A DNA stretch of 64,000 bases from Rhodoferax sp. (lineage in GTDB: Bacteria > Pseudomonadota > Gammaproteobacteria > Burkholderiales > Burkholderiaceae_C). The translations under genes and the position numbers were made by a program. Under the pieces are notes generated by a model. That model was not told where the DNA came from, searched no databases, and worked only from the letters and a program-made list of their open reading frames with translations. Within the stretch, counting starts at the first letter, position 1. Every line of letters starts with the position of its first letter. The stretch is taken from contig JARLJH010000048.1 of NCBI GenBank assembly GCA_031291305.1, forward strand, positions 248,001 through 312,000, written 5' to 3'. This document shows positions 1 to 64,000 of this stretch, piece after piece.

Positions 1-287
1 TGGAGCTGGTAGGCAAGCTCAGCTCGCATGACTTGGGGCTGATTGAACAGAGGGTGTTCTTGATCTCTCTGGCGGCAGAAGTTCGCTACGGAAACCTCAA
101 CCAAGAAGAGTTTGACCGGATTGTGGCGGGAGGTGCACCAGCACAGGCGGGCCAGGCATCCCCACAGCGTTCGGGCCAGGCTGCTGATGTGGGACAGGCT
201 CCTGCTCAGTCTCAGTCTGGCCCTGCACTGCTCGCCGATTTCACTGGAGGAGATACCCCTGGCGCGGCTGCGAGCGATGCAGGCTGA
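1..287 (+). CDS. Mu gp41-like tail assembly chaperone, 3' part
   Basis: The gene enters from the left edge; the reading frame is open from base 3 and stops at 285-287. A helical, charged part (ending near LNQEEFDRI) is followed by a low-complexity Ala/Gln/Pro/Ser tail. I identify it mainly by position: in Mu-type and many other tailed phages the gene just before the tape measure encodes the tail assembly chaperone, which coats the tape measure protein while the tail tube grows. A second frame overlaps its 3' end and runs exactly to the tape measure start, as expected if a longer form is made by ribosomal frameshifting. The true start lies outside the window. The family assignment is inference; the sequence alone is too short and divergent to prove it. 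Confidence 0.6.
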   Translation, partial: ELVGKLSSHDLGLIEQRVFLISLAAEVRYGNLNQEEFDRIVAGGAPAQAGQASPQRSGQAADVGQAPAQSQSGPALLADFTGGDTPGAAASDAG

Positions 288-315
288 GCTGGTCAAGCTG
301 GCTAAATCGTCATGA
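112..315 (+). other. Candidate frameshift extension of the tail chaperone
   Basis: This open stretch lies in the +1/-2 frame relative to the preceding gene. Its last part (from about 240) codes for a plausible amphipathic helix ending AELVKLAKSS. It stops in an ATGA overlap with the tape measure start at 312. It has no convincing start of its own. Known biology: tail assembly genes of dsDNA phages commonly make a fused longer product by programmed frameshifting, and Mu is reported to use a -2 shift. The slip site was not identified; the overlap between the two frames runs to 287. Confidence 0.45.
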
Positions 316-2363
316 GTCAACTGTCCCTGAAATACACCATCGCGCTGGTTAGCGACATCGGTCGGCGTGCGACTGAAGAAGCCAAGGTGCTGGAGAAGGC
401 GCATGAAACGATGCGCAAGGCGACTGAAAAAACTACCGGCGCAGTGAAGGCGCTGGAGAAAGAAGTCGTCATTTCCAAGGGGAATATTGTCGATCTGCAG
501 AGTGCTATTACGGGTGCGACCAACAAGTTCAATGATCTTGATCGGGCCATGTCGCGCATCGGTGGCAATGTTGGCAGCAGGCAGCAGATTACTTTCCTGA
601 ATGCGCTCAAGGGGAGGATTGACCAGGCGACCAATAGTGCTGCGAAATTGCGTGAAGGCCTGAACAAAGCGGGTCGAGAACGGCTGGACATTGCGGATGT
701 TGCGGCGGCTGGGTACGGCGCAAAGAAGGTTGTGACGCCATTTATCAAAAGCTACTCAAGCCTGGAGGATGCTGAGACCGGACTCAAGATTGCCATGATG
801 ACCAAGGGTGGCAAGGTTGGTGGCGACTATGAGGCCATCAAGAAGATTGCGGTGGAACAGGGCAACAAGCTCCCTGGCTCTACCAAGGACATGACCCAGG
901 CGGCAACGGAGTTGATTTCCCTGGGCATCACACCAGAGGCTGTCAAGAATGGCGGCTTGGTGGCAGCCACCAATCTGGGTGTTGTGCTGGGCATTCCACA
1001 AACGCAGGCGGCTGAGACGACAGCCAAGCTGCGCGAGGCCTATAGCCTGAAGGATGATGAGCTACCGGCCATGGCGGACACGGTACAGCGCAATCGCTAT
1101 GCCGGTGGTATCAACCCAGAAGAACTTTTGATGGCCGCCAAGTATGAGGCACCCATCATTAATGCATTGGGCATGGGCGGCCTCAAGGGCATGTCGGATG
1201 TGCTGACCGTACAAGGTATGGCTAACCAAAAAGGGATGAATGGCGGCGAATTTGGCACCAACTTTGCCGAAATGCTGACCCGCCTGGCGACCGGGCCGTT
1301 GATGGTGGAAGAAGCCAAGAAAGGGATGAAAGCCGAGGCGCGAGACCGCATGGATGCGTTGGGCATCAAGTTCAACTTCTTTGATGACAAAGGGAAGGTG
1401 AAAACGCTGGACGGTAGCGCCGTGAAGGGCATCTTTTCAGAGTTGGAAAAGTTCAATCTGATCAAAAACAAAGATGGCTCAGCGGACGACAAAACGCGGC
1501 TTGAGGTCGCCAAGGCGTTGTTTGGGTCAGAGGGTGGGCGACCTGCCTTGATCATGGCGCAAGCGGGCCTGAAAGGTTTTGAGGCGGCGCGGTCACGGGT
1601 GGTTGACCAGGCGTCACTGGATGAGCGGATCAATACCAAGCTGGAGACATTTGCCTCCAAGCTGGAATCGCTAGGCGGAACCATTGAGAACGTGATGGCG
1701 CACATGGGCGCACAACTTGGGCGGGCGGCCAAGCCGGTCATGGACGGCGCCAATGGCGTGCTGGGCGGTGGAATTGATGAATTTATGCAGGCCCACCCCA
1801 CGGCTGGCACAGTAGGCATCGCGGGCGGGGCTATCGGGGCAGCGTTGGCAGCATTGAAGTCCAAGGCGCTTTTGTTCAGACTGCTCGGCCTGGGCGGTGG
1901 TGCGGCTGAAGGGGGTGCGGCAGCCGCTGCTGCAGGGGGCATTTCCTTAGGGGCTGCGGGTGCGGGTGCCGCAGGCATTTTTGCGGGCTCGCAGCTGTGG
2001 CGCGTATGGGATGCGTTTGGGCAACTATCGGATGCAAAAAATCGCGATGGCGTCAAGCTGTCACCCTATGCGCTCGGTCGGCTCAGTGCCATGCAGCAGG
2101 GGCAGTCCGATATGACGCTGCGCTCGGCAGGTATCCACGGCATTTCGCCTGGGATGGATTTCCTGACTCTAACCGCACCTGGTGTGCTGCCAGAGCAGCT
2201 TACACCAGGGAAAAATACCGAGATCAAGGTGGGCGAAGGCACGCTGGCCATCGACGTGCGTGTCACCGATGAGCGCATCAGCGCCACGCCCAGCGTGATG
2301 CGGCCGCTGTCGCTGGTGCGCATCAATCCGGGTGCCACCAATCCTGGAGGATTCAAGCCATGA
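312..2363 (+). CDS. Phage tail tape measure protein
   Basis: 683 residues. The protein spans the tail lumen, sets tail length and takes part in DNA delivery. An N-terminal half rich in heptad-like charged helices (about residues 10-130) is followed by a TP901/PhageMin-type tail domain (about 150-370), including the 'LISLGITPEAVKNGG' and 'NPEELLMAAKYEAP' type helices. A Gly/Ala-rich hydrophobic stretch at about 495-565 probably forms transmembrane helices. It is short for a tape measure, so a modest tail is expected. The start overlaps the preceding frame by ATGA, and its stop overlaps the next ATG by four bases, so translation of the tail operon is coupled. It corresponds to Mu gp42. Confidence 0.9.
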   Translation: MSQLSLKYTIALVSDIGRRATEEAKVLEKAHETMRKATEKTTGAVKALEKEVVISKGNIVDLQSAITGATNKFNDLDRAMSRIGGNVGSRQQITFLNALKGRIDQATNSAAKLREGLNKAGRERLDIADVAAAGYGAKKVVTPFIKSYSSLEDAETGLKIAMMTKGGKVGGDYEAIKKIAVEQGNKLPGSTKDMTQAATELISLGITPEAVKNGGLVAATNLGVVLGIPQTQAAETTAKLREAYSLKDDELPAMADTVQRNRYAGGINPEELLMAAKYEAPIINALGMGGLKGMSDVLTVQGMANQKGMNGGEFGTNFAEMLTRLATGPLMVEEAKKGMKAEARDRMDALGIKFNFFDDKGKVKTLDGSAVKGIFSELEKFNLIKNKDGSADDKTRLEVAKALFGSEGGRPALIMAQAGLKGFEAARSRVVDQASLDERINTKLETFASKLESLGGTIENVMAHMGAQLGRAAKPVMDGANGVLGGGIDEFMQAHPTAGTVGIAGGAIGAALAALKSKALLFRLLGLGGGAAEGGAAAAAAGGISLGAAGAGAAGIFAGSQLWRVWDAFGQLSDAKNRDGVKLSPYALGRLSAMQQGQSDMTLRSAGIHGISPGMDFLTLTAPGVLPEQLTPGKNTEIKVGEGTLAIDVRVTDERISATPSVMRPLSLVRINPGATNPGGFKP

Positions 2364-3667
2364 GCTGGGTTGATCAATTGCAAATGGCGAGTTTTCGGGA
2401 TGTGACGTTCCAGGTGGACAGCATTGACGTGTCGGCCGGGGACAACGTGGTGCTGCGCGAGTACCCGTTTCAGGACTTGCCCACGGTGTTTCGCATGGGC
2501 GAGGCGGCGGAAGAGATCAAGTTCAGCGCCTATGTGATTGGTGATGACTACATTGATCAGCGTGAGCGGTTGCGCGCGGTGCTGACGGGTGAAGGCGTGC
2601 TGGTGCACCCAACGGCTGGGTCGATGCGGGTGTTTGTGGCGGGCAAGTTCACGATCAAGGAAAACCCGACTGCCGAGGGCGGCATGGCGCGGTTTGATTT
2701 GACGTTTGTGCGGGCCGAGACCCGGCGCTACCCGGCGGGCGTGGTCAGCACACCGCAGGAGTCTTTTCGCAAGGGTGAGCTGGCGAAACAGGCCAGTGCG
2801 GATGCCTTTGCATCGGCGTTTGATCTGACCGGCAAGCCTGGCTGGGTGGCAGACCGGATGGTGGCGCGCATTACTGATTCAGTAGCGGGTGTGTGGGGGC
2901 AGATCAAGTCTGTGACCGCCGGGGTGACTGATTTCAGCAATACCATCATTGGCAACTACCAGGCACTGCGCGATGGTCTGAATTCGCTGGTGCGCCAGCC
3001 GCGCTTGTTGGCTGATTCTTTGCGCAATTTGTTTGCCCTGCCGAGTGACTTGAGCGCCGCATCTGCCAGAGACTTTATGGCAGCGTTTGAAGGGCTGTTT
3101 GATGTCAGTTCGAAGGTGACTCAAAGGGACTTTGAAGTGTCTGTGATGCCTGCGGTGGGTGCCGGACTGGTGATGTATGGCACGGGCAACGCAGACGTGC
3201 TGGGGCTGAGCACCCCGGCGCGCGCACAACTGGATGCGCTGACCACGGCCAGCGACCAGTTGATTGAGTCGCTGGCGGTAGCGAGTTGGGTGCAGGCAGC
3301 ATCTGTGGCTGAGCTGACCAGTTATGACGATGCGCTGGCATTGCGGGCCGCGCTGAATGCGCAGTGCACACGCCTGCTGCTGAGAGCATCGACAGCGGCC
3401 GCCAGTGATGGACTGCCTGACTCTGCCTGGCATGACGCGATGCTGGCCCTGCTGACGGCGGGGCTGCGGGACATTCAGGAGCGCAGCCGGGATATGACGC
3501 GGCTGCAGAGCTTTACGCCGCAAGCGTGGATGCCAGTGTGGTACGTGAGCTACCGGCTGTTTGGCACGGCGGCTTATGCCGATGAGATTTTGGCGATGAA
3601 CCCGCACATCACGCACCCGCTGCTGGTGCCGCCGGGCAAGGCGCTGCGCGTGATGAGGCATGACTGA
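2360..3667 (+). CDS. Mu gpN-like DNA circularization / tail protein
   Basis: 435 residues. The N-terminal ~90 residues match the 'DNA circularisation protein N-terminal' family as I know it: start MSWVDQLQMASFRDVTFQVD, then EYPFQDLPTVFRMGEAAEEI and a YVIGDDYIDQRERL segment. The rest is mostly helical, ending in a LysM-like part (ADEILAMNPHITHPLLVPPG) that may bind peptidoglycan. In Mu, gpN is a tail/baseplate component placed between the tape measure gene and gpP, as here. Start ATG overlaps the tape measure stop (ATGA); the stop TGA shares its last base with the next ATG (TGATG). Confidence 0.85.
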   Translation: MSWVDQLQMASFRDVTFQVDSIDVSAGDNVVLREYPFQDLPTVFRMGEAAEEIKFSAYVIGDDYIDQRERLRAVLTGEGVLVHPTAGSMRVFVAGKFTIKENPTAEGGMARFDLTFVRAETRRYPAGVVSTPQESFRKGELAKQASADAFASAFDLTGKPGWVADRMVARITDSVAGVWGQIKSVTAGVTDFSNTIIGNYQALRDGLNSLVRQPRLLADSLRNLFALPSDLSAASARDFMAAFEGLFDVSSKVTQRDFEVSVMPAVGAGLVMYGTGNADVLGLSTPARAQLDALTTASDQLIESLAVASWVQAASVAELTSYDDALALRAALNAQCTRLLLRASTAAASDGLPDSAWHDAMLALLTAGLRDIQERSRDMTRLQSFTPQAWMPVWYVSYRLFGTAAYADEILAMNPHITHPLLVPPGKALRVMRHD

Positions 3668-4782
3668 TGGTGGCACAGTACACGCGTGACGCGGCGAAGA
3701 TATCGGTGATCGTGGCCGGTGTGGCGTATCAGGGCTGGCTGCAGAGCGAGGTGGACCGCAGCCTGGAGGCACTGTGTGGAACGTTCAGCATCCCCGTCTC
3801 GCTGGTGCCGGGTAACCCACCGGCGATCAAGCGCCAGGATCTGGTGCAGATCAAGATTGGCGACCGGGTGGTGCTGACGGGCTATGTGCTGGCGGCTGAG
3901 CCGTTCTACCGGCGTGGTGACTGCGGCATGCGCATTACCGGCAGAAGCCGTGCGGGTGACCTGGTGCGCTGCTCGGCGATCTACAAAGGGGGCCAGTGGC
4001 GCAGTGCCAAGATTGACCGCATCATCAAGGACATCATTACGCCGTTTGGGCTGGAGATGAAGGTGGATACCGACATTGGTGCAGTGGTGCAGGACTTCAA
4101 GCTGGCCCATGGGGAGACAGCGCTGGACGCGGTGGCCAGGGCGGCGCGGCTGCGCGGGGTGCTGGTGACCAGCGATGACGCGGGGCGCGTGCTGCTGACC
4201 AAGGCGGGGGCGCAGCGGTTCAAAGGGGCGATTGTGCGCGGCCACAACGTGATTGCCATGGAGGGCATTGGCAGCGATGAGGAGCGGCACAGTGAATACA
4301 TCGCCTACGGCCAGAGCACCGACATGACGATGGATATTGACCTGGCGCGCGGACTGAAGGCCAGTGCCAAGGACGATGAGATCACCCGGTATTTGCCGCT
4401 GGTGATCAATGCCGATGGCAACACCACCCAGGCCGAGCTGGCCACGCTGGTGCAACACACGGTGCGGGTGCGCCGGGGGCATTCGATGGGGTTTCGCTAC
4501 CAGGTAGAGGGCTGGACGTTTGAGGGCGAGCCGTGGCCGCTGAATCAGCGCGTGGCCATCTATGACGACGTGGCTGGACTGGATGGTGCAGAGTGGCTGA
4601 TTTGCGCCGTGAAACAGACCTGCGACCTGCGAGATGGTGACGTGACCGAGCTGACGGTGCGGCCCATTGAGGCGTATGACACGGCACCGCTTAAAACCAA
4701 GGTGAAGCGGCACAACTGGGGCAACAGGGGCAATACCACCAATCACCCGCGCGGGCCGCATGACAAGGCAGGGGGCGGCTGA
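3667..4782 (+). CDS. Mu gpP-like baseplate hub protein
   Basis: 371 residues, corresponding to Mu gp44 (gpP), the hub related to T4 gp27 and P2 gpD. It starts with a beta-rich part (ISVIVAGVAYQGW) and contains the segment SLVPGNPPAIKRQDLVQIKI and the 'GYVLAAEPFYRRGDCGMRITGRSRAGDLV' region typical of these hubs, here given only to mark residues 77-106. The last ~25 residues are basic and Gly-rich. The hub joins the tail tube to the spike encoded next (gp45). Start and stop are both in TGATG overlaps, which fits coupled translation through the baseplate genes. Confidence 0.85.
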   Translation: MVAQYTRDAAKISVIVAGVAYQGWLQSEVDRSLEALCGTFSIPVSLVPGNPPAIKRQDLVQIKIGDRVVLTGYVLAAEPFYRRGDCGMRITGRSRAGDLVRCSAIYKGGQWRSAKIDRIIKDIITPFGLEMKVDTDIGAVVQDFKLAHGETALDAVARAARLRGVLVTSDDAGRVLLTKAGAQRFKGAIVRGHNVIAMEGIGSDEERHSEYIAYGQSTDMTMDIDLARGLKASAKDDEITRYLPLVINADGNTTQAELATLVQHTVRVRRGHSMGFRYQVEGWTFEGEPWPLNQRVAIYDDVAGLDGAEWLICAVKQTCDLRDGDVTELTVRPIEAYDTAPLKTKVKRHNWGNRGNTTNHPRGPHDKAGGG

Positions 4783-5276
4783 TGTTGGCCAACCTGATGC
4801 GCTGGGTGCGGATTCGTGGCCTGACCGAGGGCAAGATGCAAAAAGGCCGGGTGGAAGGCCTGCCCAATGACGTGCGTGACGATGCCCTGAGGCCGCAGGA
4901 CTATGGATTTGCGGGTAACCCGGTGGACGGCCAGGGGCTGAAGCTGGAGATGGGTGGCCACACGGTGATCATCCGCATGGACCGGCTGGCCGAGCGGCCT
5001 GAGCTGGCGGCCTATGAGGTGGCGCTGTGGCACAAGGAAGGCCACAAAATCACGCTGAAGGCAGGCGGCCTGGTGCAGGTGGATTGCACCAACCTGGTGG
5101 TAAATGCGTCGGCTGGTGTGGCGCTGAATACGCCTACGGTGGCTATATCGGGCGCGCTGACGGTGGGCGGCACGGTGGTGGCCGTTGGCAATGTGACAGG
5201 AGCAGGCAAGTCGCTGGCCACCCACACGCACAGCGGCGTGCAAACAGGCGGCGGCAGCACCGGAGCACCCAACTGA
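4782..5276 (+). CDS. Mu gp45-like baseplate spike protein
   Basis: 164 residues, the size of Mu gp45 (gpV-type central spike). It has an OB-fold-like N-terminal part (residues ~5-85) and then short beta repeats (VNASAGVALNTPTVAISGAL), ending in a His/Gly-rich tail with THTHSG. HxH motifs of this type bind iron at the tip of P2 and phi92 spikes; that the same holds here is inference. The protein would puncture the outer membrane. It sits directly between gpP and gp46, as in Mu. Confidence 0.85.
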   Translation: MLANLMRWVRIRGLTEGKMQKGRVEGLPNDVRDDALRPQDYGFAGNPVDGQGLKLEMGGHTVIIRMDRLAERPELAAYEVALWHKEGHKITLKAGGLVQVDCTNLVVNASAGVALNTPTVAISGALTVGGTVVAVGNVTGAGKSLATHTHSGVQTGGGSTGAPN

Positions 5277-5294
5277 TTGACTGAATGGCTGGGG

Positions 5295-5312
5295 TGGTGA
5301 AGTGTTTCACCA
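5295..5312. other. Small hairpin between gp45 and gp46
   Basis: TGGTGAA (5295-5301) and TTCACCA (5306-5312) form a perfect 7-bp stem with a GTGT loop in the 70-base gap between gp45 and gp46. There is no T-run, so it is not an obvious terminator. It is the only break in an otherwise overlapping baseplate gene series and might tune expression or mRNA stability. Confidence 0.35.
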
Positions 5313-5346
5313 TGACCGATTGACCGGCGTTTAAGACACTGGCTGC

Positions 5347-5937
5347 ATGTTTGATGTGGCTACCCGACCCCAACCCAATAGCAGCAGCGCCGCCAGCGTG
5401 TTTGGTGTGCCGTTTGACTGGCGCCTGGTCACGCCCGGACCGGCTGTAGCCTACCCTTGGAAAGATTTCGCGCAGCCCAGTGGTGTGCCTGCGGTGTACG
5501 CGGATGTGCTGGCCACCTATGCTATTGAGCTGGAAGACACGCTGCAGACGGCGATCATCTTGTCGCTGTTCAGCGACCGGAGGGCGACGGAAGATGACAG
5601 CTTGCCGCTGAATGAGACGGACCGGCGTGGCTGGGTGGGGGATGAATTTTCCAGTGATGACTTTGACACGCGCCCGGATGCCTGGGGCTCGCGCTTGTGG
5701 CTGTGCTACTACGGTAAGGCGGGCGTGGATGTGCTGGAGGTCGCGCGCTTTGCCGCCCAGGAGTCATTGGACTGGCTGGTGCGCGACGGTATTGCCGACA
5801 GGGTGACGGTGACGGCTCAATGGGCGGGCGAGCGGGGTGACCGGCTGGCAGTGCGCCCGATGATCTACAAGCCCAACCAGGTGCGCCCGGTGTATGACGT
5901 GCTGTGGGGCACCAGCATCAAGAGGTTGGCGCAATGA
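5347..5937 (+). CDS. Mu gp46-like baseplate wedge protein
   Basis: 196 residues. The C-terminal ~150 residues match the GP46 family: TAIILSLFSDRRATEDD, GWVGDEF, GSRLWLCYYGKAG and a final beta part ending VYDVLWGTSIKRLAQ. It acts in the baseplate wedge with gp47 and gp48. The N-terminal ~45 residues are extra compared with Mu gp46 (about 145 residues), so a later start is possible; I kept the ATG at 5347 because the family-like FDWRLVTPG segment lies just inside it. The stop overlaps the gp47 start (ATGA at 5934). Confidence 0.85.
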   Translation: MFDVATRPQPNSSSAASVFGVPFDWRLVTPGPAVAYPWKDFAQPSGVPAVYADVLATYAIELEDTLQTAIILSLFSDRRATEDDSLPLNETDRRGWVGDEFSSDDFDTRPDAWGSRLWLCYYGKAGVDVLEVARFAAQESLDWLVRDGIADRVTVTAQWAGERGDRLAVRPMIYKPNQVRPVYDVLWGTSIKRLAQ

Positions 5938-7067
5938 GCAGTACACCGCTTGGGACGGCGATCCCCTCCATCAATGACCTGCAACAGAACGTAGCGCGGC
6001 TGCTGCAGCAGCAGTTGCTGGCAAGCCAGCAGGTGGCCGGGCCGTCCACAAGTCTGGGCGTCAATGACCTGGACCTGGCACGCAGCAACATCAAGGCGCT
6101 GGCGTTTGTGAAGGCGGTGGGGCTGCATGGGGCTTACCGTTATTTGCGGGACTTCATTGCCCGCCAGGCGATTCCGATCAAGTCTTCTGGCGAGTTTCTG
6201 GATGGCTGGCTGGCAACCTATGGCATGACCCGCAAGGAAGCGGCTGCGGCCACCGGGTTGGTGAGTGGCACCGGGGTCACGGCGACGCTGTTGGTGGCAG
6301 GCACGATCATGCAGACCACGGACGGGCGGCAGTACAAGGTGAGTGCCGATGTGGCGGTGGCGGCTGGCGTTGTAACGGCCTCGGTGATCGCGCTGGTGGC
6401 GGGTGTGACAAGCAATTTGAGCGGTGGCACGGCTTTGACGCTGGTGTCGCCGGTGGCGGGTATTGACTCGGCCTTTGTGGCGGCCATGCCCAACGGTGTG
6501 AGCAATGGGGCCGATGCTGAGACGGACACACAGGCGATCTACCGGCTGCAGCAGCGCCTGAGTAATGAGCCGATGGGCGGGTGCCCGGCTGACTATGCAC
6601 GCTGGGCGCTGCAGGTGGCGGGCATCACGCGGGCTTGGGGGCTGCGCAACCCGGCCGGAGCGACGACAGCGGGGGTGATCATCATGGCCGATGGCAATGT
6701 GGCGCCTGGCTTGCCGACCGCTGGCCAGCAGCAGGCGGTGCAGGACTACATCCGCGACCCGAAGCGCGGGCCACCGGATGAGTTGTTTGTGATCATCCCG
6801 ACGCCGGTGACGATCAATGTGACACTGAATGTGTCGCCAGATACTGCGGCGATCCGGGCGGGGGTGGTGACTGCGTTGCAGGATTTGTTTTTCCGCGAAG
6901 CGGTGCCGGGCGGGTCGATCCCACATGCGCACCTGGTGGAGGTGATCAGCAGCGTGACGGGTGAGTACAACCACACGATCAGCGCGCCGGTGATCACCAG
7001 CGGCGCGCTGTTCACGGTGAGCAGTTATGACCGGCTGTTGGTGCTGGGTACGGTGACGTTTGTCTGA
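5934..7067 (+). CDS. Mu gp47-like baseplate J protein
   Basis: 377 residues from ATG 5934. A longer frame begins at 5904, but 5934 gives the ATGA overlap seen throughout this operon and the expected start 'MSSTPLGTAIPSINDLQQ'. The family is baseplate J (P2 gpJ, T4 gp6 core), the wedge ring component that transmits baseplate opening. Family-like segments are FIARQAIPIKSSGEFLDGW, GTGVTATLLVAGTIMQT, the 'GADAETDTQAIYRLQQR' helix and TRAWGLRNPAGATTAGVII. The C-terminal ~100 residues form the second conserved domain with the PTPVTINVTLNVSPDT strand. Confidence 0.9.
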   Translation: MSSTPLGTAIPSINDLQQNVARLLQQQLLASQQVAGPSTSLGVNDLDLARSNIKALAFVKAVGLHGAYRYLRDFIARQAIPIKSSGEFLDGWLATYGMTRKEAAAATGLVSGTGVTATLLVAGTIMQTTDGRQYKVSADVAVAAGVVTASVIALVAGVTSNLSGGTALTLVSPVAGIDSAFVAAMPNGVSNGADAETDTQAIYRLQQRLSNEPMGGCPADYARWALQVAGITRAWGLRNPAGATTAGVIIMADGNVAPGLPTAGQQQAVQDYIRDPKRGPPDELFVIIPTPVTINVTLNVSPDTAAIRAGVVTALQDLFFREAVPGGSIPHAHLVEVISSVTGEYNHTISAPVITSGALFTVSSYDRLLVLGTVTFV

Positions 7068-7069
7068 CC

Positions 7070-8425
7070 ATGGATAAGTTCTGGCAAGCGCTGACCTACT
7101 TGCTGCCCAGCGGTTTTGCCTGGCCACGCGACCCCAATTCGGTGGTGATGCGGGTGATGCGGGCGTTGGCGGGGGCCTTGAGTGACTTGCACGATTTCAC
7201 CACGCTGACGGCTAACCAGTGGCAACCACATCAGACGATTACTCGGCTGGATGAGTGGGAGGAAGCCACGGGCCTGCCGGATGCGTGCTTTGCGCCCACG
7301 CCAGAGGCTGTGGCGGCGGGTAGTTATGACGTGGGGGCGGTGTCAATTGCCACGTTTACGCGGGCCAGCACGGCGACTTATTACGACAGCAATGGAATAC
7401 TCCAGACGGCCCCGATTGATACGCCGAGGTATAGCTACAACCCGGCGAATCTGAGCGCCGCGCCCACGTTGTTGGTCGAGGGGTTGGGCAGAAATCTGTT
7501 TAACTCATCGATCGATCCAAGTTCATGGACGCTTAACGGGGGACCCATCCACACGTACAACACAGCAGATACAACTGCTCCGGACGGGTCATCCACGGCA
7601 ATGTATTTCAACGTGACCGGTCCCGCACAATGCGTCGCCCTGTTCCCTTCTGAAAATTGCATCGTCGGCACCGTTTACACCGTATCGATATATTTCAAAA
7701 GGGGATCGCGACCAACTAGTGGATTCATGATCGATGACAACGGCTACGGCGGGTCGCGCTGGATCAGCTCTTACAACTGGGCAACGCGCACGTTGACAAA
7801 CTCAGTAACGACTGGATCACCACCGTTGCCAACATCGTCGGTGGGCGAGTGTGCTGACGGGTGGATACGCATCTCAATGACGTTCACAGCTGTGCATCCC
7901 GGCATCATGGCAGTCATGGTTAATCGTGATGGATCATCAGCGGGTGATGCGTATGTCTGGGGGCCGAAATGTGAGATTGGCCCCGTCGCTACTAGCTACA
8001 TCCCCACCGCTGCCGCTGCCGTACCCCGCGCCGCTGACATCTGCACCCGGTTCCCCGATCAAGCCAAGATCGATGCGCTGCGCCGCAAGTTGCTGCTGTC
8101 CAGGCTGCGCGGGCCGGTGCTGGCTTACTCAGACTCCAGCCCGTCCAGCACAGACGCCATCGTCGCCATTTGCGCCTGGTTGGGCTATGTGGCCACCGTC
8201 AAATACAACACGCCATTTCGCTGTGGTCAGAGCGTCGGCCAGCGCCTGGGTGCCCTGGATGGCAACCTGTATGTGACGGTGACGATTCAGTCAACCCAGT
8301 TTCGCGTCGGCTTGTCGCGGGTGGGTGATCGGCTGCTGCAAGGGCAACTGAACGGCGGCGAACTGGCCTGTTATCTAAAGCGGGTGGTGCCAGCGCGCTA
8401 TCAGCTCAATGTGATTTTTGTGTGA
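7070..8425 (+). CDS. Mu gp48-like (DUF2313) baseplate protein with inserted lectin-like domain
   Basis: 451 residues, about twice the usual gp48/DUF2313 length. Residues 1-85 (LLPSGFAWPRDPNS, EEATGLPDACFAPTPEA) and 325-451 (IDALRRKLLLSRLRG, FRCGQSVGQRLG, LKRVVPARYQLNVIF) are the two halves of an ordinary gp48. Between them, residues ~86-324 look like a carbohydrate-binding jelly-roll module of the kind seen in phage fibres: ATFTRASTATYYDSNG, LLVEGLGRNLF, a DGWIRISMTF strand and ATSYIPT near its end. The insert has more AT-rich, less biased codons than its flanks. It should display a binding domain from the baseplate periphery. Start follows gp47 by two bases. Confidence 0.8.
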   Translation: MDKFWQALTYLLPSGFAWPRDPNSVVMRVMRALAGALSDLHDFTTLTANQWQPHQTITRLDEWEEATGLPDACFAPTPEAVAAGSYDVGAVSIATFTRASTATYYDSNGILQTAPIDTPRYSYNPANLSAAPTLLVEGLGRNLFNSSIDPSSWTLNGGPIHTYNTADTTAPDGSSTAMYFNVTGPAQCVALFPSENCIVGTVYTVSIYFKRGSRPTSGFMIDDNGYGGSRWISSYNWATRTLTNSVTTGSPPLPTSSVGECADGWIRISMTFTAVHPGIMAVMVNRDGSSAGDAYVWGPKCEIGPVATSYIPTAAAAVPRAADICTRFPDQAKIDALRRKLLLSRLRGPVLAYSDSSPSSTDAIVAICAWLGYVATVKYNTPFRCGQSVGQRLGALDGNLYVTVTIQSTQFRVGLSRVGDRLLQGQLNGGELACYLKRVVPARYQLNVIFV

Positions 8426-8432
8426 GGTGATC

Positions 8433-9611
8433 ATGGACTATACGAGCAGTAATTCTTATGCAACAGACGGGGCCACGGCCCAGCGTATGCACTTGCAGGC
8501 GCAGGCGGTGCCGACAGCGGTGTCAGATACCGACCTGAACGGGTTGATCTGGGAAGCGCTGGCGGCGATCAAGGCGGGCGGGCTGGTGCCTGCTGCTTTT
8601 GACAAGACGGTGCCTGCCAGCTACACACAGCTGCGCGATGCCATTGCAATTGCTGTCCGCTTGCAGTCTGCCGCCTACGCCGTCGCCGGGGGCACCGCTG
8701 ACGCCTTGACCGGGACCTATACGCCGGTGGTGCCTGCGCTTGTCAATGGCCTGACTTTGTATGTGCGGGCGGCGTCGACCAATGCCACCACGACACCCAA
8801 TTTCGCGCCCAATGGACTCGTGGCCAAGACCATCGTCAAGGGCAACAACCTGCCGCTTGTCGCCGGGGACATTGCGGGGGCGGGGCACTGGATTGAGCTG
8901 CAGTATGACTCAACGCTGGATAAGTGGGTGCTGCTGAATCCAGCGACAGGAGTGAGCACTACTGGTCGGCTGGTGAACGTCCAAGTGTTTTCCGGTAATG
9001 GCACCTATACGCCATCGTCGTCCCGTGTCTCAAAAATAATAGTCGAAGCCGTTGGCGGTGGTGGTGCCGGTGGTGGTGCGGTGGCTACGTCTAGCAACAG
9101 CAGTGCAGGTGGCGGCGGCGGCGCGGGGGCTTATGCAAAGGTGATGTTTGCTGGTACGCCAGGTACTACTGTGGTCACCATTGGGGCCGCTGGAGCGGGG
9201 GTATCCGGTGGCTCTGGCGGCGCAGGCGGATCGACCTCTTTTGGCGCTCTGCTAAGCGTGGGTGGTGGTGCTGGGGGTTATGCGTCGGCGGCTGGTACGG
9301 TTTACCCGGTAAGCGGTGCCCCTGCGTCAGGATCAAGCACGATAAGCAGCAGCGGTGTCGTCCTCTGCTCATCCGGCGGTGGTGCTGGTCAGTGGGGTCT
9401 AGTTATGACTTTGGGTAGTAGTGCGTTGGGCGGCATGGGGGGATCCTCCATTCTTGGGGCCGGTGGAAGTTGGACTGGAACGGGTTTGACTGGCAACTCT
9501 GCAGTTGGTCGGGGTGCTGGCGGGTCTGGCGCTTGTAACTCAAGCACTGGAGCCGCACAAGTTGGCGGCGCGGGCGTGGCTGGTTTGGTAATTGTTTACG
9601 AATACGAGTGA
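8433..9611 (+). CDS. Phage tail fibre with glycine-rich C-terminal domain
   Basis: 392 residues from ATG 8433, which has a GAGGTG Shine-Dalgarno six bases upstream; an upstream TTG would overlap gp48. The N-terminal part (VSDTDLNGLIWEALAAI, QLRDAIAIAVRLQSAAYAVA) resembles tail-fibre shafts that attach to the baseplate. The middle has short beta strands. From about residue 205 it becomes extremely Gly-rich (GGGGAGGGAV, SSAGGGGGAGAYAKV), like the Gly-rich phage adhesin tips that form polyglycine sandwiches. The C-terminal tip is therefore the probable receptor-binding part. It occupies the position of Mu gene S. Confidence 0.8.
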   Translation: MDYTSSNSYATDGATAQRMHLQAQAVPTAVSDTDLNGLIWEALAAIKAGGLVPAAFDKTVPASYTQLRDAIAIAVRLQSAAYAVAGGTADALTGTYTPVVPALVNGLTLYVRAASTNATTTPNFAPNGLVAKTIVKGNNLPLVAGDIAGAGHWIELQYDSTLDKWVLLNPATGVSTTGRLVNVQVFSGNGTYTPSSSRVSKIIVEAVGGGGAGGGAVATSSNSSAGGGGGAGAYAKVMFAGTPGTTVVTIGAAGAGVSGGSGGAGGSTSFGALLSVGGGAGGYASAAGTVYPVSGAPASGSSTISSSGVVLCSSGGGAGQWGLVMTLGSSALGGMGGSSILGAGGSWTGTGLTGNSAVGRGAGGSGACNSSTGAAQVGGAGVAGLVIVYEYE

Positions 9612-9618
9612 GTGATAA

Positions 9619-10119
9619 ATGAAGACATACGCATTGATCAAAAATAACCTGGTGGTTGAAATAATCCCACCTGTGGCCGATGACCAAGGGCAATACGTGC
9701 CGATTGACGAGCGCTTTACGCCCGCTTTCGTTGCCTCCATGGTGGATGTAACCAGTTTTCCCGTTGAGCCAGGTGTAGGCTGGTCGTATGACGGCGAGCA
9801 ATTCTCCGCACCTGTCGATCCACCTCCCGTAGATCCACAGATCGCCATTGACGCCAAGTTCTCCCGGCTGCGTGCCGTCCGAGAAGAAATCCTGAATCGA
9901 CTCGGCGGCATTGCTGGCCGCGCCGACCGCAAGGGCGACAAGGCCACCGCTGATGCCTGCGACGTAGCCACCCAATCGCTGCTCGACATCACCAAGGATT
10001 TGCCCGCCGATCTCGCCGAGATCGAGCTGACGGTGCTGGCCCGCTACAAAGCCATCGTCAGCACCGCGGCTACCGCTGCACCAAGTTTGATAAGCGCTTT
10101 CGCGGGGGTGGACCTGTGA
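9619..10119 (+). CDS. Tail fibre assembly-like phage protein
   Basis: 166 residues. The N-terminal half (MKTYALIKNNLVVEIIPP ... VGWSYDGEQFSAP) is the beta-rich domain often found in phage proteins directly after tail fibres. The C-terminal half is helical (KFSRLRAVREEILNRLGG ... DITKDLPADLAEI). By position it replaces the Mu U fibre-assembly gene. A chaperone role is inference. The stop overlaps the next GTG start (GTGA). Confidence 0.6.
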   Translation: MKTYALIKNNLVVEIIPPVADDQGQYVPIDERFTPAFVASMVDVTSFPVEPGVGWSYDGEQFSAPVDPPPVDPQIAIDAKFSRLRAVREEILNRLGGIAGRADRKGDKATADACDVATQSLLDITKDLPADLAEIELTVLARYKAIVSTAATAAPSLISAFAGVDL

Positions 10120-10478
10120 CCGCGCTCTATGCTGCCCTGGCCGCGTTGGGATACCTGTGGGCCTTTTGGTATCTGTACGTGCTGGTGATGGCGTTCTACC
10201 GGGCCAGCCTGGCCGGGCGATTGACCGGCGTTGCAAAGTGGCTGGCTTACCCGGTGGTGCTTGTCGCCATCGCGGTGGACCTGATCGCCAACTGGACGAT
10301 TGCCACGGTCTGGTTTTGGCAGTGGCCGACCGTCGCGTGGGGTCGCCCCGATCTTGTGACCTCTCGCCTGTCCAGATACATCGCTGGCCCAGATGGCTGG
10401 CGCAAAGATCAAGCGACTTGGTTGTGCCACAACTTGCTGGATTATTTCGATCCGAGTGGGCTGCATTGCAAGAATTAG
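10116..10478 (+). CDS. Small prophage membrane protein
   Basis: 120 residues with a GTG start in a GTGA overlap. Two hydrophobic, Trp/Tyr-rich helices are visible (about residues 3-30 and 44-72), followed by a soluble tail with aromatic residues (TWLCHNLLDYFDPSG) and two cysteines. No enzyme motif is seen. It lies at the end of the tail-fibre gene group and before com. Lysis, superinfection exclusion or fibre-related roles are all possible; I do not recognise the family. Confidence 0.6.
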   Translation: MTALYAALAALGYLWAFWYLYVLVMAFYRASLAGRLTGVAKWLAYPVVLVAIAVDLIANWTIATVWFWQWPTVAWGRPDLVTSRLSRYIAGPDGWRKDQATWLCHNLLDYFDPSGLHCKN

Positions 10479-10603
10479 TTAAAACAGGGCGAGGGCCTGC
10501 GGTGCGTCAACACCTCAAGCCCCCGCCTCCGCCGTGAGTAAGCACGGCATTGACCGAAGACCCTGCCACCTGTACAGGTCAGGGCATTATGGAAGATGCC
10601 GAC

Positions 10604-10816
10604 ATGCAAGAAGTGAGATGTGGTGCCTGTGGCAAGCTGCTGGCCATTGGCGATTACAAAAGATTGCAGATAAAGTGCCCGCGCTGCCGGGCACTGAATG
10701 ACTTGAGGGCCGAGAGCCTCCAACCTGAACGCCCCAGAGCGTCATCAAAAAATGGATTGACTGATGACGACAGAACGAGAAACCCAGGCGACTTTCAACA
10801 GCGCCACCGTTCCTGA
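10604..10816 (+). CDS. com: Com-like zinc-ribbon translational regulator
   Basis: 70 residues from ATG 10604, close to the 62 of Mu Com. Two CxxC pairs form the zinc ribbon: CGACGK near the start and CPRC about 17 residues later, with the Com-like context MQEVRCGACGKLL and LQIKCPRCRALNDL. In Mu, Com binds the mom mRNA, opens a hairpin that hides the mom start and turns on translation of the DNA modification gene. Here com overlaps the following methyltransferase gene by 53 bases, as com overlaps mom in Mu. An in-frame ATG at 10589, preceded by AGGG, is an alternative start. Upstream, 10479-10603 holds no clear gene. Confidence 0.85.
   Translation: MQEVRCGACGKLLAIGDYKRLQIKCPRCRALNDLRAESLQPERPRASSKNGLTDDDRTRNPGDFQQRHRS
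10740..10769 (+). promoter_or_regulatory. Hairpin burying the methyltransferase start codon
   Basis: CGTCATCA (10740-10747) and TGATGACG (10762-10769) are a perfect 8-bp inverted repeat with a 14-base A-rich loop. The methyltransferase ATG (10764-10766) lies inside the 3' arm. It sits within com, upstream of and across the next start, as the translation-inhibitor stem-loop does in Mu com-mom. That Com opens it is inference from the Mu system. Confidence 0.6.
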
Positions 10817-11600
10817 CATGGATCAGGCCGCTCCGATGGTGCAGTGGGTAGGCGGAAAGCGCCGCCTGGCGCCGCACATCCTGCCGCTGTTTCCTGAACA
10901 CACCTGCTATGTGGAACCCTTTTGCGGCGCGGCCGCGTTGTTTTTCCTCAAATCGCCCGTGAAGGTCGAGGTGCTCAACGATGTGAACGGTGACCTGGTC
11001 ACCCTGTATCGCGTGGTGCAACATCACCTGGAGGAGTTTGTCAGGCACTTCAAGTGGGCGCTGGCAAGCCGGGAGGTTTACAAGTGGCTGCAGGCGACGC
11101 CTTCTGAGACGCTGACGGACATTCAAAGGGCCGCCAAGTTCTTTTACCTGCAGAAGCTGGGCTTCGGTGGGAAGGTGACCGGGCAGACCTTTGGCACTGG
11201 CACCACGCGTCCCGCTGGGTTGAATTTGCTGCGCCTTGAGGAGCATCTCAGCGCGGTTCATCTTCGTCTGCACCAGGTGTTTATCGAGCGGCTGGAGTGG
11301 TCGACCTGCGTCGAGCGCTATGACCGCCCACACAGCCTGTTCTATCTGGACCCGCCGTACTGGGGCACCGAGGGCTACGGTGTTGATTTTGGACTGGAGC
11401 AGTACGACCTGATGGCCCAGCTGATGGGCTCCATGAAGGGCAAGGCCGTGGTGAGTGTCAATGACATCCCAGAGATGCGCCAGACGTTCAAGGGCCACCA
11501 CATTAAACGGGTGAGCATTAGCTACACCGTAGGTGCTTCAGGTCGCGGTCGGGAGCCCAAAGGCGAGCTGATCATCAGCAACTTCAAACCAGGCGTTTGA
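10764..11600 (+). CDS. D12-class N6-adenine DNA methyltransferase
   Basis: 278 residues. The AdoMet-binding motif I region is WVGGKRRLAPHI followed by VEPFCGAAALFF, and catalytic motif IV is DPPYW in 'LFYLDPPYWGTEGYG'. This order and the length fit Dam-like alpha-group adenine methyltransferases. It replaces mom as the last gene of the prophage, next to its right end, and probably protects phage DNA from host restriction. The target sequence cannot be read from the protein. The start is the ATG at 10764 inside the hairpin; no good Shine-Dalgarno precedes it, which fits translation that needs activation. ATG 10818 is an alternative. Confidence 0.85.
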   Translation: MTTERETQATFNSATVPDMDQAAPMVQWVGGKRRLAPHILPLFPEHTCYVEPFCGAAALFFLKSPVKVEVLNDVNGDLVTLYRVVQHHLEEFVRHFKWALASREVYKWLQATPSETLTDIQRAAKFFYLQKLGFGGKVTGQTFGTGTTRPAGLNLLRLEEHLSAVHLRLHQVFIERLEWSTCVERYDRPHSLFYLDPPYWGTEGYGVDFGLEQYDLMAQLMGSMKGKAVVSVNDIPEMRQTFKGHHIKRVSISYTVGASGRGREPKGELIISNFKPGV

Positions 11601-11621
11601 AGGCGTTTTGAAGTTCGTTTA

Positions 11622-11713
11622 ATGCTGGATCAAAGATGTGTCTGAAACGGCTGAAAATGCTGGATCAAATTAAACGTCTTCCCGGATCAAATTAAACGTC
11701 GCGCTACTTCCCA
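11622..11713. repeat. Prophage right end with transposase-site-like repeats
   Basis: GGATCAAATTAAACGTC occurs at 11662-11678 and again at 11684-11700, exactly 22 bp apart. A third partial copy, ATGCTGGATCAAA, is at 11622-11634 and matches 11657-11669. Read inward from 11713 on the minus strand, the sequence begins TGGGAAGTAGCGC, so the element would end in the 5'-TG expected of Mu-type transposable phages, with the first repeat 14 bases in. In Mu the MuA end sites R1 and R2 are also about 22 bp apart. The exact border (11700-11713) is inferred. Confidence 0.55.
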
Positions 11714-11794
11714 TTTGGTTTGGGCCAGAGCCGCCGTGGCCGAGAAGGTCAAGGCCAACGCGGTGGCGGCTAACGGAAAGAAACGACGTTTCAT
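11714..11794 (-). pseudogene. 5' remnant of a secreted protein gene (probable TRAP solute-binding protein)
   Basis: On the minus strand an AGGAG Shine-Dalgarno six bases before ATG (11794-11792) starts a clean signal peptide: MKRRFFPLAATALALTF, then a SATAALAQ cleavage region and TK. The frame runs into the prophage repeats and stops. The start fits TRAP-type solute-binding proteins, which often begin AQTKW after the signal, but so little is left that the family is a guess. The remainder should lie beyond the other prophage end, left of this window. Confidence 0.6.
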
Positions 11795-11846
11795 GTGAAC
11801 TCCTGAGGGTGGTTAAGTGGGTGACATCTGTCTGTGTGACCTGAAT

Positions 11847-12020
11847 TCAGATCGAGTGGTGGGTTTTTCCGCTGGTGCGCACCACTTCGGGGTCGTCAAT
11901 TTCAACCATCGATTGGGCAAAACCGACCAGCTCATCGGACTGTCCGCTCAGGTGTCTGTCAAACGTTGTCAGCTGCACTTCAGATTGCTGGAGCGTTCCG
12001 TAGGAGAAGAGTTGTTGCAT
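11847..12020 (-). pseudogene. Truncated gamma-glutamylcyclotransferase (AIG2-like) gene
   Basis: 57 codons on the minus strand from ATG 12020, beginning MQQLFSYGTLQQSEVQL. The (F/Y)SYGTL motif, the IDDPEVV segment and SGKTHHS are the N-terminal half of an AIG2/GGCT-fold protein, which normally has about 110-150 residues and an essential later Glu. The frame stops at 11847, just after SGKTHH, so the second half is missing; the sequence after it leads straight to the next gene's ribosome-binding site. GGCT enzymes release 5-oxoproline, the substrate of the oxoprolinase family coded nearby. It is probably non-functional. Confidence 0.6.
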
Positions 12021-12179
12021 CTTGCGCTGCCGATGATTGATGGGGTGGAATTGGACTGTACTGTGATCAATGTGCCTGCGGCTAGGTATTTTCCCGATAT
12101 GTCGACAAATTGTTGATGATTTATGATTGAAACACGATCAATTTGATCCATGCAATAAAAATGCCAGACAGGAGTTGTG

Positions 12180-12716
12180 ATGGCCTCAAAAAGTGATGTG
12201 GGTGCGCCGCGCAGTGCTGCGCCCATTGTGTCGTCCGCCCATCTGGTGTCGCCGCAAAGCGCGGAGATGAGCGAGTTTGAGTTCGGTCTGATCGTGGCAG
12301 GCAATGCCTTTCACCGTTGGGTGGCGCACTGTATGAGTGCAGCCGGCCTGAAAGACCTGACTCCGCTGGATGTGCTGGTGCTGCACCATGTGACGCACCG
12401 GGCGCGTGACAAGCGCTTGGCCGACATCTGTTTCATCATGAATGTGGAAGACACCCACCTGATCAATTACTCGCTCAAAAAGCTGCAAGGCTTGGGCGTG
12501 GTGGCCTCCAGCAAGAGCGGCAAAGAAGTGACCTATTCAGCCACCGATGAAGGACGCGCCTATGTGCAGCGCTACCGCGAGATTCGCGAAAGTTGCCTGA
12601 TCGATGCCCTCAAGGCCGATGATGCGCTCAACAAAGACATTGGCGAACTCGCACGCCTGCTGCGCGTGCTTTCGGGCATGTATGACCAAGCGGCCCGTGC
12701 GGCTGCTTCATTGTGA
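12180..12716 (+). CDS. MarR-like winged-helix regulator
   Basis: 178 residues from ATG 12180, with CAGGAG five bases upstream. Residues ~50-150 are a winged helix: 'LTPLDVLVLHHVTHRARDK' then DICFIMNVEDTHLINYSLKKL (marked here by its ends at about 78 and 98) and a wing YSATDEGRAYVQRYREIRE. This is the MarR/predicted wHTH type. It ends in a four-base overlap with an upstream GTG of the following hydantoinase frame, so it probably controls that gene. The ligand is unknown. The 160 bases upstream hold its promoter region and no other convincing gene. Confidence 0.75.
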   Translation: MASKSDVGAPRSAAPIVSSAHLVSPQSAEMSEFEFGLIVAGNAFHRWVAHCMSAAGLKDLTPLDVLVLHHVTHRARDKRLADICFIMNVEDTHLINYSLKKLQGLGVVASSKSGKEVTYSATDEGRAYVQRYREIRESCLIDALKADDALNKDIGELARLLRVLSGMYDQAARAAASL

Positions 12717-12727
12717 AAGGGCGCGCC

Positions 12728-15700
12728 ATGCCTTCTGTTTACCCAACGCCCGTGCCAGATCAACGCTGGCAATTCTGGATTGATCGCGGCGGCACGTTCA
12801 CCGATATCGTCGGCAAGCGACCCGATGGCGCCCTGGGCACCCACAAACTGCTGAGTGACAACCCCGAGCAGTACCGCGATGCGGCGGTGGCTGGCATCCG
12901 CCATGTGCTGGGCTTGCGCGCTGACCAGCCGGTGACACCAGATATGGTGGCGTGCGTCAAGATGGGCACCACCGTGGCCACCAACGCGCTGCTGGAGCGC
13001 CAAGGCGAGCCCACGTTGCTGGTCACCACGCGCGGTTTCCGTGACGCGCTGCGTATTGCCTACCAGAACCGCCCGCGTCTTTTTGACCGGGAAATTGTGT
13101 TACCTGAACTTCTTTACTGCGCCGTAGTGGAGGCCGACGAGCGTATGGGTGCCCATGGTGAGGTGGTTCAAGCTGTGGATGAAGTGCTTCTGAAAAAGGA
13201 GCTGCATGTCCAGTATCAACGGGGGCTAAGAAGCGTTTCCATTGTATTCATGCATGGCTATCGCTACACCGCGCATGAGCGCATCGCCAAGCGCCTGGCG
13301 CTCGATGCAGGCTTCACGCAGGTCAGCGTGTCGCACGAGGTCAGCCCGATGATGAAGCTGGTCAGCCGAGGCGACACCACGGTGGTCGACGCCTACCTGT
13401 CGCCGATTCTCAAACGCTATGTGGCGCAGGTGGCGGCGGACATGCCGGGGGTGAAACTGTTCTTCATGCAGTCCTCAGGCGGGCTGACCGATGCCCACGC
13501 TTTTGGTGGCAAGGATGCGATTTTGAGTGGCCCGGCGGGCGGTATTGTGGGCATGGCACGCACGGCGGAGCTGGCTTTTGGTGCCGCCTCTGCCGAACTG
13601 AGCGGCCCGGTGCGGGTGATTGGTTTCGACATGGGTGGCACCTCCACCGATGTCAGCCACTACGCCGGTGAATTCGAGCGCGAATTTGAAACCCAAGTGG
13701 CGGGTGTGCGCATGCGTGCGCCAATGATGAGCATCCACACTGTGGCGGCGGGTGGTGGCTCCTTGCTGAAGTTTGATGGCGCACGTTTTCGGGTCGGCCC
13801 CGAGAGCGCAGGTGCCAACCCTGGCCCGGCCAGCTACCGCCGTGGTGGCCCGCTGGCGGTGACTGATGCCAATGTGATGCTTGGCAAGGTGCAGCCACGC
13901 TACTTTCCGCAGGTGTTCGGACCGAATGCCAATGAGGCGCTGGATGATCAGGTGGTGCGCCAACGTTTCAACGCACTGGCGGTTCAGACGGGCCGCACAG
14001 TCGAGGATGTGGCCGAAGGCTTCATTCACATCGCCGTGCAGCAGATGGCCAACGCGATCAAGAAGATCTCGGTGGCGCGCGGTTATGACGTGACACGCTA
14101 CACCCTGCAGTGTTTTGGCGGTGCCGGGGGGCAACACGCCTGCCTGGTGGCCGATGCCCTGGGCATGACGCAGGTGCTGGTGCATCCGTTGGCGGGGGTT
14201 TTGAGTGCCTACGGCATGGGCCTGGCCGATCAGACCCTGATGCGCGAGCAAGCGGTGGAGCAGCCTTTGAACTCCGAAACCGTGACCGCGCTGGAGCAGC
14301 AGCTTGACGTGCTGGCGCAAACGGCAGCGGCTGAGCTGACGCGCCAGCAGGCCAGCGCGCCGTCAGCTACTCCGGTGACGGTGCTGCGCCGTGTGCATGT
14401 GCGTTACGCAGGAAGCGACGCGGCGCTGATTGTGCCGTTTGGCAGCTTGGCGGAGACCACAGCCCGCTTTGAGGCGGCTTACCGCCAGCGCTTTGCCTTT
14501 TTGATGCAGGGCAAGGTGCTGATGGTGGAAGCGATTTCGGTTGAAGCCGTGATCGCCGGCGACGCACCGGTTGAAGCGAGCCACGCACTGCACGCCCCGC
14601 GCGATCTGCGGGCTGCTGGGCTGGTGCGCGAGACCGTACGCATGTACTCCAGCAGCCAGTGGCATGAGGCTTTGCTGGTGCAGCGCGACGATCTGCGCCC
14701 CGGCGATCTGATCTCCGGTCCGGCCATCATCGCCGAGCAAAACGCCACCACCGTAGTGGAACCCGGTTGGCGCGCAGTTATCACGTCTTTTAACCATCTA
14801 GCCCTTACCAGACAAACGCATAGAACTATCAAATACGCAGCAGGAACGACGGCTGACCCGGTGTTGCTGGAGGTGTTCAACAACCTGTTCATGAACATCG
14901 CCGAGCAGATGGGCCTGCAACTGCAAAACACCGCCTATTCGGTGAACATTAAGGAGCGGCTGGATTTCAGTTGTGCGCTGTTTGATGCCGATGGCAACCT
15001 GATCGCCAATGCGCCGCACATGCCGGTGCATCTGGGCAGCATGGGGGAAAGCATCAAGACCGTGATTGCCGAGAACGCGGGGCGCATGCAACCGGGCGAC
15101 GTGTATGTGCTCAATGACCCGTACCACGGTGGCACACATTTGCCCGACATCACGGTGATCACGCCGGTGTATTTGCCAGCCTCGCCCGAGCCGATGTTTT
15201 ATGTCGGATCGCGCGGCCATCATGCGGATATTGGCGGCACCACGCCGGGGTCCATGCCGCCATTTTCCACAAGCATTGATGAGGAGGGCGTACAGCTTCA
15301 CAACGTCAAGCTGGTGGATCGTGGCGTGTTGCAAGAGGCAGACATGCTGGCGCTGCTGCAAAGCGGCCCCTATCCCAGCCGCAATCCGCAGCAGAACATG
15401 GCCGACTTGAAAGCGCAAATCGCCGCCAACGAAAAGGGCGTGCAGGAGTTGGGCAAGATGGTGGCGCAGTATGGCCTGGAGGTGGTGCAAGCCTACATGA
15501 GGCATGTTCAGGACAACGCCGAGGAAGCGGTGCGTCGTGTCATCACGCAGCTGAAAGACGGCCAGTTCACATTGCCGCTGGACAACGGCGCGCAGATTCA
15601 GGTGGCTATCCGGGTGGACGCGGCGGCGCGTAGCGCTGAGATCGACTTCACCGGCACCAGCGGCCAGCAAGCGAATAACTTCAACGCCCCGACGGCGGTG

Positions 15701-16387
15701 TGTATGGCTGCGGTGCTGTACGTGTTCCGGACCTTGGTCAATGACGACATTCCGCTGAACGCCGGGTGCCTCAAGCCGCTGAAAGTCATCATCCCCAAGG
15801 GCTCGATGTTGAATCCCAACCCGCCCGCGTCGGTGGTGGCGGGCAACGTAGAGACATCAAGCTGCATCACCAATGCCTTGTATGGCGCTCTGGGCAACAT
15901 GGCGGCGAGCCAATGCACCATGAACAACTTCACCTTTGGCAACGCGCAGTACCAGTATTACGAAACCATTTCAGGTGGTTCCGGGGCGGGTGATGGCTTC
16001 AACGGTACCAGCGTGGTGCAAACGCACATGACCAATTCGCGCCTGACGGACCCCGAGGTGCTGGAGTTTCGTTTTCCTGTGAGGTTGGAGAGCTATTCGA
16101 TCCGGCAGGGTTCAGGCGGGGCCGGGCAGTGGCGCGGCGGCGATGGTGGCGTGCGACGGGTGCGCTTTCTGGAGCCGATGACGGCCAGCATCCTGTCCAA
16201 TGGTCGTATCCACGGTGCTTTTGGCGCCGCGGGTGGGCAGCCGGGGCAGCCAGGACTCAACCGGGTGGTGCGGACTGATGACAGGGTGGAAGACCTGGGG
16301 CATATCGGTCAGGCAGATATGTTCGCGGGAGATATCTTTGAGATTCACACGCCAGGTGGCGGTGGTTACGGAAAAGCGCTGCCATAG
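12728..16387 (+). CDS. Fused hydantoinase/5-oxoprolinase (HyuA-HyuB)
   Basis: 1219 residues, the size of ATP-dependent 5-oxoprolinases. The N-terminal HyuA half (residues ~10-690) begins WQFWIDRGGTFTDIVGKRPD, with an actin-like ATP fold, VIGFDMGGTSTDVSHY and GGAGGQHACLVADALG. The HyuB half (from ~705) begins VLLEVFNNLFMNIAEQMG and includes DFSCALFD, PYHGGTHLPD, GSRGHHADIGG and a Gly-rich end (HTPGGGGYG). It hydrolyses 5-oxoproline or a hydantoin with ATP. I chose ATG 12728 (AAAGGG six bases upstream) over GTG 12713. A short family repeat lies at the joint of the two halves. The broken GGCT gene nearby supports 5-oxoproline as substrate, but hydantoins remain possible. Confidence 0.85.
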   Translation: MPSVYPTPVPDQRWQFWIDRGGTFTDIVGKRPDGALGTHKLLSDNPEQYRDAAVAGIRHVLGLRADQPVTPDMVACVKMGTTVATNALLERQGEPTLLVTTRGFRDALRIAYQNRPRLFDREIVLPELLYCAVVEADERMGAHGEVVQAVDEVLLKKELHVQYQRGLRSVSIVFMHGYRYTAHERIAKRLALDAGFTQVSVSHEVSPMMKLVSRGDTTVVDAYLSPILKRYVAQVAADMPGVKLFFMQSSGGLTDAHAFGGKDAILSGPAGGIVGMARTAELAFGAASAELSGPVRVIGFDMGGTSTDVSHYAGEFEREFETQVAGVRMRAPMMSIHTVAAGGGSLLKFDGARFRVGPESAGANPGPASYRRGGPLAVTDANVMLGKVQPRYFPQVFGPNANEALDDQVVRQRFNALAVQTGRTVEDVAEGFIHIAVQQMANAIKKISVARGYDVTRYTLQCFGGAGGQHACLVADALGMTQVLVHPLAGVLSAYGMGLADQTLMREQAVEQPLNSETVTALEQQLDVLAQTAAAELTRQQASAPSATPVTVLRRVHVRYAGSDAALIVPFGSLAETTARFEAAYRQRFAFLMQGKVLMVEAISVEAVIAGDAPVEASHALHAPRDLRAAGLVRETVRMYSSSQWHEALLVQRDDLRPGDLISGPAIIAEQNATTVVEPGWRAVITSFNHLALTRQTHRTIKYAAGTTADPVLLEVFNNLFMNIAEQMGLQLQNTAYSVNIKERLDFSCALFDADGNLIANAPHMPVHLGSMGESIKTVIAENAGRMQPGDVYVLNDPYHGGTHLPDITVITPVYLPASPEPMFYVGSRGHHADIGGTTPGSMPPFSTSIDEEGVQLHNVKLVDRGVLQEADMLALLQSGPYPSRNPQQNMADLKAQIAANEKGVQELGKMVAQYGLEVVQAYMRHVQDNAEEAVRRVITQLKDGQFTLPLDNGAQIQVAIRVDAAARSAEIDFTGTSGQQANNFNAPTAVCMAAVLYVFRTLVNDDIPLNAGCLKPLKVIIPKGSMLNPNPPASVVAGNVETSSCITNALYGALGNMAASQCTMNNFTFGNAQYQYYETISGGSGAGDGFNGTSVVQTHMTNSRLTDPEVLEFRFPVRLESYSIRQGSGGAGQWRGGDGGVRRVRFLEPMTASILSNGRIHGAFGAAGGQPGQPGLNRVVRTDDRVEDLGHIGQADMFAGDIFEIHTPGGGGYGKALP
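14797..14833 (+). repeat. TCTAGCCC-type short repeat inside the hydantoinase gene
   Basis: TCTAGCCCTTACC followed by ACGCATAGAACTATCAAA. It resembles the other TCTAGCCC...AGCTA copies in this window (28002, 35074, 45111, 58163). It is translated in frame as the linker HLALTRQTHRTIKYAAG between the HyuA and HyuB halves. Confidence 0.45.
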
Positions 16388-16404
16388 CGCGCAGGTTTGA
16401 AATA

Positions 16405-16430
16405 AGAAAACCCGCCGAAGCGGGTTTTCT
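16405..16430. terminator. Bidirectional intrinsic terminator
   Basis: AGAAAACCCGC and GCGGGTTTTCT form an 11-bp stem with a CGAA tetraloop, with A and T runs on both sides. It lies between the convergent hydantoinase and ComEA-like genes and can end both transcripts. Confidence 0.85.
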
Positions 16431-16446
16431 ATTCTGTGGCAGACTT

Positions 16447-16935
16447 TTACTTGGCGGCGCTGGCAGCTGGTTTGGCTTTGGCGGCAGCTTTATCAGCAGC
16501 CTTGGCGGCCTTCGCGTCAGCCTTGGCTTTTTTGGCCGCTGCCTTGTCGGCGGCAGTTTGTGCCTTGGCGTCCATGGCTGGAGCGGCAGCGGGGGCCGCA
16601 GCATCTGCTGGTGCAGCTTCGGCTGCCTTGGCATCTGCCTTTTTGGCTTTGGCGGGAGTCGGTGCAGCACCCTTGAAGGCGTCACCGTTGACCGTCAGGC
16701 CTTCGGCTGAAAACTTGGCTGCGTTTTTGTCGCCAACGCCTTTGACGCGATCAACAAAGTCAGTCCAGTCCTTGAAGCTGCCCTTCTTGCGCTCGTCGAG
16801 GATTTTGGTGGAGATACCGGGGCCAATGCCCTTGATGCTGTCGAGCTCGGCAGCGGTGGCCTTGTTGACATCTACAGCGGCAAAGCAAGCGGCCGCGTAC
16901 AACATGGCCATAAGGACCAATAATTTTTTCAGCAT
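16447..16935 (-). CDS. ComEA-like helix-hairpin-helix protein with Ala/Lys tail
   Basis: 162 residues. A signal peptide (MLKKLLVLMAMLYAAACFA) is followed by a ComEA-type helix-hairpin-helix pair (VDVNKATAAELDSIKGIGPG and VDRVKGVGDKNAAKFS), which binds DNA without sequence specificity. From about residue 85 the chain is an extended Ala/Lys/Pro repeat like a histone-H1 tail, ending AKPAASAAK. The HhH part suggests periplasmic DNA handling during transformation; the tail would add nonspecific DNA affinity. It lies 136 bases after hldD on the same strand. Confidence 0.8.
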   Translation of the reverse strand: MLKKLLVLMAMLYAAACFAAVDVNKATAAELDSIKGIGPGISTKILDERKKGSFKDWTDFVDRVKGVGDKNAAKFSAEGLTVNGDAFKGAAPTPAKAKKADAKAAEAAPADAAAPAAAPAMDAKAQTAADKAAAKKAKADAKAAKAADKAAAKAKPAASAAK

Positions 16936-17071
16936 GAGTGAGCTCCTGAGTTGGCTAGAGGTGGCGAAGTGAAACTGATGGTTTGCAAGGGCCCGCAGCC
17001 CTCACGAAGGAAGTGTACGGTGCTGGTTCGTACCTTCCCTGGGGAAAATGTGTATCAAAGCACTCAAAACG

Positions 17072-18097
17072 TTAACTTTGCCCGCCTTGCATCATCGTCT
17101 TGACGTAGCTGGCCACGCCGGTTTGCACGTCGGCAAATGCATGGTCACAACCGGTGGCACGCAAGGCGCTCAGGTCGGCCTGGGTGTAGCACTGGTATTT
17201 GCCTCGCAGGGCATCAGGAAAGGGGATGTATTCCAGCAGGCCCTGGTTCACCAACTCGGCCAGCGACAGTGCTGGCTGCTGGTTCAACTGGCGCAGGCTG
17301 TTGACGACTGAACTGGCAACGTCATTGAACGGTTGCGCGTGGCCGGTGCCTAAATTGAAAATGCCCGAGATGCCTGGATGGTCAAAGAACCACAGATTGA
17401 CCGCCACCACGTCGTCAATGAAAACGAAGTCGCGCATTTGCGAGCCAGCCACATAACCGCCGTACTCGCCAAAGAGTTTGACTTTGCCTTCTGCTCGAAA
17501 CTGGTTGAATTGGTGAAACGCCACGCTGGCCATGCGACCCTTGTGCTGCTCACGCGGACCATACACGTTGAAATAGCGGAAACCCACCACCTGCATGGTT
17601 TTACCGGCAAAGGCGCGTTCAAATTCCAACCCGCATTCGCGGCGCATGCGTTGGTCAAACAGCAGCTTGGAGTAGCCATAAACATTGAGTGGGTGTTCGA
17701 AAGCTGGCTCTTCGCGGAAGGTGTCTGACCCACCGTAGGTCGCTGCGCTGGAGGCATACAGCAGGCGGGCACCGCGTTTCTGGCACGCCTGATACAGCTG
17801 AAGCGAAGTGGCAAAATTGTTTTGCATCATGTACTTGCCATTGCTTTCCATGGTGTCGCTGCAGGCGCCTTCATGGAAGATGGCTTCCACCTGGCCGTAG
17901 GCGCCGCCTGCGTACTCGTCGTAGAACACATCGGCATCGACATAGTCGGCAATCTGCAGGTCGGCGATGTTGCGGAACTTGTCGCCCTGCGTCAGGTCGT
18001 CCACGGCAATGATGTCGGTCAGGCCGCGGGCGTTGAGCCCCTTGATGATGTTGCTACCAATAAAACCGGCAGCGCCGGTGACAACGATTCGGGTCAT
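17072..18097 (-). CDS. hldD: ADP-L-glycero-D-manno-heptose-6-epimerase
   Basis: 341 residues, extended SDR family. The NAD(P) site is [12 protein letters not shown] at the N-terminus; catalytic residues are S/T near YASSAATYG and the YGYSKLLFD Tyr-x3-Lys pair. Other family marks are FHEGACSDT and [14 protein letters not shown]. It converts ADP-D-glycero-D-manno-heptose to the L-glycero form for the inner core of LPS. The ATG overlaps the stop of the heptose kinase gene (ATGA), so the two steps of the same pathway are translated together. Confidence 0.95.
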
Positions 18098-19023
18098 GCA
18101 AACAACTCCTCGTAAGACACGGTGGCCGTGCCGAATTTACCTACCACCAAGCCACCTGCCCGGTTGGCAATCGGCAAGGCGTCGCGCAGGCTCATGCCGG
18201 CGGCCACCATGGCCGCCATGGTGGCAATCACGGTGTCACCTGCGCCAGTGACGTCAAACACTTCAAGTGCCTGGGCACTGACACTGACTTGACCCTGCGC
18301 ATCAAACAGCGTCATGCCATCTTCGCTGCGGGTCAGCAGTAGAGCTTGCAAGCCGAGCTTGTCACGCAGCGCGTGCGCTTTGGCATTCAGTTCAGCCTCA
18401 TCTTGCCAGCTACCGATGACCTGTTGCAACTCCGCTTTGTTGGGGGTGATCACCGTGGCGCCTTGGTAGCGTGAGTAGTCCGTGCCTTTGGGGTCAATCA
18501 GGATTGGCTTGCCCGTTGCTTTTGCGCGCGCAATCATGTCGCTGACATGTGCCAGACCACCTTTTCCATAGTCGGAAAACAGCACGGCGTCATGCTTGGG
18601 CATCAGATTAATGAATGCAGCCGTTTGTGAGGCGAGGATCTCGGTCATAGGGGTGTTTTCGAAATCCATGCGCAGCAGTTGTTGCTGACGGCCAATGACC
18701 CGCAGTTTGACGGTGGTCTTGAGTTGGGCATCCCGTCCAAAATGTGCCTGGATGCCGGTGCCAGCCACCAGGGCTTCAAGTTTATGGCTGGCGTCATCAT
18801 CGCCCACGACGGTCAGCAAGGATGACTGCGCGCCAAGGGTCACCAGGTTGTAGGCCACATTGGCTGCCGCGCCAATGCGTTCTTCTTCACGGGTGACGCG
18901 CACGACCGGCACTGGCGCTTCGGGACTGATACGGTCCACCGCGCCGTACCAATAGCGGTCCAGCATTACATCGCCCACGACCAGGACGCGGGCCTGGCTC
19001 AATTGTTTTTTTGAAATGGTCAT
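18094..19023 (-). CDS. rfaE1: D-glycero-beta-D-manno-heptose-7-phosphate kinase
   Basis: 309 residues from the ATG at 19023, which overlaps the lapB stop; an upstream frame to 19110 is only lapB sequence. It is a PfkB-family kinase: [15 protein letters not shown], the [12 protein letters not shown] segment, and the anion-hole/catalytic [11 protein letters not shown]. Only the kinase (RfaE domain I) is present; the adenylyltransferase domain found fused in E. coli HldE is absent and must be coded elsewhere (RfaE2). Product enters ADP-heptose synthesis for LPS core. Confidence 0.93.
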
Positions 19024-20177
19024 AACTCTTCCACCCGCCTGGCGGGGTAACTGTCCCAGGTCTGGCAGCCTGGGCATTGCCAAAAATGTTGCGTGGCTTC
19101 GAAGCCGCAAGCCGCGCAGCGGTAGCGCAACAAGGGTTTGATGGCGTGGTCCAGCGCTCGCTGCACCAGGGGATGAAACTGCTCGTCTTCAAACTTTTCA
19201 CCGGCAATCCATCGGGTGGCTGCGACCAGTGAGGGTTCATGCTCAAGGTGGCGGGCATACCAGTCGTGATCGGTCATGCCAGCGGTGGGATGGCTGACGG
19301 ACAAACGGACAATGGCGTCAAGCACATCGAGAGAGACGCTTTGTTCGTAAAGACCCTGCAGCCGGGTTAAAGCCTGGGTGACATCGCCAACACGTAGCGC
19401 AATGTCTGCCAATGGCCCGGCTATCAGGGGGATCGCCGTTGGCGCCTGTTCCATCGCGTCCAGCAGTGTTTGCTGCGCTGCTGGCAACTCACCAGCATCG
19501 GCTTGAAGCTTGGCCAATGCCATGCGCGCCCGGGCAGTCTCGGGCGCCTTCACAATGGCTTCCAGCAGGCGCTGACGGGCATTGTCCAGGTGGTCGTGTG
19601 CGATGTCGTCTGCTGCCTGTTCACACAGGTAGTGCGCCAGCCGCTGGTTGAAGTTGCCTTGCTGAGCGCTTTCCAGCTTGCTAGCCACCACGGCGGCCAA
19701 TGCCCAGTCTCGACTACGTTCGTAATTGGCCAGCAATGCGAGGCGGGCTTCGGTCTCGAATGCCGTGCCTTCCAGTTTGATCAGCGCTTTTTCCGCGTGG
19801 TCCAGCAAACCAGCTTTGAGAAAGTCCAAGGCCAAGGCGTGCTGGGCCCGGTTGCGATCTGTCTGGCTGAGATCGCCGCGCGACAGCAAATGCTCGTGTA
19901 CCCGCACCGCACGTTCGTATTCACCGCGGCGGCGAAACAGGTTGCCCAGGGCGAAGTGCAGTTCAGAAGTATCAGGATCGATTTGAACCGCTTCGATAAA
20001 GGCATCAATGGCCTGATCCTGCTGCTCATTGAGGAGGTAATTGAGGCCCCTGAAATAGGCCTTGGGTGCACGCCGGTTTTCCAGGCGGAGTTGGCGCAAG
20101 TCAAAACGCGAGGCTAGCCAACCCAGCACAAACGCCAGGGGCAAGCCCAGCAAAATCCAACCTAAGTCAAATTCCAT
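19020..20177 (-). CDS. lapB: LPS assembly protein LapB (YciM)
   Basis: 385 residues, the usual length. One N-terminal membrane helix (DLGWILLGLPLAFVLGWLAS), then TPR-like repeats (for example YFRGLNYLLNEQQDQAIDAF and SELHFALGNLFRRRGEYERA), and a C-terminal rubredoxin-like zinc site with CAACG and CPGC. LapB works with FtsH to adjust LpxC and so balances LPS against phospholipid. Its start overlaps lapA by 11 bases, and its stop overlaps the heptose kinase start, giving one envelope operon. Confidence 0.93.
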   Translation of the reverse strand: MEFDLGWILLGLPLAFVLGWLASRFDLRQLRLENRRAPKAYFRGLNYLLNEQQDQAIDAFIEAVQIDPDTSELHFALGNLFRRRGEYERAVRVHEHLLSRGDLSQTDRNRAQHALALDFLKAGLLDHAEKALIKLEGTAFETEARLALLANYERSRDWALAAVVASKLESAQQGNFNQRLAHYLCEQAADDIAHDHLDNARQRLLEAIVKAPETARARMALAKLQADAGELPAAQQTLLDAMEQAPTAIPLIAGPLADIALRVGDVTQALTRLQGLYEQSVSLDVLDAIVRLSVSHPTAGMTDHDWYARHLEHEPSLVAATRWIAGEKFEDEQFHPLVQRALDHAIKPLLRYRCAACGFEATQHFWQCPGCQTWDSYPARRVEEL

Positions 20178-20496
20178 CAGCGTAAGCGGGTGCTGTTGCT
20201 TGCGATGCCTCGGGGGCTCCCAGCGGCGCTGGGCTAGTCTGTGTTGGCGCGGTCATGGGGGGCGTTGCGATGGCCAGGCGGCGTTGACGCCACCACCATG
20301 GCACCATGCCCAACACCCCCACGGCCACACCTGCAGCAAAGGCCGTCAATACCACCAGCACTTGCGGGGCCTGCCACTGGTTGCCAAAGAAGAAGTGCAC
20401 CGTGGTGTCCTGCTGGTTGTTCAGCGCGAAGGCGAACAGGGTAAAAAAAATGGCTGCTTTAAGCAACCACTTCAATAACCAGATTAGTTTGTTCAT
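20167..20496 (-). CDS. lapA: LapA-domain membrane protein
   Basis: 109 residues, DUF1049/LapA type. Two membrane helices (residues ~6-26 and ~43-66) surround the conserved NNQQDTTVHFFFGNQW segment; a Pro/Thr/Ala-rich cytoplasmic tail follows. In E. coli LapA is coded with LapB and takes part in LPS assembly control. The gene follows ihfB and overlaps lapB. Confidence 0.88.
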   Translation of the reverse strand: MNKLIWLLKWLLKAAIFFTLFAFALNNQQDTTVHFFFGNQWQAPQVLVVLTAFAAGVAVGVLGMVPWWWRQRRLAIATPPMTAPTQTSPAPLGAPEASQATAPAYADGI

Positions 20497-20557
20497 TGGC
20501 GTGTTCCCGAGTGCTCAAAATTCTAACGCTCCCAGCTTCAGGTAGCGTTTGCTGTGC

Positions 20558-20594
20558 CCAAGCTCTGACGCCTGAGTCAGGCGTCAGAGCTTGG
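20558..20594. repeat. 18-bp perfect inverted repeat across the ihfB stop codon
   Basis: CCAAGCTCTGACGCCTGA (20558-20575) and its exact complement (20577-20594) are separated by one base. The right arm contains the ihfB stop (20584-20586) and its last codons. On the minus strand no T-run follows, so it is not a standard intrinsic terminator. It may stop or process the mRNA between ihfB and lapA, or protect its 3' end. Confidence 0.7.
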
Positions 20595-20895
20595 CTGTTT
20601 GGGTCAGCTCGGCGGTGCGTTGATCCACAGCTTCACGCAAGGCTTTGCCGGGTTTAAAGTGCGGCACCCGTTTTTCCGGAATGGCCACGCTTTCGCCACT
20701 GCGCGGGTTGCGGCCCATGCGGGGAGCACGGTAATTGACAGAGAAACTGCCAAATCCACGGATTTCGATACGATGACCACGCACCAGCGCGTCGTTCATC
20801 GCATCCAAAATTGCCTTGACGGCAAACTCGGCATCCCGCTGGGTCAGCTGACTGAAACGTGCGGCAAGCTCTTCAACAAGATCGGAACGGGTCAT
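20584..20895 (-). CDS. ihfB: Integration host factor beta subunit
   Basis: 103 residues, HU/IHF family: [20 protein letters not shown], then [13 protein letters not shown] and the DNA-bending arm with GRNPRSGE, followed by [12 protein letters not shown]. With IhfA it bends DNA sharply at specific sites and serves, among others, sigma-54 promoters such as the one before glnA in this window. It lies after rpsA as in most proteobacteria, but separated by a terminator, so it probably has partly independent expression. Confidence 0.95.
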
Positions 20896-20916
20896 GGTAT
20901 GGGGCCTGAAACGAAG

Positions 20917-20951
20917 AAAAAAACGACCGGTGCACAGGTGCCGCCGGTCGT
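20917..20951 (-). terminator. Intrinsic terminator after rpsA
   Basis: On the minus strand ACGACCGG and CCGGTCGT (20944-20951 with 20923-20930) form an 8-bp stem, followed by a run of seven T (20917-20923). It starts 25 bases past the rpsA stop and lies just before ihfB. Confidence 0.8.
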
Positions 20952-20975
20952 CAGTTCAGTGGGGCAACAACCGGA

Positions 20976-22655
20976 TCAGTTGTTATCCAATTTGGCGCGC
21001 AGCAATGCACCCAGGCTGGTGGTGCCTGCGTTTTCACGGGCAGATTGTTGGCTCAACGTGGCCATGGCTTCGTTCTGGTCAGCCGCGTCCTTGGCCTTGA
21101 TCGACAACTGGATGTTGCGGGTCTTGCGATCCACATTGACCACCACAGCGGTGACTTCGTCGCCTTCCTTGAGCACGTTGCGGGCATCTTCCACGCGATC
21201 ACGGGAGATTTCGGAAGCACGCAGGTAGCCGATGATGTCTTCGCCGAGGTCAATTTCAGCGCCCTTGGCATCCACAGTCTTGACCTTGCCAGTGACCACG
21301 GCGCCCTTGTCGTTGATCGACGAGAAGGTGGTGAATGGGTCGGAGTCGAGCTGTTTGATACCCAGGGAGATGCGTTCGCGGTCCACATCCACAGCCAGCA
21401 CCAAGGCTTCAACTTCCTGGCCCTTCTTGTACTCGCGCACGGCGGCTTCGCCGGTTTCGTTCCAGGACAGGTCAGACAAGTGAACCAAGCCGTCGATGCC
21501 GGCAGCCAGACCCACAAACACGCCGAAGTCGGTGATGGACTTGATCGGGCCCTTGACGCGGTCGCCGCGCTTGGTGTTCTGCGCGAACTCTTGCCAAGGG
21601 TTGGCCTTGCACTGCTTCATGCCCAGGGAGATGCGGCGCTTGTCTTCGTCGATTTCCAGAACCATAACTTCGACTTCGTCACCCAGGGCAACAATCTTGC
21701 TCGGGGCCACGTTCTTGTTGGTCCAGTCCATTTCGGATACGTGAACCAGACCTTCGATGCCGGGTTCCAGTTCCACAAACGCGCCGTAGTCGGCGATGTT
21801 GGTGATCTTGCCGAACATGCGGGTACCTTGGGGGTAACGGCGATTCACGCCCATCCAAGGATCGTCACCCATTTGCTTCAGACCCAGAGACACGCGGTTT
21901 TTCTCGGTGTCAAACTTCAGGATCTTGGCGGTGATTTCCTGGCCAGCGGTCACCACTTCAGACGGGTGACGGACACGGCGCCAAGCCATGTCGGTGATGT
22001 GCAACAAGCCATCGATGCCGCCCAGATCCACAAACGCACCGTATTCGGTGATGTTCTTGACCACGCCATGAACAATCGCGCCTTCTTTGAGCGTGTTCAT
22101 CAGCTTGGAGCGCTCTTCGCCCATGGATGCTTCCACCACGGCACGGCGGCTCAACACGACGTTGTTGCGCTTGCGATCGAGCTTGATGACCTTGAATTCA
22201 AGGGTCTTGTTTTCGTAGGGAGACAGGTCTTTGGTCGGACGGGTGTCAACCAGAGAGCCGGGCAGGAAGGCGCGGATGCCGTTGACCAGCACGGTCAAAC
22301 CACCCTTGACCTTGCCGCTGGTGGTTCCAGTGACAAATTCGCCAGTTTCCAGGGCTTTTTCCAGACTCATCCAGGAAGCCAGACGCTTGGCGGTGTCGCG
22401 CGACAGGATGGTGTCGCCATAGCCGTTTTCGATGGAGCCGATGGCCACGGAGACAAAGTCGCCGACTTGCACTTCGGTTTCGCCCTGATCGTTTTTGAAT
22501 TCTTCCAGCGGCACATAGGCTTCTGACTTCAGGCCGGCGTTCACGACCACAAAGCTGTGTTCGATACGGACGACTTCAGCGGTGATGACTTCACCGGGGC
22601 GCATTTCTGTGCGTTGCAGGGACTCTTCAAACAGGGCGGCAAAAGATTCAGACAT
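20976..22655 (-). CDS. rpsA: 30S ribosomal protein S1
   Basis: 559 residues, the standard length, with six S1 RNA-binding repeats at about residues 20-87, 105-171, 192-260, 277-347, 364-434 and 451-520. Repeats 3-6 show the canonical [16 protein letters not shown] pattern (for example [19 protein letters not shown]). S1 unfolds mRNA and brings it to the 30S subunit. The 132-base leader has hairpins and lacks a Shine-Dalgarno sequence, which suggests autoregulation as in E. coli. It follows the cmk part of the aroA-cmk gene, the usual cmk-rpsA neighbourhood. Confidence 0.97.
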
Positions 22656-22662
22656 TTTTTTT

Positions 22663-22724
22663 GTGGCAGTAACGCCACGGGGTTAAGTTTTGTGAACCTC
22701 AACTGCAGTGCGCCAATGTGGCGC
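22663..22724 (-). promoter_or_regulatory. Structured rpsA leader without Shine-Dalgarno
   Basis: Two small hairpins lie in the leader: GCGCCA/TGGCGC with a 3-base loop (22710-22724) and GTGGC/GCCAC with a 6-base loop (22663-22678). Eight A follow, leading directly into the ATG; no GGAG-like sequence is near the start. E. coli rpsA also has a hairpin-rich leader with a poor Shine-Dalgarno, through which S1 represses its own translation. The same role here is inference. Confidence 0.5.
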
Positions 22725-22787
22725 GATAAGTCAGATGAGGGCCGGTGCAGGGGTGTGAATTCCTGCAGTTTCAGCCGTTCGGAATGG

Positions 22788-24785
22788 TCAAAAAAGCTGT
22801 TTGCCTTGCCACCAGGTCAACACCAGATCAACCGATTTTTCAACCGATAAATCCGAGTTGTCCAGTAGCACGGCGTCTTGAGCGGGTTTCAAAGGCGAGG
22901 CGACCCGAGTTCGATCCTGGGCATCTCTAGCTTCCAAATCAGCGCGAAGACTGTCAAGTGTAGTCGAAATTCCTTTTGAAATCAACTGCTTGAATCGTCG
23001 TTGTGCGCGCTCGAAGGCACTGGCGGTCAAAAAAACCTTGAGCGCTGCGTCTGGAAAGATCACTGATCCCATGTCGCGCCCATCGGCGACTAGTCCCGGT
23101 AACCGATGAAAGCTGTGCTGCAGATCCACCAAAGCGGCGCGGACCTGTGGCAGCGCCGACACTCTGGAGGCGTTCATTCCAGTTTCTTCGGAGCGGATGG
23201 CTTCGGTGACATCGACGCCGTCGAGCAAAATGTGCCCACCCACAAACTCGATATGCAGGCCTTGCAACAGATTCGCGATCTCAGCTTCAGCATGCGCATC
23301 GATCGGCAGGCCCGCTTCAATGGCGGCCAGTGCCGTGATGCGGTACATCGCGCCAGAATCCAGAAAGTGGTAGCCCAGCCGTTTGGCAAGTTCTGCAGCG
23401 AGTGTGCCCTTGCCCGAGGCTGTTGGGCCGTCCACGCAGATCACCGGGATGCGCTTCTGACTGGCTTGTACCAGCGAAAACAGCGCTTCGAAATAATCCG
23501 GGAAGGTTTTTGCAACGCACTTGGGGTCTTCGATGCGGACCGGTAAGCCTGCCGGATTGAAGGCGGCGAGCGAGAAGCACATGGCTACCCGATGGTCGTC
23601 GTAGGTGTGGATGCTGGCGGCCTTCCAGTTTGCGGCAGTTTCCGGTGGCGTAACGCAGATAAAGTCCGCGCCTTCCTCAACCGCTGCCCCCAGCTTGCGC
23701 AGTTCACAGGCCATGGCGGCGATACGGTCGGTTTCCTTGACGCGCCAACTGGCGATGTTGCGCAGGGTGCTGGTGCCATCGGCATACAAGGCCATCACGG
23801 CTAGTGTCATGGCTGCATCGGGAATGTGGTTGCAGTCGAGGTCAATCGCCTTGAGTGGCCAGACACCACGCTGGATTTCCAGCCAGTTGGGGCCGCTGGT
23901 GACCTTTGCACCCATCATCTGCGCCGCTTCCACAAAGCGGATGTCGCCCTGAATGGAGGCTGCGCCTACACCCTGAATTCTTATGCCTTTTGTGCCTTTG
24001 GCCCCTTCTGCAATTGCGCCAATAGCTATGAAATAGCTAGCAGAAGAGGCGTCGGCTTCGATGTGGATCTCGCCAGGTGATCGAATCTGGCTACCTGCAG
24101 GAATGGTGAAACGCTGCCAGCCCTCGCGCTGCACCTGAACACCAAAGCGTGCCAGCAGGTTCAGCGTGATCTCGATATAGGGGCGCGAAATCAGTTCACC
24201 CACCACATCGATGACTATGTCCTTCTCCGCCACCAGCGGCAAGGCCATCAGCAGCGCGGTCAGAAACTGGCTCGATATATCGCCGCGCACCTGGATTGGC
24301 TGCGACACATCGAGTGCGGGTTGGCCGATACGCAGCGGCGGGTAACCGGGATTTTCTAGATAGTCAATTCGGCAACCGAGTTGGCGCAAGGCATCTACCA
24401 GGTCGCCAATCGGGCGCTCATGCATGCGCGCGACACCGCGCAGTTCATAGTCACCGCCCATCACAGCCAACGCGGCAGTCAGTGGGCGAATGGCCGTGCC
24501 AGCATTACCCATGAATAGCTTGGCTTGAAGGTGTTTTGGCTTCCCGCCAAGACCGTTAATGGTTACTGTGCTATTGTTTTGATGAACACCGCAGCCAAGT
24601 TGACGCAACGCCTCAAGCATCACGTGGGTGTCATCCGAGTCAAGCAAGTCATGCACCACGGTGCTGCCTTGGCTCAGGGCAGCCAGCAACAACACCCGGT
24701 TGGAGATGCTCTTGGAGCCGGGCAGTGTGATGCAGCCGCCCGCAGTCTGCAGCGGTGGGATATCAAGAAAATCTGTGGCAAACAT
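22788..24785 (-). CDS. aroA-cmk: Bifunctional EPSP synthase / cytidylate kinase
   Basis: 665 residues, a fusion. Residues 1-~440 are EPSP synthase: [28 protein letters not shown] and [11 protein letters not shown]. From ~446 it is CMP kinase: a P-loop in [16 protein letters not shown], then [12 protein letters not shown] and the [13 protein letters not shown] segment. AroA joins shikimate-3-phosphate with PEP; Cmk phosphorylates CMP/dCMP. Fused aroA/cmk genes are known in Comamonadaceae. AroA has a few extra residues (AEGAKGTKG) in the loop before the conserved VxGVG segment. It follows tyrA by 12 bases. Confidence 0.95.
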
Positions 24786-24797
24786 CGTCGGCGGCAG

Positions 24798-25667
24798 TCA
24801 AGGTAACTGGGTCATGCGCCAGTTGGCGCGGGTGGCGCTGGCCTGTGTGATCAGGACTTCCAGCGTTTGCAGGTCGGCCGTGCGCATGGCGGCCTCAAAC
24901 CGTTCAAGCTGATCGCGAAAATTCTGACTTTGTATAAGCAACTCGGCGCGGTTGGCCAGCAGGATATCGCGCCAGACCTTCGGGTCGCTGGCGGCGATGC
25001 GGGTGAAATCGCGGAACCCTGGCCCGGCCAGTTCCATGTAGGTCTGTCCGTTTGGCTGCCCGGCCATGGAATTCATCAATGTGAACGCCAGCATGTGTGG
25101 CAGGTGGCTCACGGCCGCAAACGCGGCGTCGTGTGATTCGGGTGCCATTTGCACGACTTTGCAGCCCAGAGCGTTCCAGACCGCTATTGCCCGTTGGGTG
25201 TGCGATGGCAGCGTCAGGTCGGTAGGGGTCAAGATAACCTGTTTGCCGGAGTAGAGATCGGCATCGGCGTTGTCTACACCAGCCAGCTCCTTGCCTGCAA
25301 TCGGGTGCGTTGGGACGAATGCTCCAACTTGCTCGCGCAGGCCGCGCGCGGCAGCTTCCACCACATCACATTTGGTGGAGCCCACATCCATGATCAGCAT
25401 GTTGGGCGTGACAATGTGCTTGATGGACTTGAAAGTGGCCTCGGATGCCGCCACGGGCACTGCGATCAGCACAATGTCGGCGCCGGACACCGCCAGCAGT
25501 GCAGATGGCGCGTCCACATCAATCACGCCCATCTGGCGAGCGTGTTCGGTTGTGGACGGAGACTTGCTGTAGCCGACCACCCGCTTGACCAGCCCGGCGC
25601 GCCTGAGCGCCAGCGCAAATGATCCGCCCATCAGGCCACAGCCGATCAGACCCAGTTGTTCAAACAT
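24798..25667 (-). CDS. tyrA: Prephenate dehydrogenase
   Basis: 289 residues from the second of two adjacent ATGs (25667), five bases after GGGAG; the frame extends to 25712. Rossmann site LGLIGCGLMGGSFALAL at the N-terminus; VGSTKCDVVEAA and the substrate-binding THPIAGKELAGV segment (prephenate-contact His and Gly-Lys-Glu) follow. It oxidises prephenate to 4-hydroxyphenylpyruvate for tyrosine. No ACT or chorismate mutase domain is attached. It lies between pheA and aroA-cmk in one operon. Confidence 0.93.
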   Translation of the reverse strand: MFEQLGLIGCGLMGGSFALALRRAGLVKRVVGYSKSPSTTEHARQMGVIDVDAPSALLAVSGADIVLIAVPVAASEATFKSIKHIVTPNMLIMDVGSTKCDVVEAAARGLREQVGAFVPTHPIAGKELAGVDNADADLYSGKQVILTPTDLTLPSHTQRAIAVWNALGCKVVQMAPESHDAAFAAVSHLPHMLAFTLMNSMAGQPNGQTYMELAGPGFRDFTRIAASDPKVWRDILLANRAELLIQSQNFRDQLERFEAAMRTADLQTLEVLITQASATRANWRMTQLP

Positions 25668-25718
25668 CATGACTCCCGACAAGTCTTGGCGGCAGATATG
25701 CGCTTGGCGCACACATGG

Positions 25719-26801
25719 CTATTCCGCCACCGGGTAGGTACCCAGCACTTTATAGAAGGCGCACAGGCTGCGCAGTTCTTCGAGCGCCGCAGCCACATGC
25801 GGCTGCGACGGGTGCCCGGCCAGATCAATGTAGAAGTAGTATTCCCATTGACCGGAGCGCGCCGGGCGCGACTCAAAGCGGGTCATGGACACCTTGTGGC
25901 GCTTCAGCGGCACCAGCAGGTCGTGCACCGCGCCGGGCCGGTTGGTCACCGAGACGATCAGGCTGATGCAATCATTGCCGGTAGCTTGTGGCGCCGCCAG
26001 TGTTTGCGGCAGGCAGATCACGGCAAAACGGGTGCGGTTGAAGGCGTCGTCCTGAATCGCATACGACACCACATGAAGACCAAATTCGCTGCCAGCGCGT
26101 TCGCTGGCAATCGCCGCCCAAGCGGGGTTGCTGGCGGCCAGGCGGGCACCCTCGGCGTTGCTCGGTGCGGCGCGGCGGTCGGCATGGGGCAGGTGCGTGC
26201 TGAGCCAGTCCTGACACTGTGACAGTGCCTGCGGGTGTGCATACACCGCTTCGATGTTCGCCAGACTCGGCTCCAGGCGCAGCAGGTTGTGGCGCACCAA
26301 AAAGCTGGTTTCTCCGATGATGTGCAGCGGCGAATTGAGCAGCAGGTCAAGCGTGCGCGACACCACGCCCTCGGATGAGTTTTCAATCGGCACCACGCCA
26401 AACTCCGCGCTGCCCGCGGCCGTGGCGCGAAACACCTCGTCAAAGCTGACACACATCACGCGTGCCATGCTGCCACCAAAAAACTGGATCGCCGCCTGCT
26501 CGCTGAAGGTGCCCGCCGGTCCGAGGTAGGCAACGCGCTGTGGCGCTTCCAGAGCGCGGCAGGCCGACATGATTTCGCGCCATATGATGGCAATGCTGGG
26601 CTGTTTCAGCGGCCCTGGGTTATTGGCTTGCAGGTTGGCAATAACCTGGTTTTCGCGGTCGGGCCGGAACACAGCAGAGCCGTCGATACGCTTGATTTCA
26701 CCCACCTCGTGGGCCAGCCCAGCGCGCTTGTTCAGCAACGCGATCAATTCCAGATCGACCGCGTCGATCTGGCTGCGCAATTCAGGGAGGGTTTTGGCCA
26801 T
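25719..26801 (-). CDS. pheA: Chorismate mutase / prephenate dehydratase (P-protein)
   Basis: 360 residues, three domains. AroQ chorismate mutase occupies ~1-90 (LRSQIDAVDLELIALLNKRA), prephenate dehydratase ~95-275 (YLGPAGTFSEQAAIQFF, the VPIENSSEGVV motif, NRTRFAVI with the TRF triad) and a regulatory ACT domain ~285-360 (NRPGAVHDLL, the Phe-binding FESRPAR). It leads from chorismate to phenylpyruvate and should be inhibited by phenylalanine through ACT. It lies between serC and tyrA. Confidence 0.96.
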   Translation of the reverse strand: MAKTLPELRSQIDAVDLELIALLNKRAGLAHEVGEIKRIDGSAVFRPDRENQVIANLQANNPGPLKQPSIAIIWREIMSACRALEAPQRVAYLGPAGTFSEQAAIQFFGGSMARVMCVSFDEVFRATAAGSAEFGVVPIENSSEGVVSRTLDLLLNSPLHIIGETSFLVRHNLLRLEPSLANIEAVYAHPQALSQCQDWLSTHLPHADRRAAPSNAEGARLAASNPAWAAIASERAGSEFGLHVVSYAIQDDAFNRTRFAVICLPQTLAAPQATGNDCISLIVSVTNRPGAVHDLLVPLKRHKVSMTRFESRPARSGQWEYYFYIDLAGHPSQPHVAAALEELRSLCAFYKVLGTYPVAE

Positions 26802-26889
26802 GGTGAAGGTGAATGTGAAAAAACAGAGTTGGCGTCAGCGGTGCCGTCATGCCGGGCTGCGAACCGGTATCCATAACAAGCAACTTTTA

Positions 26890-27981
26890 TCAGGCATGCT
26901 GCGTTTCAAATTCGTGCATGTAACTCACCAGTGTCTGCACGCCTTCAATGGGCAGTGCGTTGTAAATGCTGGCGCGCATGCCGCCGACCGACTTGTGACC
27001 TTTGAGTTGCAACAAGCCATGTTCACGAGCACCGACCAGAAAAGCGTCGTTAAGGCTCTCGTCACGCAAATAAAACGGCACGTTCATGCGCGAGCGGCAA
27101 TGTTTCTCGACCCGGTTGATGTACAGACTGGAGCCATCAATGGCGTCATACAGCAACTGCGCCTTGGCGATGTTGCGCGCTTCCATCGCCGCCATGCCAC
27201 CCTGGCGCTTGAGCCACTTGAACACCAGCCCGGCGATGTAGATCGAGTAGGTGGGCGGCGTGTTGAACATCGATGCGTTGTCAGCTACGGTCTTGTAGTT
27301 GAAGGCGCTTGGGCAGATCGGCAGGGCTCGGTCCAGCAGATCCTCGCGCACCACCACCAGGGTTAGGCCCGCCGGACCGAGGTTTTTCTGGGCACCACCG
27401 AAGGCCAGGCCGACGCGCGTCCAGTCCACCGGACGCGATGCCACGTGCGATGAAAAGTCAACCACCAGCGGCGCCTCACATCCCAGCGCTTTGAGATCTG
27501 GCAAAGCCTGGAATTCCACGCCGTTAATGGTTTCGTTGCTACAAATATGCACGTAGGCGGGGTTGGTGCTGAGTTGCCAGGTGGCCGGTTCGGCCAGGGT
27601 GGTATAGCCACTGGGCTGGGTGTTGGCCGCCACATGTGCGGTGCAAAACCGCGTTGCTTCCTGCGCAGACTTTTGGCTCCAGCTACCGGTCACCACAAAA
27701 TCTGCCGTTTCACCTCGCGAAAGGTTCAGCGGCACGATGGCGTTTTCGGCCAAGCCACCGCCCTGCATGAACAGCAACTTGAAGTGGCTCGGCACGGCCA
27801 ACAGTTCACGCAAGTCGGCTTCGGCCTCCTGGGCAATCTGGCCAAACTCCTTGCCACGGTGGCTCATTTCCATGACGCTCATGCCACTGCCGTGCCAGTC
27901 CAGCATCTCGGCAGCCGCCTCGGTCAGCACTTCCTCGGGCATGGCCGCCGGGCCAGCAGAAAAATTGTAGGGTCTGTTCAT
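26890..27981 (-). CDS. serC: Phosphoserine aminotransferase
   Basis: 363 residues, class V PLP aminotransferase. Family marks are the start [29 protein letters not shown], the FMQGGG phosphate-binding segment and the PLP-lysine region [18 protein letters not shown]. It makes phosphoserine for serine and also acts in PLP synthesis; pdxH is further along in this window. It follows gyrA in the common betaproteobacterial order gyrA-serC-pheA. Confidence 0.96.
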
Positions 27982-28001
27982 GCTGAAAATTTATAAGAAA
28001 T

Positions 28002-28046
28002 TAGCTGCTAGCCCTTATATATAAAGGACAAGTAGCTACTATTTTT
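28002..28046. repeat. TCTAGCCC-type palindromic repeat between gyrA and serC
   Basis: TAGCTGCTAGCCCTT is followed after ATATAT by AAGGACAAGTAGCTACTA; the arms pair imperfectly over about 15 bp. It is the most complete copy of the short repeat family in this window. It fills most of the 73-base gap between gyrA and serC. Confidence 0.55.
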
Positions 28047-28054
28047 AGTGAGTG

Positions 28055-30703
28055 TCAGGCGTCGGGCGCTTCCGATTCATCTGCGGCATCGTTAGCGTTG
28101 TCGTCTGATGATTTGGGAATGGCGTCGTTCTCCACAATGCGTTGCAGGCCGCTGAGCTGCGAGCCATCGTCCAGGCCGATCAGTGTCACACCTTGAGTGG
28201 CGCGGCCCAACTCGCGGATCTCGCTGACGCGGGTGCGCACCAGCACGCCCTTGTCGGTGATCAACATGATTTCATCGTCGGCATGCACCAGCGTTGCGGC
28301 CACGACCTTGCCATTGCGCTCGGACTGCTGGATGGCGATCATGCCTTTGGTACCACGGCCATGGCGCGTGTATTCGGTGATGCTGGTGCGCTTGCCATAG
28401 CCGTTTTGGGTGGCTGTCAGCACGCTTTGTGACTCGTCCTCAGCCACCAGCATGGCGATCAAGTTCTGACCGTCTTCAAGCATCATCCCGCGCACGCCGC
28501 GCGCCTGGCGACCCATCGGACGCACATCGTTTTCGTCAAAGCGCACGGCTTTACCGTTGTCGGAGAACAGCATCACATCATGCTGGCCGTCAGTGAGGGC
28601 CGCACCAATCAAAAAGTCGCCATCGTCCAGCCCAACCGCGATGATGCCGGCCTTGCGCGGGTTGTTGAATTCATCCAGCGCGGTCTTCTTGACGGTGCCC
28701 ATGGAGGTGGCCATGAAGACATACTGGTCGGCCGGGAAGCTACGTTTTTCACCGGTCAGTGGCAACACGACGGTAATTTTCTCGCCGTCTTCCAGCGGGA
28801 ACATGTTGACGATCGGCCGACCGCGCGATCCACGGGAGCCCTGCGGAACTTCCCAGACTTTGAGCCAGTACATCCGGCCTCGGTTGGAAAAACACAGGAT
28901 GTAGTCGTGTGTGTTGGCGATGAAGAGTTGGTCCACCCAATCGTCCTCTTTAGTGGCGGTGGCCTGTTTGCCGCGGCCGCCGCGCTTTTGCGCCCGGTAT
29001 TCAGAGAGCGGCTGGCTCTTGATGTAGCCACTGTGACTGAGCGTCACCACCATGTCGGTGGGGGTGATCAGGTCTTCGGTGCTGAGGTCGAACGAACTGT
29101 GCTCCACCAGGCTGCGGCGTGCGCCAATTTTGGTCAGTCCAAACTCGGTTTTGATCGCGCCTAACTCATCACCGATGATGATGGAAACGCGCTCTGGGCG
29201 GGCCAAAATGTCGAGCAAGTCGTCGATGACCGCCATGACTTCCTTGTACTCGGCCACGATCTTGTCCTGCTCCAGGCCGGTCAGGCGTTGCAGGCGCATT
29301 TGCAAAATTTCTTGCGCTTGCGTGTCAGACAGTCTGTACAGACCATCCTTGCCCATGCCATATTGCATTTCCAACCCATCGGGGCGGTAGTCGTCGGCGT
29401 TGACCAGCCCGCCATCGGAACGAGTACGGGTGAGCATCTCACGCACCAGCTTGCTGTCCCAAGGTCGGGTCATCAACTCGGCTTTGGCGACGGGTGGCGT
29501 GGGTGACTCGCGGATGATGCGGATGAAATCGTCGATATTGGCCAGCGCCACGGCCAGGCCTTCCAGCACGTGGCCACGTTCGCGCGCCTTGCGCAACTCA
29601 AACACGGTGCGCCGCGTCACGACCTCGCGGCGGTGGTTCAAAAAGACCTCGATCAGGTCTTTCAGGTTGCACAACTTGGGCTGACCATTGATCAAGGCCA
29701 CCATGTTCATGCCAAAGGTGTCTTGCAACTGGGTTTGCTTGTACAGGTTGTTGAGCACAACCTCGGGCACTTCGCCACGCTTGAGTTCGATCACCAAGCG
29801 CATGCCGGATTTGTCGGACTCGTCCTGGATGTGGCTGATGCCTTCGATTTTTTTCTCATGCACCAGTTCGGCCATGCGTTCCTGCAGCGTCTTTTTGTTG
29901 ACTTGGTAGGGGAGCTCATCAACGATGATGGCTTGGCGCTGACCACGGTCAATGTCTTCAAAGTGGCACTTGGCGCGCATTACCACGCGGCCGCGGCCAG
30001 TGCGGTAGCCATCTTTCACACCATTGATGCCATAGATGATGCCAGCGGTCGGGAAATCGGGTGCTGGAATGATCTCCATCAGCTCGTCAATGGACGCTTC
30101 CGGATTTTTCAGCAGGTGCAGGCAGGCATCTACCACTTCATTCAAATTATGTGGCGGGATGTTGGTGGCCATACCTACCGCAATGCCGCCTGAGCCGTTC
30201 ACCAGCAAGTTAGGCAGGCGGGTTGGTAACACCAGCGGTTCTTTTTCAGAGCCGTCGTAGTTGGGGCCGAAATCGACGGTTTCCTTGTCCAGATCGGCTA
30301 GCAACTCATGGGCGATCTTGGCCAGGCGGATTTCGGTGTAGCGCATGGCGGCGGCGTTGTCGCCGTCGACCGAGCCGAAATTACCTTGGCCGTCCACCAA
30401 CATATGCCGCATCGAAAAGTCTTGCGCCATGCGGACAATCGTGTCATAGACCGACTGGTCACCGTGCGGGTGGTATTTACCAATCACATCACCGACGATG
30501 CGGGCAGATTTTTTGTAGGCCTTGTTCCAGTCGTTGTTCAACTCGTGCATGGCAAACAACACGCGTCGGTGAACTGGCTTGAGGCCATCTCGCGCATCCG
30601 GCAAAGCCCGCCCGACGATCACGCTCATGGCGTAGTCCAGATAGCTGCGGCGCATCTCGTCCGCAAGGCTGGTGGGCAGGGTTTCTTTGGCGAATTGGGT
30701 CAT
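28055..30703 (-). CDS. gyrA: DNA gyrase subunit A
   Basis: 882 residues. The breakage-reunion domain includes [14 protein letters not shown], the quinolone region [18 protein letters not shown] and the catalytic Tyr in [10 protein letters not shown]. The C-terminal part has the six-bladed pinwheel, including the GyrA-box-like [10 protein letters not shown]. An acidic tail ends in [16 protein letters not shown]. Gyrase introduces negative supercoils. Position 83, in E. coli numbering, is Gln (codon CAG) rather than Ser or Thr; residue 87 is Asp as usual. It heads the minus-strand chain leading to serC and pheA. The 244 bases before it, up to ompA, hold the divergent promoters. Confidence 0.97.
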
Positions 30704-30947
30704 GGGGAGTTGAGGTGAGGCAAATTCAGTGGATCTCGCAGATTTTAGGCCCTGGGGTTGTGGTTAGGTCGCAACGAAACCACCAATTAGTTCACACGTC
30801 TGCGCGTTGTGGCGAGTTGGGTATCCACGATGCTTTTTTGTTTAAACTCTCTGTGGCACAATCAAATGACCGACCCCTGTGATAGGCACGGAGGGCGTCT
30901 GTTTTAGTTTCGCCGCGTTGCTGCGGCCTTTTCCATCTAGGAGAATC

Positions 30948-31589
30948 ATGAAGAATTTGAACAAATTGGCGATGTTGATCGCTACCGCAGCCATCGCAAC
31001 TGCAGCTGGCGCACAATCTGTTGACAACTGGCGTGCAACAGACGGTACAGTCTGGAAAAATGGCACCAACGAACTGTGCTGGCGTGATGCTTTCTGGACC
31101 CCCGCAACTGCTGCAGTGGGTTGTGATGGTGCGATTGTGGCTGCACCTGTGGCTGCTCCTGCGCCCGCACCTGCTGCTGCACCGGCTCCTGTAGCTGCGC
31201 CAGCACCTGCTCCTGCTCCCGCTCCGGTGGCAGCGTCCAAAGTGACTTACGCTGCTGATGCTTTCTTTGACTTTGACAAGGCTGTGCTTAAGCCCGAAGG
31301 TAAGGCTAAGCTGGACGATCTGGTTACCAAGGTCAAAGGCATTAATCTCGAAGTCATCATCGCTGTCGGCCACACCGATTCTGTCGGTACTGATGCCTAC
31401 AACCAGAAGCTGTCTGTTAAGCGTGCTGACGCTGTGAAGGCTTACTTGGTATCTAAAGGTATCGAAAAGAACCGCGTTTACACCGAAGGCAAAGGCAAGA
31501 AGCAGCCTGTTGCTGATAACAAGACAGCGGCTGGACGCGCCAAGAACCGTCGTGTGGAAGTTGAAGTTGTGGGCACACGCGGCAATTAA
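30948..31589 (+). CDS. OmpA-family outer membrane protein
   Basis: 213 residues from ATG 30948 after TAGGAG; an open frame extends upstream without support. A signal peptide ends at AAGAQS, a short N-terminal part has two cysteines (ELCWRD, VGCDG), then comes a Pro/Ala-rich linker of repeated AP units, and a C-terminal OmpA domain with FFDFDKAVLKPEGKAKL, GHTDSVGTDAYN and RRVEVEV. There is no beta-barrel, so it should bind peptidoglycan from the periplasm or via other contacts. A strong terminator follows. The gyrA-ompA divergent order is common in this family. Confidence 0.9.
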   Translation: MKNLNKLAMLIATAAIATAAGAQSVDNWRATDGTVWKNGTNELCWRDAFWTPATAAVGCDGAIVAAPVAAPAPAPAAAPAPVAAPAPAPAPAPVAASKVTYAADAFFDFDKAVLKPEGKAKLDDLVTKVKGINLEVIIAVGHTDSVGTDAYNQKLSVKRADAVKAYLVSKGIEKNRVYTEGKGKKQPVADNKTAAGRAKNRRVEVEVVGTRGN

Positions 31590-31613
31590 TCAGTCAATTT
31601 TTGTTGATCTGTC

Positions 31614-31643
31614 AAAAAAAGCCCGCTTCGGCGGGCTTTTTTT
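31614..31643. terminator. Intrinsic terminator after the OmpA-like gene
   Basis: Seven A, GCCCGC, a TTCG tetraloop, GCGGGC and seven T (31614-31643). The stem is perfect and lies 24 bases past the stop. Confidence 0.9.
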
Positions 31644-31878
31644 CGCCTGAAGGAAATTCGAGTTGCCGAACAGAAACTTTTGCGCACTCGAACCTGCTGT
31701 ACTGTTTTATACCCTTTGGCTAAGGGTTCACCCTAAAATGCTTGTTTGCCGAGGGTACGACCAACGTACGGCTGTCCAGTATCAAAGTTCGGGGTATGTT
31801 GGTCCCGAATGACTATGTACTGATGGCTATCGTGATCAGTGTTTCTGTTGCTGATTTTTTTCAAGAGGAGGATGTGCC

Positions 31879-32292
31879 ATGCAGATCCAAGATGACCAAG
31901 CGCAACGCCTGAGTGCGTCGCTGGAAGCTTTAAGCGAGCGTATTGGACGTCTGTCAATCGCCTTGAATATCAAGCTTGATAACCAGCAGGCCGTGCAAAA
32001 ACTTATGGAGCAGCCGCAGATTCCTTTCATTGAAAAAGAGAGAAGGACGCTCCCACCCGATGCTCAAGCCGGTTTTCTTTCGATGTCTGGTGACCGCCGC
32101 GCCTCTCACTTGCGTGAAGAGCTTCGCGGCTTGCTTGTGCTGCGCTTTCACCTGGAGACGGTTATCCTAAACGATAACGGACTGAAGGTGACCCAGCAAA
32201 TCATCAAGCAGGCTGAAGATCACCTGTTGCACAAAGGGTTCAAGCCTGGGCCCGATGGACTGAAGCTTGATGATTTTTTCACTGCAAAGTAA
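31879..32292 (+). CDS. Unrecognised small helical cytoplasmic protein
   Basis: 137 residues from ATG 31879, seven bases after a strong AAGAGGAGG. No signal peptide or membrane segment. The sequence is predicted mostly helical: QRLSASLEALSERIGRLSIAL, marked here by its ends at about residues 9-29, then a Pro-rich loop with ERRTLPPDAQAG and a second helical part (RASHLREELRGLLVLRFHLE). I do not recognise a family. It sits 12 bases before the maoC-pta gene and is probably in one operon with it and ackA. The 289 bases upstream contain the ompA terminator and a probable promoter region, no other gene. Confidence 0.7.
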   Translation: MQIQDDQAQRLSASLEALSERIGRLSIALNIKLDNQQAVQKLMEQPQIPFIEKERRTLPPDAQAGFLSMSGDRRASHLREELRGLLVLRFHLETVILNDNGLKVTQQIIKQAEDHLLHKGFKPGPDGLKLDDFFTAK

Positions 32293-32304
32293 ACAATTCC
32301 AAAC

Positions 32305-33726
32305 ATGAACCTTCCGATAAACACGGAACTGATCGAGAACTACGTTTTTGATGAAATTAGCGTTGGACAAAATGCGCGTTTGCTACGTGCGCTTAAATTG
32401 GAAGACATCAGGGCCTTTGCAGCTGTTTCAGGTGATACCAACCCCGCCCATCTGGATCCAGAGTACGCCAATGACACGCTATTTCATGGAGTGATTGCCC
32501 ATGGCATGTGGAGTGGCGCACTGATATCTGCGTTGCTGGGAACGCAGTTCCCTGGCCCTGGGACGATTTACCAGGATCAAGCCCTGCATTTTGTTAAACC
32601 GGTGCGCGTGGGCGACACGCTGACGGTGACCGTCACGGTAATTTCCAAAAATTCGGAAAACCACAGCATTGAACTCGACTGCCAGGTGGTCAACCAGAAG
32701 GGCATTTGTGTGCTCAGTGGCACAGCCAGGGTGCTGGCGCCGATGGTCAAGGTTCGTCTGCCTGGTGTGGCTGCACCGCAAATCCAGTTGTATGACCCCC
32801 AGATACGCTTCAAACAACTGCTCGCCTTGGGTGACAAGCTTGAAGCGGTGCGTTGCGCAGTGGTGCACCCGTGTGACGATGGATCGCTGAGCGGTGCCAT
32901 GGATTCGGCACGCCATGGTTTGATTGTTCCGGTTCTGATCGGCCCAGAGGTGCGGATTCGTCATGTTGCCGCTGAGGCGGGTATTGACTTGACCGGAGCC
33001 GAGATCGTCAATCAGCCGCACAGCCATGCGGCCGCTGAAGCCGCCGCTGAAATGGCGGCCAGCGGCAAGGTGGAAATGCTCATGAAAGGCAGCCTGCATA
33101 CTGACGAGCTGATCCATGCCGTGTTGTCCAAAGCTGTATTACGCACCGAGCGGCGTCTGTCGCATGTGTTCCGCTTTGATGTGCCGCTGTACCACAAGCC
33201 TTTGCTCATTACCGATGCAGCGCTGAACATCAGACCCACCTTGCAAGAAAAGATTGACATCATTCAAAATGCCATTGATTTTGCACGCATCATGGGCGTG
33301 GCTACGCCCAAGGTTGCGGTTCTGTCTGCGGTTGAAATGGTCAATCCCAGCATTCCGTCCACCATTGATGCAGCAGCTTTGTGCAAAATGGCAGATCGCG
33401 GGCAAATCACGGGTGGTGTACTGGACGGTCCGCTGGCATTTGATAACGCCATTTCGATGCATGCTGCGCAAATCAAGCACATCACCTCTTGTGTGGCGGG
33501 GCACGCAGATATCCTCGCGGTGCCTGATCTGGAAAGCGGCAATATGCTCGCCAAACAACTCGAGTATCTGGCCGGTGCCAGTGGTTCCGGTATTGTGTTG
33601 GGGGCCCGGGTTCCGATTGCGTTAACCAGTAGGGCCGATGGGCCAAGTAATCGTGTCGCTTCAGCCTTGTTGGGGCTGATGGTGGCGCACAACTCACGTC
33701 GTGACCAGGTTCGCCCGGTCTGGTAA
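32305..33726 (+). CDS. Bifunctional MaoC enoyl-CoA hydratase / phosphate acetyltransferase
   Basis: 473 residues. Residues ~15-150 are a MaoC hot-dog domain: VSGDTNPAHLDPEYA with the hydratase Asp/His pair, and FHGVIAHGMWSGALISAL. Residues ~170-470 are a phosphate acetyl/butyryl-transferase: GAMDSARHGLIVPVLIGPE, the KGSLHTDELIHAVLSK segment and GASGSGIVLGARVPIALTSRAD, marked at its ends (~441-461). It would convert acyl-CoA to acyl phosphate for the kinase coded 12 bases downstream. The fusion suggests use of crotonyl/butyryl-type CoA esters, perhaps linked to polyhydroxyalkanoate turnover (inference). Confidence 0.9.
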   Translation: MNLPINTELIENYVFDEISVGQNARLLRALKLEDIRAFAAVSGDTNPAHLDPEYANDTLFHGVIAHGMWSGALISALLGTQFPGPGTIYQDQALHFVKPVRVGDTLTVTVTVISKNSENHSIELDCQVVNQKGICVLSGTARVLAPMVKVRLPGVAAPQIQLYDPQIRFKQLLALGDKLEAVRCAVVHPCDDGSLSGAMDSARHGLIVPVLIGPEVRIRHVAAEAGIDLTGAEIVNQPHSHAAAEAAAEMAASGKVEMLMKGSLHTDELIHAVLSKAVLRTERRLSHVFRFDVPLYHKPLLITDAALNIRPTLQEKIDIIQNAIDFARIMGVATPKVAVLSAVEMVNPSIPSTIDAAALCKMADRGQITGGVLDGPLAFDNAISMHAAQIKHITSCVAGHADILAVPDLESGNMLAKQLEYLAGASGSGIVLGARVPIALTSRADGPSNRVASALLGLMVAHNSRRDQVRPVW

Positions 33727-33738
33727 GAAACAATAAAT

Positions 33739-34923
33739 ATGGCCGTACTTTCTGTTAATGCAGGATCTTCCTCGCTCAAGTTTTCCTTGTACCCCTTGGT
33801 CGGGGCGGTTGTTCAGCCGCAGGTGCTTAGTGGCAATATTGAAGGCTTGGAGCCAGGTGGTGCACCGGAGATGCATTGGACTTTTCAGGGGCAGTCGCAA
33901 AGTCGCCGACTTGACCTGGGGTCGGAGCAAGTATTTACCCAGGCATTGCTCAAGCTGCGCGACCTGTTGGGTGAATTGCCGAATGCTCCGAAAATTGAGG
34001 TCGTCGCTCACCGGGTAGTGCATGGTGGAAGTCGATATCGTGCCAGCGTGATCGTCACCGATGATGTTCTGGAACAACTAACAACCTTCAACTCGCTGGC
34101 GCCGCTGCATCAGCCACATAACCTGGAAGGTGTGCGCGCTTTTCGTGCAGCATTTGCCAGCGTGCCGCAAGTGGCATGTTTTGATACCGCATTCCACGCT
34201 ACCCTACCAGAAGTTGATTACCGCTTTGCTATACCGGAGGCGCTTTATGAAATGGGGCTGCGCCGCTATGGTTTTCACGGTTTGTCCTACCAGTATGTGA
34301 GCGCTACGTTGCAGCAGCACAGTCACCGTGGGCAGGGGCGGGTGTTGATGGCGCACCTGGGCAATGGTGCCAGCCTGTGTGCAGCGCGTGAAGGCAAAAG
34401 CTGCGCCACCACCATGGGATTTTCGGCACTTGATGGTTTGATGATGGGCACCAGAACCGGCTCTTTGGACCCAGGCGTGTTATTGTTTTTGTTGGAGCGT
34501 GGCTGGGACCATGACCGACTGCAAAAATTGCTTTACAAACAAAGTGGGCTACTGGGTGTGTCCGGCGTGTCTGCCGACATGCGCCGACTTCGCTCGGATA
34601 ACAGCGCAAGAGCCAAGCTGGCGATTGATATCTTCAGGTACCGACTCCTGTGTGAAAGTGGCGCCTTGATTGCCGCAATGCAAGGGCTGGATGTACTGGC
34701 TTTTAGCGGAGGTATAGGTGAGCACGACGTGGCGCTGCGTGCCGAGGTTGGGCAAAGCCTGGCCTGGTTGGGGGTGGAGATTGACCGGCGACACAATGCG
34801 CAAGCAACGGGTGATGCGGTGATGGCCATTCATGCGCCCAGCAGCAAGGTGGAGGTCTGGGTGGTGCCGACGGACGAAGGTGTGGTGGTGGCCCGCGAGG
34901 CGGCCAAGCTGATTGGCAGCTAA
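33739..34923 (+). CDS. ackA: Acetate kinase
   Basis: 394 residues, ASKHA fold. Marks are the start VLSVNAGSSSLKFSLYPL, FDTAFHATLP, GFHGLSYQYVS, AHLGNGASLCA and GTRTGSLDPG, then FSGGIGEHD near the end. It interconverts acyl phosphate and ADP with carboxylate and ATP. Paired with the preceding fused phosphotransacylase it gives substrate-level phosphorylation or acetate activation. Activity on propionate or butyrate cannot be excluded. Confidence 0.95.
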   Translation: MAVLSVNAGSSSLKFSLYPLVGAVVQPQVLSGNIEGLEPGGAPEMHWTFQGQSQSRRLDLGSEQVFTQALLKLRDLLGELPNAPKIEVVAHRVVHGGSRYRASVIVTDDVLEQLTTFNSLAPLHQPHNLEGVRAFRAAFASVPQVACFDTAFHATLPEVDYRFAIPEALYEMGLRRYGFHGLSYQYVSATLQQHSHRGQGRVLMAHLGNGASLCAAREGKSCATTMGFSALDGLMMGTRTGSLDPGVLLFLLERGWDHDRLQKLLYKQSGLLGVSGVSADMRRLRSDNSARAKLAIDIFRYRLLCESGALIAAMQGLDVLAFSGGIGEHDVALRAEVGQSLAWLGVEIDRRHNAQATGDAVMAIHAPSSKVEVWVVPTDEGVVVAREAAKLIGS

Positions 34924-34969
34924 TTAGCCTCCGATTTTGGCATCGATGCGGCTTTGAGATACTCACAGC

Positions 34970-35719
34970 ATGCAATTGCAAGACATTCTTTACTCACAAG
35001 GTTTCGGGACGCGCCGCGTGTGCGCCGGGTTGATACAACAAGGCCTGGTTCAGGTTTATAAGGAAAATGAGTCTCTAGCCCCCGTCACCATTGTGCAAGC
35101 AGCTATTGAATTCGAAGCGAATGGATTGCGCTTCAGGGTCCAGGGTGTGGACTGGCCGTATGCCGAGAGAGCCTACATCCTATTGAACAAACCTGCAGCG
35201 ACTGAATGCTCGCAAAAACCATCGACCTATCCCAGCATTTACACCCTGTTGCCGACGCCGTTGCGCCAGCGCCCGCAAAAAGGGGCGGTGCAGGGCGTGC
35301 AGGCGGTGGGCCGACTGGATCAGGACACTACTGGCATGTTGCTGCTGACTGATGATGGCAAGTTCATTCATCGTATGAGTTCCCCACGCCACCACGTGCC
35401 CAAGGTCTATGAAGTGACCGTCAAGCATCCGCTGGACGAACGCCAGGTCAGCCAATTGCTGGCAGGGGTGGTGCTTGATGACGACCCCAAGCCGGTGCGC
35501 GCAGCGGCTTGCGAGGCGATGTCCAGCCACCATCTGCGCCTCACGCTGACGGAAGGCAAATACCATCAGGTCAAACGCATGCTGGCTGCCGTCAGTAACC
35601 GCGTCGAGGCATTGCACCGCTCGCAGATTGGCAGTCTGCGCCTGCCTGATGATTTGGCGCCTGGGCAATGGCGGTGGCTTGATGCTTCAGACCTTTCGCG
35701 CATACAAGAATCTGCATAG
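34970..35719 (+). CDS. rsuA: 16S rRNA pseudouridine synthase, RsuA family
   Basis: 249 residues. An S4-like RNA-binding N-terminus (QDILYSQGFGTRRVCAGLI) precedes the catalytic domain with the GRLDQDTTGMLLLTDDG motif holding the catalytic Asp, and later EGKYHQVKRMLAAV. It makes a single pseudouridine in 16S rRNA, U516 in E. coli. Residues ~35-47 (LAPVTIVQAAIEF region) are coded by a copy of the TCTAGCCC-type repeat, apparently in place of the normal loop between S4 and catalytic domains. Confidence 0.88.
   Translation: MQLQDILYSQGFGTRRVCAGLIQQGLVQVYKENESLAPVTIVQAAIEFEANGLRFRVQGVDWPYAERAYILLNKPAATECSQKPSTYPSIYTLLPTPLRQRPQKGAVQGVQAVGRLDQDTTGMLLLTDDGKFIHRMSSPRHHVPKVYEVTVKHPLDERQVSQLLAGVVLDDDPKPVRAAACEAMSSHHLRLTLTEGKYHQVKRMLAAVSNRVEALHRSQIGSLRLPDDLAPGQWRWLDASDLSRIQESA
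35074..35108 (+). repeat. TCTAGCCC-type short repeat inside rsuA
   Basis: TCTAGCCCCCGTCACC followed by GTGCAAGCAGCTATTGA. It has the same ends as the copies at 28002 and 58163 and is translated in frame in rsuA. Confidence 0.45.
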
Positions 35720-35824
35720 TACTGACTCCCTTGCGGTGGTTGTGGTGAGCGGGTTCTTGTTAATCAGGCCGTCCTGGCAAACCTGTCAAACGGTACGCGT
35801 TGGCAGCTCAGGTATGCTTGCGCC

Positions 35825-36706
35825 ATGAATTTGCTGCTTGAGTCGTTCTGGCGTGCGCTGATGGACTGCTTTCGTCCACGCGTGATGTTGTTGTCGGCGG
35901 CACCGCTGTTGCTGATGGCCGTGTTGTCCGCGACTCTGGGTGCTTTGTATTGGAATGCCAGCCTGAACTGGGTGCGCGCTGCGCTGAATGCTTCAAGTAT
36001 TGTCGGTGTGGTGTCAGGCTGGATGCAGGCGCTGGGCCTGGGGGGAATCACTTCGGTGCTGGCTCCTTTGATTGTGGTGGTTGCCATCATGCCGGTAGTG
36101 GTGGTGTTGTCGCTGCTGTCGGTGGCCCTACTGATGACGCCCGCACTCACCAAATTGGTTGCCAGTCAGCGCTTTGTGCACCTGGAACGCAAAGAAGGTG
36201 GATCCATGTTACTAGGCTTAAGTTGGTCCTTGCTGTCTACCTTGCTGGCGCTGGTGGCGACCGTGGTGTCCATCCCTCTGTGGTTCGTTCCCCCACTGAT
36301 TTTGGTGTTGCCACCACTGATCTGGGGCTGGCTCACCTACCGGGTGATGGCTTTTGATGCACTGGCCACGCACGCCAGTGGCGAGGAGCGGCGTGAGCTG
36401 TTTCGCAGGCACAGGATGGCTTTGTTAGGTATCGGCGTTTTTTGCGGTTACCTCGGTGCGGCACCTGGCTTCATCTGGGCGTCGGGCGTGTTGTTTGCTA
36501 CCGCCTTTGTGGTGTTGGTGCCGATTGGCATCTGGCTCTACACCTGGGTGTTTGCCTTGTCGTCCCTGTGGTTTGCGCATTACTGCTTGCAGGCCCTGCA
36601 GAACTTGCGATATGAGCGCGAAATGGATGCGCCACTTGGAGGCGAACCGGGGGCGTCAGAAGCTTTACTTGAATCCGACGGGTTACCATTCGTCAATGAC
36701 TTCTAA
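35825..36706 (+). CDS. EI24/CysZ-domain membrane protein
   Basis: 293 residues with about five or six membrane helices: residues ~15-40, 60-85, 85-105, 140-175, 195-220 and 225-255. The layout and the N-terminal 'SFWRALMDCFRPRVM' are typical of the EI24 domain family, which includes the sulfate channel CysZ. Sulfate uptake is possible but not shown, since no sulfur gene is nearby. It ends in an 11-base overlap with the CinA-like gene. Confidence 0.8.
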   Translation: MNLLLESFWRALMDCFRPRVMLLSAAPLLLMAVLSATLGALYWNASLNWVRAALNASSIVGVVSGWMQALGLGGITSVLAPLIVVVAIMPVVVVLSLLSVALLMTPALTKLVASQRFVHLERKEGGSMLLGLSWSLLSTLLALVATVVSIPLWFVPPLILVLPPLIWGWLTYRVMAFDALATHASGEERRELFRRHRMALLGIGVFCGYLGAAPGFIWASGVLFATAFVVLVPIGIWLYTWVFALSSLWFAHYCLQALQNLRYEREMDAPLGGEPGASEALLESDGLPFVNDF

Positions 36707-37535
36707 TCTCGTTGATCCTTCTTCTCCATGTGCGCGCCCTGGTTTTCAACTGATCATCATTGGGGATGAAATTTTGTCTGGCAAGCGCGCCGACAAACAT
36801 CTACCCAAGGTGATCGAACTGCTCAAAGCGCGGGGGTTGCAATTGACCCATGTCGAGTATGTGGGTGATGACCCGCAACGTATCACTGAGGTGCTCAAGC
36901 GCGCTTTTGAGTCCGGTGACGTGGTGTTTTCTACCGGCGGCATTGGTGCCACGCCGGATGACCACACGCGCCAGTGCGCAGCTGACGCCCAGAGTCTGCC
37001 ATTGGCCATGCATCCGCAAGCCAAAGCGCTCATTGAGCAGCGTATGCAAGACGTGGCCCGCGAGCAGGGCAAGGTGTACGAGCCTTCTGAGGCTGACAAT
37101 TTGCATCGTCTCAATATGGGGGTGTTTCCGCTGGGGGCCAGCATCATTCCTAACCCGTTCAACAAAATACCTGGCTTCAGTTGTGGTCAGGTTCATTTTG
37201 TGCCGGGATTTCCGGTGATGGCCTGGCCGATGATCGAATGGGTGCTGGACACCTGTTATCCCCAGTTGTTCCAAACCCAGGCCTGGCTGGAGCGCTCCGT
37301 GATTGTTTTTGGTGCCATGGAAGCCACCCTGACTCCACTAATGGAGCGACTAGAGCAAGAGAATCCTGGAGTCAAGGTGTTCAGTCTGCCAAGTGTGGAT
37401 CATCCGCAGTGGGGGAAACACATCGAACTGGGTGTCAAAGGTGCACCTGGGCTGGTTACTCCAGCATATCGTGCACTGCTGGATGGATTGCAAGCTTTTG
37501 AATTAAAGCTAGGCCCCGAATTGGTGCAAAGTTAG
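36696..37535 (+). CDS. CinA/MoaB-like molybdopterin-binding domain protein
   Basis: 279 residues from ATG 36696; the frame is open back to 36456 but that part is the other frame of the EI24 gene. The N-terminal MoCF domain is clear: FQLIIIGDEILSGKRADKHL, FSTGGIGATPDDHTRQ and NPFNKIPGFSCGQVHFVPGFP. It is the N-terminal type of competence/damage-inducible protein CinA without the C-terminal nicotinamide-nucleotide amidase. The role in this form is uncertain. Its 3' end carries a weak second NtrC-like half site for glnA. Confidence 0.8.
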   Translation: MTSNLVDPSSPCARPGFQLIIIGDEILSGKRADKHLPKVIELLKARGLQLTHVEYVGDDPQRITEVLKRAFESGDVVFSTGGIGATPDDHTRQCAADAQSLPLAMHPQAKALIEQRMQDVAREQGKVYEPSEADNLHRLNMGVFPLGASIIPNPFNKIPGFSCGQVHFVPGFPVMAWPMIEWVLDTCYPQLFQTQAWLERSVIVFGAMEATLTPLMERLEQENPGVKVFSLPSVDHPQWGKHIELGVKGAPGLVTPAYRALLDGLQAFELKLGPELVQS

Positions 37536-37559
37536 CGTTCTTGTTTTGGTGTGAAGATT

Positions 37560-37576
37560 TGCCTCAAAATGGTGCA
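37560..37576 (+). promoter_or_regulatory. Probable NtrC (GlnG) binding site
   Basis: TGCCTCAAAATGGTGCA matches the NtrC consensus form TGCACTAAAATGGTGCA at 14 of 17 positions. It lies about 115 bases upstream of the sigma-54 promoter of glnA, a normal enhancer distance. A weaker copy (12 of 17) is at 37512-37528 inside the previous gene. Confidence 0.6.
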
Positions 37577-37689
37577 ATGGTCTGTTGAGCCTAGAGAATC
37601 TTGTTGGTCAATCGTGGCTTTGGTCGCTGACGAGATTGAAACTCCGTGCAAAATAGAGGCGATGCTGGGTGTTTCAATCTCCCAAAGAC

Positions 37690-37705
37690 TGGCATAAAAC
37701 CTGCA
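37690..37705 (+). promoter_or_regulatory. Sigma-54 promoter of glnA
   Basis: TGGCATAAAACCTGCA has the invariant GG (37691-37692) and GC (37703-37704) ten bases apart, as RpoN promoters require. Transcription would start near 37716, about 35 bases before the glnA ATG. Confidence 0.75.
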
Positions 37706-37749
37706 TTCATTTTCCTCAACCCTTTCTCAACAGTAACCAGGAGTATTTG

Positions 37750-39165
37750 ATGGCCAAGACCGTCGCAGATGTCATGAAGATGGTGAAAGACAACGAAGTC
37801 AAGTTTGTTGACTTCCGTTTCACCGATACCCGTGGCCAGGAACAACACGTGACCGTGCCAGTTTCGCATTTTGATGAAGACAAGTTCACCGCTGGGCATG
37901 CTTTCGACGGTTCATCTATCGCTGGATGGAAAGGCATTGAAGCCTCGGACATGCAACTTATGCCTGACCCCAGCACGGCCAACATCGATCCTTTCTTTGA
38001 AGAAACCACGATGTTCCTGAGCTGCGACGTGGTTGAGCCTGGCGATGGCAAGGCTTACGACCGCGACCCGCGTTCGATTGCCCGCCGCGCAGAAGCCTAC
38101 TTGAAGGCATCCGGCATTGGCGACACGGCCTTTTTTGGTCCAGAGCCAGAGTTTTTCATTTTTGACAATGTCCGCTGGAATACCGATATGTCCGGCACCT
38201 TCTTCAAGATTGAAGAGTACGAAGCCCCTTGGAATTCCGGTGCCAAGCTTGAAGGTGGCAACCGCGGTCACCGTCCCACAGTCAAAGGTGGCTACTTCCC
38301 GGTCCCTCCGATTGACAGCACGCAAGACATGCGTGCTGAAATGGTGCTGATTCTTGAATCCCTGGGTATCCCGGTGGAAGTGTTTCACCACGAAGTGGCT
38401 GGCGCAGGTCAAAATGAAATCGGTACCAAGTTCACGACGCTGGTTCAGCGTGCCGACTGGACCCAAGTTCTGAAATACGTGGTGCAAAACGTGGCCAATG
38501 CCTATGGCAAGACCGCCACGTTCATGCCCAAGCCCATCGTTGGCGACAACGGCAGCGGCATGCACGTGCATCAATCGATCTGGAAAGATGGCAAAAACCT
38601 GTTTGCTGGTGACGGCTATGCCGGTCTCTCCGACTTTGCCCTGTACTACATCGGCGGCATCATCAAGCACGCCCGTGCCCTGAATGCCATCACCAATCCA
38701 GGTACGAACAGCTACAAGCGCCTGGTGCCTGGTTTTGAAGCGCCGGTGAAACTGGCTTACTCTGCCAAGAACCGCTCCGCGTCGATTCGTATTCCTTACG
38801 TGGCTAACCCCAAAGGTCGCCGTATCGAAGCCCGCTTCCCTGATCCGCTGATGAACCCCTACCTGGGCTTCTCCGCCTTGATGATGGCCGGTTTGGACGG
38901 CGTGGAAAACAAGATTCACCCCGGCGAAGCAGCCACCAAAGACCTGTATCACCTGCCTCCAGAAGAAAATGCGTTGATCCCGACCGTTTGCCACAGCCTG
39001 GATCAGGCACTGGATTGCCTGGATGCAGATCGGGGCTTCCTGACCAAGGGTGGTGTCTTTACCGACAGCATGCTGGATGCCTACATTGAGCTCAAGATGG
39101 GTGAAGTCACGCGCCTGCGCATGGCGACCCATCCGATTGAGTTTGAGATGTATTACTCACTGTAA
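37750..39165 (+). CDS. glnA: Glutamine synthetase, type I
   Basis: 471 residues from ATG 37750 with CCAGGAG upstream; the frame extends back to 37669. Family marks: the beta-grasp start [17 protein letters not shown], the [10 protein letters not shown] motif, [13 protein letters not shown], the ATP-binding [16 protein letters not shown] and the C-terminal NLYHLPPEE-type adenylylation loop (here [13 protein letters not shown]), whose Tyr is the GlnE target. It makes glutamine from glutamate and ammonium. A sigma-54 promoter and NtrC site precede it, and the sensor and regulator genes follow, so it should be nitrogen-controlled. Confidence 0.97.
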
Positions 39166-39211
39166 TCTGATAACTCGCCAAGTGAGTCAGCTATGACAAC
39201 TTGGGCGATTT

Positions 39212-39241
39212 AAAAAGGACGGCTTGTGCCGTCCTTTTTTT
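39212..39241. terminator. Intrinsic terminator after glnA
   Basis: AAAAAGGACGGC and GCCGTCCTTTTT (39212-39223, 39228-39239) with a TTGT loop and a T run to 39241. It should reduce read-through from glnA into glnL-glnG. Confidence 0.85.
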
Positions 39242-39307
39242 ATTGTGGGAAACTATGCCGACGAGATGCGATGCCATGTGCTGGCGGCGCATGATGTGAG
39301 GTTATGA

Positions 39308-39826
39308 ATGAAAAGTGAAATTCCGATGAAACAACTGTGGATGCTGTTGGCGTGTGCGGGTGTGGTAGTTTTGCCTTGCCAGGCGCAGGATGCGATTTAT
39401 CGCTGTGGAAATGAGTACACCAACACCAAGCCTGATGCGCGCTCCAACAAGGGTTGCAAGTTGGTGGAAGGCGGAAACGTTACCGTGGTGCAGGGTACAC
39501 GTGTGCCCAAAAACGCGGCATCCAAAGCGAACCCGACTGCGGGTAGCAGCGCTCCGCGCGTGGACGCCGCACAGCAAAAGAGTCGGGACTCTGACAGTCG
39601 GTTGATTTTGCAGGAAGAACTAAAGAAAGCGATGGCACGGCAGGAAGAACTCAAAAAGGAATACAACAATGGCGAGCCCGAGTTGCTTGGCCCGGAAGCC
39701 CGCAATCATCAGAAATATCTGGATCGTGTAGCAGAGCTTAAAGCCAATCTTGACCGCAACGCGAGTGATATCGCCGGTATTCGCCGTGAGTTGGATCGGC
39801 TGCCGGTTGCTTCTGTCACTAACTGA
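39308..39826 (+). CDS. DUF4124-like periplasmic protein with coiled coil
   Basis: 172 residues. A signal peptide (MKQLWMLLACAGVVVLPCQA, residues 7-26) is followed by a short DUF4124-like unit, DAIYRCGNEYTNTKPDA, with one Cys pair, then a low-complexity linker, and a C-terminal coiled coil (EELKKAMARQEELKKEY and RVAELKANLDRNASD). I chose ATG 39308 because GAGG lies seven bases upstream; ATG 39326 is also possible. Genes of this type often sit between glnA and ntrB in betaproteobacteria. No function is known to me. Confidence 0.75.
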   Translation: MKSEIPMKQLWMLLACAGVVVLPCQAQDAIYRCGNEYTNTKPDARSNKGCKLVEGGNVTVVQGTRVPKNAASKANPTAGSSAPRVDAAQQKSRDSDSRLILQEELKKAMARQEELKKEYNNGEPELLGPEARNHQKYLDRVAELKANLDRNASDIAGIRRELDRLPVASVTN

Positions 39827-39830
39827 CCCC

Positions 39831-40949
39831 ATGACTGCCATTCGCTCGAACCCGGTGACGACGCCGGCCACTCTCTCTGTGCCACCCTCTGCGCCAACCA
39901 ATGCCGAGCGTTACAAGGCATTTGATTTGCTGGCGACGCTGGTGGCCGTGGTACGCAGTGATGGCGAGGCTTTGTATGCCAACGCTGCGCTGGAGGATGC
40001 CTTGGGTATCTCACGACGTGTCATTGTTGGCGCTCACTTTCCGGATAGTTTTACCCAGCCTGAAAATTTACGCACGATCTTGAAAGGTGTCGGTGGCAAT
40101 GATTTTTCGGCGCTGCGCTATGACGCCGGCTTGTTACGCATGAGCCGTGATCCACTGCCGGTGCACGTGATCGTTTCGCTGACCGAGGGGACAGAAATCA
40201 TTGTCGAGTTATTGCCTCTGGAGCAACAGGCCAGGCAAGATCGTGAAGAGCGGCTTGCCGAGCAGGCCTTGGCCAACAAGGAACTGATTCGTAATCTGGC
40301 ACATGAGATCAAAAACCCTCTGGGTGGCATACGTGGCGCTGCGCAATTGCTTGAAATGGAGTTGGCCTCGCCTGATCTCAACGAATACACACAGGTCATC
40401 ATTCATGAAGCCGACCGGTTGCAGTCGCTGGTGGACCGCTTGTTGGCACCGCACCGTAAGGCGCACGTGGTCGGTGATGTGAATATCCATGAGGTGTGTG
40501 AACGCGTGCGTTCGCTGATCCTGGCCGAATTCCCCAGAGGGCTGGAGGTGGTGCAGGACTACGACACCTCTATCCCGGAGTTTCGCGGTGACCGTGAGCA
40601 ACTTATCCAGGCTTTAATCAACATAGCCCACAATGCCAGCCAAGCCCTGTCAGAACGCATTGCGCAAGGCGATGCTCGCCTGATTTTTCGCACCCGTGTG
40701 GCACGTCAAACCACATTTGGCAAGCAGCGCTACCGGTTGGCATTGGAATTGCATGTGATTGACAACGGGCCTGGCGTGCCAGACTCGATCAAGGACAGAA
40801 TTTTCTATCCACTGGTATCCGGCCGCGAGGGAGGCTCAGGACTGGGGCTGACATTGGCGCAAACCTTTATTCAGCAACACCAAGGTTTGATCGAGTGTGA
40901 CAGCCAGCCTGGACTGACTGATTTCAAAGTATTGATTCCTCTGCCCTGA
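39831..40949 (+). CDS. glnL: Nitrogen sensor histidine kinase NtrB
   Basis: 372 residues from ATG 39831, five bases after the previous stop; the frame extends upstream without support. An N-terminal PAS-like domain (LLATLVAVVRSDGEALYANA) precedes the His box NLAHEIKNPLGGIRGAAQLL, then an N box (NIAHNASQALSE), DNGPGVPD and GGSGLGLTLAQ for ATP binding. No membrane segment: it is cytoplasmic, responding to GlnB/GlnK. It phosphorylates the NtrC coded next. Confidence 0.95.
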   Translation: MTAIRSNPVTTPATLSVPPSAPTNAERYKAFDLLATLVAVVRSDGEALYANAALEDALGISRRVIVGAHFPDSFTQPENLRTILKGVGGNDFSALRYDAGLLRMSRDPLPVHVIVSLTEGTEIIVELLPLEQQARQDREERLAEQALANKELIRNLAHEIKNPLGGIRGAAQLLEMELASPDLNEYTQVIIHEADRLQSLVDRLLAPHRKAHVVGDVNIHEVCERVRSLILAEFPRGLEVVQDYDTSIPEFRGDREQLIQALINIAHNASQALSERIAQGDARLIFRTRVARQTTFGKQRYRLALELHVIDNGPGVPDSIKDRIFYPLVSGREGGSGLGLTLAQTFIQQHQGLIECDSQPGLTDFKVLIPLP

Positions 40950-41023
40950 GCTGCAGAACGGCACGCCGCCAGGTGCGCCGTACCCAGCCAGAGGCATGGG
41001 TACTTAACATGGTGACAAACGAT

Positions 41024-42583
41024 ATGAAGCCTATCTGGATTGTTGATGATGACCAGTCCATCCGCTTCGTGCTTGAAAAAGCGCTGCTGCGTGAAGACCT
41101 GCCCACGCGCAGTTTTACCAATGCGCGAGATGTTTTGACGGCGCTTGAAGATGACAGCGACAGGGGGCCGCAGGTGCTGGTGAGCGACATTCGTATGCCT
41201 GGCGGCTCCGGTCTGGACTTGCTCGAGAAAGTCAAGGAAAAACTTCCCGGTCTGCCAGTCATCATCATGACAGCTTATTCCGATCTGGACAGTGCCGTGT
41301 CGGCCTTTCAGGGGGGCGCGTTTGAATACCTGCCCAAGCCCTTCGATTTGCCCAAAGCGGTGGAGCTGATTCGCCGTGCGGTTGAAGAAAGCCAGCGTGA
41401 AGAAGTGGCAGAGGAACGTATTGCGGAAACGCCTGAAATGCTTGGGCAGGCACCTGCCATGCAGGATGTGTTCCGGGCCATTGGTCGTTTGAGCCAAAGC
41501 AATGTCACTGTCATGATCACGGGTGAGTCCGGTTCGGGCAAGGAACTCGTTGCTAAAGCGCTCCATAAGCATTCTCCTCGCGCCAATGGGCCATTTGTTG
41601 CTATTAATACAGCAGCAATTCCCAAGGACTTGCTGGAGTCGGAATTGTTTGGCCATGAGCGCGGCGCTTTCACGGGCGCGCAAACCATGCGACGCGGACG
41701 CTTCGAACAGGCCGATGGAGGTACGCTGTTTCTGGACGAAATCGGAGACATGCCGTTCGATCTGCAAACACGCCTTTTGCGGGTGTTGTCCGATGGGCAC
41801 TTCTACCGCGTCGGCGGACATGGTGCGGTCAAGACCAACGTACGGGTGATTGCTGCTACGCATCAGAATCTGGAGCAGCGTGTTAAAGATGGCGTTTTTC
41901 GTGAAGATCTCTTTCACCGCCTCAACGTCATACGCCTGCGTCTGCCAGCCCTGCGTGAAAGGCGTGAGGATATTCCAGCCCTGACCAGGCACTTTCTGAA
42001 ACAAAGCGCCGCGCAACTCGGCGTCGAACCCAAGCGTATTTCGGAGGCCGCACTGGCTTGGCTGAGTGACTTCGGTTTTCCGGGCAACGTGCGCCAGCTG
42101 GAGAATATCTGTCACTGGCTTACGGTGATGGCTCCTGCACAACTGATTGAGCCCAAGGACCTGCCACCCGAGGTGGAGGTGACCGCTGGAGGCATCCGTG
42201 CGGTGGCGGCAGAGGCTGGCAGGGCGGCGGACGTAACCCAGTCCGTTGTACTGCCTCCTTCGAATGAAGAGGGCCGGTCAGGCGTATCTCATGGCGCCCA
42301 CCCTTTGCCCGTTGTGGCAGGGGCTTTGGTGCATGAGGCGGAACACGCATATCCGGTGCAGTCGCCAGCGGCGAGTTGGGAAGCTGGTTTGGACGCAGAT
42401 GCCCACGCTCTGCTGGCTACTGACCGTTGCGATGTTTGGGATGAACTAACTCGTCGTTTTGAATCGCGCTTGATCCTCGCCGCGCTGGCCAGTACACGGG
42501 GACGTCGCATTGAGGCTGCGCAAAAATTGGGTATCGGTCGCAACACTATCACGCGCAAGATTCAGGAGCTTGGTCTGGAATAG
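41024..42583 (+). CDS. glnG: Nitrogen regulator NtrC
   Basis: 519 residues from ATG 41024 (KPIWIVDDDQSIRFVLEKAL); upstream ATG 41009 is less like the family. The receiver domain contains the phosphoacceptor Asp in VLVSDIRMPG; the AAA+ domain has GESGSGKELVAKALH, the sigma-54-contact GAFTGA loop and GGTLFLDEIGDMP. A long Ala/Glu-rich linker (~400-475) leads to a Fis-type HTH (LASTRGRRIEAAQKLGIGRN). It activates sigma-54 promoters such as that of glnA. Its Fis helix and the linker are typical. Confidence 0.95.
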   Translation: MKPIWIVDDDQSIRFVLEKALLREDLPTRSFTNARDVLTALEDDSDRGPQVLVSDIRMPGGSGLDLLEKVKEKLPGLPVIIMTAYSDLDSAVSAFQGGAFEYLPKPFDLPKAVELIRRAVEESQREEVAEERIAETPEMLGQAPAMQDVFRAIGRLSQSNVTVMITGESGSGKELVAKALHKHSPRANGPFVAINTAAIPKDLLESELFGHERGAFTGAQTMRRGRFEQADGGTLFLDEIGDMPFDLQTRLLRVLSDGHFYRVGGHGAVKTNVRVIAATHQNLEQRVKDGVFREDLFHRLNVIRLRLPALRERREDIPALTRHFLKQSAAQLGVEPKRISEAALAWLSDFGFPGNVRQLENICHWLTVMAPAQLIEPKDLPPEVEVTAGGIRAVAAEAGRAADVTQSVVLPPSNEEGRSGVSHGAHPLPVVAGALVHEAEHAYPVQSPAASWEAGLDADAHALLATDRCDVWDELTRRFESRLILAALASTRGRRIEAAQKLGIGRNTITRKIQELGLE

Positions 42584-42680
42584 TTGACGGCTCGCGCCGC
42601 AGCTTCAAAACTGCTTTTTGGGGTTTTTGCCAATCTGTGCACAATCAAACGTGTCACAGGTCACGCAAAGGAGATAACCC

Positions 42681-43226
42681 ATGCCGGATCAACATCAAAC
42701 CATCACCCTGGGTGGTGGCTGCTTTTGGTGTACCGAGGCTGTTTATGTCAAGGTCAGGGGCATCGTCGACGTGGAGTCCGGCTACACCAACGGTCACGTT
42801 AAGCGCCCCAGTTACGAACAGGTTTGTACCGGCAGCACAGGCCATGCCGAAGTGGTCAAGCTGGTGTTCGACCCGGCGCAAATCAGTTTGCGGGAGATTC
42901 TGGAGATATTCTTTGTCATCCATGACCCGACCACACTCGACGCCCAAGGCAACGACCACGGCACCCAGTACCGTAGCGGCATCTATTTTTCCAGTCCGGA
43001 CCAGGAAGCGGTGGCAAAGGACGTGATTGCCGAGTTGGCCACCAGCGGCATTTACCGTCGCCCCATCGTCACCGAGGTGTTGCCTTTGAATAATTACAGT
43101 CCTGCAGAGGACTATCATCAGGACTACTTTGCACGCAACCCGCACCAGGGTTACTGCCTGGCGGTGGCGGCCCCCAAGGTTGCCAAATTCAGGAAGACCT
43201 TTGCCCGCCTGGCGCTGGATGCGTGA
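42681..43226 (+). CDS. msrA: Peptide methionine (S)-S-oxide reductase
   Basis: 181 residues from ATG 42681, AAGGAG upstream. The active site GGGCFWCTEAVY holds the nucleophilic Cys; GYTNGHVKRPSYEQVCTG and HDPTTLDAQGNDHGTQYRS follow, given here as residues ~35-52 and ~77-95. It repairs oxidised methionine. The C-terminal resolving Cys region is reduced (NPHQGYCLAVAAPKV retains one Cys). No msrB is attached. Confidence 0.95.
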   Translation: MPDQHQTITLGGGCFWCTEAVYVKVRGIVDVESGYTNGHVKRPSYEQVCTGSTGHAEVVKLVFDPAQISLREILEIFFVIHDPTTLDAQGNDHGTQYRSGIYFSSPDQEAVAKDVIAELATSGIYRRPIVTEVLPLNNYSPAEDYHQDYFARNPHQGYCLAVAAPKVAKFRKTFARLALDA

Positions 43227-43281
43227 TCTGCCGTTTAGCTGAGTGGCTATGCCTCTCGGCATTTGACGCGAAGGTGATACC

Positions 43282-44142
43282 GTGGACCTCAAAAGCCTGA
43301 TTGACGAGCCTCATAAGTTGCCGACGATTCCGAAGGTGGGTCAGCAACTCATTGCGAGTTTCAGTTCGGACAATGCGTCGCGCAGCGAGATCGCCCAGCA
43401 GTTGGCGGCTGACCCGGCGCTTAGTGCAAAACTGCTCAAGTTGGCTAACTCGGCTTATTTCCATGTCTCGCGCACCATCGGCACGATGGACGCCGCGCTG
43501 CAAATCCTGGGTATGGTGATGGTGCGCAACCTGGTGCTGGGCAACAGTGTGGCTGTAGCGTTCACGGCCACGCCCGGGATGGATCTGCCGCAGTTCTGGC
43601 GCTACAACCTTTATACCGCCTGTACCGCACGCTGGCTGGCTGATCGCACGGCTGTCAATTCGGACCGGGTCTTTACCCTGGCGCTGCTCCATGCCATTGG
43701 GCAACTGCAAATGCATGCGGTCGCGCCGCAGATGGTAGCCCCGCTGGACCAGCAAATGAGCGTGCTTGACCCAGGTCGTGCGCAGCTGGAACTGCAGGCC
43801 TTTGGGTTCCACTATGGTGATGTGTCTGCCGCACTGGCACAGGCGTGGAATTTTCCGCCACCGTTGATCGAGGCGCTACGCCACATTGCCCGCCCTTTGG
43901 CGGCACCTGAATTTCTGGAAGCCTCGGCGCTGGTGCATTTGGGCACCTGGCGAGCCCGGGCAGAGGTCTTGGGTTGGACCGAAGATAGGCAGGTGATGAG
44001 CTACCCGTTTGATGTCGCTGAGCGGCTGCACCTGCCGCCCGACTGGACCCCTGCGCTGGCCGTACATTCGCAGCTTGGTGGCGGGCAGGTCATGCCACCC
44101 ATGGCAGAGCTCACCGACGGACTGGAGGACTTGTTTGAGTGA
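43282..44142 (+). CDS. HDOD-domain protein, first of two
   Basis: 286 residues with a GTG start (43282) after GAAGG. The HDOD domain covers most of residues 5-210: KLPTIPKVGQQLIASF, the AADPALSAKLLKLANSAYF region and LHAIGQLQ. HD metal ligands are missing, as in HDOD generally, so it is probably a non-catalytic signalling output domain (motility, quorum or stress regulation in other bacteria). No receiver or GGDEF domain is attached. It is clearly paralogous to the next gene. Confidence 0.85.
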   Translation: MDLKSLIDEPHKLPTIPKVGQQLIASFSSDNASRSEIAQQLAADPALSAKLLKLANSAYFHVSRTIGTMDAALQILGMVMVRNLVLGNSVAVAFTATPGMDLPQFWRYNLYTACTARWLADRTAVNSDRVFTLALLHAIGQLQMHAVAPQMVAPLDQQMSVLDPGRAQLELQAFGFHYGDVSAALAQAWNFPPPLIEALRHIARPLAAPEFLEASALVHLGTWRARAEVLGWTEDRQVMSYPFDVAERLHLPPDWTPALAVHSQLGGGQVMPPMAELTDGLEDLFE

Positions 44143-44182
44143 GTCTCTGCGCTGTGTCGCGCCACCTTTCTGAAAGCCCCTT

Positions 44183-45037
44183 ATGCTGCTCAAACGCCTG
44201 ATTGATCAGCCTGGCCAATTGCCCACCATCCCCAAGGTGGGGCGGCAGTTGATCGCCACGTTCGCTTCAGAAGATGTTTCTGTCGGCCAGGTGGCCGCCC
44301 AGTTGGCGGCTGACCCGGTGATGTGCGCCAGATTGCTCAGACTGGCTAATTCGGCCTATTTCCACGTTCCACGCACTGTCGAAACTATCGATGCTGCGCT
44401 ACAGATCATGGGCATGGTGATGGCGCGCAACCTGGTTATTGGTGCCAGCGTGGCTGCGGCGTTCAAGAATATGAAGGGCATTGATCTCCCGCAATTTTGG
44501 CGCTACAACCTTTATACCGCCTGTGCCGCACGCTGGTTGGCTGATCGTACCGATGTGGACTCTGACATGGTGTTCACGCTGGGTGTTTTGCATGCCATTG
44601 GGCAGCTGCAAATGCAAGCAGTCATTCCAGAGGAACTGGTGGCGTTGAATAAGCAGATGGGTGTGCTGGACGAGGGGCGCGCGAAGGCCGAGCTGGAGCT
44701 ATTTGGCTTTCACTATGGCGATGTGTCGGCGGAGTTGGCGCGGGCCTGGAATTTTCCGCTGTCGCTGGTGGACGCCTTGCGCCATGTGGCCGATCCACTG
44801 GCCGTGCCCAATTTTTCGGAAGCTGCTGCTTGGGTGCATATGGGGTCGTGGTGTGCTCGTGCGCAGGTGCTGGGCTATAGCGACCAGCGGCAACGGGACT
44901 GCTACCCCTATGAGCTTGGTCGGCGGCTGTATCTGGAACCCCACTGGGCACCAGCGTTGGCAGACCGCAGGCGCCAGGACGTGCCGATGCCGCCTTTGCC
45001 TGAACTCACCAATGGACTGGAAGCCATGTTTGAGTGA
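44183..45037 (+). CDS. HDOD-domain protein, second of two
   Basis: 284 residues from ATG 44183. It aligns over its full length with the previous protein: QLPTIPKVGRQLIATF, LLRLANSAYFHVPRT, FWRYNLYTACAARWLADRT and FGFHYGDVSAELARAWNF are near-identical blocks. Divergence is spread along the chain, especially near 250-275. This is an old tandem duplication with both copies intact. The second lacks the same HD residues. The gap between the genes is 40 bases, so they may be cotranscribed. Confidence 0.85.
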   Translation: MLLKRLIDQPGQLPTIPKVGRQLIATFASEDVSVGQVAAQLAADPVMCARLLRLANSAYFHVPRTVETIDAALQIMGMVMARNLVIGASVAAAFKNMKGIDLPQFWRYNLYTACAARWLADRTDVDSDMVFTLGVLHAIGQLQMQAVIPEELVALNKQMGVLDEGRAKAELELFGFHYGDVSAELARAWNFPLSLVDALRHVADPLAVPNFSEAAAWVHMGSWCARAQVLGYSDQRQRDCYPYELGRRLYLEPHWAPALADRRRQDVPMPPLPELTNGLEAMFE

Positions 45038-45110
45038 GGCGGAATTGGAGGATGCAACCTGAATATCCTTGCGCCATTGATCTGTGTAAATGCTCTAAGC
45101 TTTTTTGGCT

Positions 45111-45143
45111 TCTAGCCCTTATAAATTCTTGACTTTTAGCTTC
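45111..45143. repeat. TCTAGCCC-type short repeat after the HDOD genes
   Basis: TCTAGCCCTTATAAATTC followed by TTTTAGCTTCATAA in the 142-base gap between the HDOD genes and znuA. Ends resemble the copies at 28002 and 58163. Nothing else was seen in this gap. Confidence 0.45.
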
Positions 45144-45179
45144 ATAATGTATAGCAAATAGTGCAGAGCCCGTGGGTAC

Positions 45180-46112
45180 TCAGTTGAGTTTCATTCGCGC
45201 TACCAGTTGTGTCACGTTGTGATGCATCAGCTTCAGGTAGGTGCTGCCGGGTTCCGTGGGGCCAGACAAGGCGTCCACATACAACTTGGGACCCAAGGTC
45301 ACGCCGGCGTCTTTGGCGATTTGCGCCAGCAGTTGTGAGTTGCTCATGTTTTCCATGAATACAGCGCGGATATAGTCCTTTTTGATCTGGCGGATAAGCA
45401 ATGCCACTTCTTTGGCGCTGGGTTCGCTTTCGGTTGATACACCTTGCGGTGCCAAAAATTTGATCTGGTAGCGCGCGCCGAAATAGCCAAACGCATCGTG
45501 CGAGGTGATCACTTGTCGCTGATGCACAGACAGAGCGGCGAACTGCCGCTGGTTATCGGCATCCAGGGTTTGGAGTTCCTTGAGATACGCGGTGCTATTG
45601 GTCTGATAGCTTGTTGCCCCCGCAGGATCTAGGTCTGAGAGCGATTTGGCTATATTTTTTATGTAGAGCATCACGTTGCGCGGATCTTGCCAGGCGTGCG
45701 GGTCCACATCGTGTTGCTGGCCGTTGGCATTCTGCTCGGCTTGTCCCTCCTCGGCAGGCATGGTGCGCGGCTTGACGCCATTGCTGGCGATCAGGGTGCC
45801 CCCTTTGTAGCCAGCTGACTTGGCCAGCTTTTCTGCCCAGGGCTCAAAGTGCAGGCCGTTGATGACCAGCAAGCGCGCACCCAGAACCGTCTTGGCATCC
45901 GCCGGGGATGGCTCGAAGGTGTGGGCATCGGCATCAGGCCCCACCAGTGTGCTGACCTTGACACGCTCGCCGCCCACCACTTTCACCAGATCGCCCAGGA
46001 TGCTGAAGCTGGCCACCACGGGCAGTGGCTCGGTAGCGTGGCTGGCTGTGGGTAGCAGCAGCGGGGTGGTCAGGGCCACGCAGGCCAGCCATTTCAGAGT
46101 CAGTCGCGTCAT
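45180..46112 (-). CDS. znuA: Zinc ABC transporter, substrate-binding protein
   Basis: 310 residues. Signal peptide (LACVALTTPLLLPTASHA) and the cluster-9 binding-protein fold: VVASFSILGDLVKVVGG, AHTFEPSPADAK with the first zinc His, NGQQHDVDPHAWQDPRN with the short His loop, and the later SHDAFGYFGARY. It captures Zn(II) in the periplasm and passes it to ZnuB. The His-rich loop is shorter than in many ZnuA proteins. It is the last gene of the operon, 29 bases after znuB, and should be repressed by Zur. Confidence 0.93.
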   Translation of the reverse strand: MTRLTLKWLACVALTTPLLLPTASHATEPLPVVASFSILGDLVKVVGGERVKVSTLVGPDADAHTFEPSPADAKTVLGARLLVINGLHFEPWAEKLAKSAGYKGGTLIASNGVKPRTMPAEEGQAEQNANGQQHDVDPHAWQDPRNVMLYIKNIAKSLSDLDPAGATSYQTNSTAYLKELQTLDADNQRQFAALSVHQRQVITSHDAFGYFGARYQIKFLAPQGVSTESEPSAKEVALLIRQIKKDYIRAVFMENMSNSQLLAQIAKDAGVTLGPKLYVDALSGPTEPGSTYLKLMHHNVTQLVARMKLN

Positions 46113-46141
46113 GTGTTTTTCGTTTCAAAGTGGTTAAAAAA

Positions 46142-47026
46142 TCAGCCCACCCGGTGCGGGCGCCTGCGCAGTCGGGGCAGCCAGCCGCCCGGAGACAGCA
46201 ACAGTGACAGGGCGTACAGCACACCGGCGCAGCCGATGATGGTTGGCCCGCTGGGTGTGTTGAGGTGGTAGGACAGCAGCAGTCCGGTCAGGCTGGCAGC
46301 CATGGCTTGCAGGCTGGCGTTGACCAGTTGGGCGCTTAAGGTGTCGTGCCACAGCCGCGCCGAGACGGCAGGCAGCATCATCAGGCCCACGGCCATCAGC
46401 GTGCCCAGGGTCTGAAAGCCAGCGACCAGGTTGAGTACCACCAACAGCAGAAAGCCTTGCTGCCAGACCCAGCCACGATGACCACTGGCGCTCAGGAACA
46501 CTGGGTCAAACGTCTCCAGCACCAGCCCCCGGTAGCCTGCCGCCAGCCCCAGCAGGCTGAGGCTGGTGACCCCAGCTACCAGCAGCAGACCGGGCGTATC
46601 AACGCCCAGTGCGCTGCCAAACAAAATATGCAACAAGTCGAGTTGACTTCCTTGGCGGGAGATTAGCGCCACACCCAAGGCCAGCGCCACCAGGTAGAGC
46701 GCCGCCAGGCTGGCGTCCTCTTTCAGGTTGGTCGCGCGGCTCACCATCCCGGCAATGCCGGCTACCAGCAAACCAGCCACCACGCCGCCAGCGGCCATGG
46801 CGGGCAGCGACAGGCCAAACAGCATGAAGCCCACGGCGACACCGGGCAGCACCGCATGGCTCAGCGCGTCGCCCAGCAGGCTCATGCGCCGCAGCGTCAA
46901 AAAAACGCCCAATGGTGCGGCACTCAGCGAGAGCGCCAGTGTGGCCACCAAGGCGCGGCGCATGAAGGCAAATTCGGCAAACGGGCTCACCAGCGCGTCC
47001 CAGACGATGTGGTAGGCGCTCATCAT
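46142..47026 (-). CDS. znuB: Zinc ABC transporter, permease
   Basis: 294 residues from the ATG at 47026, which overlaps the znuC stop (ATGA); a second ATG follows at once. Eight or so membrane helices. ABC-3 family marks include FMRRALVATLALSLSAAPLG, LLGDALSHAVLPGVA and TLMAVGLMMLPAVSARLW near the C-terminus. It forms the inner-membrane zinc channel with ZnuC. The C-terminus is basic (PRLRRRPHRVG). Confidence 0.93.
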   Translation of the reverse strand: MMSAYHIVWDALVSPFAEFAFMRRALVATLALSLSAAPLGVFLTLRRMSLLGDALSHAVLPGVAVGFMLFGLSLPAMAAGGVVAGLLVAGIAGMVSRATNLKEDASLAALYLVALALGVALISRQGSQLDLLHILFGSALGVDTPGLLLVAGVTSLSLLGLAAGYRGLVLETFDPVFLSASGHRGWVWQQGFLLLVVLNLVAGFQTLGTLMAVGLMMLPAVSARLWHDTLSAQLVNASLQAMAASLTGLLLSYHLNTPSGPTIIGCAGVLYALSLLLSPGGWLPRLRRRPHRVG

Positions 47027-47787
47027 GCAGCGCGCCTGATCGGTGGTGTGGCTGTCGCTGCCTCGTCGGTGTGGCAAATGTCAGCGTTGTCGTCCCAGGC
47101 TTCGGCAAGCAAGCGGGCGCGCTGCAAATGCGCGGGCGTGAGCACTTGAGAGGTGTCACCCCAAGCGACCAACTCGCGTGCCAGCAGCACGGTTTGCGGG
47201 AAGTGCTGGCGTACCTGTTCGTCATCATGCAGCACGGCCACCACCGTGCGCCCTTCAGAATGCCACTGCTGCACCAGGGCTAGCAGGGCAGCGGTGGTGC
47301 GCGAGTCCATGGCATTGAAGGGCTCGTCGAGCAGAATCAGGTCCGCTTCCTGCACCATCAGCCGGGCAAACAGCACGCGTTGCAGTTGTCCACTGGACAG
47401 AGACCCCACCGTGCGTTGCTCAAAGCCCGCCAAGCCTACCTGGGTGATGGCGTTGGCCACGCGTTGCAGCAGTGCCTGGGGCACCCGGCCCCAGGCACCC
47501 ACAGCGCTCCAGCAGCCTAGCAGTACACAGTCGCGCACCGACAGCGGAAAGCTGCGGTCAATCTCGGTGAGTTGTGCGAGGTAAGCAATGCTGTGACGCG
47601 GCGTATTCAGGGAGATATGGCCGCCTTCGGGGAGGAGCAAGCCCATGATGCTCTTGAGCAGTGTGCTCTTGCCTGAGCCGTTGGGCCCGATCACCGCAGT
47701 GAGCGACCCCGTGGCAAATTCGCCGCTGATGTGGTGCAGGGCAGGGTGCTGGCGGTAGCTCACCGTCAGGTTGTCGATGGTCACCAC
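47023..47787 (-). CDS. znuC: Zinc ABC transporter, ATP-binding protein
   Basis: 254 residues from GTG 47787 (GAGG seven bases upstream), which places its start over the stop of the His-rich gene; the frame is open to 47868 but that part shadows the upstream gene. GTG 47784 is also possible. Walker A is GPNGSGKSTLLKS; the signature is LSSGQLQRVLFAR; Walker B is LILLDEPFNAMD; the H-loop is VLHDDEQ. It energises ZnuB. A C-terminal acidic/His part (DDNADICHTDEAAT) is also present. Confidence 0.92.
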   Translation of the reverse strand: MVTIDNLTVSYRQHPALHHISGEFATGSLTAVIGPNGSGKSTLLKSIMGLLLPEGGHISLNTPRHSIAYLAQLTEIDRSFPLSVRDCVLLGCWSAVGAWGRVPQALLQRVANAITQVGLAGFEQRTVGSLSSGQLQRVLFARLMVQEADLILLDEPFNAMDSRTTAALLALVQQWHSEGRTVVAVLHDDEQVRQHFPQTVLLARELVAWGDTSQVLTPAHLQRARLLAEAWDDNADICHTDEAATATPPIRRAA

Positions 47788-47987
47788 GGGGCCACCTCGG
47801 CACTGGTCCACCATACCGCCAGCCACATCAGCAACAACAGCGGTAGCACTGCCAGCACACGCTGCCACGCCGGCCAGCCCAGCACACTGTTGATGGGCGA
47901 CATTGCCACGGGGGAGTGCGCGCCGTGGGCATGGGGGTGGCCAGCGTTCTGTCGAGCAGTGTCGTGTAAATGGGTAGAAGGGTTCAT
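47781..47987 (-). CDS. Small His-rich membrane protein leading the znu operon
   Basis: 68 residues from ATG 47987. The N-terminal part is His-rich (STHLHDTARQNAGHPHAHGAH, six His in residues 4-24, marked by its ends), and one membrane helix follows (RVLAVLPLLLLMWLAVWWT, residues ~42-60). The stop overlaps the znuC start (GTGGTGA). It is the first gene after the Zur operators. Its place and histidines suggest zinc capture or handover at the membrane; this is inference, and I do not recognise a named family. Confidence 0.7.
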   Translation of the reverse strand: MNPSTHLHDTARQNAGHPHAHGAHSPVAMSPINSVLGWPAWQRVLAVLPLLLLMWLAVWWTSAEVAPW

Positions 47988-47998
47988 AGTGCCATTGA

Positions 47999-48069
47999 GT
48001 TGCGGTATAGTTTATCGCAACTGGGTTGCAATAATATTCTAATGCAACTCAGTTGCGATAAATTTAATC
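47999..48069. promoter_or_regulatory. Zur operator cluster between znu and zur
   Basis: Two palindromes, GTTGCG-N11-CGCAAC (47999-48021) and GTTGCA-N12-TGCAAC (48025-48048), are followed by a half site GTTGCGATAAATTTAATC (48052-48069). The left arms recur every 26-27 bases. The AT-rich cores and location between the divergent His-rich/znuCBA and zur genes identify Zur boxes that control both directions. Confidence 0.75.
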
Positions 48070-48087
48070 AGAAGGTGGTGAATCAAG

Positions 48088-48618
48088 ATGGCCTCCCCGA
48101 CAAGTCTGGCGTCAATCGATCCAATGGATACGTTGTTGTCTGCCCACGGCCTGCGCCGCACGGCCGCCGCACGGCTGGTGCTGGGTTGGTTTCTGGCACA
48201 TCCGGGCGTGAGTTATACCCACGCCCAATTGCTGGTGGCGCTGCAGGGAGCTGGGTCTGGCAGTGGTGTGACGCTGGACCGGGTCACGCTGTACCGACTG
48301 ATTGACCGCCTGACGCAAGTGGGGTTGCTACTGTGCCGTGTCGATGCGAATCGGGTGCGCCGCTATCAGGCCATGCCAGAGAGCGTCAAGGCCATGCCAC
48401 ATTTCGAGTGCCAGACCTGCCATCGTGACAGCCCGCTGGTGGGCACCTTGCAAGGCAATGCGCTGGATCTGGAAGTGGCCGCACAAAATGCCTTGCAGGC
48501 CCTCAAGGCGCTGGGTTATCAAGGGGTGAGTCTGGATCTGGCTGTGCGTGGTGTGTGTGCCGACTGTGCCAGTGCAGCCGTAGGGCAAGCTGCGCCAGCC
48601 TATTCAGATAGCCAGTAA
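48088..48618 (+). CDS. zur: Fur-family zinc uptake regulator Zur
   Basis: 176 residues. A winged helix (GLRRTAAARLVLGWFLAHPG ... TLYRLIDRLTQVGLL) is followed by the Fur dimerisation domain with FECQTCHRDSPLVG and a C-terminal CADCA pair, the structural zinc site. With zinc it represses the znu genes across the operators upstream of it. Its 3' end overlaps the convergent amylosucrase gene by 19 bases. Confidence 0.92.
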   Translation: MASPTSLASIDPMDTLLSAHGLRRTAAARLVLGWFLAHPGVSYTHAQLLVALQGAGSGSGVTLDRVTLYRLIDRLTQVGLLLCRVDANRVRRYQAMPESVKAMPHFECQTCHRDSPLVGTLQGNALDLEVAAQNALQALKALGYQGVSLDLAVRGVCADCASAAVGQAAPAYSDSQ

Positions 48619-50552
48619 AACGACAGTGCCGGGACGATCAGAGTCTGGTTTTCCAGAGTCAAACGCGTGCCGGTCACCAGGTCTTTGACGCTGTCGCGCT
48701 GAAACAGTACGCGCGAACTCAATTCCCCCAGCGCCAGCGGCTGTGGTTCGGTATTGAAATTGCCGACCACCAGCACTTTGTTGTGACTGCTTTTGGGGTC
48801 GGTCCGCAAGAAAGTGAGTAGGTTGAGGTTGTTGGCAGGCAGCAGTTCCCGGTTGTCAAAATCGGCAAACGCCACCAGTTCTTTACGCAGTGCGATCAGC
48901 TTTTTCAGGGCACTGAACAGCTTTTGTTCAACGGTGCCGCTTTGATGGCGCTTTTCAGCCTTTTCCCAGTCAAAGTGCGAGCGGTGCGCCCATCGCGTGT
49001 CGTTGGCTTTGAAGGGGTCGGCCATGTAGGCCATGTCGTTGAGCATGCCGATGGCATCGCCGTAATAGATCAACGGGATGCCGCCAAATGACAGGATCAT
49101 GCTGTGCAGCAGCACAATGGTTTTGATGGCTGCATCGATGGCCGCTTCGTCCTGACTCTGCAGGGCTGACTCCAGCCCGACCAGCGAGCCCAGCGAGCCG
49201 GTGAAGCGCGCGTCACCGGTTCTTGGGTTCTCGCCAAATGGCAAACCGCGAGCTGGCGAACCCTCAAACTTGCCCGTGAAATACTCGATCAGAAAGTGAC
49301 GATGCAGGTGTGGGTCGTAGCCAGCCAAGCTGACATCGCGGTCATCAAAACCCAGTCCGATGTCGTCATGGCAACGAACGTAGTTGAGCCAGGTCGCGCG
49401 TTCCAACTTGACGGGCAGACTTTTCAGCCCTTGGTTGAGTAGCCGGGTGTTTTTGGTGGCCACGGCGTCCCACAGCAAGGCCATGAAGGTGGCGTTGTAG
49501 GCAATCTCGCATTCCTTGGCGTTGATGGCATCTTCCCCAAAATACTTGGAGACCTCGCTGGGGGCGACGATGGCCTCGGCGATGAACAGCACGCCGGGGG
49601 CAGTCACCTGGCAGCAGTCTTTCATGAGCTGCAGCAGCAGGTGGGCTTCGCGTTCGTTTTGGCAGGTGCTACCTATTTTTTTCCACAGGAAGGCAACCGC
49701 GTCAAGCCGCAGAATATCGACACCCTTATTGGCCCAGAACAGCATCACGTCGATCATGTCGATCAACACTTCAGGGTTGTGGTAATTCAAATCCCATTGG
49801 TAACGGTTGAAAACGGTCATGACCCACTTGCCCATGGCCTCGTCCCAGGTGAAATTGCCGGGTGCCTGAAGCGGAAAAATCTCCGGCATGGTTTGCTCAT
49901 AGGCATCGGGCAGGGTGCGGTCGTCAAAGAGGTAGTAATAGTCCTGGTATTTTTTCTCACCCCTGCGAGCCCGCTTGGCCCATTCGTGTTCGTCTGAGGT
50001 GTGGTTGACCACCACATCCAGCACCAGCAACATGTCGCGCTGGGTTAAGGCTTTGGCTAGCGCTTGTACATCTTCCACTGTTCCAATACGCGGATCCACC
50101 TTGAAGTAATCGCTGACTGCATAACCGCCGTCGCTGGCGTGCGGCGGGCAATCCAGAATAGGCATGACGTGCATCAGATTGATTCCCAGGTCTTGCAGGT
50201 AGGGCAGTTCGGTACGCAGGTCCTGGAGGTTTTCAGCAAAACGGTCGCAATACAGCGCCATGCCTACCCATTTCTGACTCAGAAACCAGTTGTAGTTTTT
50301 TTCACGTGCCATGTCCGATTCGCGCAAATGCGGTGCCCGCTCCACATAGCGCAAAGCCAGTGTTTCCACCAGACTGAGCATCTGCTCCTTGAAGTCATCG
50401 CGCTCACCGTACAACAAATGAAACAGCGAATGAATGGCATAAAAATTGGCACCCAGGCGGGTATAAAAATGGCGCATGTGTGAATTGCCGATTTCTGGAC
50501 TGAGTTTTGTCAGAATGTCGTTCAACAGCGCGTGGGATTCTTGTTCGTACAT
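48600..50552 (-). CDS. Amylosucrase (GH13)
   Basis: 650 residues, close to the 636 of the Neisseria polysaccharea enzyme. The catalytic triad is visible in VDILRLDAVAFLWK (nucleophile Asp), LFIAEAIVAPSEV (acid/base Glu) and RCHDDIG (Asp). SDGGYAVSDYFKVDP and QWDLNYHNPEV are amylosucrase-like. The enzyme moves the glucose of sucrose onto glucan, releasing fructose, or hydrolyses sucrose. It is coded beside sucrose synthesis genes, so stored sucrose can be turned into glycogen. It starts 21 bases after the phosphatase gene. Confidence 0.9.
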   Translation of the reverse strand: MYEQESHALLNDILTKLSPEIGNSHMRHFYTRLGANFYAIHSLFHLLYGERDDFKEQMLSLVETLALRYVERAPHLRESDMAREKNYNWFLSQKWVGMALYCDRFAENLQDLRTELPYLQDLGINLMHVMPILDCPPHASDGGYAVSDYFKVDPRIGTVEDVQALAKALTQRDMLLVLDVVVNHTSDEHEWAKRARRGEKKYQDYYYLFDDRTLPDAYEQTMPEIFPLQAPGNFTWDEAMGKWVMTVFNRYQWDLNYHNPEVLIDMIDVMLFWANKGVDILRLDAVAFLWKKIGSTCQNEREAHLLLQLMKDCCQVTAPGVLFIAEAIVAPSEVSKYFGEDAINAKECEIAYNATFMALLWDAVATKNTRLLNQGLKSLPVKLERATWLNYVRCHDDIGLGFDDRDVSLAGYDPHLHRHFLIEYFTGKFEGSPARGLPFGENPRTGDARFTGSLGSLVGLESALQSQDEAAIDAAIKTIVLLHSMILSFGGIPLIYYGDAIGMLNDMAYMADPFKANDTRWAHRSHFDWEKAEKRHQSGTVEQKLFSALKKLIALRKELVAFADFDNRELLPANNLNLLTFLRTDPKSSHNKVLVVGNFNTEPQPLALGELSSRVLFQRDSVKDLVTGTRLTLENQTLIVPALSFYWLSE

Positions 50553-50573
50553 GGGTTTGACTTTCGATGCCGA

Positions 50574-51404
50574 TCAGTGCTGTTCGCGCAGCCAGACATC
50601 AATATCCGGGTGGTAGTGGGCGATACCTTCCAGAATGCCGGCGCTGTAGTTGCCGTTCATGCCTAGGAAGTGGCCATGCGCTTGATAAAGTTTGTCAGGA
50701 GGCACGTGGGCAGTACGGGCCTTGATGTCGGCGTCAGCATTGGCCACCAACACGGACGGAATGCTGCTCAACAGCACATCCAGATCGTTGCCACTGTCCC
50801 CCGCAAAGACCGTGTATTCAGGCTCAAAACCTTGCGCTGCCATCAAAAACTCAATGGCGTGCAGTTTGTTGGCATGGGCTGGCAAGATGTCAAGCAAGCC
50901 TTGTTGCGTTGCTTCGTCGATGCTCCAGATCAAATTGGCGCAAATGCCTTCAGAACTGAAGATGGCCTGTATCTTCGCCTGCACATCTCGTGTATCGGTC
51001 TGCACGGGCGCGTAAAAGCTGAGCTTGTGCGGCGCCTGCTTATCAGGCTCCTGTAACGTTAGCACGCTGACACCGCGCAGCATGCGGCGTAGATCGGCCT
51101 GGCTGACTCCGCCCCAGTCCGGCGCAATGTGGGCATCCCAAGCTGGCCAGCGCTGCCATTCAGTCCCGATAACCTGATAGAGGGTGGCGCCCACGTCGGC
51201 GACGGCGAAATTGGGCGTTGGCAGCGCAAAATCTTGGATCGCCTGCTGAATCAAGGCCAGGTGACGGCCGGTGACGTAAGCCAGTGTCACATCCGGGTGT
51301 CCCGCCAGGCTGGTGAAGCGCTGCCGGGCTTGTGGCGATTCGCTCTGGGCACCGTTGGGAATCAGGGTGCGGTCCAGGTCGGTGCAAAGCAGCAACGGCG
51401 TCAT
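50574..51404 (-). CDS. spp: Sucrose-6-phosphate phosphatase
   Basis: 276 residues, HAD-IIB family. Motif I is LLLCTDLDRTLIPNG (nucleophile Asp of DLDRT), motif II-like YVTGRH, Lys near APHKLSFY and motif IV VFAGDSGNDLDVL. All catalytic residues are present, in contrast to the phosphatase-like domain at the end of the preceding synthase. It removes phosphate from sucrose-6-phosphate. Its start overlaps the synthase stop (ATGA). Confidence 0.88.
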   Translation of the reverse strand: MTPLLLCTDLDRTLIPNGAQSESPQARQRFTSLAGHPDVTLAYVTGRHLALIQQAIQDFALPTPNFAVADVGATLYQVIGTEWQRWPAWDAHIAPDWGGVSQADLRRMLRGVSVLTLQEPDKQAPHKLSFYAPVQTDTRDVQAKIQAIFSSEGICANLIWSIDEATQQGLLDILPAHANKLHAIEFLMAAQGFEPEYTVFAGDSGNDLDVLLSSIPSVLVANADADIKARTAHVPPDKLYQAHGHFLGMNGNYSAGILEGIAHYHPDIDVWLREQH

Positions 51405-53566
51405 CAGGTGGTTTTGCCTTTGTTGACAGTCAGAAATTGATAGTGGTCAATGGCTTCCAGAATGCCGGCGGCGTATTTGTTTTTTGAAAAGTAGATTTTG
51501 TCTGCATCACACAGTTCAGACAGCTCAGGGGGATATTGGTTGGCCACGACGACACCCATGGGATTTCCGCGCAGCATGTCTTCATCAGCGCGCGTGACGC
51601 CAGCGACCAGCGTGTTTTCAAGCGGAAAGCCGAACTGGTCGGCGCACCAGCGCAGGGCCAGCCCCTTGGACGCGCGCGCTGGCAGGATGTCCAGAAAATG
51701 TCCAAATGAGAACACCAGGTTGACTGCCTGGTCGTTGCGCAGCAAGATTTGCCGGATTTCCGTGACGTCGGCGGTTGTTGGGTCAATGAAGTAGCTGATC
51801 TTGAACGCGCTTTGGCTGTTTTTGGGTTGAATCCTGAGGCCCGCAATGTCTGTCAGCAGGGTTCGGATTTCCTGGGGATTCCAGTGGTGGTCGATGTGCT
51901 GCTCCCAAGCCGTGTCGCGCGTCAGGTCAGGCGCGTAATGGATTTGTGTGCCTTGGTTGGTGATCAGGATGTCAGGCTCAGGAATGTCGTGCTGGCGCAG
52001 CACCGCCAGTGCATCATCCAGATGCCGACCAGTGGCAATGCCGAAAATGAACGTCTTGCGCTGGCTGTAAATCAGCTTCAGCAGTTCGGCCAGAGAAGCT
52101 CGGTCGCCGGTCAGGTTCAAATCCAGACTGCTGAAAAGTGCCCGACGACGAAACAGATTGGGTCGGCGCGTCAGCGCCAGCTTTACCACCGGCTCGGTTT
52201 TGTCCACCAGTGGCCGGATCACCTTCAGGTAGGTTTCCACGTGCGCCGGCCAGGAGTAGAAGTGGCACACACCGGCCATGCCGTTGGCTGAAAATCGTTT
52301 CCAGTCCCGTTTGCGGGTTAGCGTGGCCAACAGCTTTTCTGCCATGGCGGGCTTGTTCAGTGGGTCGATGAGATATCCGTTGTTGCAGTTCTTGATGATC
52401 TCGATGGGTCCTCCGTCTTCGGTTGCCACCAAGGGCAGGCCACAGGCTGCGGCCTCAATGAGTGTCAGTCCGAAAGGCTCGGTCAGCGCCGGGTTGACGA
52501 AGACACCTCCCGAACGGGTCGCCATCCGGTAAAGAGAAGGTACTTGCGATGCCTTGTGATGCTTGGGATAGGCGACCTTGCCATACAAATCGTATTTGTC
52601 GATCGCCAGCAAGATCTCGTTGAGCACTGTCTTTGACACGCCAGCGATGTCCTGAATATCGTCCCGGTTGCCCGCAATGATCACCAGATTCGCCACCCGC
52701 TGCAGTTTGGGCGACTCACCATAGGCTTCGATCAGGGAGACGATGTTCTTTTTGGGGTCGGGGCGCGACAGCGCAAGAATGATGGGCTTACCGGGCTCTT
52801 TCAGAAACTTGGCGAGTTCGTCGGCCATACCATGGTCATCCTCACCCTCGCGCGGTGGGTAAAACGCCTTCAGATCGGTGCCCGGCGGAATCACGCGCAT
52901 GGCTTGGGGCTGGTAATAGTCGTACGAGCCGTACTGCTGTTCAATCTCCTGCTGGGTGCTGGTAATCACGCGCTCGGCCGCGCCCAACGTGGTTTCCTCG
53001 GCCTCCACCCGTCGGCTGATGTTGTAAGTGGATTCAATCTCGCTGCGTTTGACGCCGCTGGCCAACAGCTGCTTGCGCTTGTTGCGGCCCAGCGAGTGGC
53101 CGGTGTGCACCAGCGGAATTCCCAACTGGTGCGACAGACGTGCGCCCACGTACCCGGCATCGGCATAGTGGCTGTGGATGATGTCGGGCATGTTGCCCGG
53201 CTTTTTGAAATAAGCCAGCACGTTGTCTGAAAAACTGTCCAGCGAGTCCCACAGCAGTTCTTTGCGCATGTAGCCTGGCGCACCACATTCCAGGCGCACG
53301 ATGCTGGCCTTGGCCGACAGCGGCTCGACGAGCACCGCGTAGTCGGGGCTGACCTGATCGTCCACCACGCGGCGGGTCAACAAAACCACTTTGGCGACGT
53401 CATCGCGTTCACCCAGAGCATTGGCGAGTTCCACCACATATTTGGTTTGCCCGCCCGTGTCGGCGTCGCGGCCGAGCTCCAGATCATGGCCGCGAATCAA
53501 GCCGTGAATGCTGATCAGCGCAATGGACAGCGGTGGCGCAGTGGCTGATGTCTTATGCTTTTTCAT
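51404..53566 (-). CDS. sps: Sucrose-phosphate synthase with degenerate phosphatase domain
   Basis: 720 residues. Residues ~13-480 are the GT4 synthase: ISIHGLIRGHDLELGRDADT, VHTGHSLGRNKRKQLL, SRPDPKKNI and NPALTEPFGLTLIEAAACGL. Residues ~490-715 resemble sucrose-phosphatase, but the nucleophile Asp is Ser (FSSLDLNLTGD) and motif IV is VTRADED instead of DSGND, so that domain should be inactive, as in plant enzymes. It makes sucrose-6-phosphate from UDP-glucose and fructose-6-phosphate. Together with spp and amylosucrase it forms a sucrose unit for osmoprotection or storage. Confidence 0.9.
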   Translation of the reverse strand: MKKHKTSATAPPLSIALISIHGLIRGHDLELGRDADTGGQTKYVVELANALGERDDVAKVVLLTRRVVDDQVSPDYAVLVEPLSAKASIVRLECGAPGYMRKELLWDSLDSFSDNVLAYFKKPGNMPDIIHSHYADAGYVGARLSHQLGIPLVHTGHSLGRNKRKQLLASGVKRSEIESTYNISRRVEAEETTLGAAERVITSTQQEIEQQYGSYDYYQPQAMRVIPPGTDLKAFYPPREGEDDHGMADELAKFLKEPGKPIILALSRPDPKKNIVSLIEAYGESPKLQRVANLVIIAGNRDDIQDIAGVSKTVLNEILLAIDKYDLYGKVAYPKHHKASQVPSLYRMATRSGGVFVNPALTEPFGLTLIEAAACGLPLVATEDGGPIEIIKNCNNGYLIDPLNKPAMAEKLLATLTRKRDWKRFSANGMAGVCHFYSWPAHVETYLKVIRPLVDKTEPVVKLALTRRPNLFRRRALFSSLDLNLTGDRASLAELLKLIYSQRKTFIFGIATGRHLDDALAVLRQHDIPEPDILITNQGTQIHYAPDLTRDTAWEQHIDHHWNPQEIRTLLTDIAGLRIQPKNSQSAFKISYFIDPTTADVTEIRQILLRNDQAVNLVFSFGHFLDILPARASKGLALRWCADQFGFPLENTLVAGVTRADEDMLRGNPMGVVVANQYPPELSELCDADKIYFSKNKYAAGILEAIDHYQFLTVNKGKTT

Positions 53567-53628
53567 GGTGGTGCAGCTCCGAATTTGAATTGTGGGACAC
53601 CGTTAGTTCAGTGTGATCATTTGACCTT

Positions 53629-53657
53629 ATTATATTTGTACAAATGTAATTGCATAC
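53629..53657 (-). promoter_or_regulatory. Probable sps promoter with palindromic operator
   Basis: On the minus strand TATAAT (53634-53629) is a perfect -10 box. A 12-bp perfect palindrome, ATTTGTACAAAT (53634-53645), abuts it in the spacer. The -35 is poor, which suggests regulated initiation. It lies in the 123-base gap between the divergent sps and mscS genes. Confidence 0.4.
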
Positions 53658-53689
53658 TATGATGCGCTTTTCAAGACTGGATAGAACCC

Positions 53690-54757
53690 TTGTTTCGTCA
53701 ACTCCTAGCCAACAACACCTCTGAACACTGGCTGAGCGCGTTGCTGGCCGCTGCCGCTTTCCTCATTGTGCTGTATCTGCTGCGCGGTGTCGTACTACAT
53801 CGTCTGCGGCGCATGGCGAGCAGTACCGAGACGCTGATCGACGACTTCCTGGTTGAAGTGCTATCGGCCACACGTTTTTTGCTGGCGGGCGCCGTCAGCC
53901 TGTACATCGCCAGCCTGTTCCTGGTGTTGCCTCCGGGCATGGAGAAAGTGGTTGACCGGACCGTCATCGGCTTGATGCTGCTGCAGTGCGGCTTCTGGAC
54001 AACCCGTGGACTGGACTTCTGGTTACGCCATCGTTTTGCACAGGGCGATGCCAACGAATTGGGCGCGCGTGAGATGACACGTTCACTGCTGTCGTTTCTC
54101 GGGCGCATGGCGCTGTGGTCGCTGGCGGTTCTGTTGATTCTTGACAACCTCGGGCTCAATGTGAGCGCGCTGATCGCCAGTCTGGGTATTGGTGGTATTG
54201 CAGTAGCGCTGGCCGTGCAGAACATTTTGGGCGACCTGTTTGCGTCGTTGTCGATTGCCATCGACAAGCCGTTTGTTATTGGCGACTTCATCATCGTGGA
54301 CGATCTGATGGGCACCGTGGAGCACGTGGGCTTGAAGACCAGCCGCATCCGCAGTCTGGGTGGTGAGCAAATCATCTTCTCCAACAACGATCTGCTCAAG
54401 AGTCGCATCCGCAACTACAAGCGCATGCAGGAGCGACGCGTGGTGTTTGCCATCGGTGTCACGTATGACACAGCCGAAGCGCAATTGGAATTGATCCCGG
54501 GCATGATCCGCCAGGCGATTGAGGCTCAACCGGCGGCACGCTTTGACCGCGCTCACTTCAAAGGGTTTGGCGCCTTTTCGCTCGACTTTGAGGCGGTGTA
54601 CTACGTGCGTGAGTCCGACTACAACGTTTACATGGATGCACAACAGGCCATTAACCTGCAACTGGTACGGGAGTTCGCCGCGCACGGCATCGGCTTTGCG
54701 TTTCCGACGCAGACGCTGCACATCGCCTCGGCACCGGGCAATGCCAGCCGTGACTGA
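53690..54757 (+). CDS. MscS-family mechanosensitive channel
   Basis: 355 residues from TTG 53690; no ATG near the start, no strong Shine-Dalgarno. Three to five membrane helices (residues ~15-33, 58-80, 88-108, 130-150), then the pore-lining helix and MscS signature region: LIASLGIGGIAVALAVQNIL, marked at ~163-182, and PFVIGDFIIVDDLMG. A cytoplasmic beta and alpha/beta vestibule follows. It should release solutes on hypo-osmotic shock, which fits a neighbouring sucrose unit. Confidence 0.88.
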   Translation: MFRQLLANNTSEHWLSALLAAAAFLIVLYLLRGVVLHRLRRMASSTETLIDDFLVEVLSATRFLLAGAVSLYIASLFLVLPPGMEKVVDRTVIGLMLLQCGFWTTRGLDFWLRHRFAQGDANELGAREMTRSLLSFLGRMALWSLAVLLILDNLGLNVSALIASLGIGGIAVALAVQNILGDLFASLSIAIDKPFVIGDFIIVDDLMGTVEHVGLKTSRIRSLGGEQIIFSNNDLLKSRIRNYKRMQERRVVFAIGVTYDTAEAQLELIPGMIRQAIEAQPAARFDRAHFKGFGAFSLDFEAVYYVRESDYNVYMDAQQAINLQLVREFAAHGIGFAFPTQTLHIASAPGNASRD

Positions 54758-54830
54758 GAGGGCTGCTGCAAGCGAATCCGTGAATCAGCCCGGACTTGGT
54801 TCTCAACAGACCAAACTCGATTGGGCAGGA

Positions 54831-56081
54831 TCAATCAGAGTGCTTAGCCCCCAACACCGTTTTGCGCACCACCCAGCCAATTGTCAGCCCCTGACCCAGA
54901 ATCGACAATACGACAATGCAGTAGGTGAGCGCCAGCACGATGTTGCGCTCGGAGCCCGGTGGCAGCGACAGGGCCAGCGCTACCGATATACCGCCGCGCA
55001 GACCGCCCCAGGTCAGCACCCAACCAGAGCCTTTGGGCAACCGGAAAGGGCCGTGCAGCAGACTCACCGGCAAGCCCACTGTCAGCGCACGGCCCAATAG
55101 CGTCACTGCCATCGCCACGCCAGCGGCCAGCAGTATGTTGATGGAGAAGCTCACCAGCAGCACTTCCATGCCGATCAGCACAAACAGCACGGCGTTAAGA
55201 ATCTCATCAATCAACTCCCAGAACAGATCGACGTAATGGCGCGTGGTGTCAGACATGGCCAGCGCCCGCCCGCCATTGCCCACGATCAGGCCGACCACCA
55301 CCATCGCTAGCGGCCCTGAGACATGCAGATGGCTGGCCAGCGCGTAACCACCAGTGACCGAAGCCAACGTCAACATCACCTCGACCTGGTAGTTATCTAC
55401 GCTCTTGAGCAGCCAGAAGGTGGCGTAACCCAACACCAGTCCAAACAGCAGACCACCACCGGCTTCACGCGCCAGCAATTCCAGGCCATGGCCAACGGTG
55501 GGGGCACTGCCGCTGGCCAGCATGCCCAGTAGCAGTGAGAAAAGCACCACGCCGACGCCGTCGTTGAACAATGACTCACCGGCAATCACCAGTTCCAGCT
55601 CTTTGGGCGCACCGGCGGTTTTCAGGATGCCCATGACCGCAATCGGGTCGGTGGGCGAGATCAAGGCACCAAACAACAAGCAGTAGATCAGCGGCAAGTC
55701 CAGCCCAACCCACGGCAACACCAGCCAGCTGCCAAAACCCACGGCCAAGGTCGACAGCACGGTAGAGACCACCGCCAGCGCGCCAACCTGCCAGCGGTAG
55801 GCCTTGAGCTCTGACAAGTCCACGTGCAGCGCCCCTGCAAACAGCAGCAGCGACAGCATGCCCTGCATCAGCACGTCGGAAAAGTCGATGGAGCGCAACA
55901 GCGATTCCTCGTAGTCGCGCAATCCATAGTCAATGCCTGCCCAGTCCAGACCAACCAGCCCCAGTGACATCAGCAACGCGGCCACCATCACGCCAATGGC
56001 GGTGGGCAAGCCGATGAAGCGGTGGTTGACATAGGCCAGCAAGGCGGTGATGACCAAACAGGTGGCGACGACTTCAAGCAT
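54831..56081 (-). CDS. Na+/H+ antiporter, CPA1 family
   Basis: 416 residues with about 12 membrane helices. CPA1/NhaP marks are LISPTDPIAVMGILKTAG and IAGESLFNDGVGVVLFSLLL, with the ion-binding Asp in the FNDG segment. No long C-terminal domain is attached. It exchanges Na+ or K+ for protons. It is convergent with mscS and divergent from the ABC pair. Confidence 0.87.
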   Translation of the reverse strand: MLEVVATCLVITALLAYVNHRFIGLPTAIGVMVAALLMSLGLVGLDWAGIDYGLRDYEESLLRSIDFSDVLMQGMLSLLLFAGALHVDLSELKAYRWQVGALAVVSTVLSTLAVGFGSWLVLPWVGLDLPLIYCLLFGALISPTDPIAVMGILKTAGAPKELELVIAGESLFNDGVGVVLFSLLLGMLASGSAPTVGHGLELLAREAGGGLLFGLVLGYATFWLLKSVDNYQVEVMLTLASVTGGYALASHLHVSGPLAMVVVGLIVGNGGRALAMSDTTRHYVDLFWELIDEILNAVLFVLIGMEVLLVSFSINILLAAGVAMAVTLLGRALTVGLPVSLLHGPFRLPKGSGWVLTWGGLRGGISVALALSLPPGSERNIVLALTYCIVVLSILGQGLTIGWVVRKTVLGAKHSD

Positions 56082-56203
56082 GCAGGGTGACTCCCTTTCA
56101 GGTGGATCAAGGTCTGATTAAACCGCAAGCACCATCGGTATTTGTCAAAACACTGGTTTGACGGTGTCACGTGTTGGTCGTAGAGCGTTGGTAGACTGCG
56201 CCC

Positions 56204-56872
56204 ATGATTTCTACCTTGGGTTTGAGCTATAGCTATACGGGCGGCGTTACGCTGGATTTCCCGGATGTGGACGTGCAGCAGGGCGCAGTGTTGGTGCTCA
56301 GTGGCCCCTCGGGCTGCGGTAAATCGACCTGGCTGGCGCTGGTGGCGGGGTTGGTGGCACCCACCCGCGGCGAGTTGCAGGTGGCCGGTCAGACCCTCAA
56401 TGCTTTGACAAAGATAGCATCTGATGCCTGGCGGGCAAGGGCTATCGGTTTTTTGCCGCAAAAATTGCATTTGAGCGCGGCGCTGACGGTGCAGCAAAAT
56501 CTGGCCATGGCGCAATGGGCAGCCGGCGTGGCTGAAAACGCCGCGCGCATCCATGACGCGCTGGCGGCGCTGGGTGTGGCCGAGTTGTCAGGGCGCCTGC
56601 CATCGCAACTCTCGGGCGGGCAAGCACAGCGGGTGGCGCTGGCACGGGCGGTGTTGCTGCAGCCCCAAGTCATTCTGGCCGACGAGCCAACAGCCAGTCT
56701 GGACGACGAGGCGGCAGCGGATGCCGTGAATTTGCTGCTGACCACGGCGCAGGCGCAGGGCGCCACGCTGGTGATCGCCACGCACGATGCACGGGTGGTG
56801 TCGCTGATTCCTCCAAAGAGTGATGGCAACATTAGCTTCCAGCCCTTGCGTTTACTACGTAAGCAGCTATGA
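56204..56872 (+). CDS. ABC transporter ATP-binding protein (LolD/MacB-like)
   Basis: 222 residues. Walker A GPSGCGKSTW, signature LSGGQAQRVALARA, Walker B VILADEPTASLDD and H-loop ATHDARV. It forms a transporter with the FtsX-type permease coded 11 bases on. A homologous set in Pseudomonas aeruginosa, as I recall PA4064-PA4066, is under Zur control; no clear Zur box is seen here. A possible degenerate member of the short repeat family (GATAGC/GCTATC, 56413-56446) lies inside the gene. Confidence 0.85.
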   Translation: MISTLGLSYSYTGGVTLDFPDVDVQQGAVLVLSGPSGCGKSTWLALVAGLVAPTRGELQVAGQTLNALTKIASDAWRARAIGFLPQKLHLSAALTVQQNLAMAQWAAGVAENAARIHDALAALGVAELSGRLPSQLSGGQAQRVALARAVLLQPQVILADEPTASLDDEAAADAVNLLLTTAQAQGATLVIATHDARVVSLIPPKSDGNISFQPLRLLRKQL

Positions 56873-56882
56873 AAAGCAGAAC

Positions 56883-58085
56883 ATGAAGACTCTCTTTTTT
56901 GCCTGGCGTTACCTGTGGTCGCGGCCCTTGGGTGCAGCGCTCAATGTGCTGTTGCTAAGCCTGGGACTGGCTTCCATCACATTTTTGCTGCTGGTGGGCT
57001 ACCAGCTCTCCAAAGCGTTTGACCGCGACTTGGCGGGCATCGACGTGGTGGTGGGGGCCAAGGGCAGCCCGATGCAACTGATTTTGAGCGGTGTGCTGCA
57101 TGTGGACGTGCCGCCCGGCAATGTGCCGCTCAAGGCGGTGAAGGAACTTGAAAAGAATCCACTGGTGGCTAGCGTCATCCCGATCAGCCTGGGAGACAAC
57201 TTTCAGGCCTACCGCATCGTGGGTACCTCGCACGCCTATGTTGACCTGTATGACGCCAAGCTGGCGCAGGGCCGCCTCTGGAGCGAGCCGATGCAGGTGG
57301 TGCTGGGCGCCACCGTGGCACACAAGCTGGGCTTGCAACTGGGCAGTGTGTTTGTCGGCTCGCACGGGCTGACGCCTGGCGGCCACGCCCATGGCAGCAG
57401 CCCTTACACCGTGGTCGGTATCCTGCAGCCCAGCGGCAGCGTGTTGGACCGGCTCATCCTGACCGACACCGCCTCGGTCTGGAAAGTGCACGAGGACTAC
57501 ACCGCCGTTAACGATGAAGATCGCGCCGCCATGATGGAGGAGCGCGAGATCACCATGGCACTGGTCAAGTACCGCACGCCGATGGCTGCCGTCACCTTCC
57601 CGCGCTATGTCAACACCACCACCGAGATGCAGGCTGCCGCACCGGCCATGGAAATCACCCGTCTGCTACACATGCTGGGACTGGGTACCGATGTACTGCG
57701 CTCCTTTGCCGGGGTGCTGCTGTTGACGGCTGGCTTGAGTGTGTTCATCGCGCTGTGGTCGGCGGTGCGTGAACGTCGCGCTGATCTGGCTTTGTTGCGC
57801 ATGCTGGGTGCGCCGCCCTCGCGAGTGGCGGCGCTGCTGCTGAGTGAGGCGCTGTGGCTGGGCGTGCTGGCGGCTGTGCTGGGCTTGGCGCTGGGGCAGG
57901 CCTTCACCGCCGTGCTGGGCTGGTTTTTGCAGTTGGACACGTCGCTGCTGGTGGGGGGTATGGTCTGGCCGTCCGACCTGTGGCTGGTGCCGGTGGTGGC
58001 GCTGGGGGTGTCTTTGGGGGCGGCGTTGTTGCCAGCCGTGGGTGCCTACCGCGTCAGCGTGTTGGAACTATTGCAGGGGCGCTGA
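56883..58085 (+). CDS. FtsX/MacB-type ABC permease
   Basis: 400 residues from ATG 56883 (MKTLFFAWRYLWSRPLGAAL); the open frame begins earlier but overlaps the ATPase gene. One membrane helix near residues 15-40, a ~220-residue periplasmic domain, then three C-terminal helices (~270-300, 320-345, 360-390), the MacB/LolC plan. The periplasmic part holds HGLTPGGHAHGS, a His-rich loop. Such permeases act mechanically on lipoproteins, lipids or metal-related proteins, not by classic import. The His loop suggests a metal link, which is inference. Confidence 0.85.
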   Translation: MKTLFFAWRYLWSRPLGAALNVLLLSLGLASITFLLLVGYQLSKAFDRDLAGIDVVVGAKGSPMQLILSGVLHVDVPPGNVPLKAVKELEKNPLVASVIPISLGDNFQAYRIVGTSHAYVDLYDAKLAQGRLWSEPMQVVLGATVAHKLGLQLGSVFVGSHGLTPGGHAHGSSPYTVVGILQPSGSVLDRLILTDTASVWKVHEDYTAVNDEDRAAMMEEREITMALVKYRTPMAAVTFPRYVNTTTEMQAAAPAMEITRLLHMLGLGTDVLRSFAGVLLLTAGLSVFIALWSAVRERRADLALLRMLGAPPSRVAALLLSEALWLGVLAAVLGLALGQAFTAVLGWFLQLDTSLLVGGMVWPSDLWLVPVVALGVSLGAALLPAVGAYRVSVLELLQGR

Positions 58086-58148
58086 ACTCCCAAGCCTTGA
58101 TCGTCCAGCCGTTATCTTTTTACGGTCTTTTCAAGCTCAGACAAATTT

Positions 58149-58397
58149 ATGAGAAATAGTCTTCTAGCCCTCGTTCTAACTGTGCTGACAGCTACATTAT
58201 CAATAGCTTCTCAGCCCGTACTCGACAAAGCCACACAGGATGACATCGCGCGTCACCGTAGCATGGCCGTGGCGCACGAAAACGCCGCCAAGTGCCTGGA
58301 AGCAGGCAAAGGCGATGAGGTGTGCGAGAAGCAGCTGCAAATTGAATGCACCGGGCTGGCCATCGGCCGGTTTTGCGGCATGAAGCATGTGCACTGA
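58149..58397 (+). CDS. Small secreted Cys-rich protein
   Basis: 82 residues. A signal peptide (RNSLLALVLTVLTATLSIAS, residues 2-21) is followed by a charged region with four Cys: AAKCLEAG, DEVCEKQ, QIECTG and GRFCGMKHVH. The paired cysteines, with His at the end, could form disulfides or a metal site. The 5' end of the gene, including the signal peptide, coincides with a TCTAGCCC-type repeat (58163-58196). It lies between the ABC permease and the DUF3299 gene. The family is not recognised. Confidence 0.7.
   Translation: MRNSLLALVLTVLTATLSIASQPVLDKATQDDIARHRSMAVAHENAAKCLEAGKGDEVCEKQLQIECTGLAIGRFCGMKHVH
58163..58196 (+). repeat. TCTAGCCC-type short repeat in a signal peptide
   Basis: TCTAGCCCTCGTTCTAAC followed by GACAGCTACATT, resembling the copy at 28002. 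It codes for residues ~6-16 of the small secreted protein. Confidence 0.45.
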
Positions 58398-58424
58398 CGT
58401 GCGCTCTTGTTCAAGGGTCTGACC

Positions 58425-58967
58425 ATGACTGTTCTGCTTGCAAAAAATCGTTTTGTCCCGATGCGCGTGACGACGCTGTGCGTCGCGATGATGGTTTCGT
58501 CGTCGATGTCCTGGGCGCAGTTGAGTTCACCCATTGCCGGTGGCGTCCCCATGGGCAGTGGGCCGGGTGTGCACAGCCCCAACAGCCAGTTTCCCCCGTT
58601 GCAAGAGCGCGCCGATGTATTGCCCTGGTCGATGTTGTCGGGTGTCAAGACCAAGGTCGTCAAAAAGAAGGTGCTGCCGGAATTTCCGCCTGAGGTGCTG
58701 GCGCTCAATGACAAAATGCAGCGTGTCCATGGCTTCATGATGCCGCTGGACCCCGGCGAGAAGCAGATTCATTTCTTGCTGACGTCGGTGCCATTGACCT
58801 GCCCGTTTTGTATGCCAGGCGGGCCAGAGAGCATGGTTGAAGTCAAAACCAAAACGCCTGTCAGATACACCATGGAGCCTGTGGTGGTGGAGGGTACGCT
58901 GGCAGTTCTTGGTGATGATGCTTATGGGCTGTACTACCGTATTGCGGATGGCAAGCAAGTCAAGTAG
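58425..58967 (+). CDS. DUF3299 periplasmic protein
   Basis: 180 residues from ATG 58425 (AAGGG eight bases upstream). An N-terminal signal-like segment (VTTLCVAMMVSSSMSWAQ) is followed by the DUF3299 core: HGFMMPLDPGEKQIHFLLT and the CPFCMPGGPESMVEV Cys pair, then a strand YTMEPVVVEGTLAVL. I recall DUF3299 genes beside FtsX-type ABC genes in several proteobacteria, sometimes in zinc regulons. The CPFC motif could hold metal or act in thiol chemistry. Confidence 0.8.
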   Translation: MTVLLAKNRFVPMRVTTLCVAMMVSSSMSWAQLSSPIAGGVPMGSGPGVHSPNSQFPPLQERADVLPWSMLSGVKTKVVKKKVLPEFPPEVLALNDKMQRVHGFMMPLDPGEKQIHFLLTSVPLTCPFCMPGGPESMVEVKTKTPVRYTMEPVVVEGTLAVLGDDAYGLYYRIADGKQVK

Positions 58968-59096
58968 TGTGGACGCCGCTTTCTATGGGTACTCGCAAAT
59001 TTATGTGCGGTTTGATCTTTATCATGATTTCGCCGAAACTCATGGGGCATAGTGTCGCTGTTTAGCTGTTTTAATTTGACTAACAAGGACCCGCAC

Positions 59097-59249
59097 ATGA
59101 AAGCACTTCAAGACCTTCTTTCTACCGATTACGGCCTCATGAGCCTCATTGGTATTGTCATGATGGTGGGAGGGTTGGCTATTGCCTACGGCGTGTTGAA
59201 GAAGAAAATGGCTCAGCCAGACGCTCCGGAACCCAAGTTTGACAATTAA
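59097..59249 (+). CDS. DUF3149 small membrane protein
   Basis: 50 residues from ATG 59097 after AAGGAC. The start KALQDLLSTDYGLMSLIGI and one membrane helix with a GGLAIAYGVLKKKM end match the DUF3149 pattern as I know it. No function is known. It stands alone with its own terminator. The 129 bases upstream hold no other gene. Confidence 0.8.
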   Translation: MKALQDLLSTDYGLMSLIGIVMMVGGLAIAYGVLKKKMAQPDAPEPKFDN

Positions 59250-59311
59250 TTTCGCGAGGCCCGCGGGTGGCCACCAAGATGCAAGTCTGACCCGCTCTGT
59301 TTAAGCCTTTT

Positions 59312-59344
59312 AAAACCACCTCCGCCAGCGCAGAGGTGGTTTTT
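59312..59344 (+). terminator. Intrinsic terminator after the DUF3149 gene
   Basis: AAAACCACCTC and GAGGTGGTTTT pair over 11 bp with a 10-base loop, ending in a T run. It lies 62 bases past the stop. Confidence 0.8.
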
Positions 59345-59387
59345 GCGCTTTCAGGTGTTGGATAATTTGCCGATTTCTGGAACTTCT

Positions 59388-60338
59388 TTGAATAGTCCTG
59401 TTGTTTCCGCCTTGCTGCCGGTGGTTCTTCTGATTGCTATTGGCATGGCAGCATCTCACGCAGATTTTATAAGGGCAGAGGCCACAAAAGACCTGTCAAA
59501 TCTGGTGTTCATGGTACTCACGCCAGCGCTGCTTTTTCGCACCATGAGCACGGTGCATGTGGAGCAGCTCAACTTCAAGCCGGTGGCCATGTACTTTGTG
59601 GCGGCATGGTTGCTGTTTGCAGCCATCATGGCTTGGCAGGGGCTGAACCGGAGGGCGGCGGTGCTGGCGTTGGCAGCCACCTTCAGCAACACGGTCATGA
59701 TCGGTATCCCACTGGTAGGCCTGGCCTACGGTCAGCCTGGCTTGGTCACGCTGTTTACGCTGATCTCTGTGCATGCGCTGATCCTTTTGACCATGGCTAC
59801 CATCGTTCTGGAGATGGTGACGGCGCGGGAGGACCGGCTCGCGGGCAGGGGTGGTGAGCGGAACATGGTCGTGACTGTGCTGTCTGCGATCAAGGGTGGG
59901 ATCATCCACCCGGTACCCTTGCCCATCATCGTCGGTCTCTTGTTTGCACAGACAGGCTGGGTTTTGCCCGCGGTGGTGGACCGTCCGCTGCAACTCTTGG
60001 GGGACGCCATGGGTCCGTTGGCCCTGGTGCTGGTGGGGGCGATGCTGGCACAGGTGCAAATTGGTACGCATCTGAAAGATGCGCTGGGCCTGGGGCTGCT
60101 GAAAAACCTGGCACTGCCGACGCTGATGGCACTTCTGGGTTGGAGCGTTGGCATGTCAGGGCTTCACCTGACCGTGATGATCGTCACCGCTGCGCTGCCC
60201 ATGGGCGCCAATGTGTTCCTGTTTGCCCAGCGATACGAAGTCGCGCAGGAGCTGGTGACGGCCAGCATGGCGGTTTCCACCGTGCTGGGGCTTCTCACCA
60301 TCACCTTGGTGATGTCACTGATCAGTTGGTTTGGGTAG
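59388..60338 (+). CDS. AEC-family (auxin efflux carrier type) permease
   Basis: 316 residues from TTG 59388. The frame is open back to 59343 but that lies in the preceding terminator, and no ATG precedes the first helix, so a TTG start with GGAA upstream is the best choice. Ten membrane helices in the AEC plan: ALLPVVLLIAIGMAA, LVFMVLTPALLFRTMS, TFSNTVMIGIPLV and GANVFLFAQRYEV. Substrates in the family are organic acids such as malate or amino-acid derivatives; none is indicated here. Confidence 0.85.
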   Translation: MNSPVVSALLPVVLLIAIGMAASHADFIRAEATKDLSNLVFMVLTPALLFRTMSTVHVEQLNFKPVAMYFVAAWLLFAAIMAWQGLNRRAAVLALAATFSNTVMIGIPLVGLAYGQPGLVTLFTLISVHALILLTMATIVLEMVTAREDRLAGRGGERNMVVTVLSAIKGGIIHPVPLPIIVGLLFAQTGWVLPAVVDRPLQLLGDAMGPLALVLVGAMLAQVQIGTHLKDALGLGLLKNLALPTLMALLGWSVGMSGLHLTVMIVTAALPMGANVFLFAQRYEVAQELVTASMAVSTVLGLLTITLVMSLISWFG

Positions 60339-60344
60339 GCAAGT

Positions 60345-60998
60345 TCAGGGCGCCAGACGCTCCCGGACCCATAGCTTCTCACCTTTGTCAGTGTTGGGCT
60401 GCAGGCTATAACGAAGCCTGTCGTGCAGGCGGCTCTTGCGGCCTTGCCAGAACTCCCATTGGTCGGCCTGGAGGCGGTAACCGCCCCAGTGGGGTGGTCG
60501 TGGTGGCTGCAGTATGAATTGCGCACCGTAGCGCGCTGCATTGGCCACCAGTACACCGCGCCCGCTAATCACCTGGCTTTGCGGACTGGCCCAGGCACCG
60601 ATGCGGGAATCGAGCGGGCGACTGTGAAAGTAGGTATCGCTTTCTTCTGCGCTGACTTTTTCCACAATGCCCTCAACGCGCACCACGCGTTCCAGCTCCA
60701 CCCAGTGAAACTGCAGTGCGGCATAGGGATTGCCTGCCAGTTGCTGGCCTTTTCGAGACTCGTAGTTGGTGAACCAGACGATGCCACGTTCATCAAATCC
60801 CTTGATGAGCACCACTCGGGTGCTGGGGCGCAGGTTGCTGCCGACGGTGGCCAAGGTCATGGCGTTGGGCTCGGGCACCTCGGCCTGAATGGCCTCGCCC
60901 AGCCATTGTTCAAACTGTTTCAGGGGGTCGGCGTGCGAGGCGTCTTCGTTAAGTTCGGCACGTTCGTAGCTTTTGCGTAGGTCAGAAAGTTGGGTCAT
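60345..60998 (-). CDS. pdxH: Pyridoxamine 5'-phosphate oxidase
   Basis: 217 residues from the ATG at 60998 ([16 protein letters not shown]). FMN and substrate residues lie in [32 protein letters not shown] and the C-terminal [15 protein letters not shown]. It makes PLP from PMP or PNP. The frame extends to 61046 without family support. It is convergent with the AEC gene and divergent from edd. Confidence 0.95.
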
Positions 60999-61078
60999 GC
61001 GGTCAGTATAAAGAAACATGTTCTTACTGTTGACCCTCGTCACCACCAGACAAATATGGACTGGGTTACCATTGGCTA

Positions 61079-61093
61079 TGTAATTTAGTTACC
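61079..61093. promoter_or_regulatory. HexR-like operator before edd
   Basis: TGTAATTTAGTTACC matches the HexR palindrome form TGTARTWWWAYTACA at 13 of 15 positions and lies 17 bases before the edd ATG. HexR represses Entner-Doudoroff genes in proteobacteria and is released by KDPG. No hexR gene is in the window. Confidence 0.45.
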
Positions 61094-61109
61094 AAATTTT
61101 CTATCCGTC

Positions 61110-62966
<1,857 letters not shown>

Positions 62967-63101
62967 GCGGTGTTTTTGTCGCGAAAGTGCCTGGCTGTTC
63001 GGCTCTATTTGATCCAGCAGCCTGACGCCTTCACGACGCTGGATTCGATCATCCAGGGGTAGTACAGTTCATCAACGATTTGGTTTTTTTAGAAAGTTCC
63101 T

Positions 63102-63743
63102 ATGAATGCTCCGACTTCTCTGACCGCCCTGCAGGTCATGCAAGACTGCCCGGTGATCCCGGTGATTGTGTTGAAAGATGTGGCTCATGCCGTGCCGATG
63201 GCGCGTGCCTTGCTGGCGGGCGGTATCCGCATGCTGGAGGTGACACTGCGCACACCGCAGGCGCTGGCTTGCATTGAGGCCATTGCTCGTGACCTGCCTG
63301 AGGCGGTGGTGGGAGCGGGCACGGTGCGTTCGCGCGCCGATGCGCAGGCGGCAGCCAGCGCCGGGGCGCGCTTTGCCGTCAGCCCGGGGTACACCAGCGC
63401 CGTCGGTCAGGCCTGCCGTGATGCCAAGCTGGCCCTGCTGCCTGGTGTGGCCAGTAGCAGCGAGATCATGATGGCTTGTGAAGACGGTTTTACCGAGCTC
63501 AAGTTCTTCCCGGCGGTGCAGGCGGGTGGCGTAGGCATGCTCAAAGCCTGGAGTGGCCCGTTTTTTGATGCGAAGTTTTGCCCCACGGGCGGCATCACGT
63601 TGCAAAATGCGCCCGATTTTCTGGCGCTGGACAATGTGGTGTGTGTCGGTGGTTCGTGGCTGGTGCCAGCCAATGTGGCCGAAACGGGTGACTGGGGTCG
63701 GGTGACCCGCCTGGCCATGGAAACGCAGGTGCTGCGCAAGTAA
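63102..63743 (+). CDS. eda: KDPG/KHG aldolase
   Basis: 213 residues, class I aldolase. The general base Glu is in MLEVTLRTPQAL and the Schiff-base Lys in LKFFPAVQAGG; GAGTVRS and FCPTGGITLQNA complete the phosphate site. It splits KDPG to pyruvate and glyceraldehyde-3-phosphate. It follows edd and is probably co-regulated. The gap between them (62967-63101) has no other gene. Confidence 0.95.
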   Translation: MNAPTSLTALQVMQDCPVIPVIVLKDVAHAVPMARALLAGGIRMLEVTLRTPQALACIEAIARDLPEAVVGAGTVRSRADAQAAASAGARFAVSPGYTSAVGQACRDAKLALLPGVASSSEIMMACEDGFTELKFFPAVQAGGVGMLKAWSGPFFDAKFCPTGGITLQNAPDFLALDNVVCVGGSWLVPANVAETGDWGRVTRLAMETQVLRK

Positions 63744-63787
63744 CGCCCCGCCGCCGCTGCCATTGCGCGCGGCGGGGTTGCCGAGAT

Positions 63788-64000
63788 TTACCGTAGACCG
63801 ACGCCTGTGCTGTTTGCCGATCGTTCGATCAGTTCGATCTTGTAGCCATCCGGGTCTGTGACGAAAGCGATCACCGTGCTGCCGCCCTTGACCGGGCCAG
63901 CCTCGCGCGTCACGTTGCCACCGGCGGCTCGGATCTTGTCGCAGGCCGCTTTGGCATCGGGTACGGCCAGCGCGATGTGGCCGTAGGCGGTGCCCATGTC
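63788..64000 (-). CDS. gloA: Lactoylglutathione lyase (glyoxalase I), 3' part
   Basis: The last ~70 residues are in the window; the frame continues past the right edge. [19 protein letters not shown] and [15 protein letters not shown] are the second beta-alpha-beta unit of glyoxalase I with metal-binding His (GHIAL) and Glu (KIELIE). It converts the hemithioacetal of methylglyoxal and glutathione to lactoylglutathione. It is convergent with eda, with a 44-base gap. Confidence 0.9.

Follow-up and report, generated by a model that had tools for sequence, protein, structure and literature searches.

The closest described system to the locus reported here is the com-mom switch of phage Mu, with its Com protein and its TIS, as described in PMC6483171, citing Hattman and Wulczyn & Kahmann; com-mom occurs in Mu and in relatives of Mu. 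The published recognition motif of Com is CC(N)2-3GAG, and in Mu the Com motifs partly overlay the TIS (PMC6483171). A SELEX experiment on Com yielded a bipartite motif, and a contradictory report, in which Com prefers an RNA duplex over a hairpin, is noted in the same paper (PMC6483171). Related gene pairs were annotated earlier as well, namely the Com-Dam pair of Pseudomonas phage B3 and the Com-methylase pair of Burkholderia phage KS5; the sections of PMC3091744 that name Com and the methylase of KS5 do not connect the two by an RNA switch.

The com locus in the window

The window, i.e. the whole 64,000-nucleotide stretch of Rhodoferax sp. DNA analysed, contains two overlapping genes on the forward strand:

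10604..10816, + strand, com, Com zinc-ribbon RNA-binding protein (start ATG 10604; ATG 10589 also possible)
10764..11600, + strand, Dam-like DNA adenine methyltransferase of the D12 class; the 3' arm of the stem described below contains its start codon

In profile searches the com product matched PF10122 (E 5.6e-16) and phrog_6417, 'translational regulator' (E 6.2e-21), and Cys 6, 9, 25 and 28 were invariant in an alignment of 24 Com proteins. The com gene ends at 10816, and its reading frame shares 53 bases with that of the methyltransferase. Both the Com-like gene and the 53-base overlap claimed in the original prediction were confirmed. The methyltransferase matched PF02086 with E 1e-24 and 88.1 bits (curated cut-off 22), not Mom (PF25680), in the profile search, and it matched phrog_56 with E 1.1e-90. 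Against the Dam family TIGR00571 it reached 111.1 bits, under the NCBI cut-off of 114.85, so that the label is kept at Dam-like and GATC specificity stays putative. PF10122 and PF02086 each gave one match in the whole genome of the window, both at the com locus.

Among the upstream neighbours of com are baseplate and tail genes; farther upstream come a DNA transposition protein and a phage transposase. The locus therefore probably represents the late end of a transposable prophage resembling Mu. Directly past the methyltransferase there are two exact copies of GGATCAAATTAAACGT, at 11662-11677 and 11684-11699 and 22 nt apart (with up to 2 mismatches allowed, 0.01 such pairs are expected by chance in the window). 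These copies are possibly transposase end sites at the right end of the prophage; a search for the repeat in two upstream stretches, looking for the left end, gave no copy. In Mu, mom is transcribed from a late promoter under the C protein, with control by Dam and OxyR, and the promoter carries a GATC cluster. A Mu-like promoter GATC cluster was considered here and rejected, the GATC positions inspected by eye in 8 loci showing no consistent pattern.

An inverted repeat over the methyltransferase start codon

Two features surround the start of the methyltransferase:

10740..10769, + strand, putative translation-inhibiting stem, 10740-10747 pairing with 10762-10769; the hairpin of the original prediction
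10754..10756, + strand, weak Shine-Dalgarno-like GGA, identified by eye, in the loop of the inhibiting stem; the G of column 26 is invariant in the clade alignment

The segments CGTCATCA (10740-10747) and TGATGACG (10762-10769) are perfect reverse complements separated by a loop of 14 bases, and the ATG at 10764-10766 lies inside the 3' arm, so the proposed repeat with perfect 8-bp arms is exact. The longest Shine-Dalgarno match ahead of this ATG comprises 3 bases, in agreement with the poor ribosome-binding site claimed. The stem appeared when the com-methyltransferase RNA was folded, as part of the predicted structure of 10700-10810; alone it folds with −8.3 kcal/mol. The predicted unpaired probability of the start codon in the free window RNA is 0.00.

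On its own, the inverted repeat is weak evidence and unremarkable. The window contains 33 perfect inverted repeats with arms of at least 8 and loops of 3-20 bases, vs 12-18 in five base shuffles, and the local fold of 10700-10810 has a z of −1.43, with 18 of 200 shuffles equally stable. What raises the repeat above chance is comparison, since 96.2% of the stem cells are paired in the 13 related loci that form the clade of the window. The case for a switch rests on comparison between loci.

Com-type hairpins at the end of com

Inside the end of com, just upstream of the start-hiding stem, there are two hairpins that carry the Com motif in their loops:

10707..10719, + strand, Com-type hairpin A, GGGC / loop CGAGA / GCCU, motif CC(N)2GAG
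10729..10742, + strand, Com-type hairpin B, ACGC / loop CCCAGA / GCGU, motif CC(N)3GAG, counterpart of the 19-mer Com site of Mu

The last three bases of B, 10740-10742, are the first three of the 5' arm of the stem. Since the bases are shared, the two structures compete and cannot form together. Imposing hairpin B on the window RNA raised the predicted unpaired probability of the start codon to 0.45, at a cost of about 5 kcal/mol. According to the original prediction Com acts on the start-hiding stem itself; the stem exists, but from its sequence motif the likely Com site is hairpin B, which overlaps the 5' arm, with hairpin A, absent from that prediction, as a second site.

Loci for comparison were collected by D12 protein similarity (the best 80 of 204 from genomes and the best 80 of 559 from viral contigs) and by Com similarity (14 regions from phage records and the best 80 of 524 viral contigs); a PF10122 search of 398 genomes gave a match in 26. 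Distinctness over 200 nt and a Com sequence pattern defined 133 Com loci, among which near-duplicates remain. The pattern requires seven open residues before the first Cys and misses some com genes, for example the real Com of L016. Hairpins were called by CC(N)2-3GAG with a stem of at least 3 pairs within 130 nt past the zinc ribbon. At least one such hairpin was found in 128 of the 133 loci, compared with 6.25 in base shuffles of the same stretches, and at least two in 81 (0.1 in shuffles). The five loci without a hairpin include L016 and L032, whose Com matches lie far from the methyltransferase and are probably false; they were left in the count.

Measured from the last Cys of the zinc ribbon, 90 of 98 A hairpins sit at +22 and 72 of 112 B hairpins at +44. 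Another 12 B hairpins at +65 make up a 21-nt insertion class, which holds many near kin of the window. The insertion lies in the loop of hairpin A (L001-L006, L078, L083, L085, L086, L088 and L261, kin of the window). A stem of its own is predicted for it, and the idea of a structured insertion was dropped for want of covariation support.

The pairing of both hairpins was evaluated in 49 loci picked by the loop motif at +22 and +44, blind to stem pairing. In this set 99.7% of the cells of the A and B stems are paired, both sides vary in 6 of the 8 pairs, and the covariation score was matched by 0 of 500 shuffles. Sliding the pairing partner by 1-3 columns lowered pairing to 5.6-58%. In one locus, L195, com stops 18 nt past the zinc ribbon and hairpin B is kept beyond the stop; the gene that follows is barely at the D12 cut-off (22.0 bits).

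Association of the hairpins with com

Among the loci from the D12 searches, the hairpin was present in 43 of 43 with an upstream Com vs 4 of 88 without. For this comparison L045 lacked the motif, and loci too near the contig start or with identical upstream DNA were left out (n = 131). The four Com-less hairpins comprise one identical pair (L028 and L037) and two typical hairpins (L032 and L059).

A covariance model of hairpins A and B, R1, gave 17 matches at E≤0.01 in 150 genomes of the order, nine of them below 0.001. All nine lie within com, and in each case a D12 protein begins after the match, as read from the sequence with a heuristic label; they include the window itself, and L287 and L298 repeat L010 and L016. 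In another of the nine, L300, com has an internal stop in the zinc ribbon, yet the hairpin positions are retained and a D12 reading frame starts after them. For the eight weak matches (E 0.0026-0.0086), scanning both strands with a relaxed pattern revealed no Com, and they look like chance. A second Com target elsewhere, as part of a regulon in trans, was also considered and discarded: R1 finds a single site in the whole genome of the window at E≤1. In 274 genomes of the class there was no match at E≤1e-4 besides the window's own genome. Among 24 chosen loci R1 matched 22 and missed those of Mu (L161) and Chuche (L169). Its matches outside the training loci include the N4/N6 methylase loci L167 and L174, the Mom loci L172 and L283 and the C5 locus L196 (E 2.4e-4). 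With Rfam 15, positions 10400-11000 of the window gave only two matches, both far under the gathering score, and there was no Rfam match in L161 (Mu), L162 (B3), L165 (AP3), L172 (JD024), L245 and L257.

Partner enzymes and position of their starts

Profile searches with the 76 partner proteins assigned 60 to PF02086, 12 to PF01555, 5 to Mom (PF25680) and 1 to the C5 family PF00145. The counts exceed 76, some proteins matching two families, and the share of D12 is inflated because a D12 query supplied part of the sample. The partners of Com are D12, N6/N4 and C5 methyltransferases as well as Mom. The suggestion that mom was exchanged for the methyltransferase is without support as to direction: D12 is the commonest partner (60 of 76, in this D12-biased sample), and B3 has a Com-Dam pair.

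Several partners are unusual. The C5-cytosine methyltransferase (PF00145; L196:1670-2575) follows Com at the usual distance. A partner of 486 aa (L253:1658-3115) has its D12 match confined to the first part, another (L219:1661-2671) combines a ParB-like segment (phrog_15396) with an N6/N4 methylase match, and one of the 76 matches HEAT repeats.

The annotated partner start lies 68-76 nt past the zinc ribbon in ten of 14 phage records (B3, Bise, AP3, Smp131, KS5, UMP151, JD024, PAN70, Carl1 and Mcat3), at 52 in Mu and at 55 in Chuche. For TJ1 the annotated start is at 148, which we think is too late, and in Komp_PAO1_1 a hypothetical reading frame of 49 aa starts at 70. For the locus comparisons below, the start codon taken was the one closest to +75 or +97.

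The start-codon stem across loci

Within the 13-locus clade of the window 6 of the 8 pairs of the stem are invariant, and the outer pair is broken in 3 loci. The apical pair alone covaries, being U-A in 7 loci, A-U in 5 and unpaired in 1. The best methyltransferase tree of 17 rows accounts for the apical 5' letter with 3 changes (3-4 in bootstraps); the well-supported branches of this tree force just one change. In L006 this pair is absent. The core of the stem is mostly under coding and start-codon constraint. The covariation check proposed for this stem thus found it kept throughout the clade, but with one covarying pair.

A register-free pairing test was applied to 63 loci under 80% identity, in which the start region was paired with the B region. 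With its own B region the start region reached a mean of −11.7 kcal/mol, vs −9.5 with the B regions of other loci (0 of 20000 permutations), and dinucleotide-shuffled start regions reached −8.8 kcal/mol with the B region (0 of 100). The own-versus-swapped result was the same at identity limits of 0.7, 0.6 and 0.55 (51, 21 and 15 loci; 0 of 20000 each). When hairpin A replaced B as a control, own pairing also beat the swaps, by less (4, 35 and 52 of 20000), so that part of the effect of the own B may come from composition or relatedness, or else A may pair as well. The B segment pairs with the start region at p>0.5 in 40 of the 63 loci, compared with a mean of 29.1 and a maximum of 40 in 12 dinucleotide shuffles. 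The start codons themselves have an unpaired probability of 0.26 vs 0.42 in shuffles, and are thus buried more deeply.

The picture is not uniform over the 63 loci. In 20 of them, B3, AP3 and JD024 included, hairpin B is predicted to fold unhindered and its segment to be unpaired with the start region; predicted openness of the start codon is 0.74 in B3 and 0.67 in AP3. In L227 the predicted pairing takes part of the Shine-Dalgarno sequence and leaves the AUG free. Imposing B over the 63 loci increased the exposure of the start codon in 33 and decreased it in 10.

Proposed switch and alternative explanations

We consider it likely that the com-methyltransferase transcript carries a translational switch operated by Com, akin to com-mom of Mu, with tandem hairpins and with a methyltransferase as its payload. 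In the modelled fold without Com, 10740-10747 would pair with 10762-10769, burying the AUG of the methyltransferase and exposing the weak GGA. Hairpins A and B would emerge first during transcription, and Com made from the same mRNA may bind their CC(N)2-3GAG loops, as the motif suggests. Com-bound B would then take 10740-10742, by which the stem is predicted to be excluded and the AUG freed, and the methyltransferase would be translated only once Com accumulates. The enzyme would probably appear late in the lytic cycle, presumably marking phage DNA before packaging. Given that B costs about 5 kcal/mol, Com would have to cover this from its binding or capture B while the 3' arm is still untranscribed; we favour the co-transcriptional option as the more natural one. 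The presence of two sites at a spacing of 22 nt suggests a pair of Com molecules, which may cooperate, and the published bipartite SELEX motif would fit such a model. The original prediction of the same switch with a Dam-like methyltransferase is supported in part, by the Com family, by the stem kept in the clade and by the covarying Com-motif hairpins alongside, but covariation of the stem itself is thin.

The strongest rival to this switch is that A and B are real Com sites and the 8-bp stem is incidental, Com for example recruiting the ribosome or keeping the RNA single-stranded. Covariation support is indeed far better for A and B than for the stem, and in 23 of the 63 loci the B segment does not pair with the start region at p>0.5, a measure for which the shuffle control is weak. 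An incidental stem would, however, leave aside that the clade keeps it in 13 of 13 loci bar single broken pairs, with a matched change at the apical pair, that own pairing differs significantly from swapped pairing at every identity limit, and that start codons are less exposed than in shuffles. We regard it as unlikely. Less probable still is a control by translational coupling that needs no Com protein, in which ribosomes translating com open the stem and start again on the methyltransferase. It draws on the overlap of com with its partner in 59 of the 63 loci, because of which ribosomes on com traverse the start region, and such coupling may contribute in part. Against it, the distance from the com stop to the partner start ranges from −52 to +119 (sd 27), whereas that from B to the start is tight (quartiles 29, 30 and 32, sd 3.8, narrowed by picking starts near +75 and +97). 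Coupling also leaves the covarying Com motif unexplained.

That selection acts on the Com tail (PER.RAS and similar) at the protein level, with the hairpins as a by-product, is very improbable. Hairpin A does occupy a single com frame in 95 of 98 cases, as a conserved peptide would have it, but B is found in all three frames relative to com (90, 17 and 5 hairpins) and persists past the early com stop of L195, which points to a constraint on the RNA rather than on the peptide; moreover, the stems vary with compensation.

Beyond the window, the data raise a more general reading, to which we give about an even chance. Tandem Com hairpins 22 nt apart would be a portable RNA operator placed ahead of D12, N6/N4, C5 and Mom enzymes, at which pairs of Com trap the hairpins before the inhibitory fold forms, Mu being a reduced member with a single hairpin. 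Titles and abstract openings of a mostly open-access literature, with the original Mu papers outside it, and Rfam contained no tandem element, covariation or sharing among four families of this kind. Should the comparison hold, Com and its two-hairpin RNA are a device by which phages in general postpone DNA modification, whatever the chemistry of the enzyme, and annotators could predict Com-controlled modification genes. The element would then give an exact, testable RNA target in terms of positions, motif and spacing.

Comparison with known systems

Like the window, the Mu com-mom system has a Com zinc-ribbon gene that overlaps the modification gene, and a CC(N)2-3GAG hairpin adjoining the start-codon stem, although the start is GUG in Mu and AUG in the window. 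Hairpin B of the window, CTGAACGCCCCAGAGCGTC, and the Mu site CTGAATGCCTGCGAGCATC (L161) are identical at 14 of 19 letters without gaps, and one difference is a compensating C-G/U-A pair. Of the features of the Mu type, the upstream overlapping Com and the Com motif hairpins beside the stem are found in the window, and the start-codon stem is present by sequence, predicted fold and clade conservation, with covariation at one pair. The systems differ in the payload, which is Mom in Mu and a D12 methyltransferase in the window, and in the number of Com hairpins, two in tandem in the window whereas only one was found in Mu, whose locus has no match to the tandem model R1 at E≤1. They also differ in the bases shared between B and the stem, 3 in the window and at most 1 in the predicted fold of Mu.

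Pseudomonas phage B3 (AF232233, ORF47-ORF48) likewise has an annotated Com followed by a Dam-type methylase, with both hairpins present, and the annotated stretch of its record lists no RNA element. It is unlike the window in that pairing that buries the start is not predicted (start unpaired 0.74). The Burkholderia phages KS5 and AP3 also have a Com gene and hairpin B, and AP3 has A too. Their annotated partner start is at +76, as in the window, but they are P2-like phages whose partner is annotated as an N4/N6 methylase, and in AP3, unlike in the window, no burial of the start is predicted.
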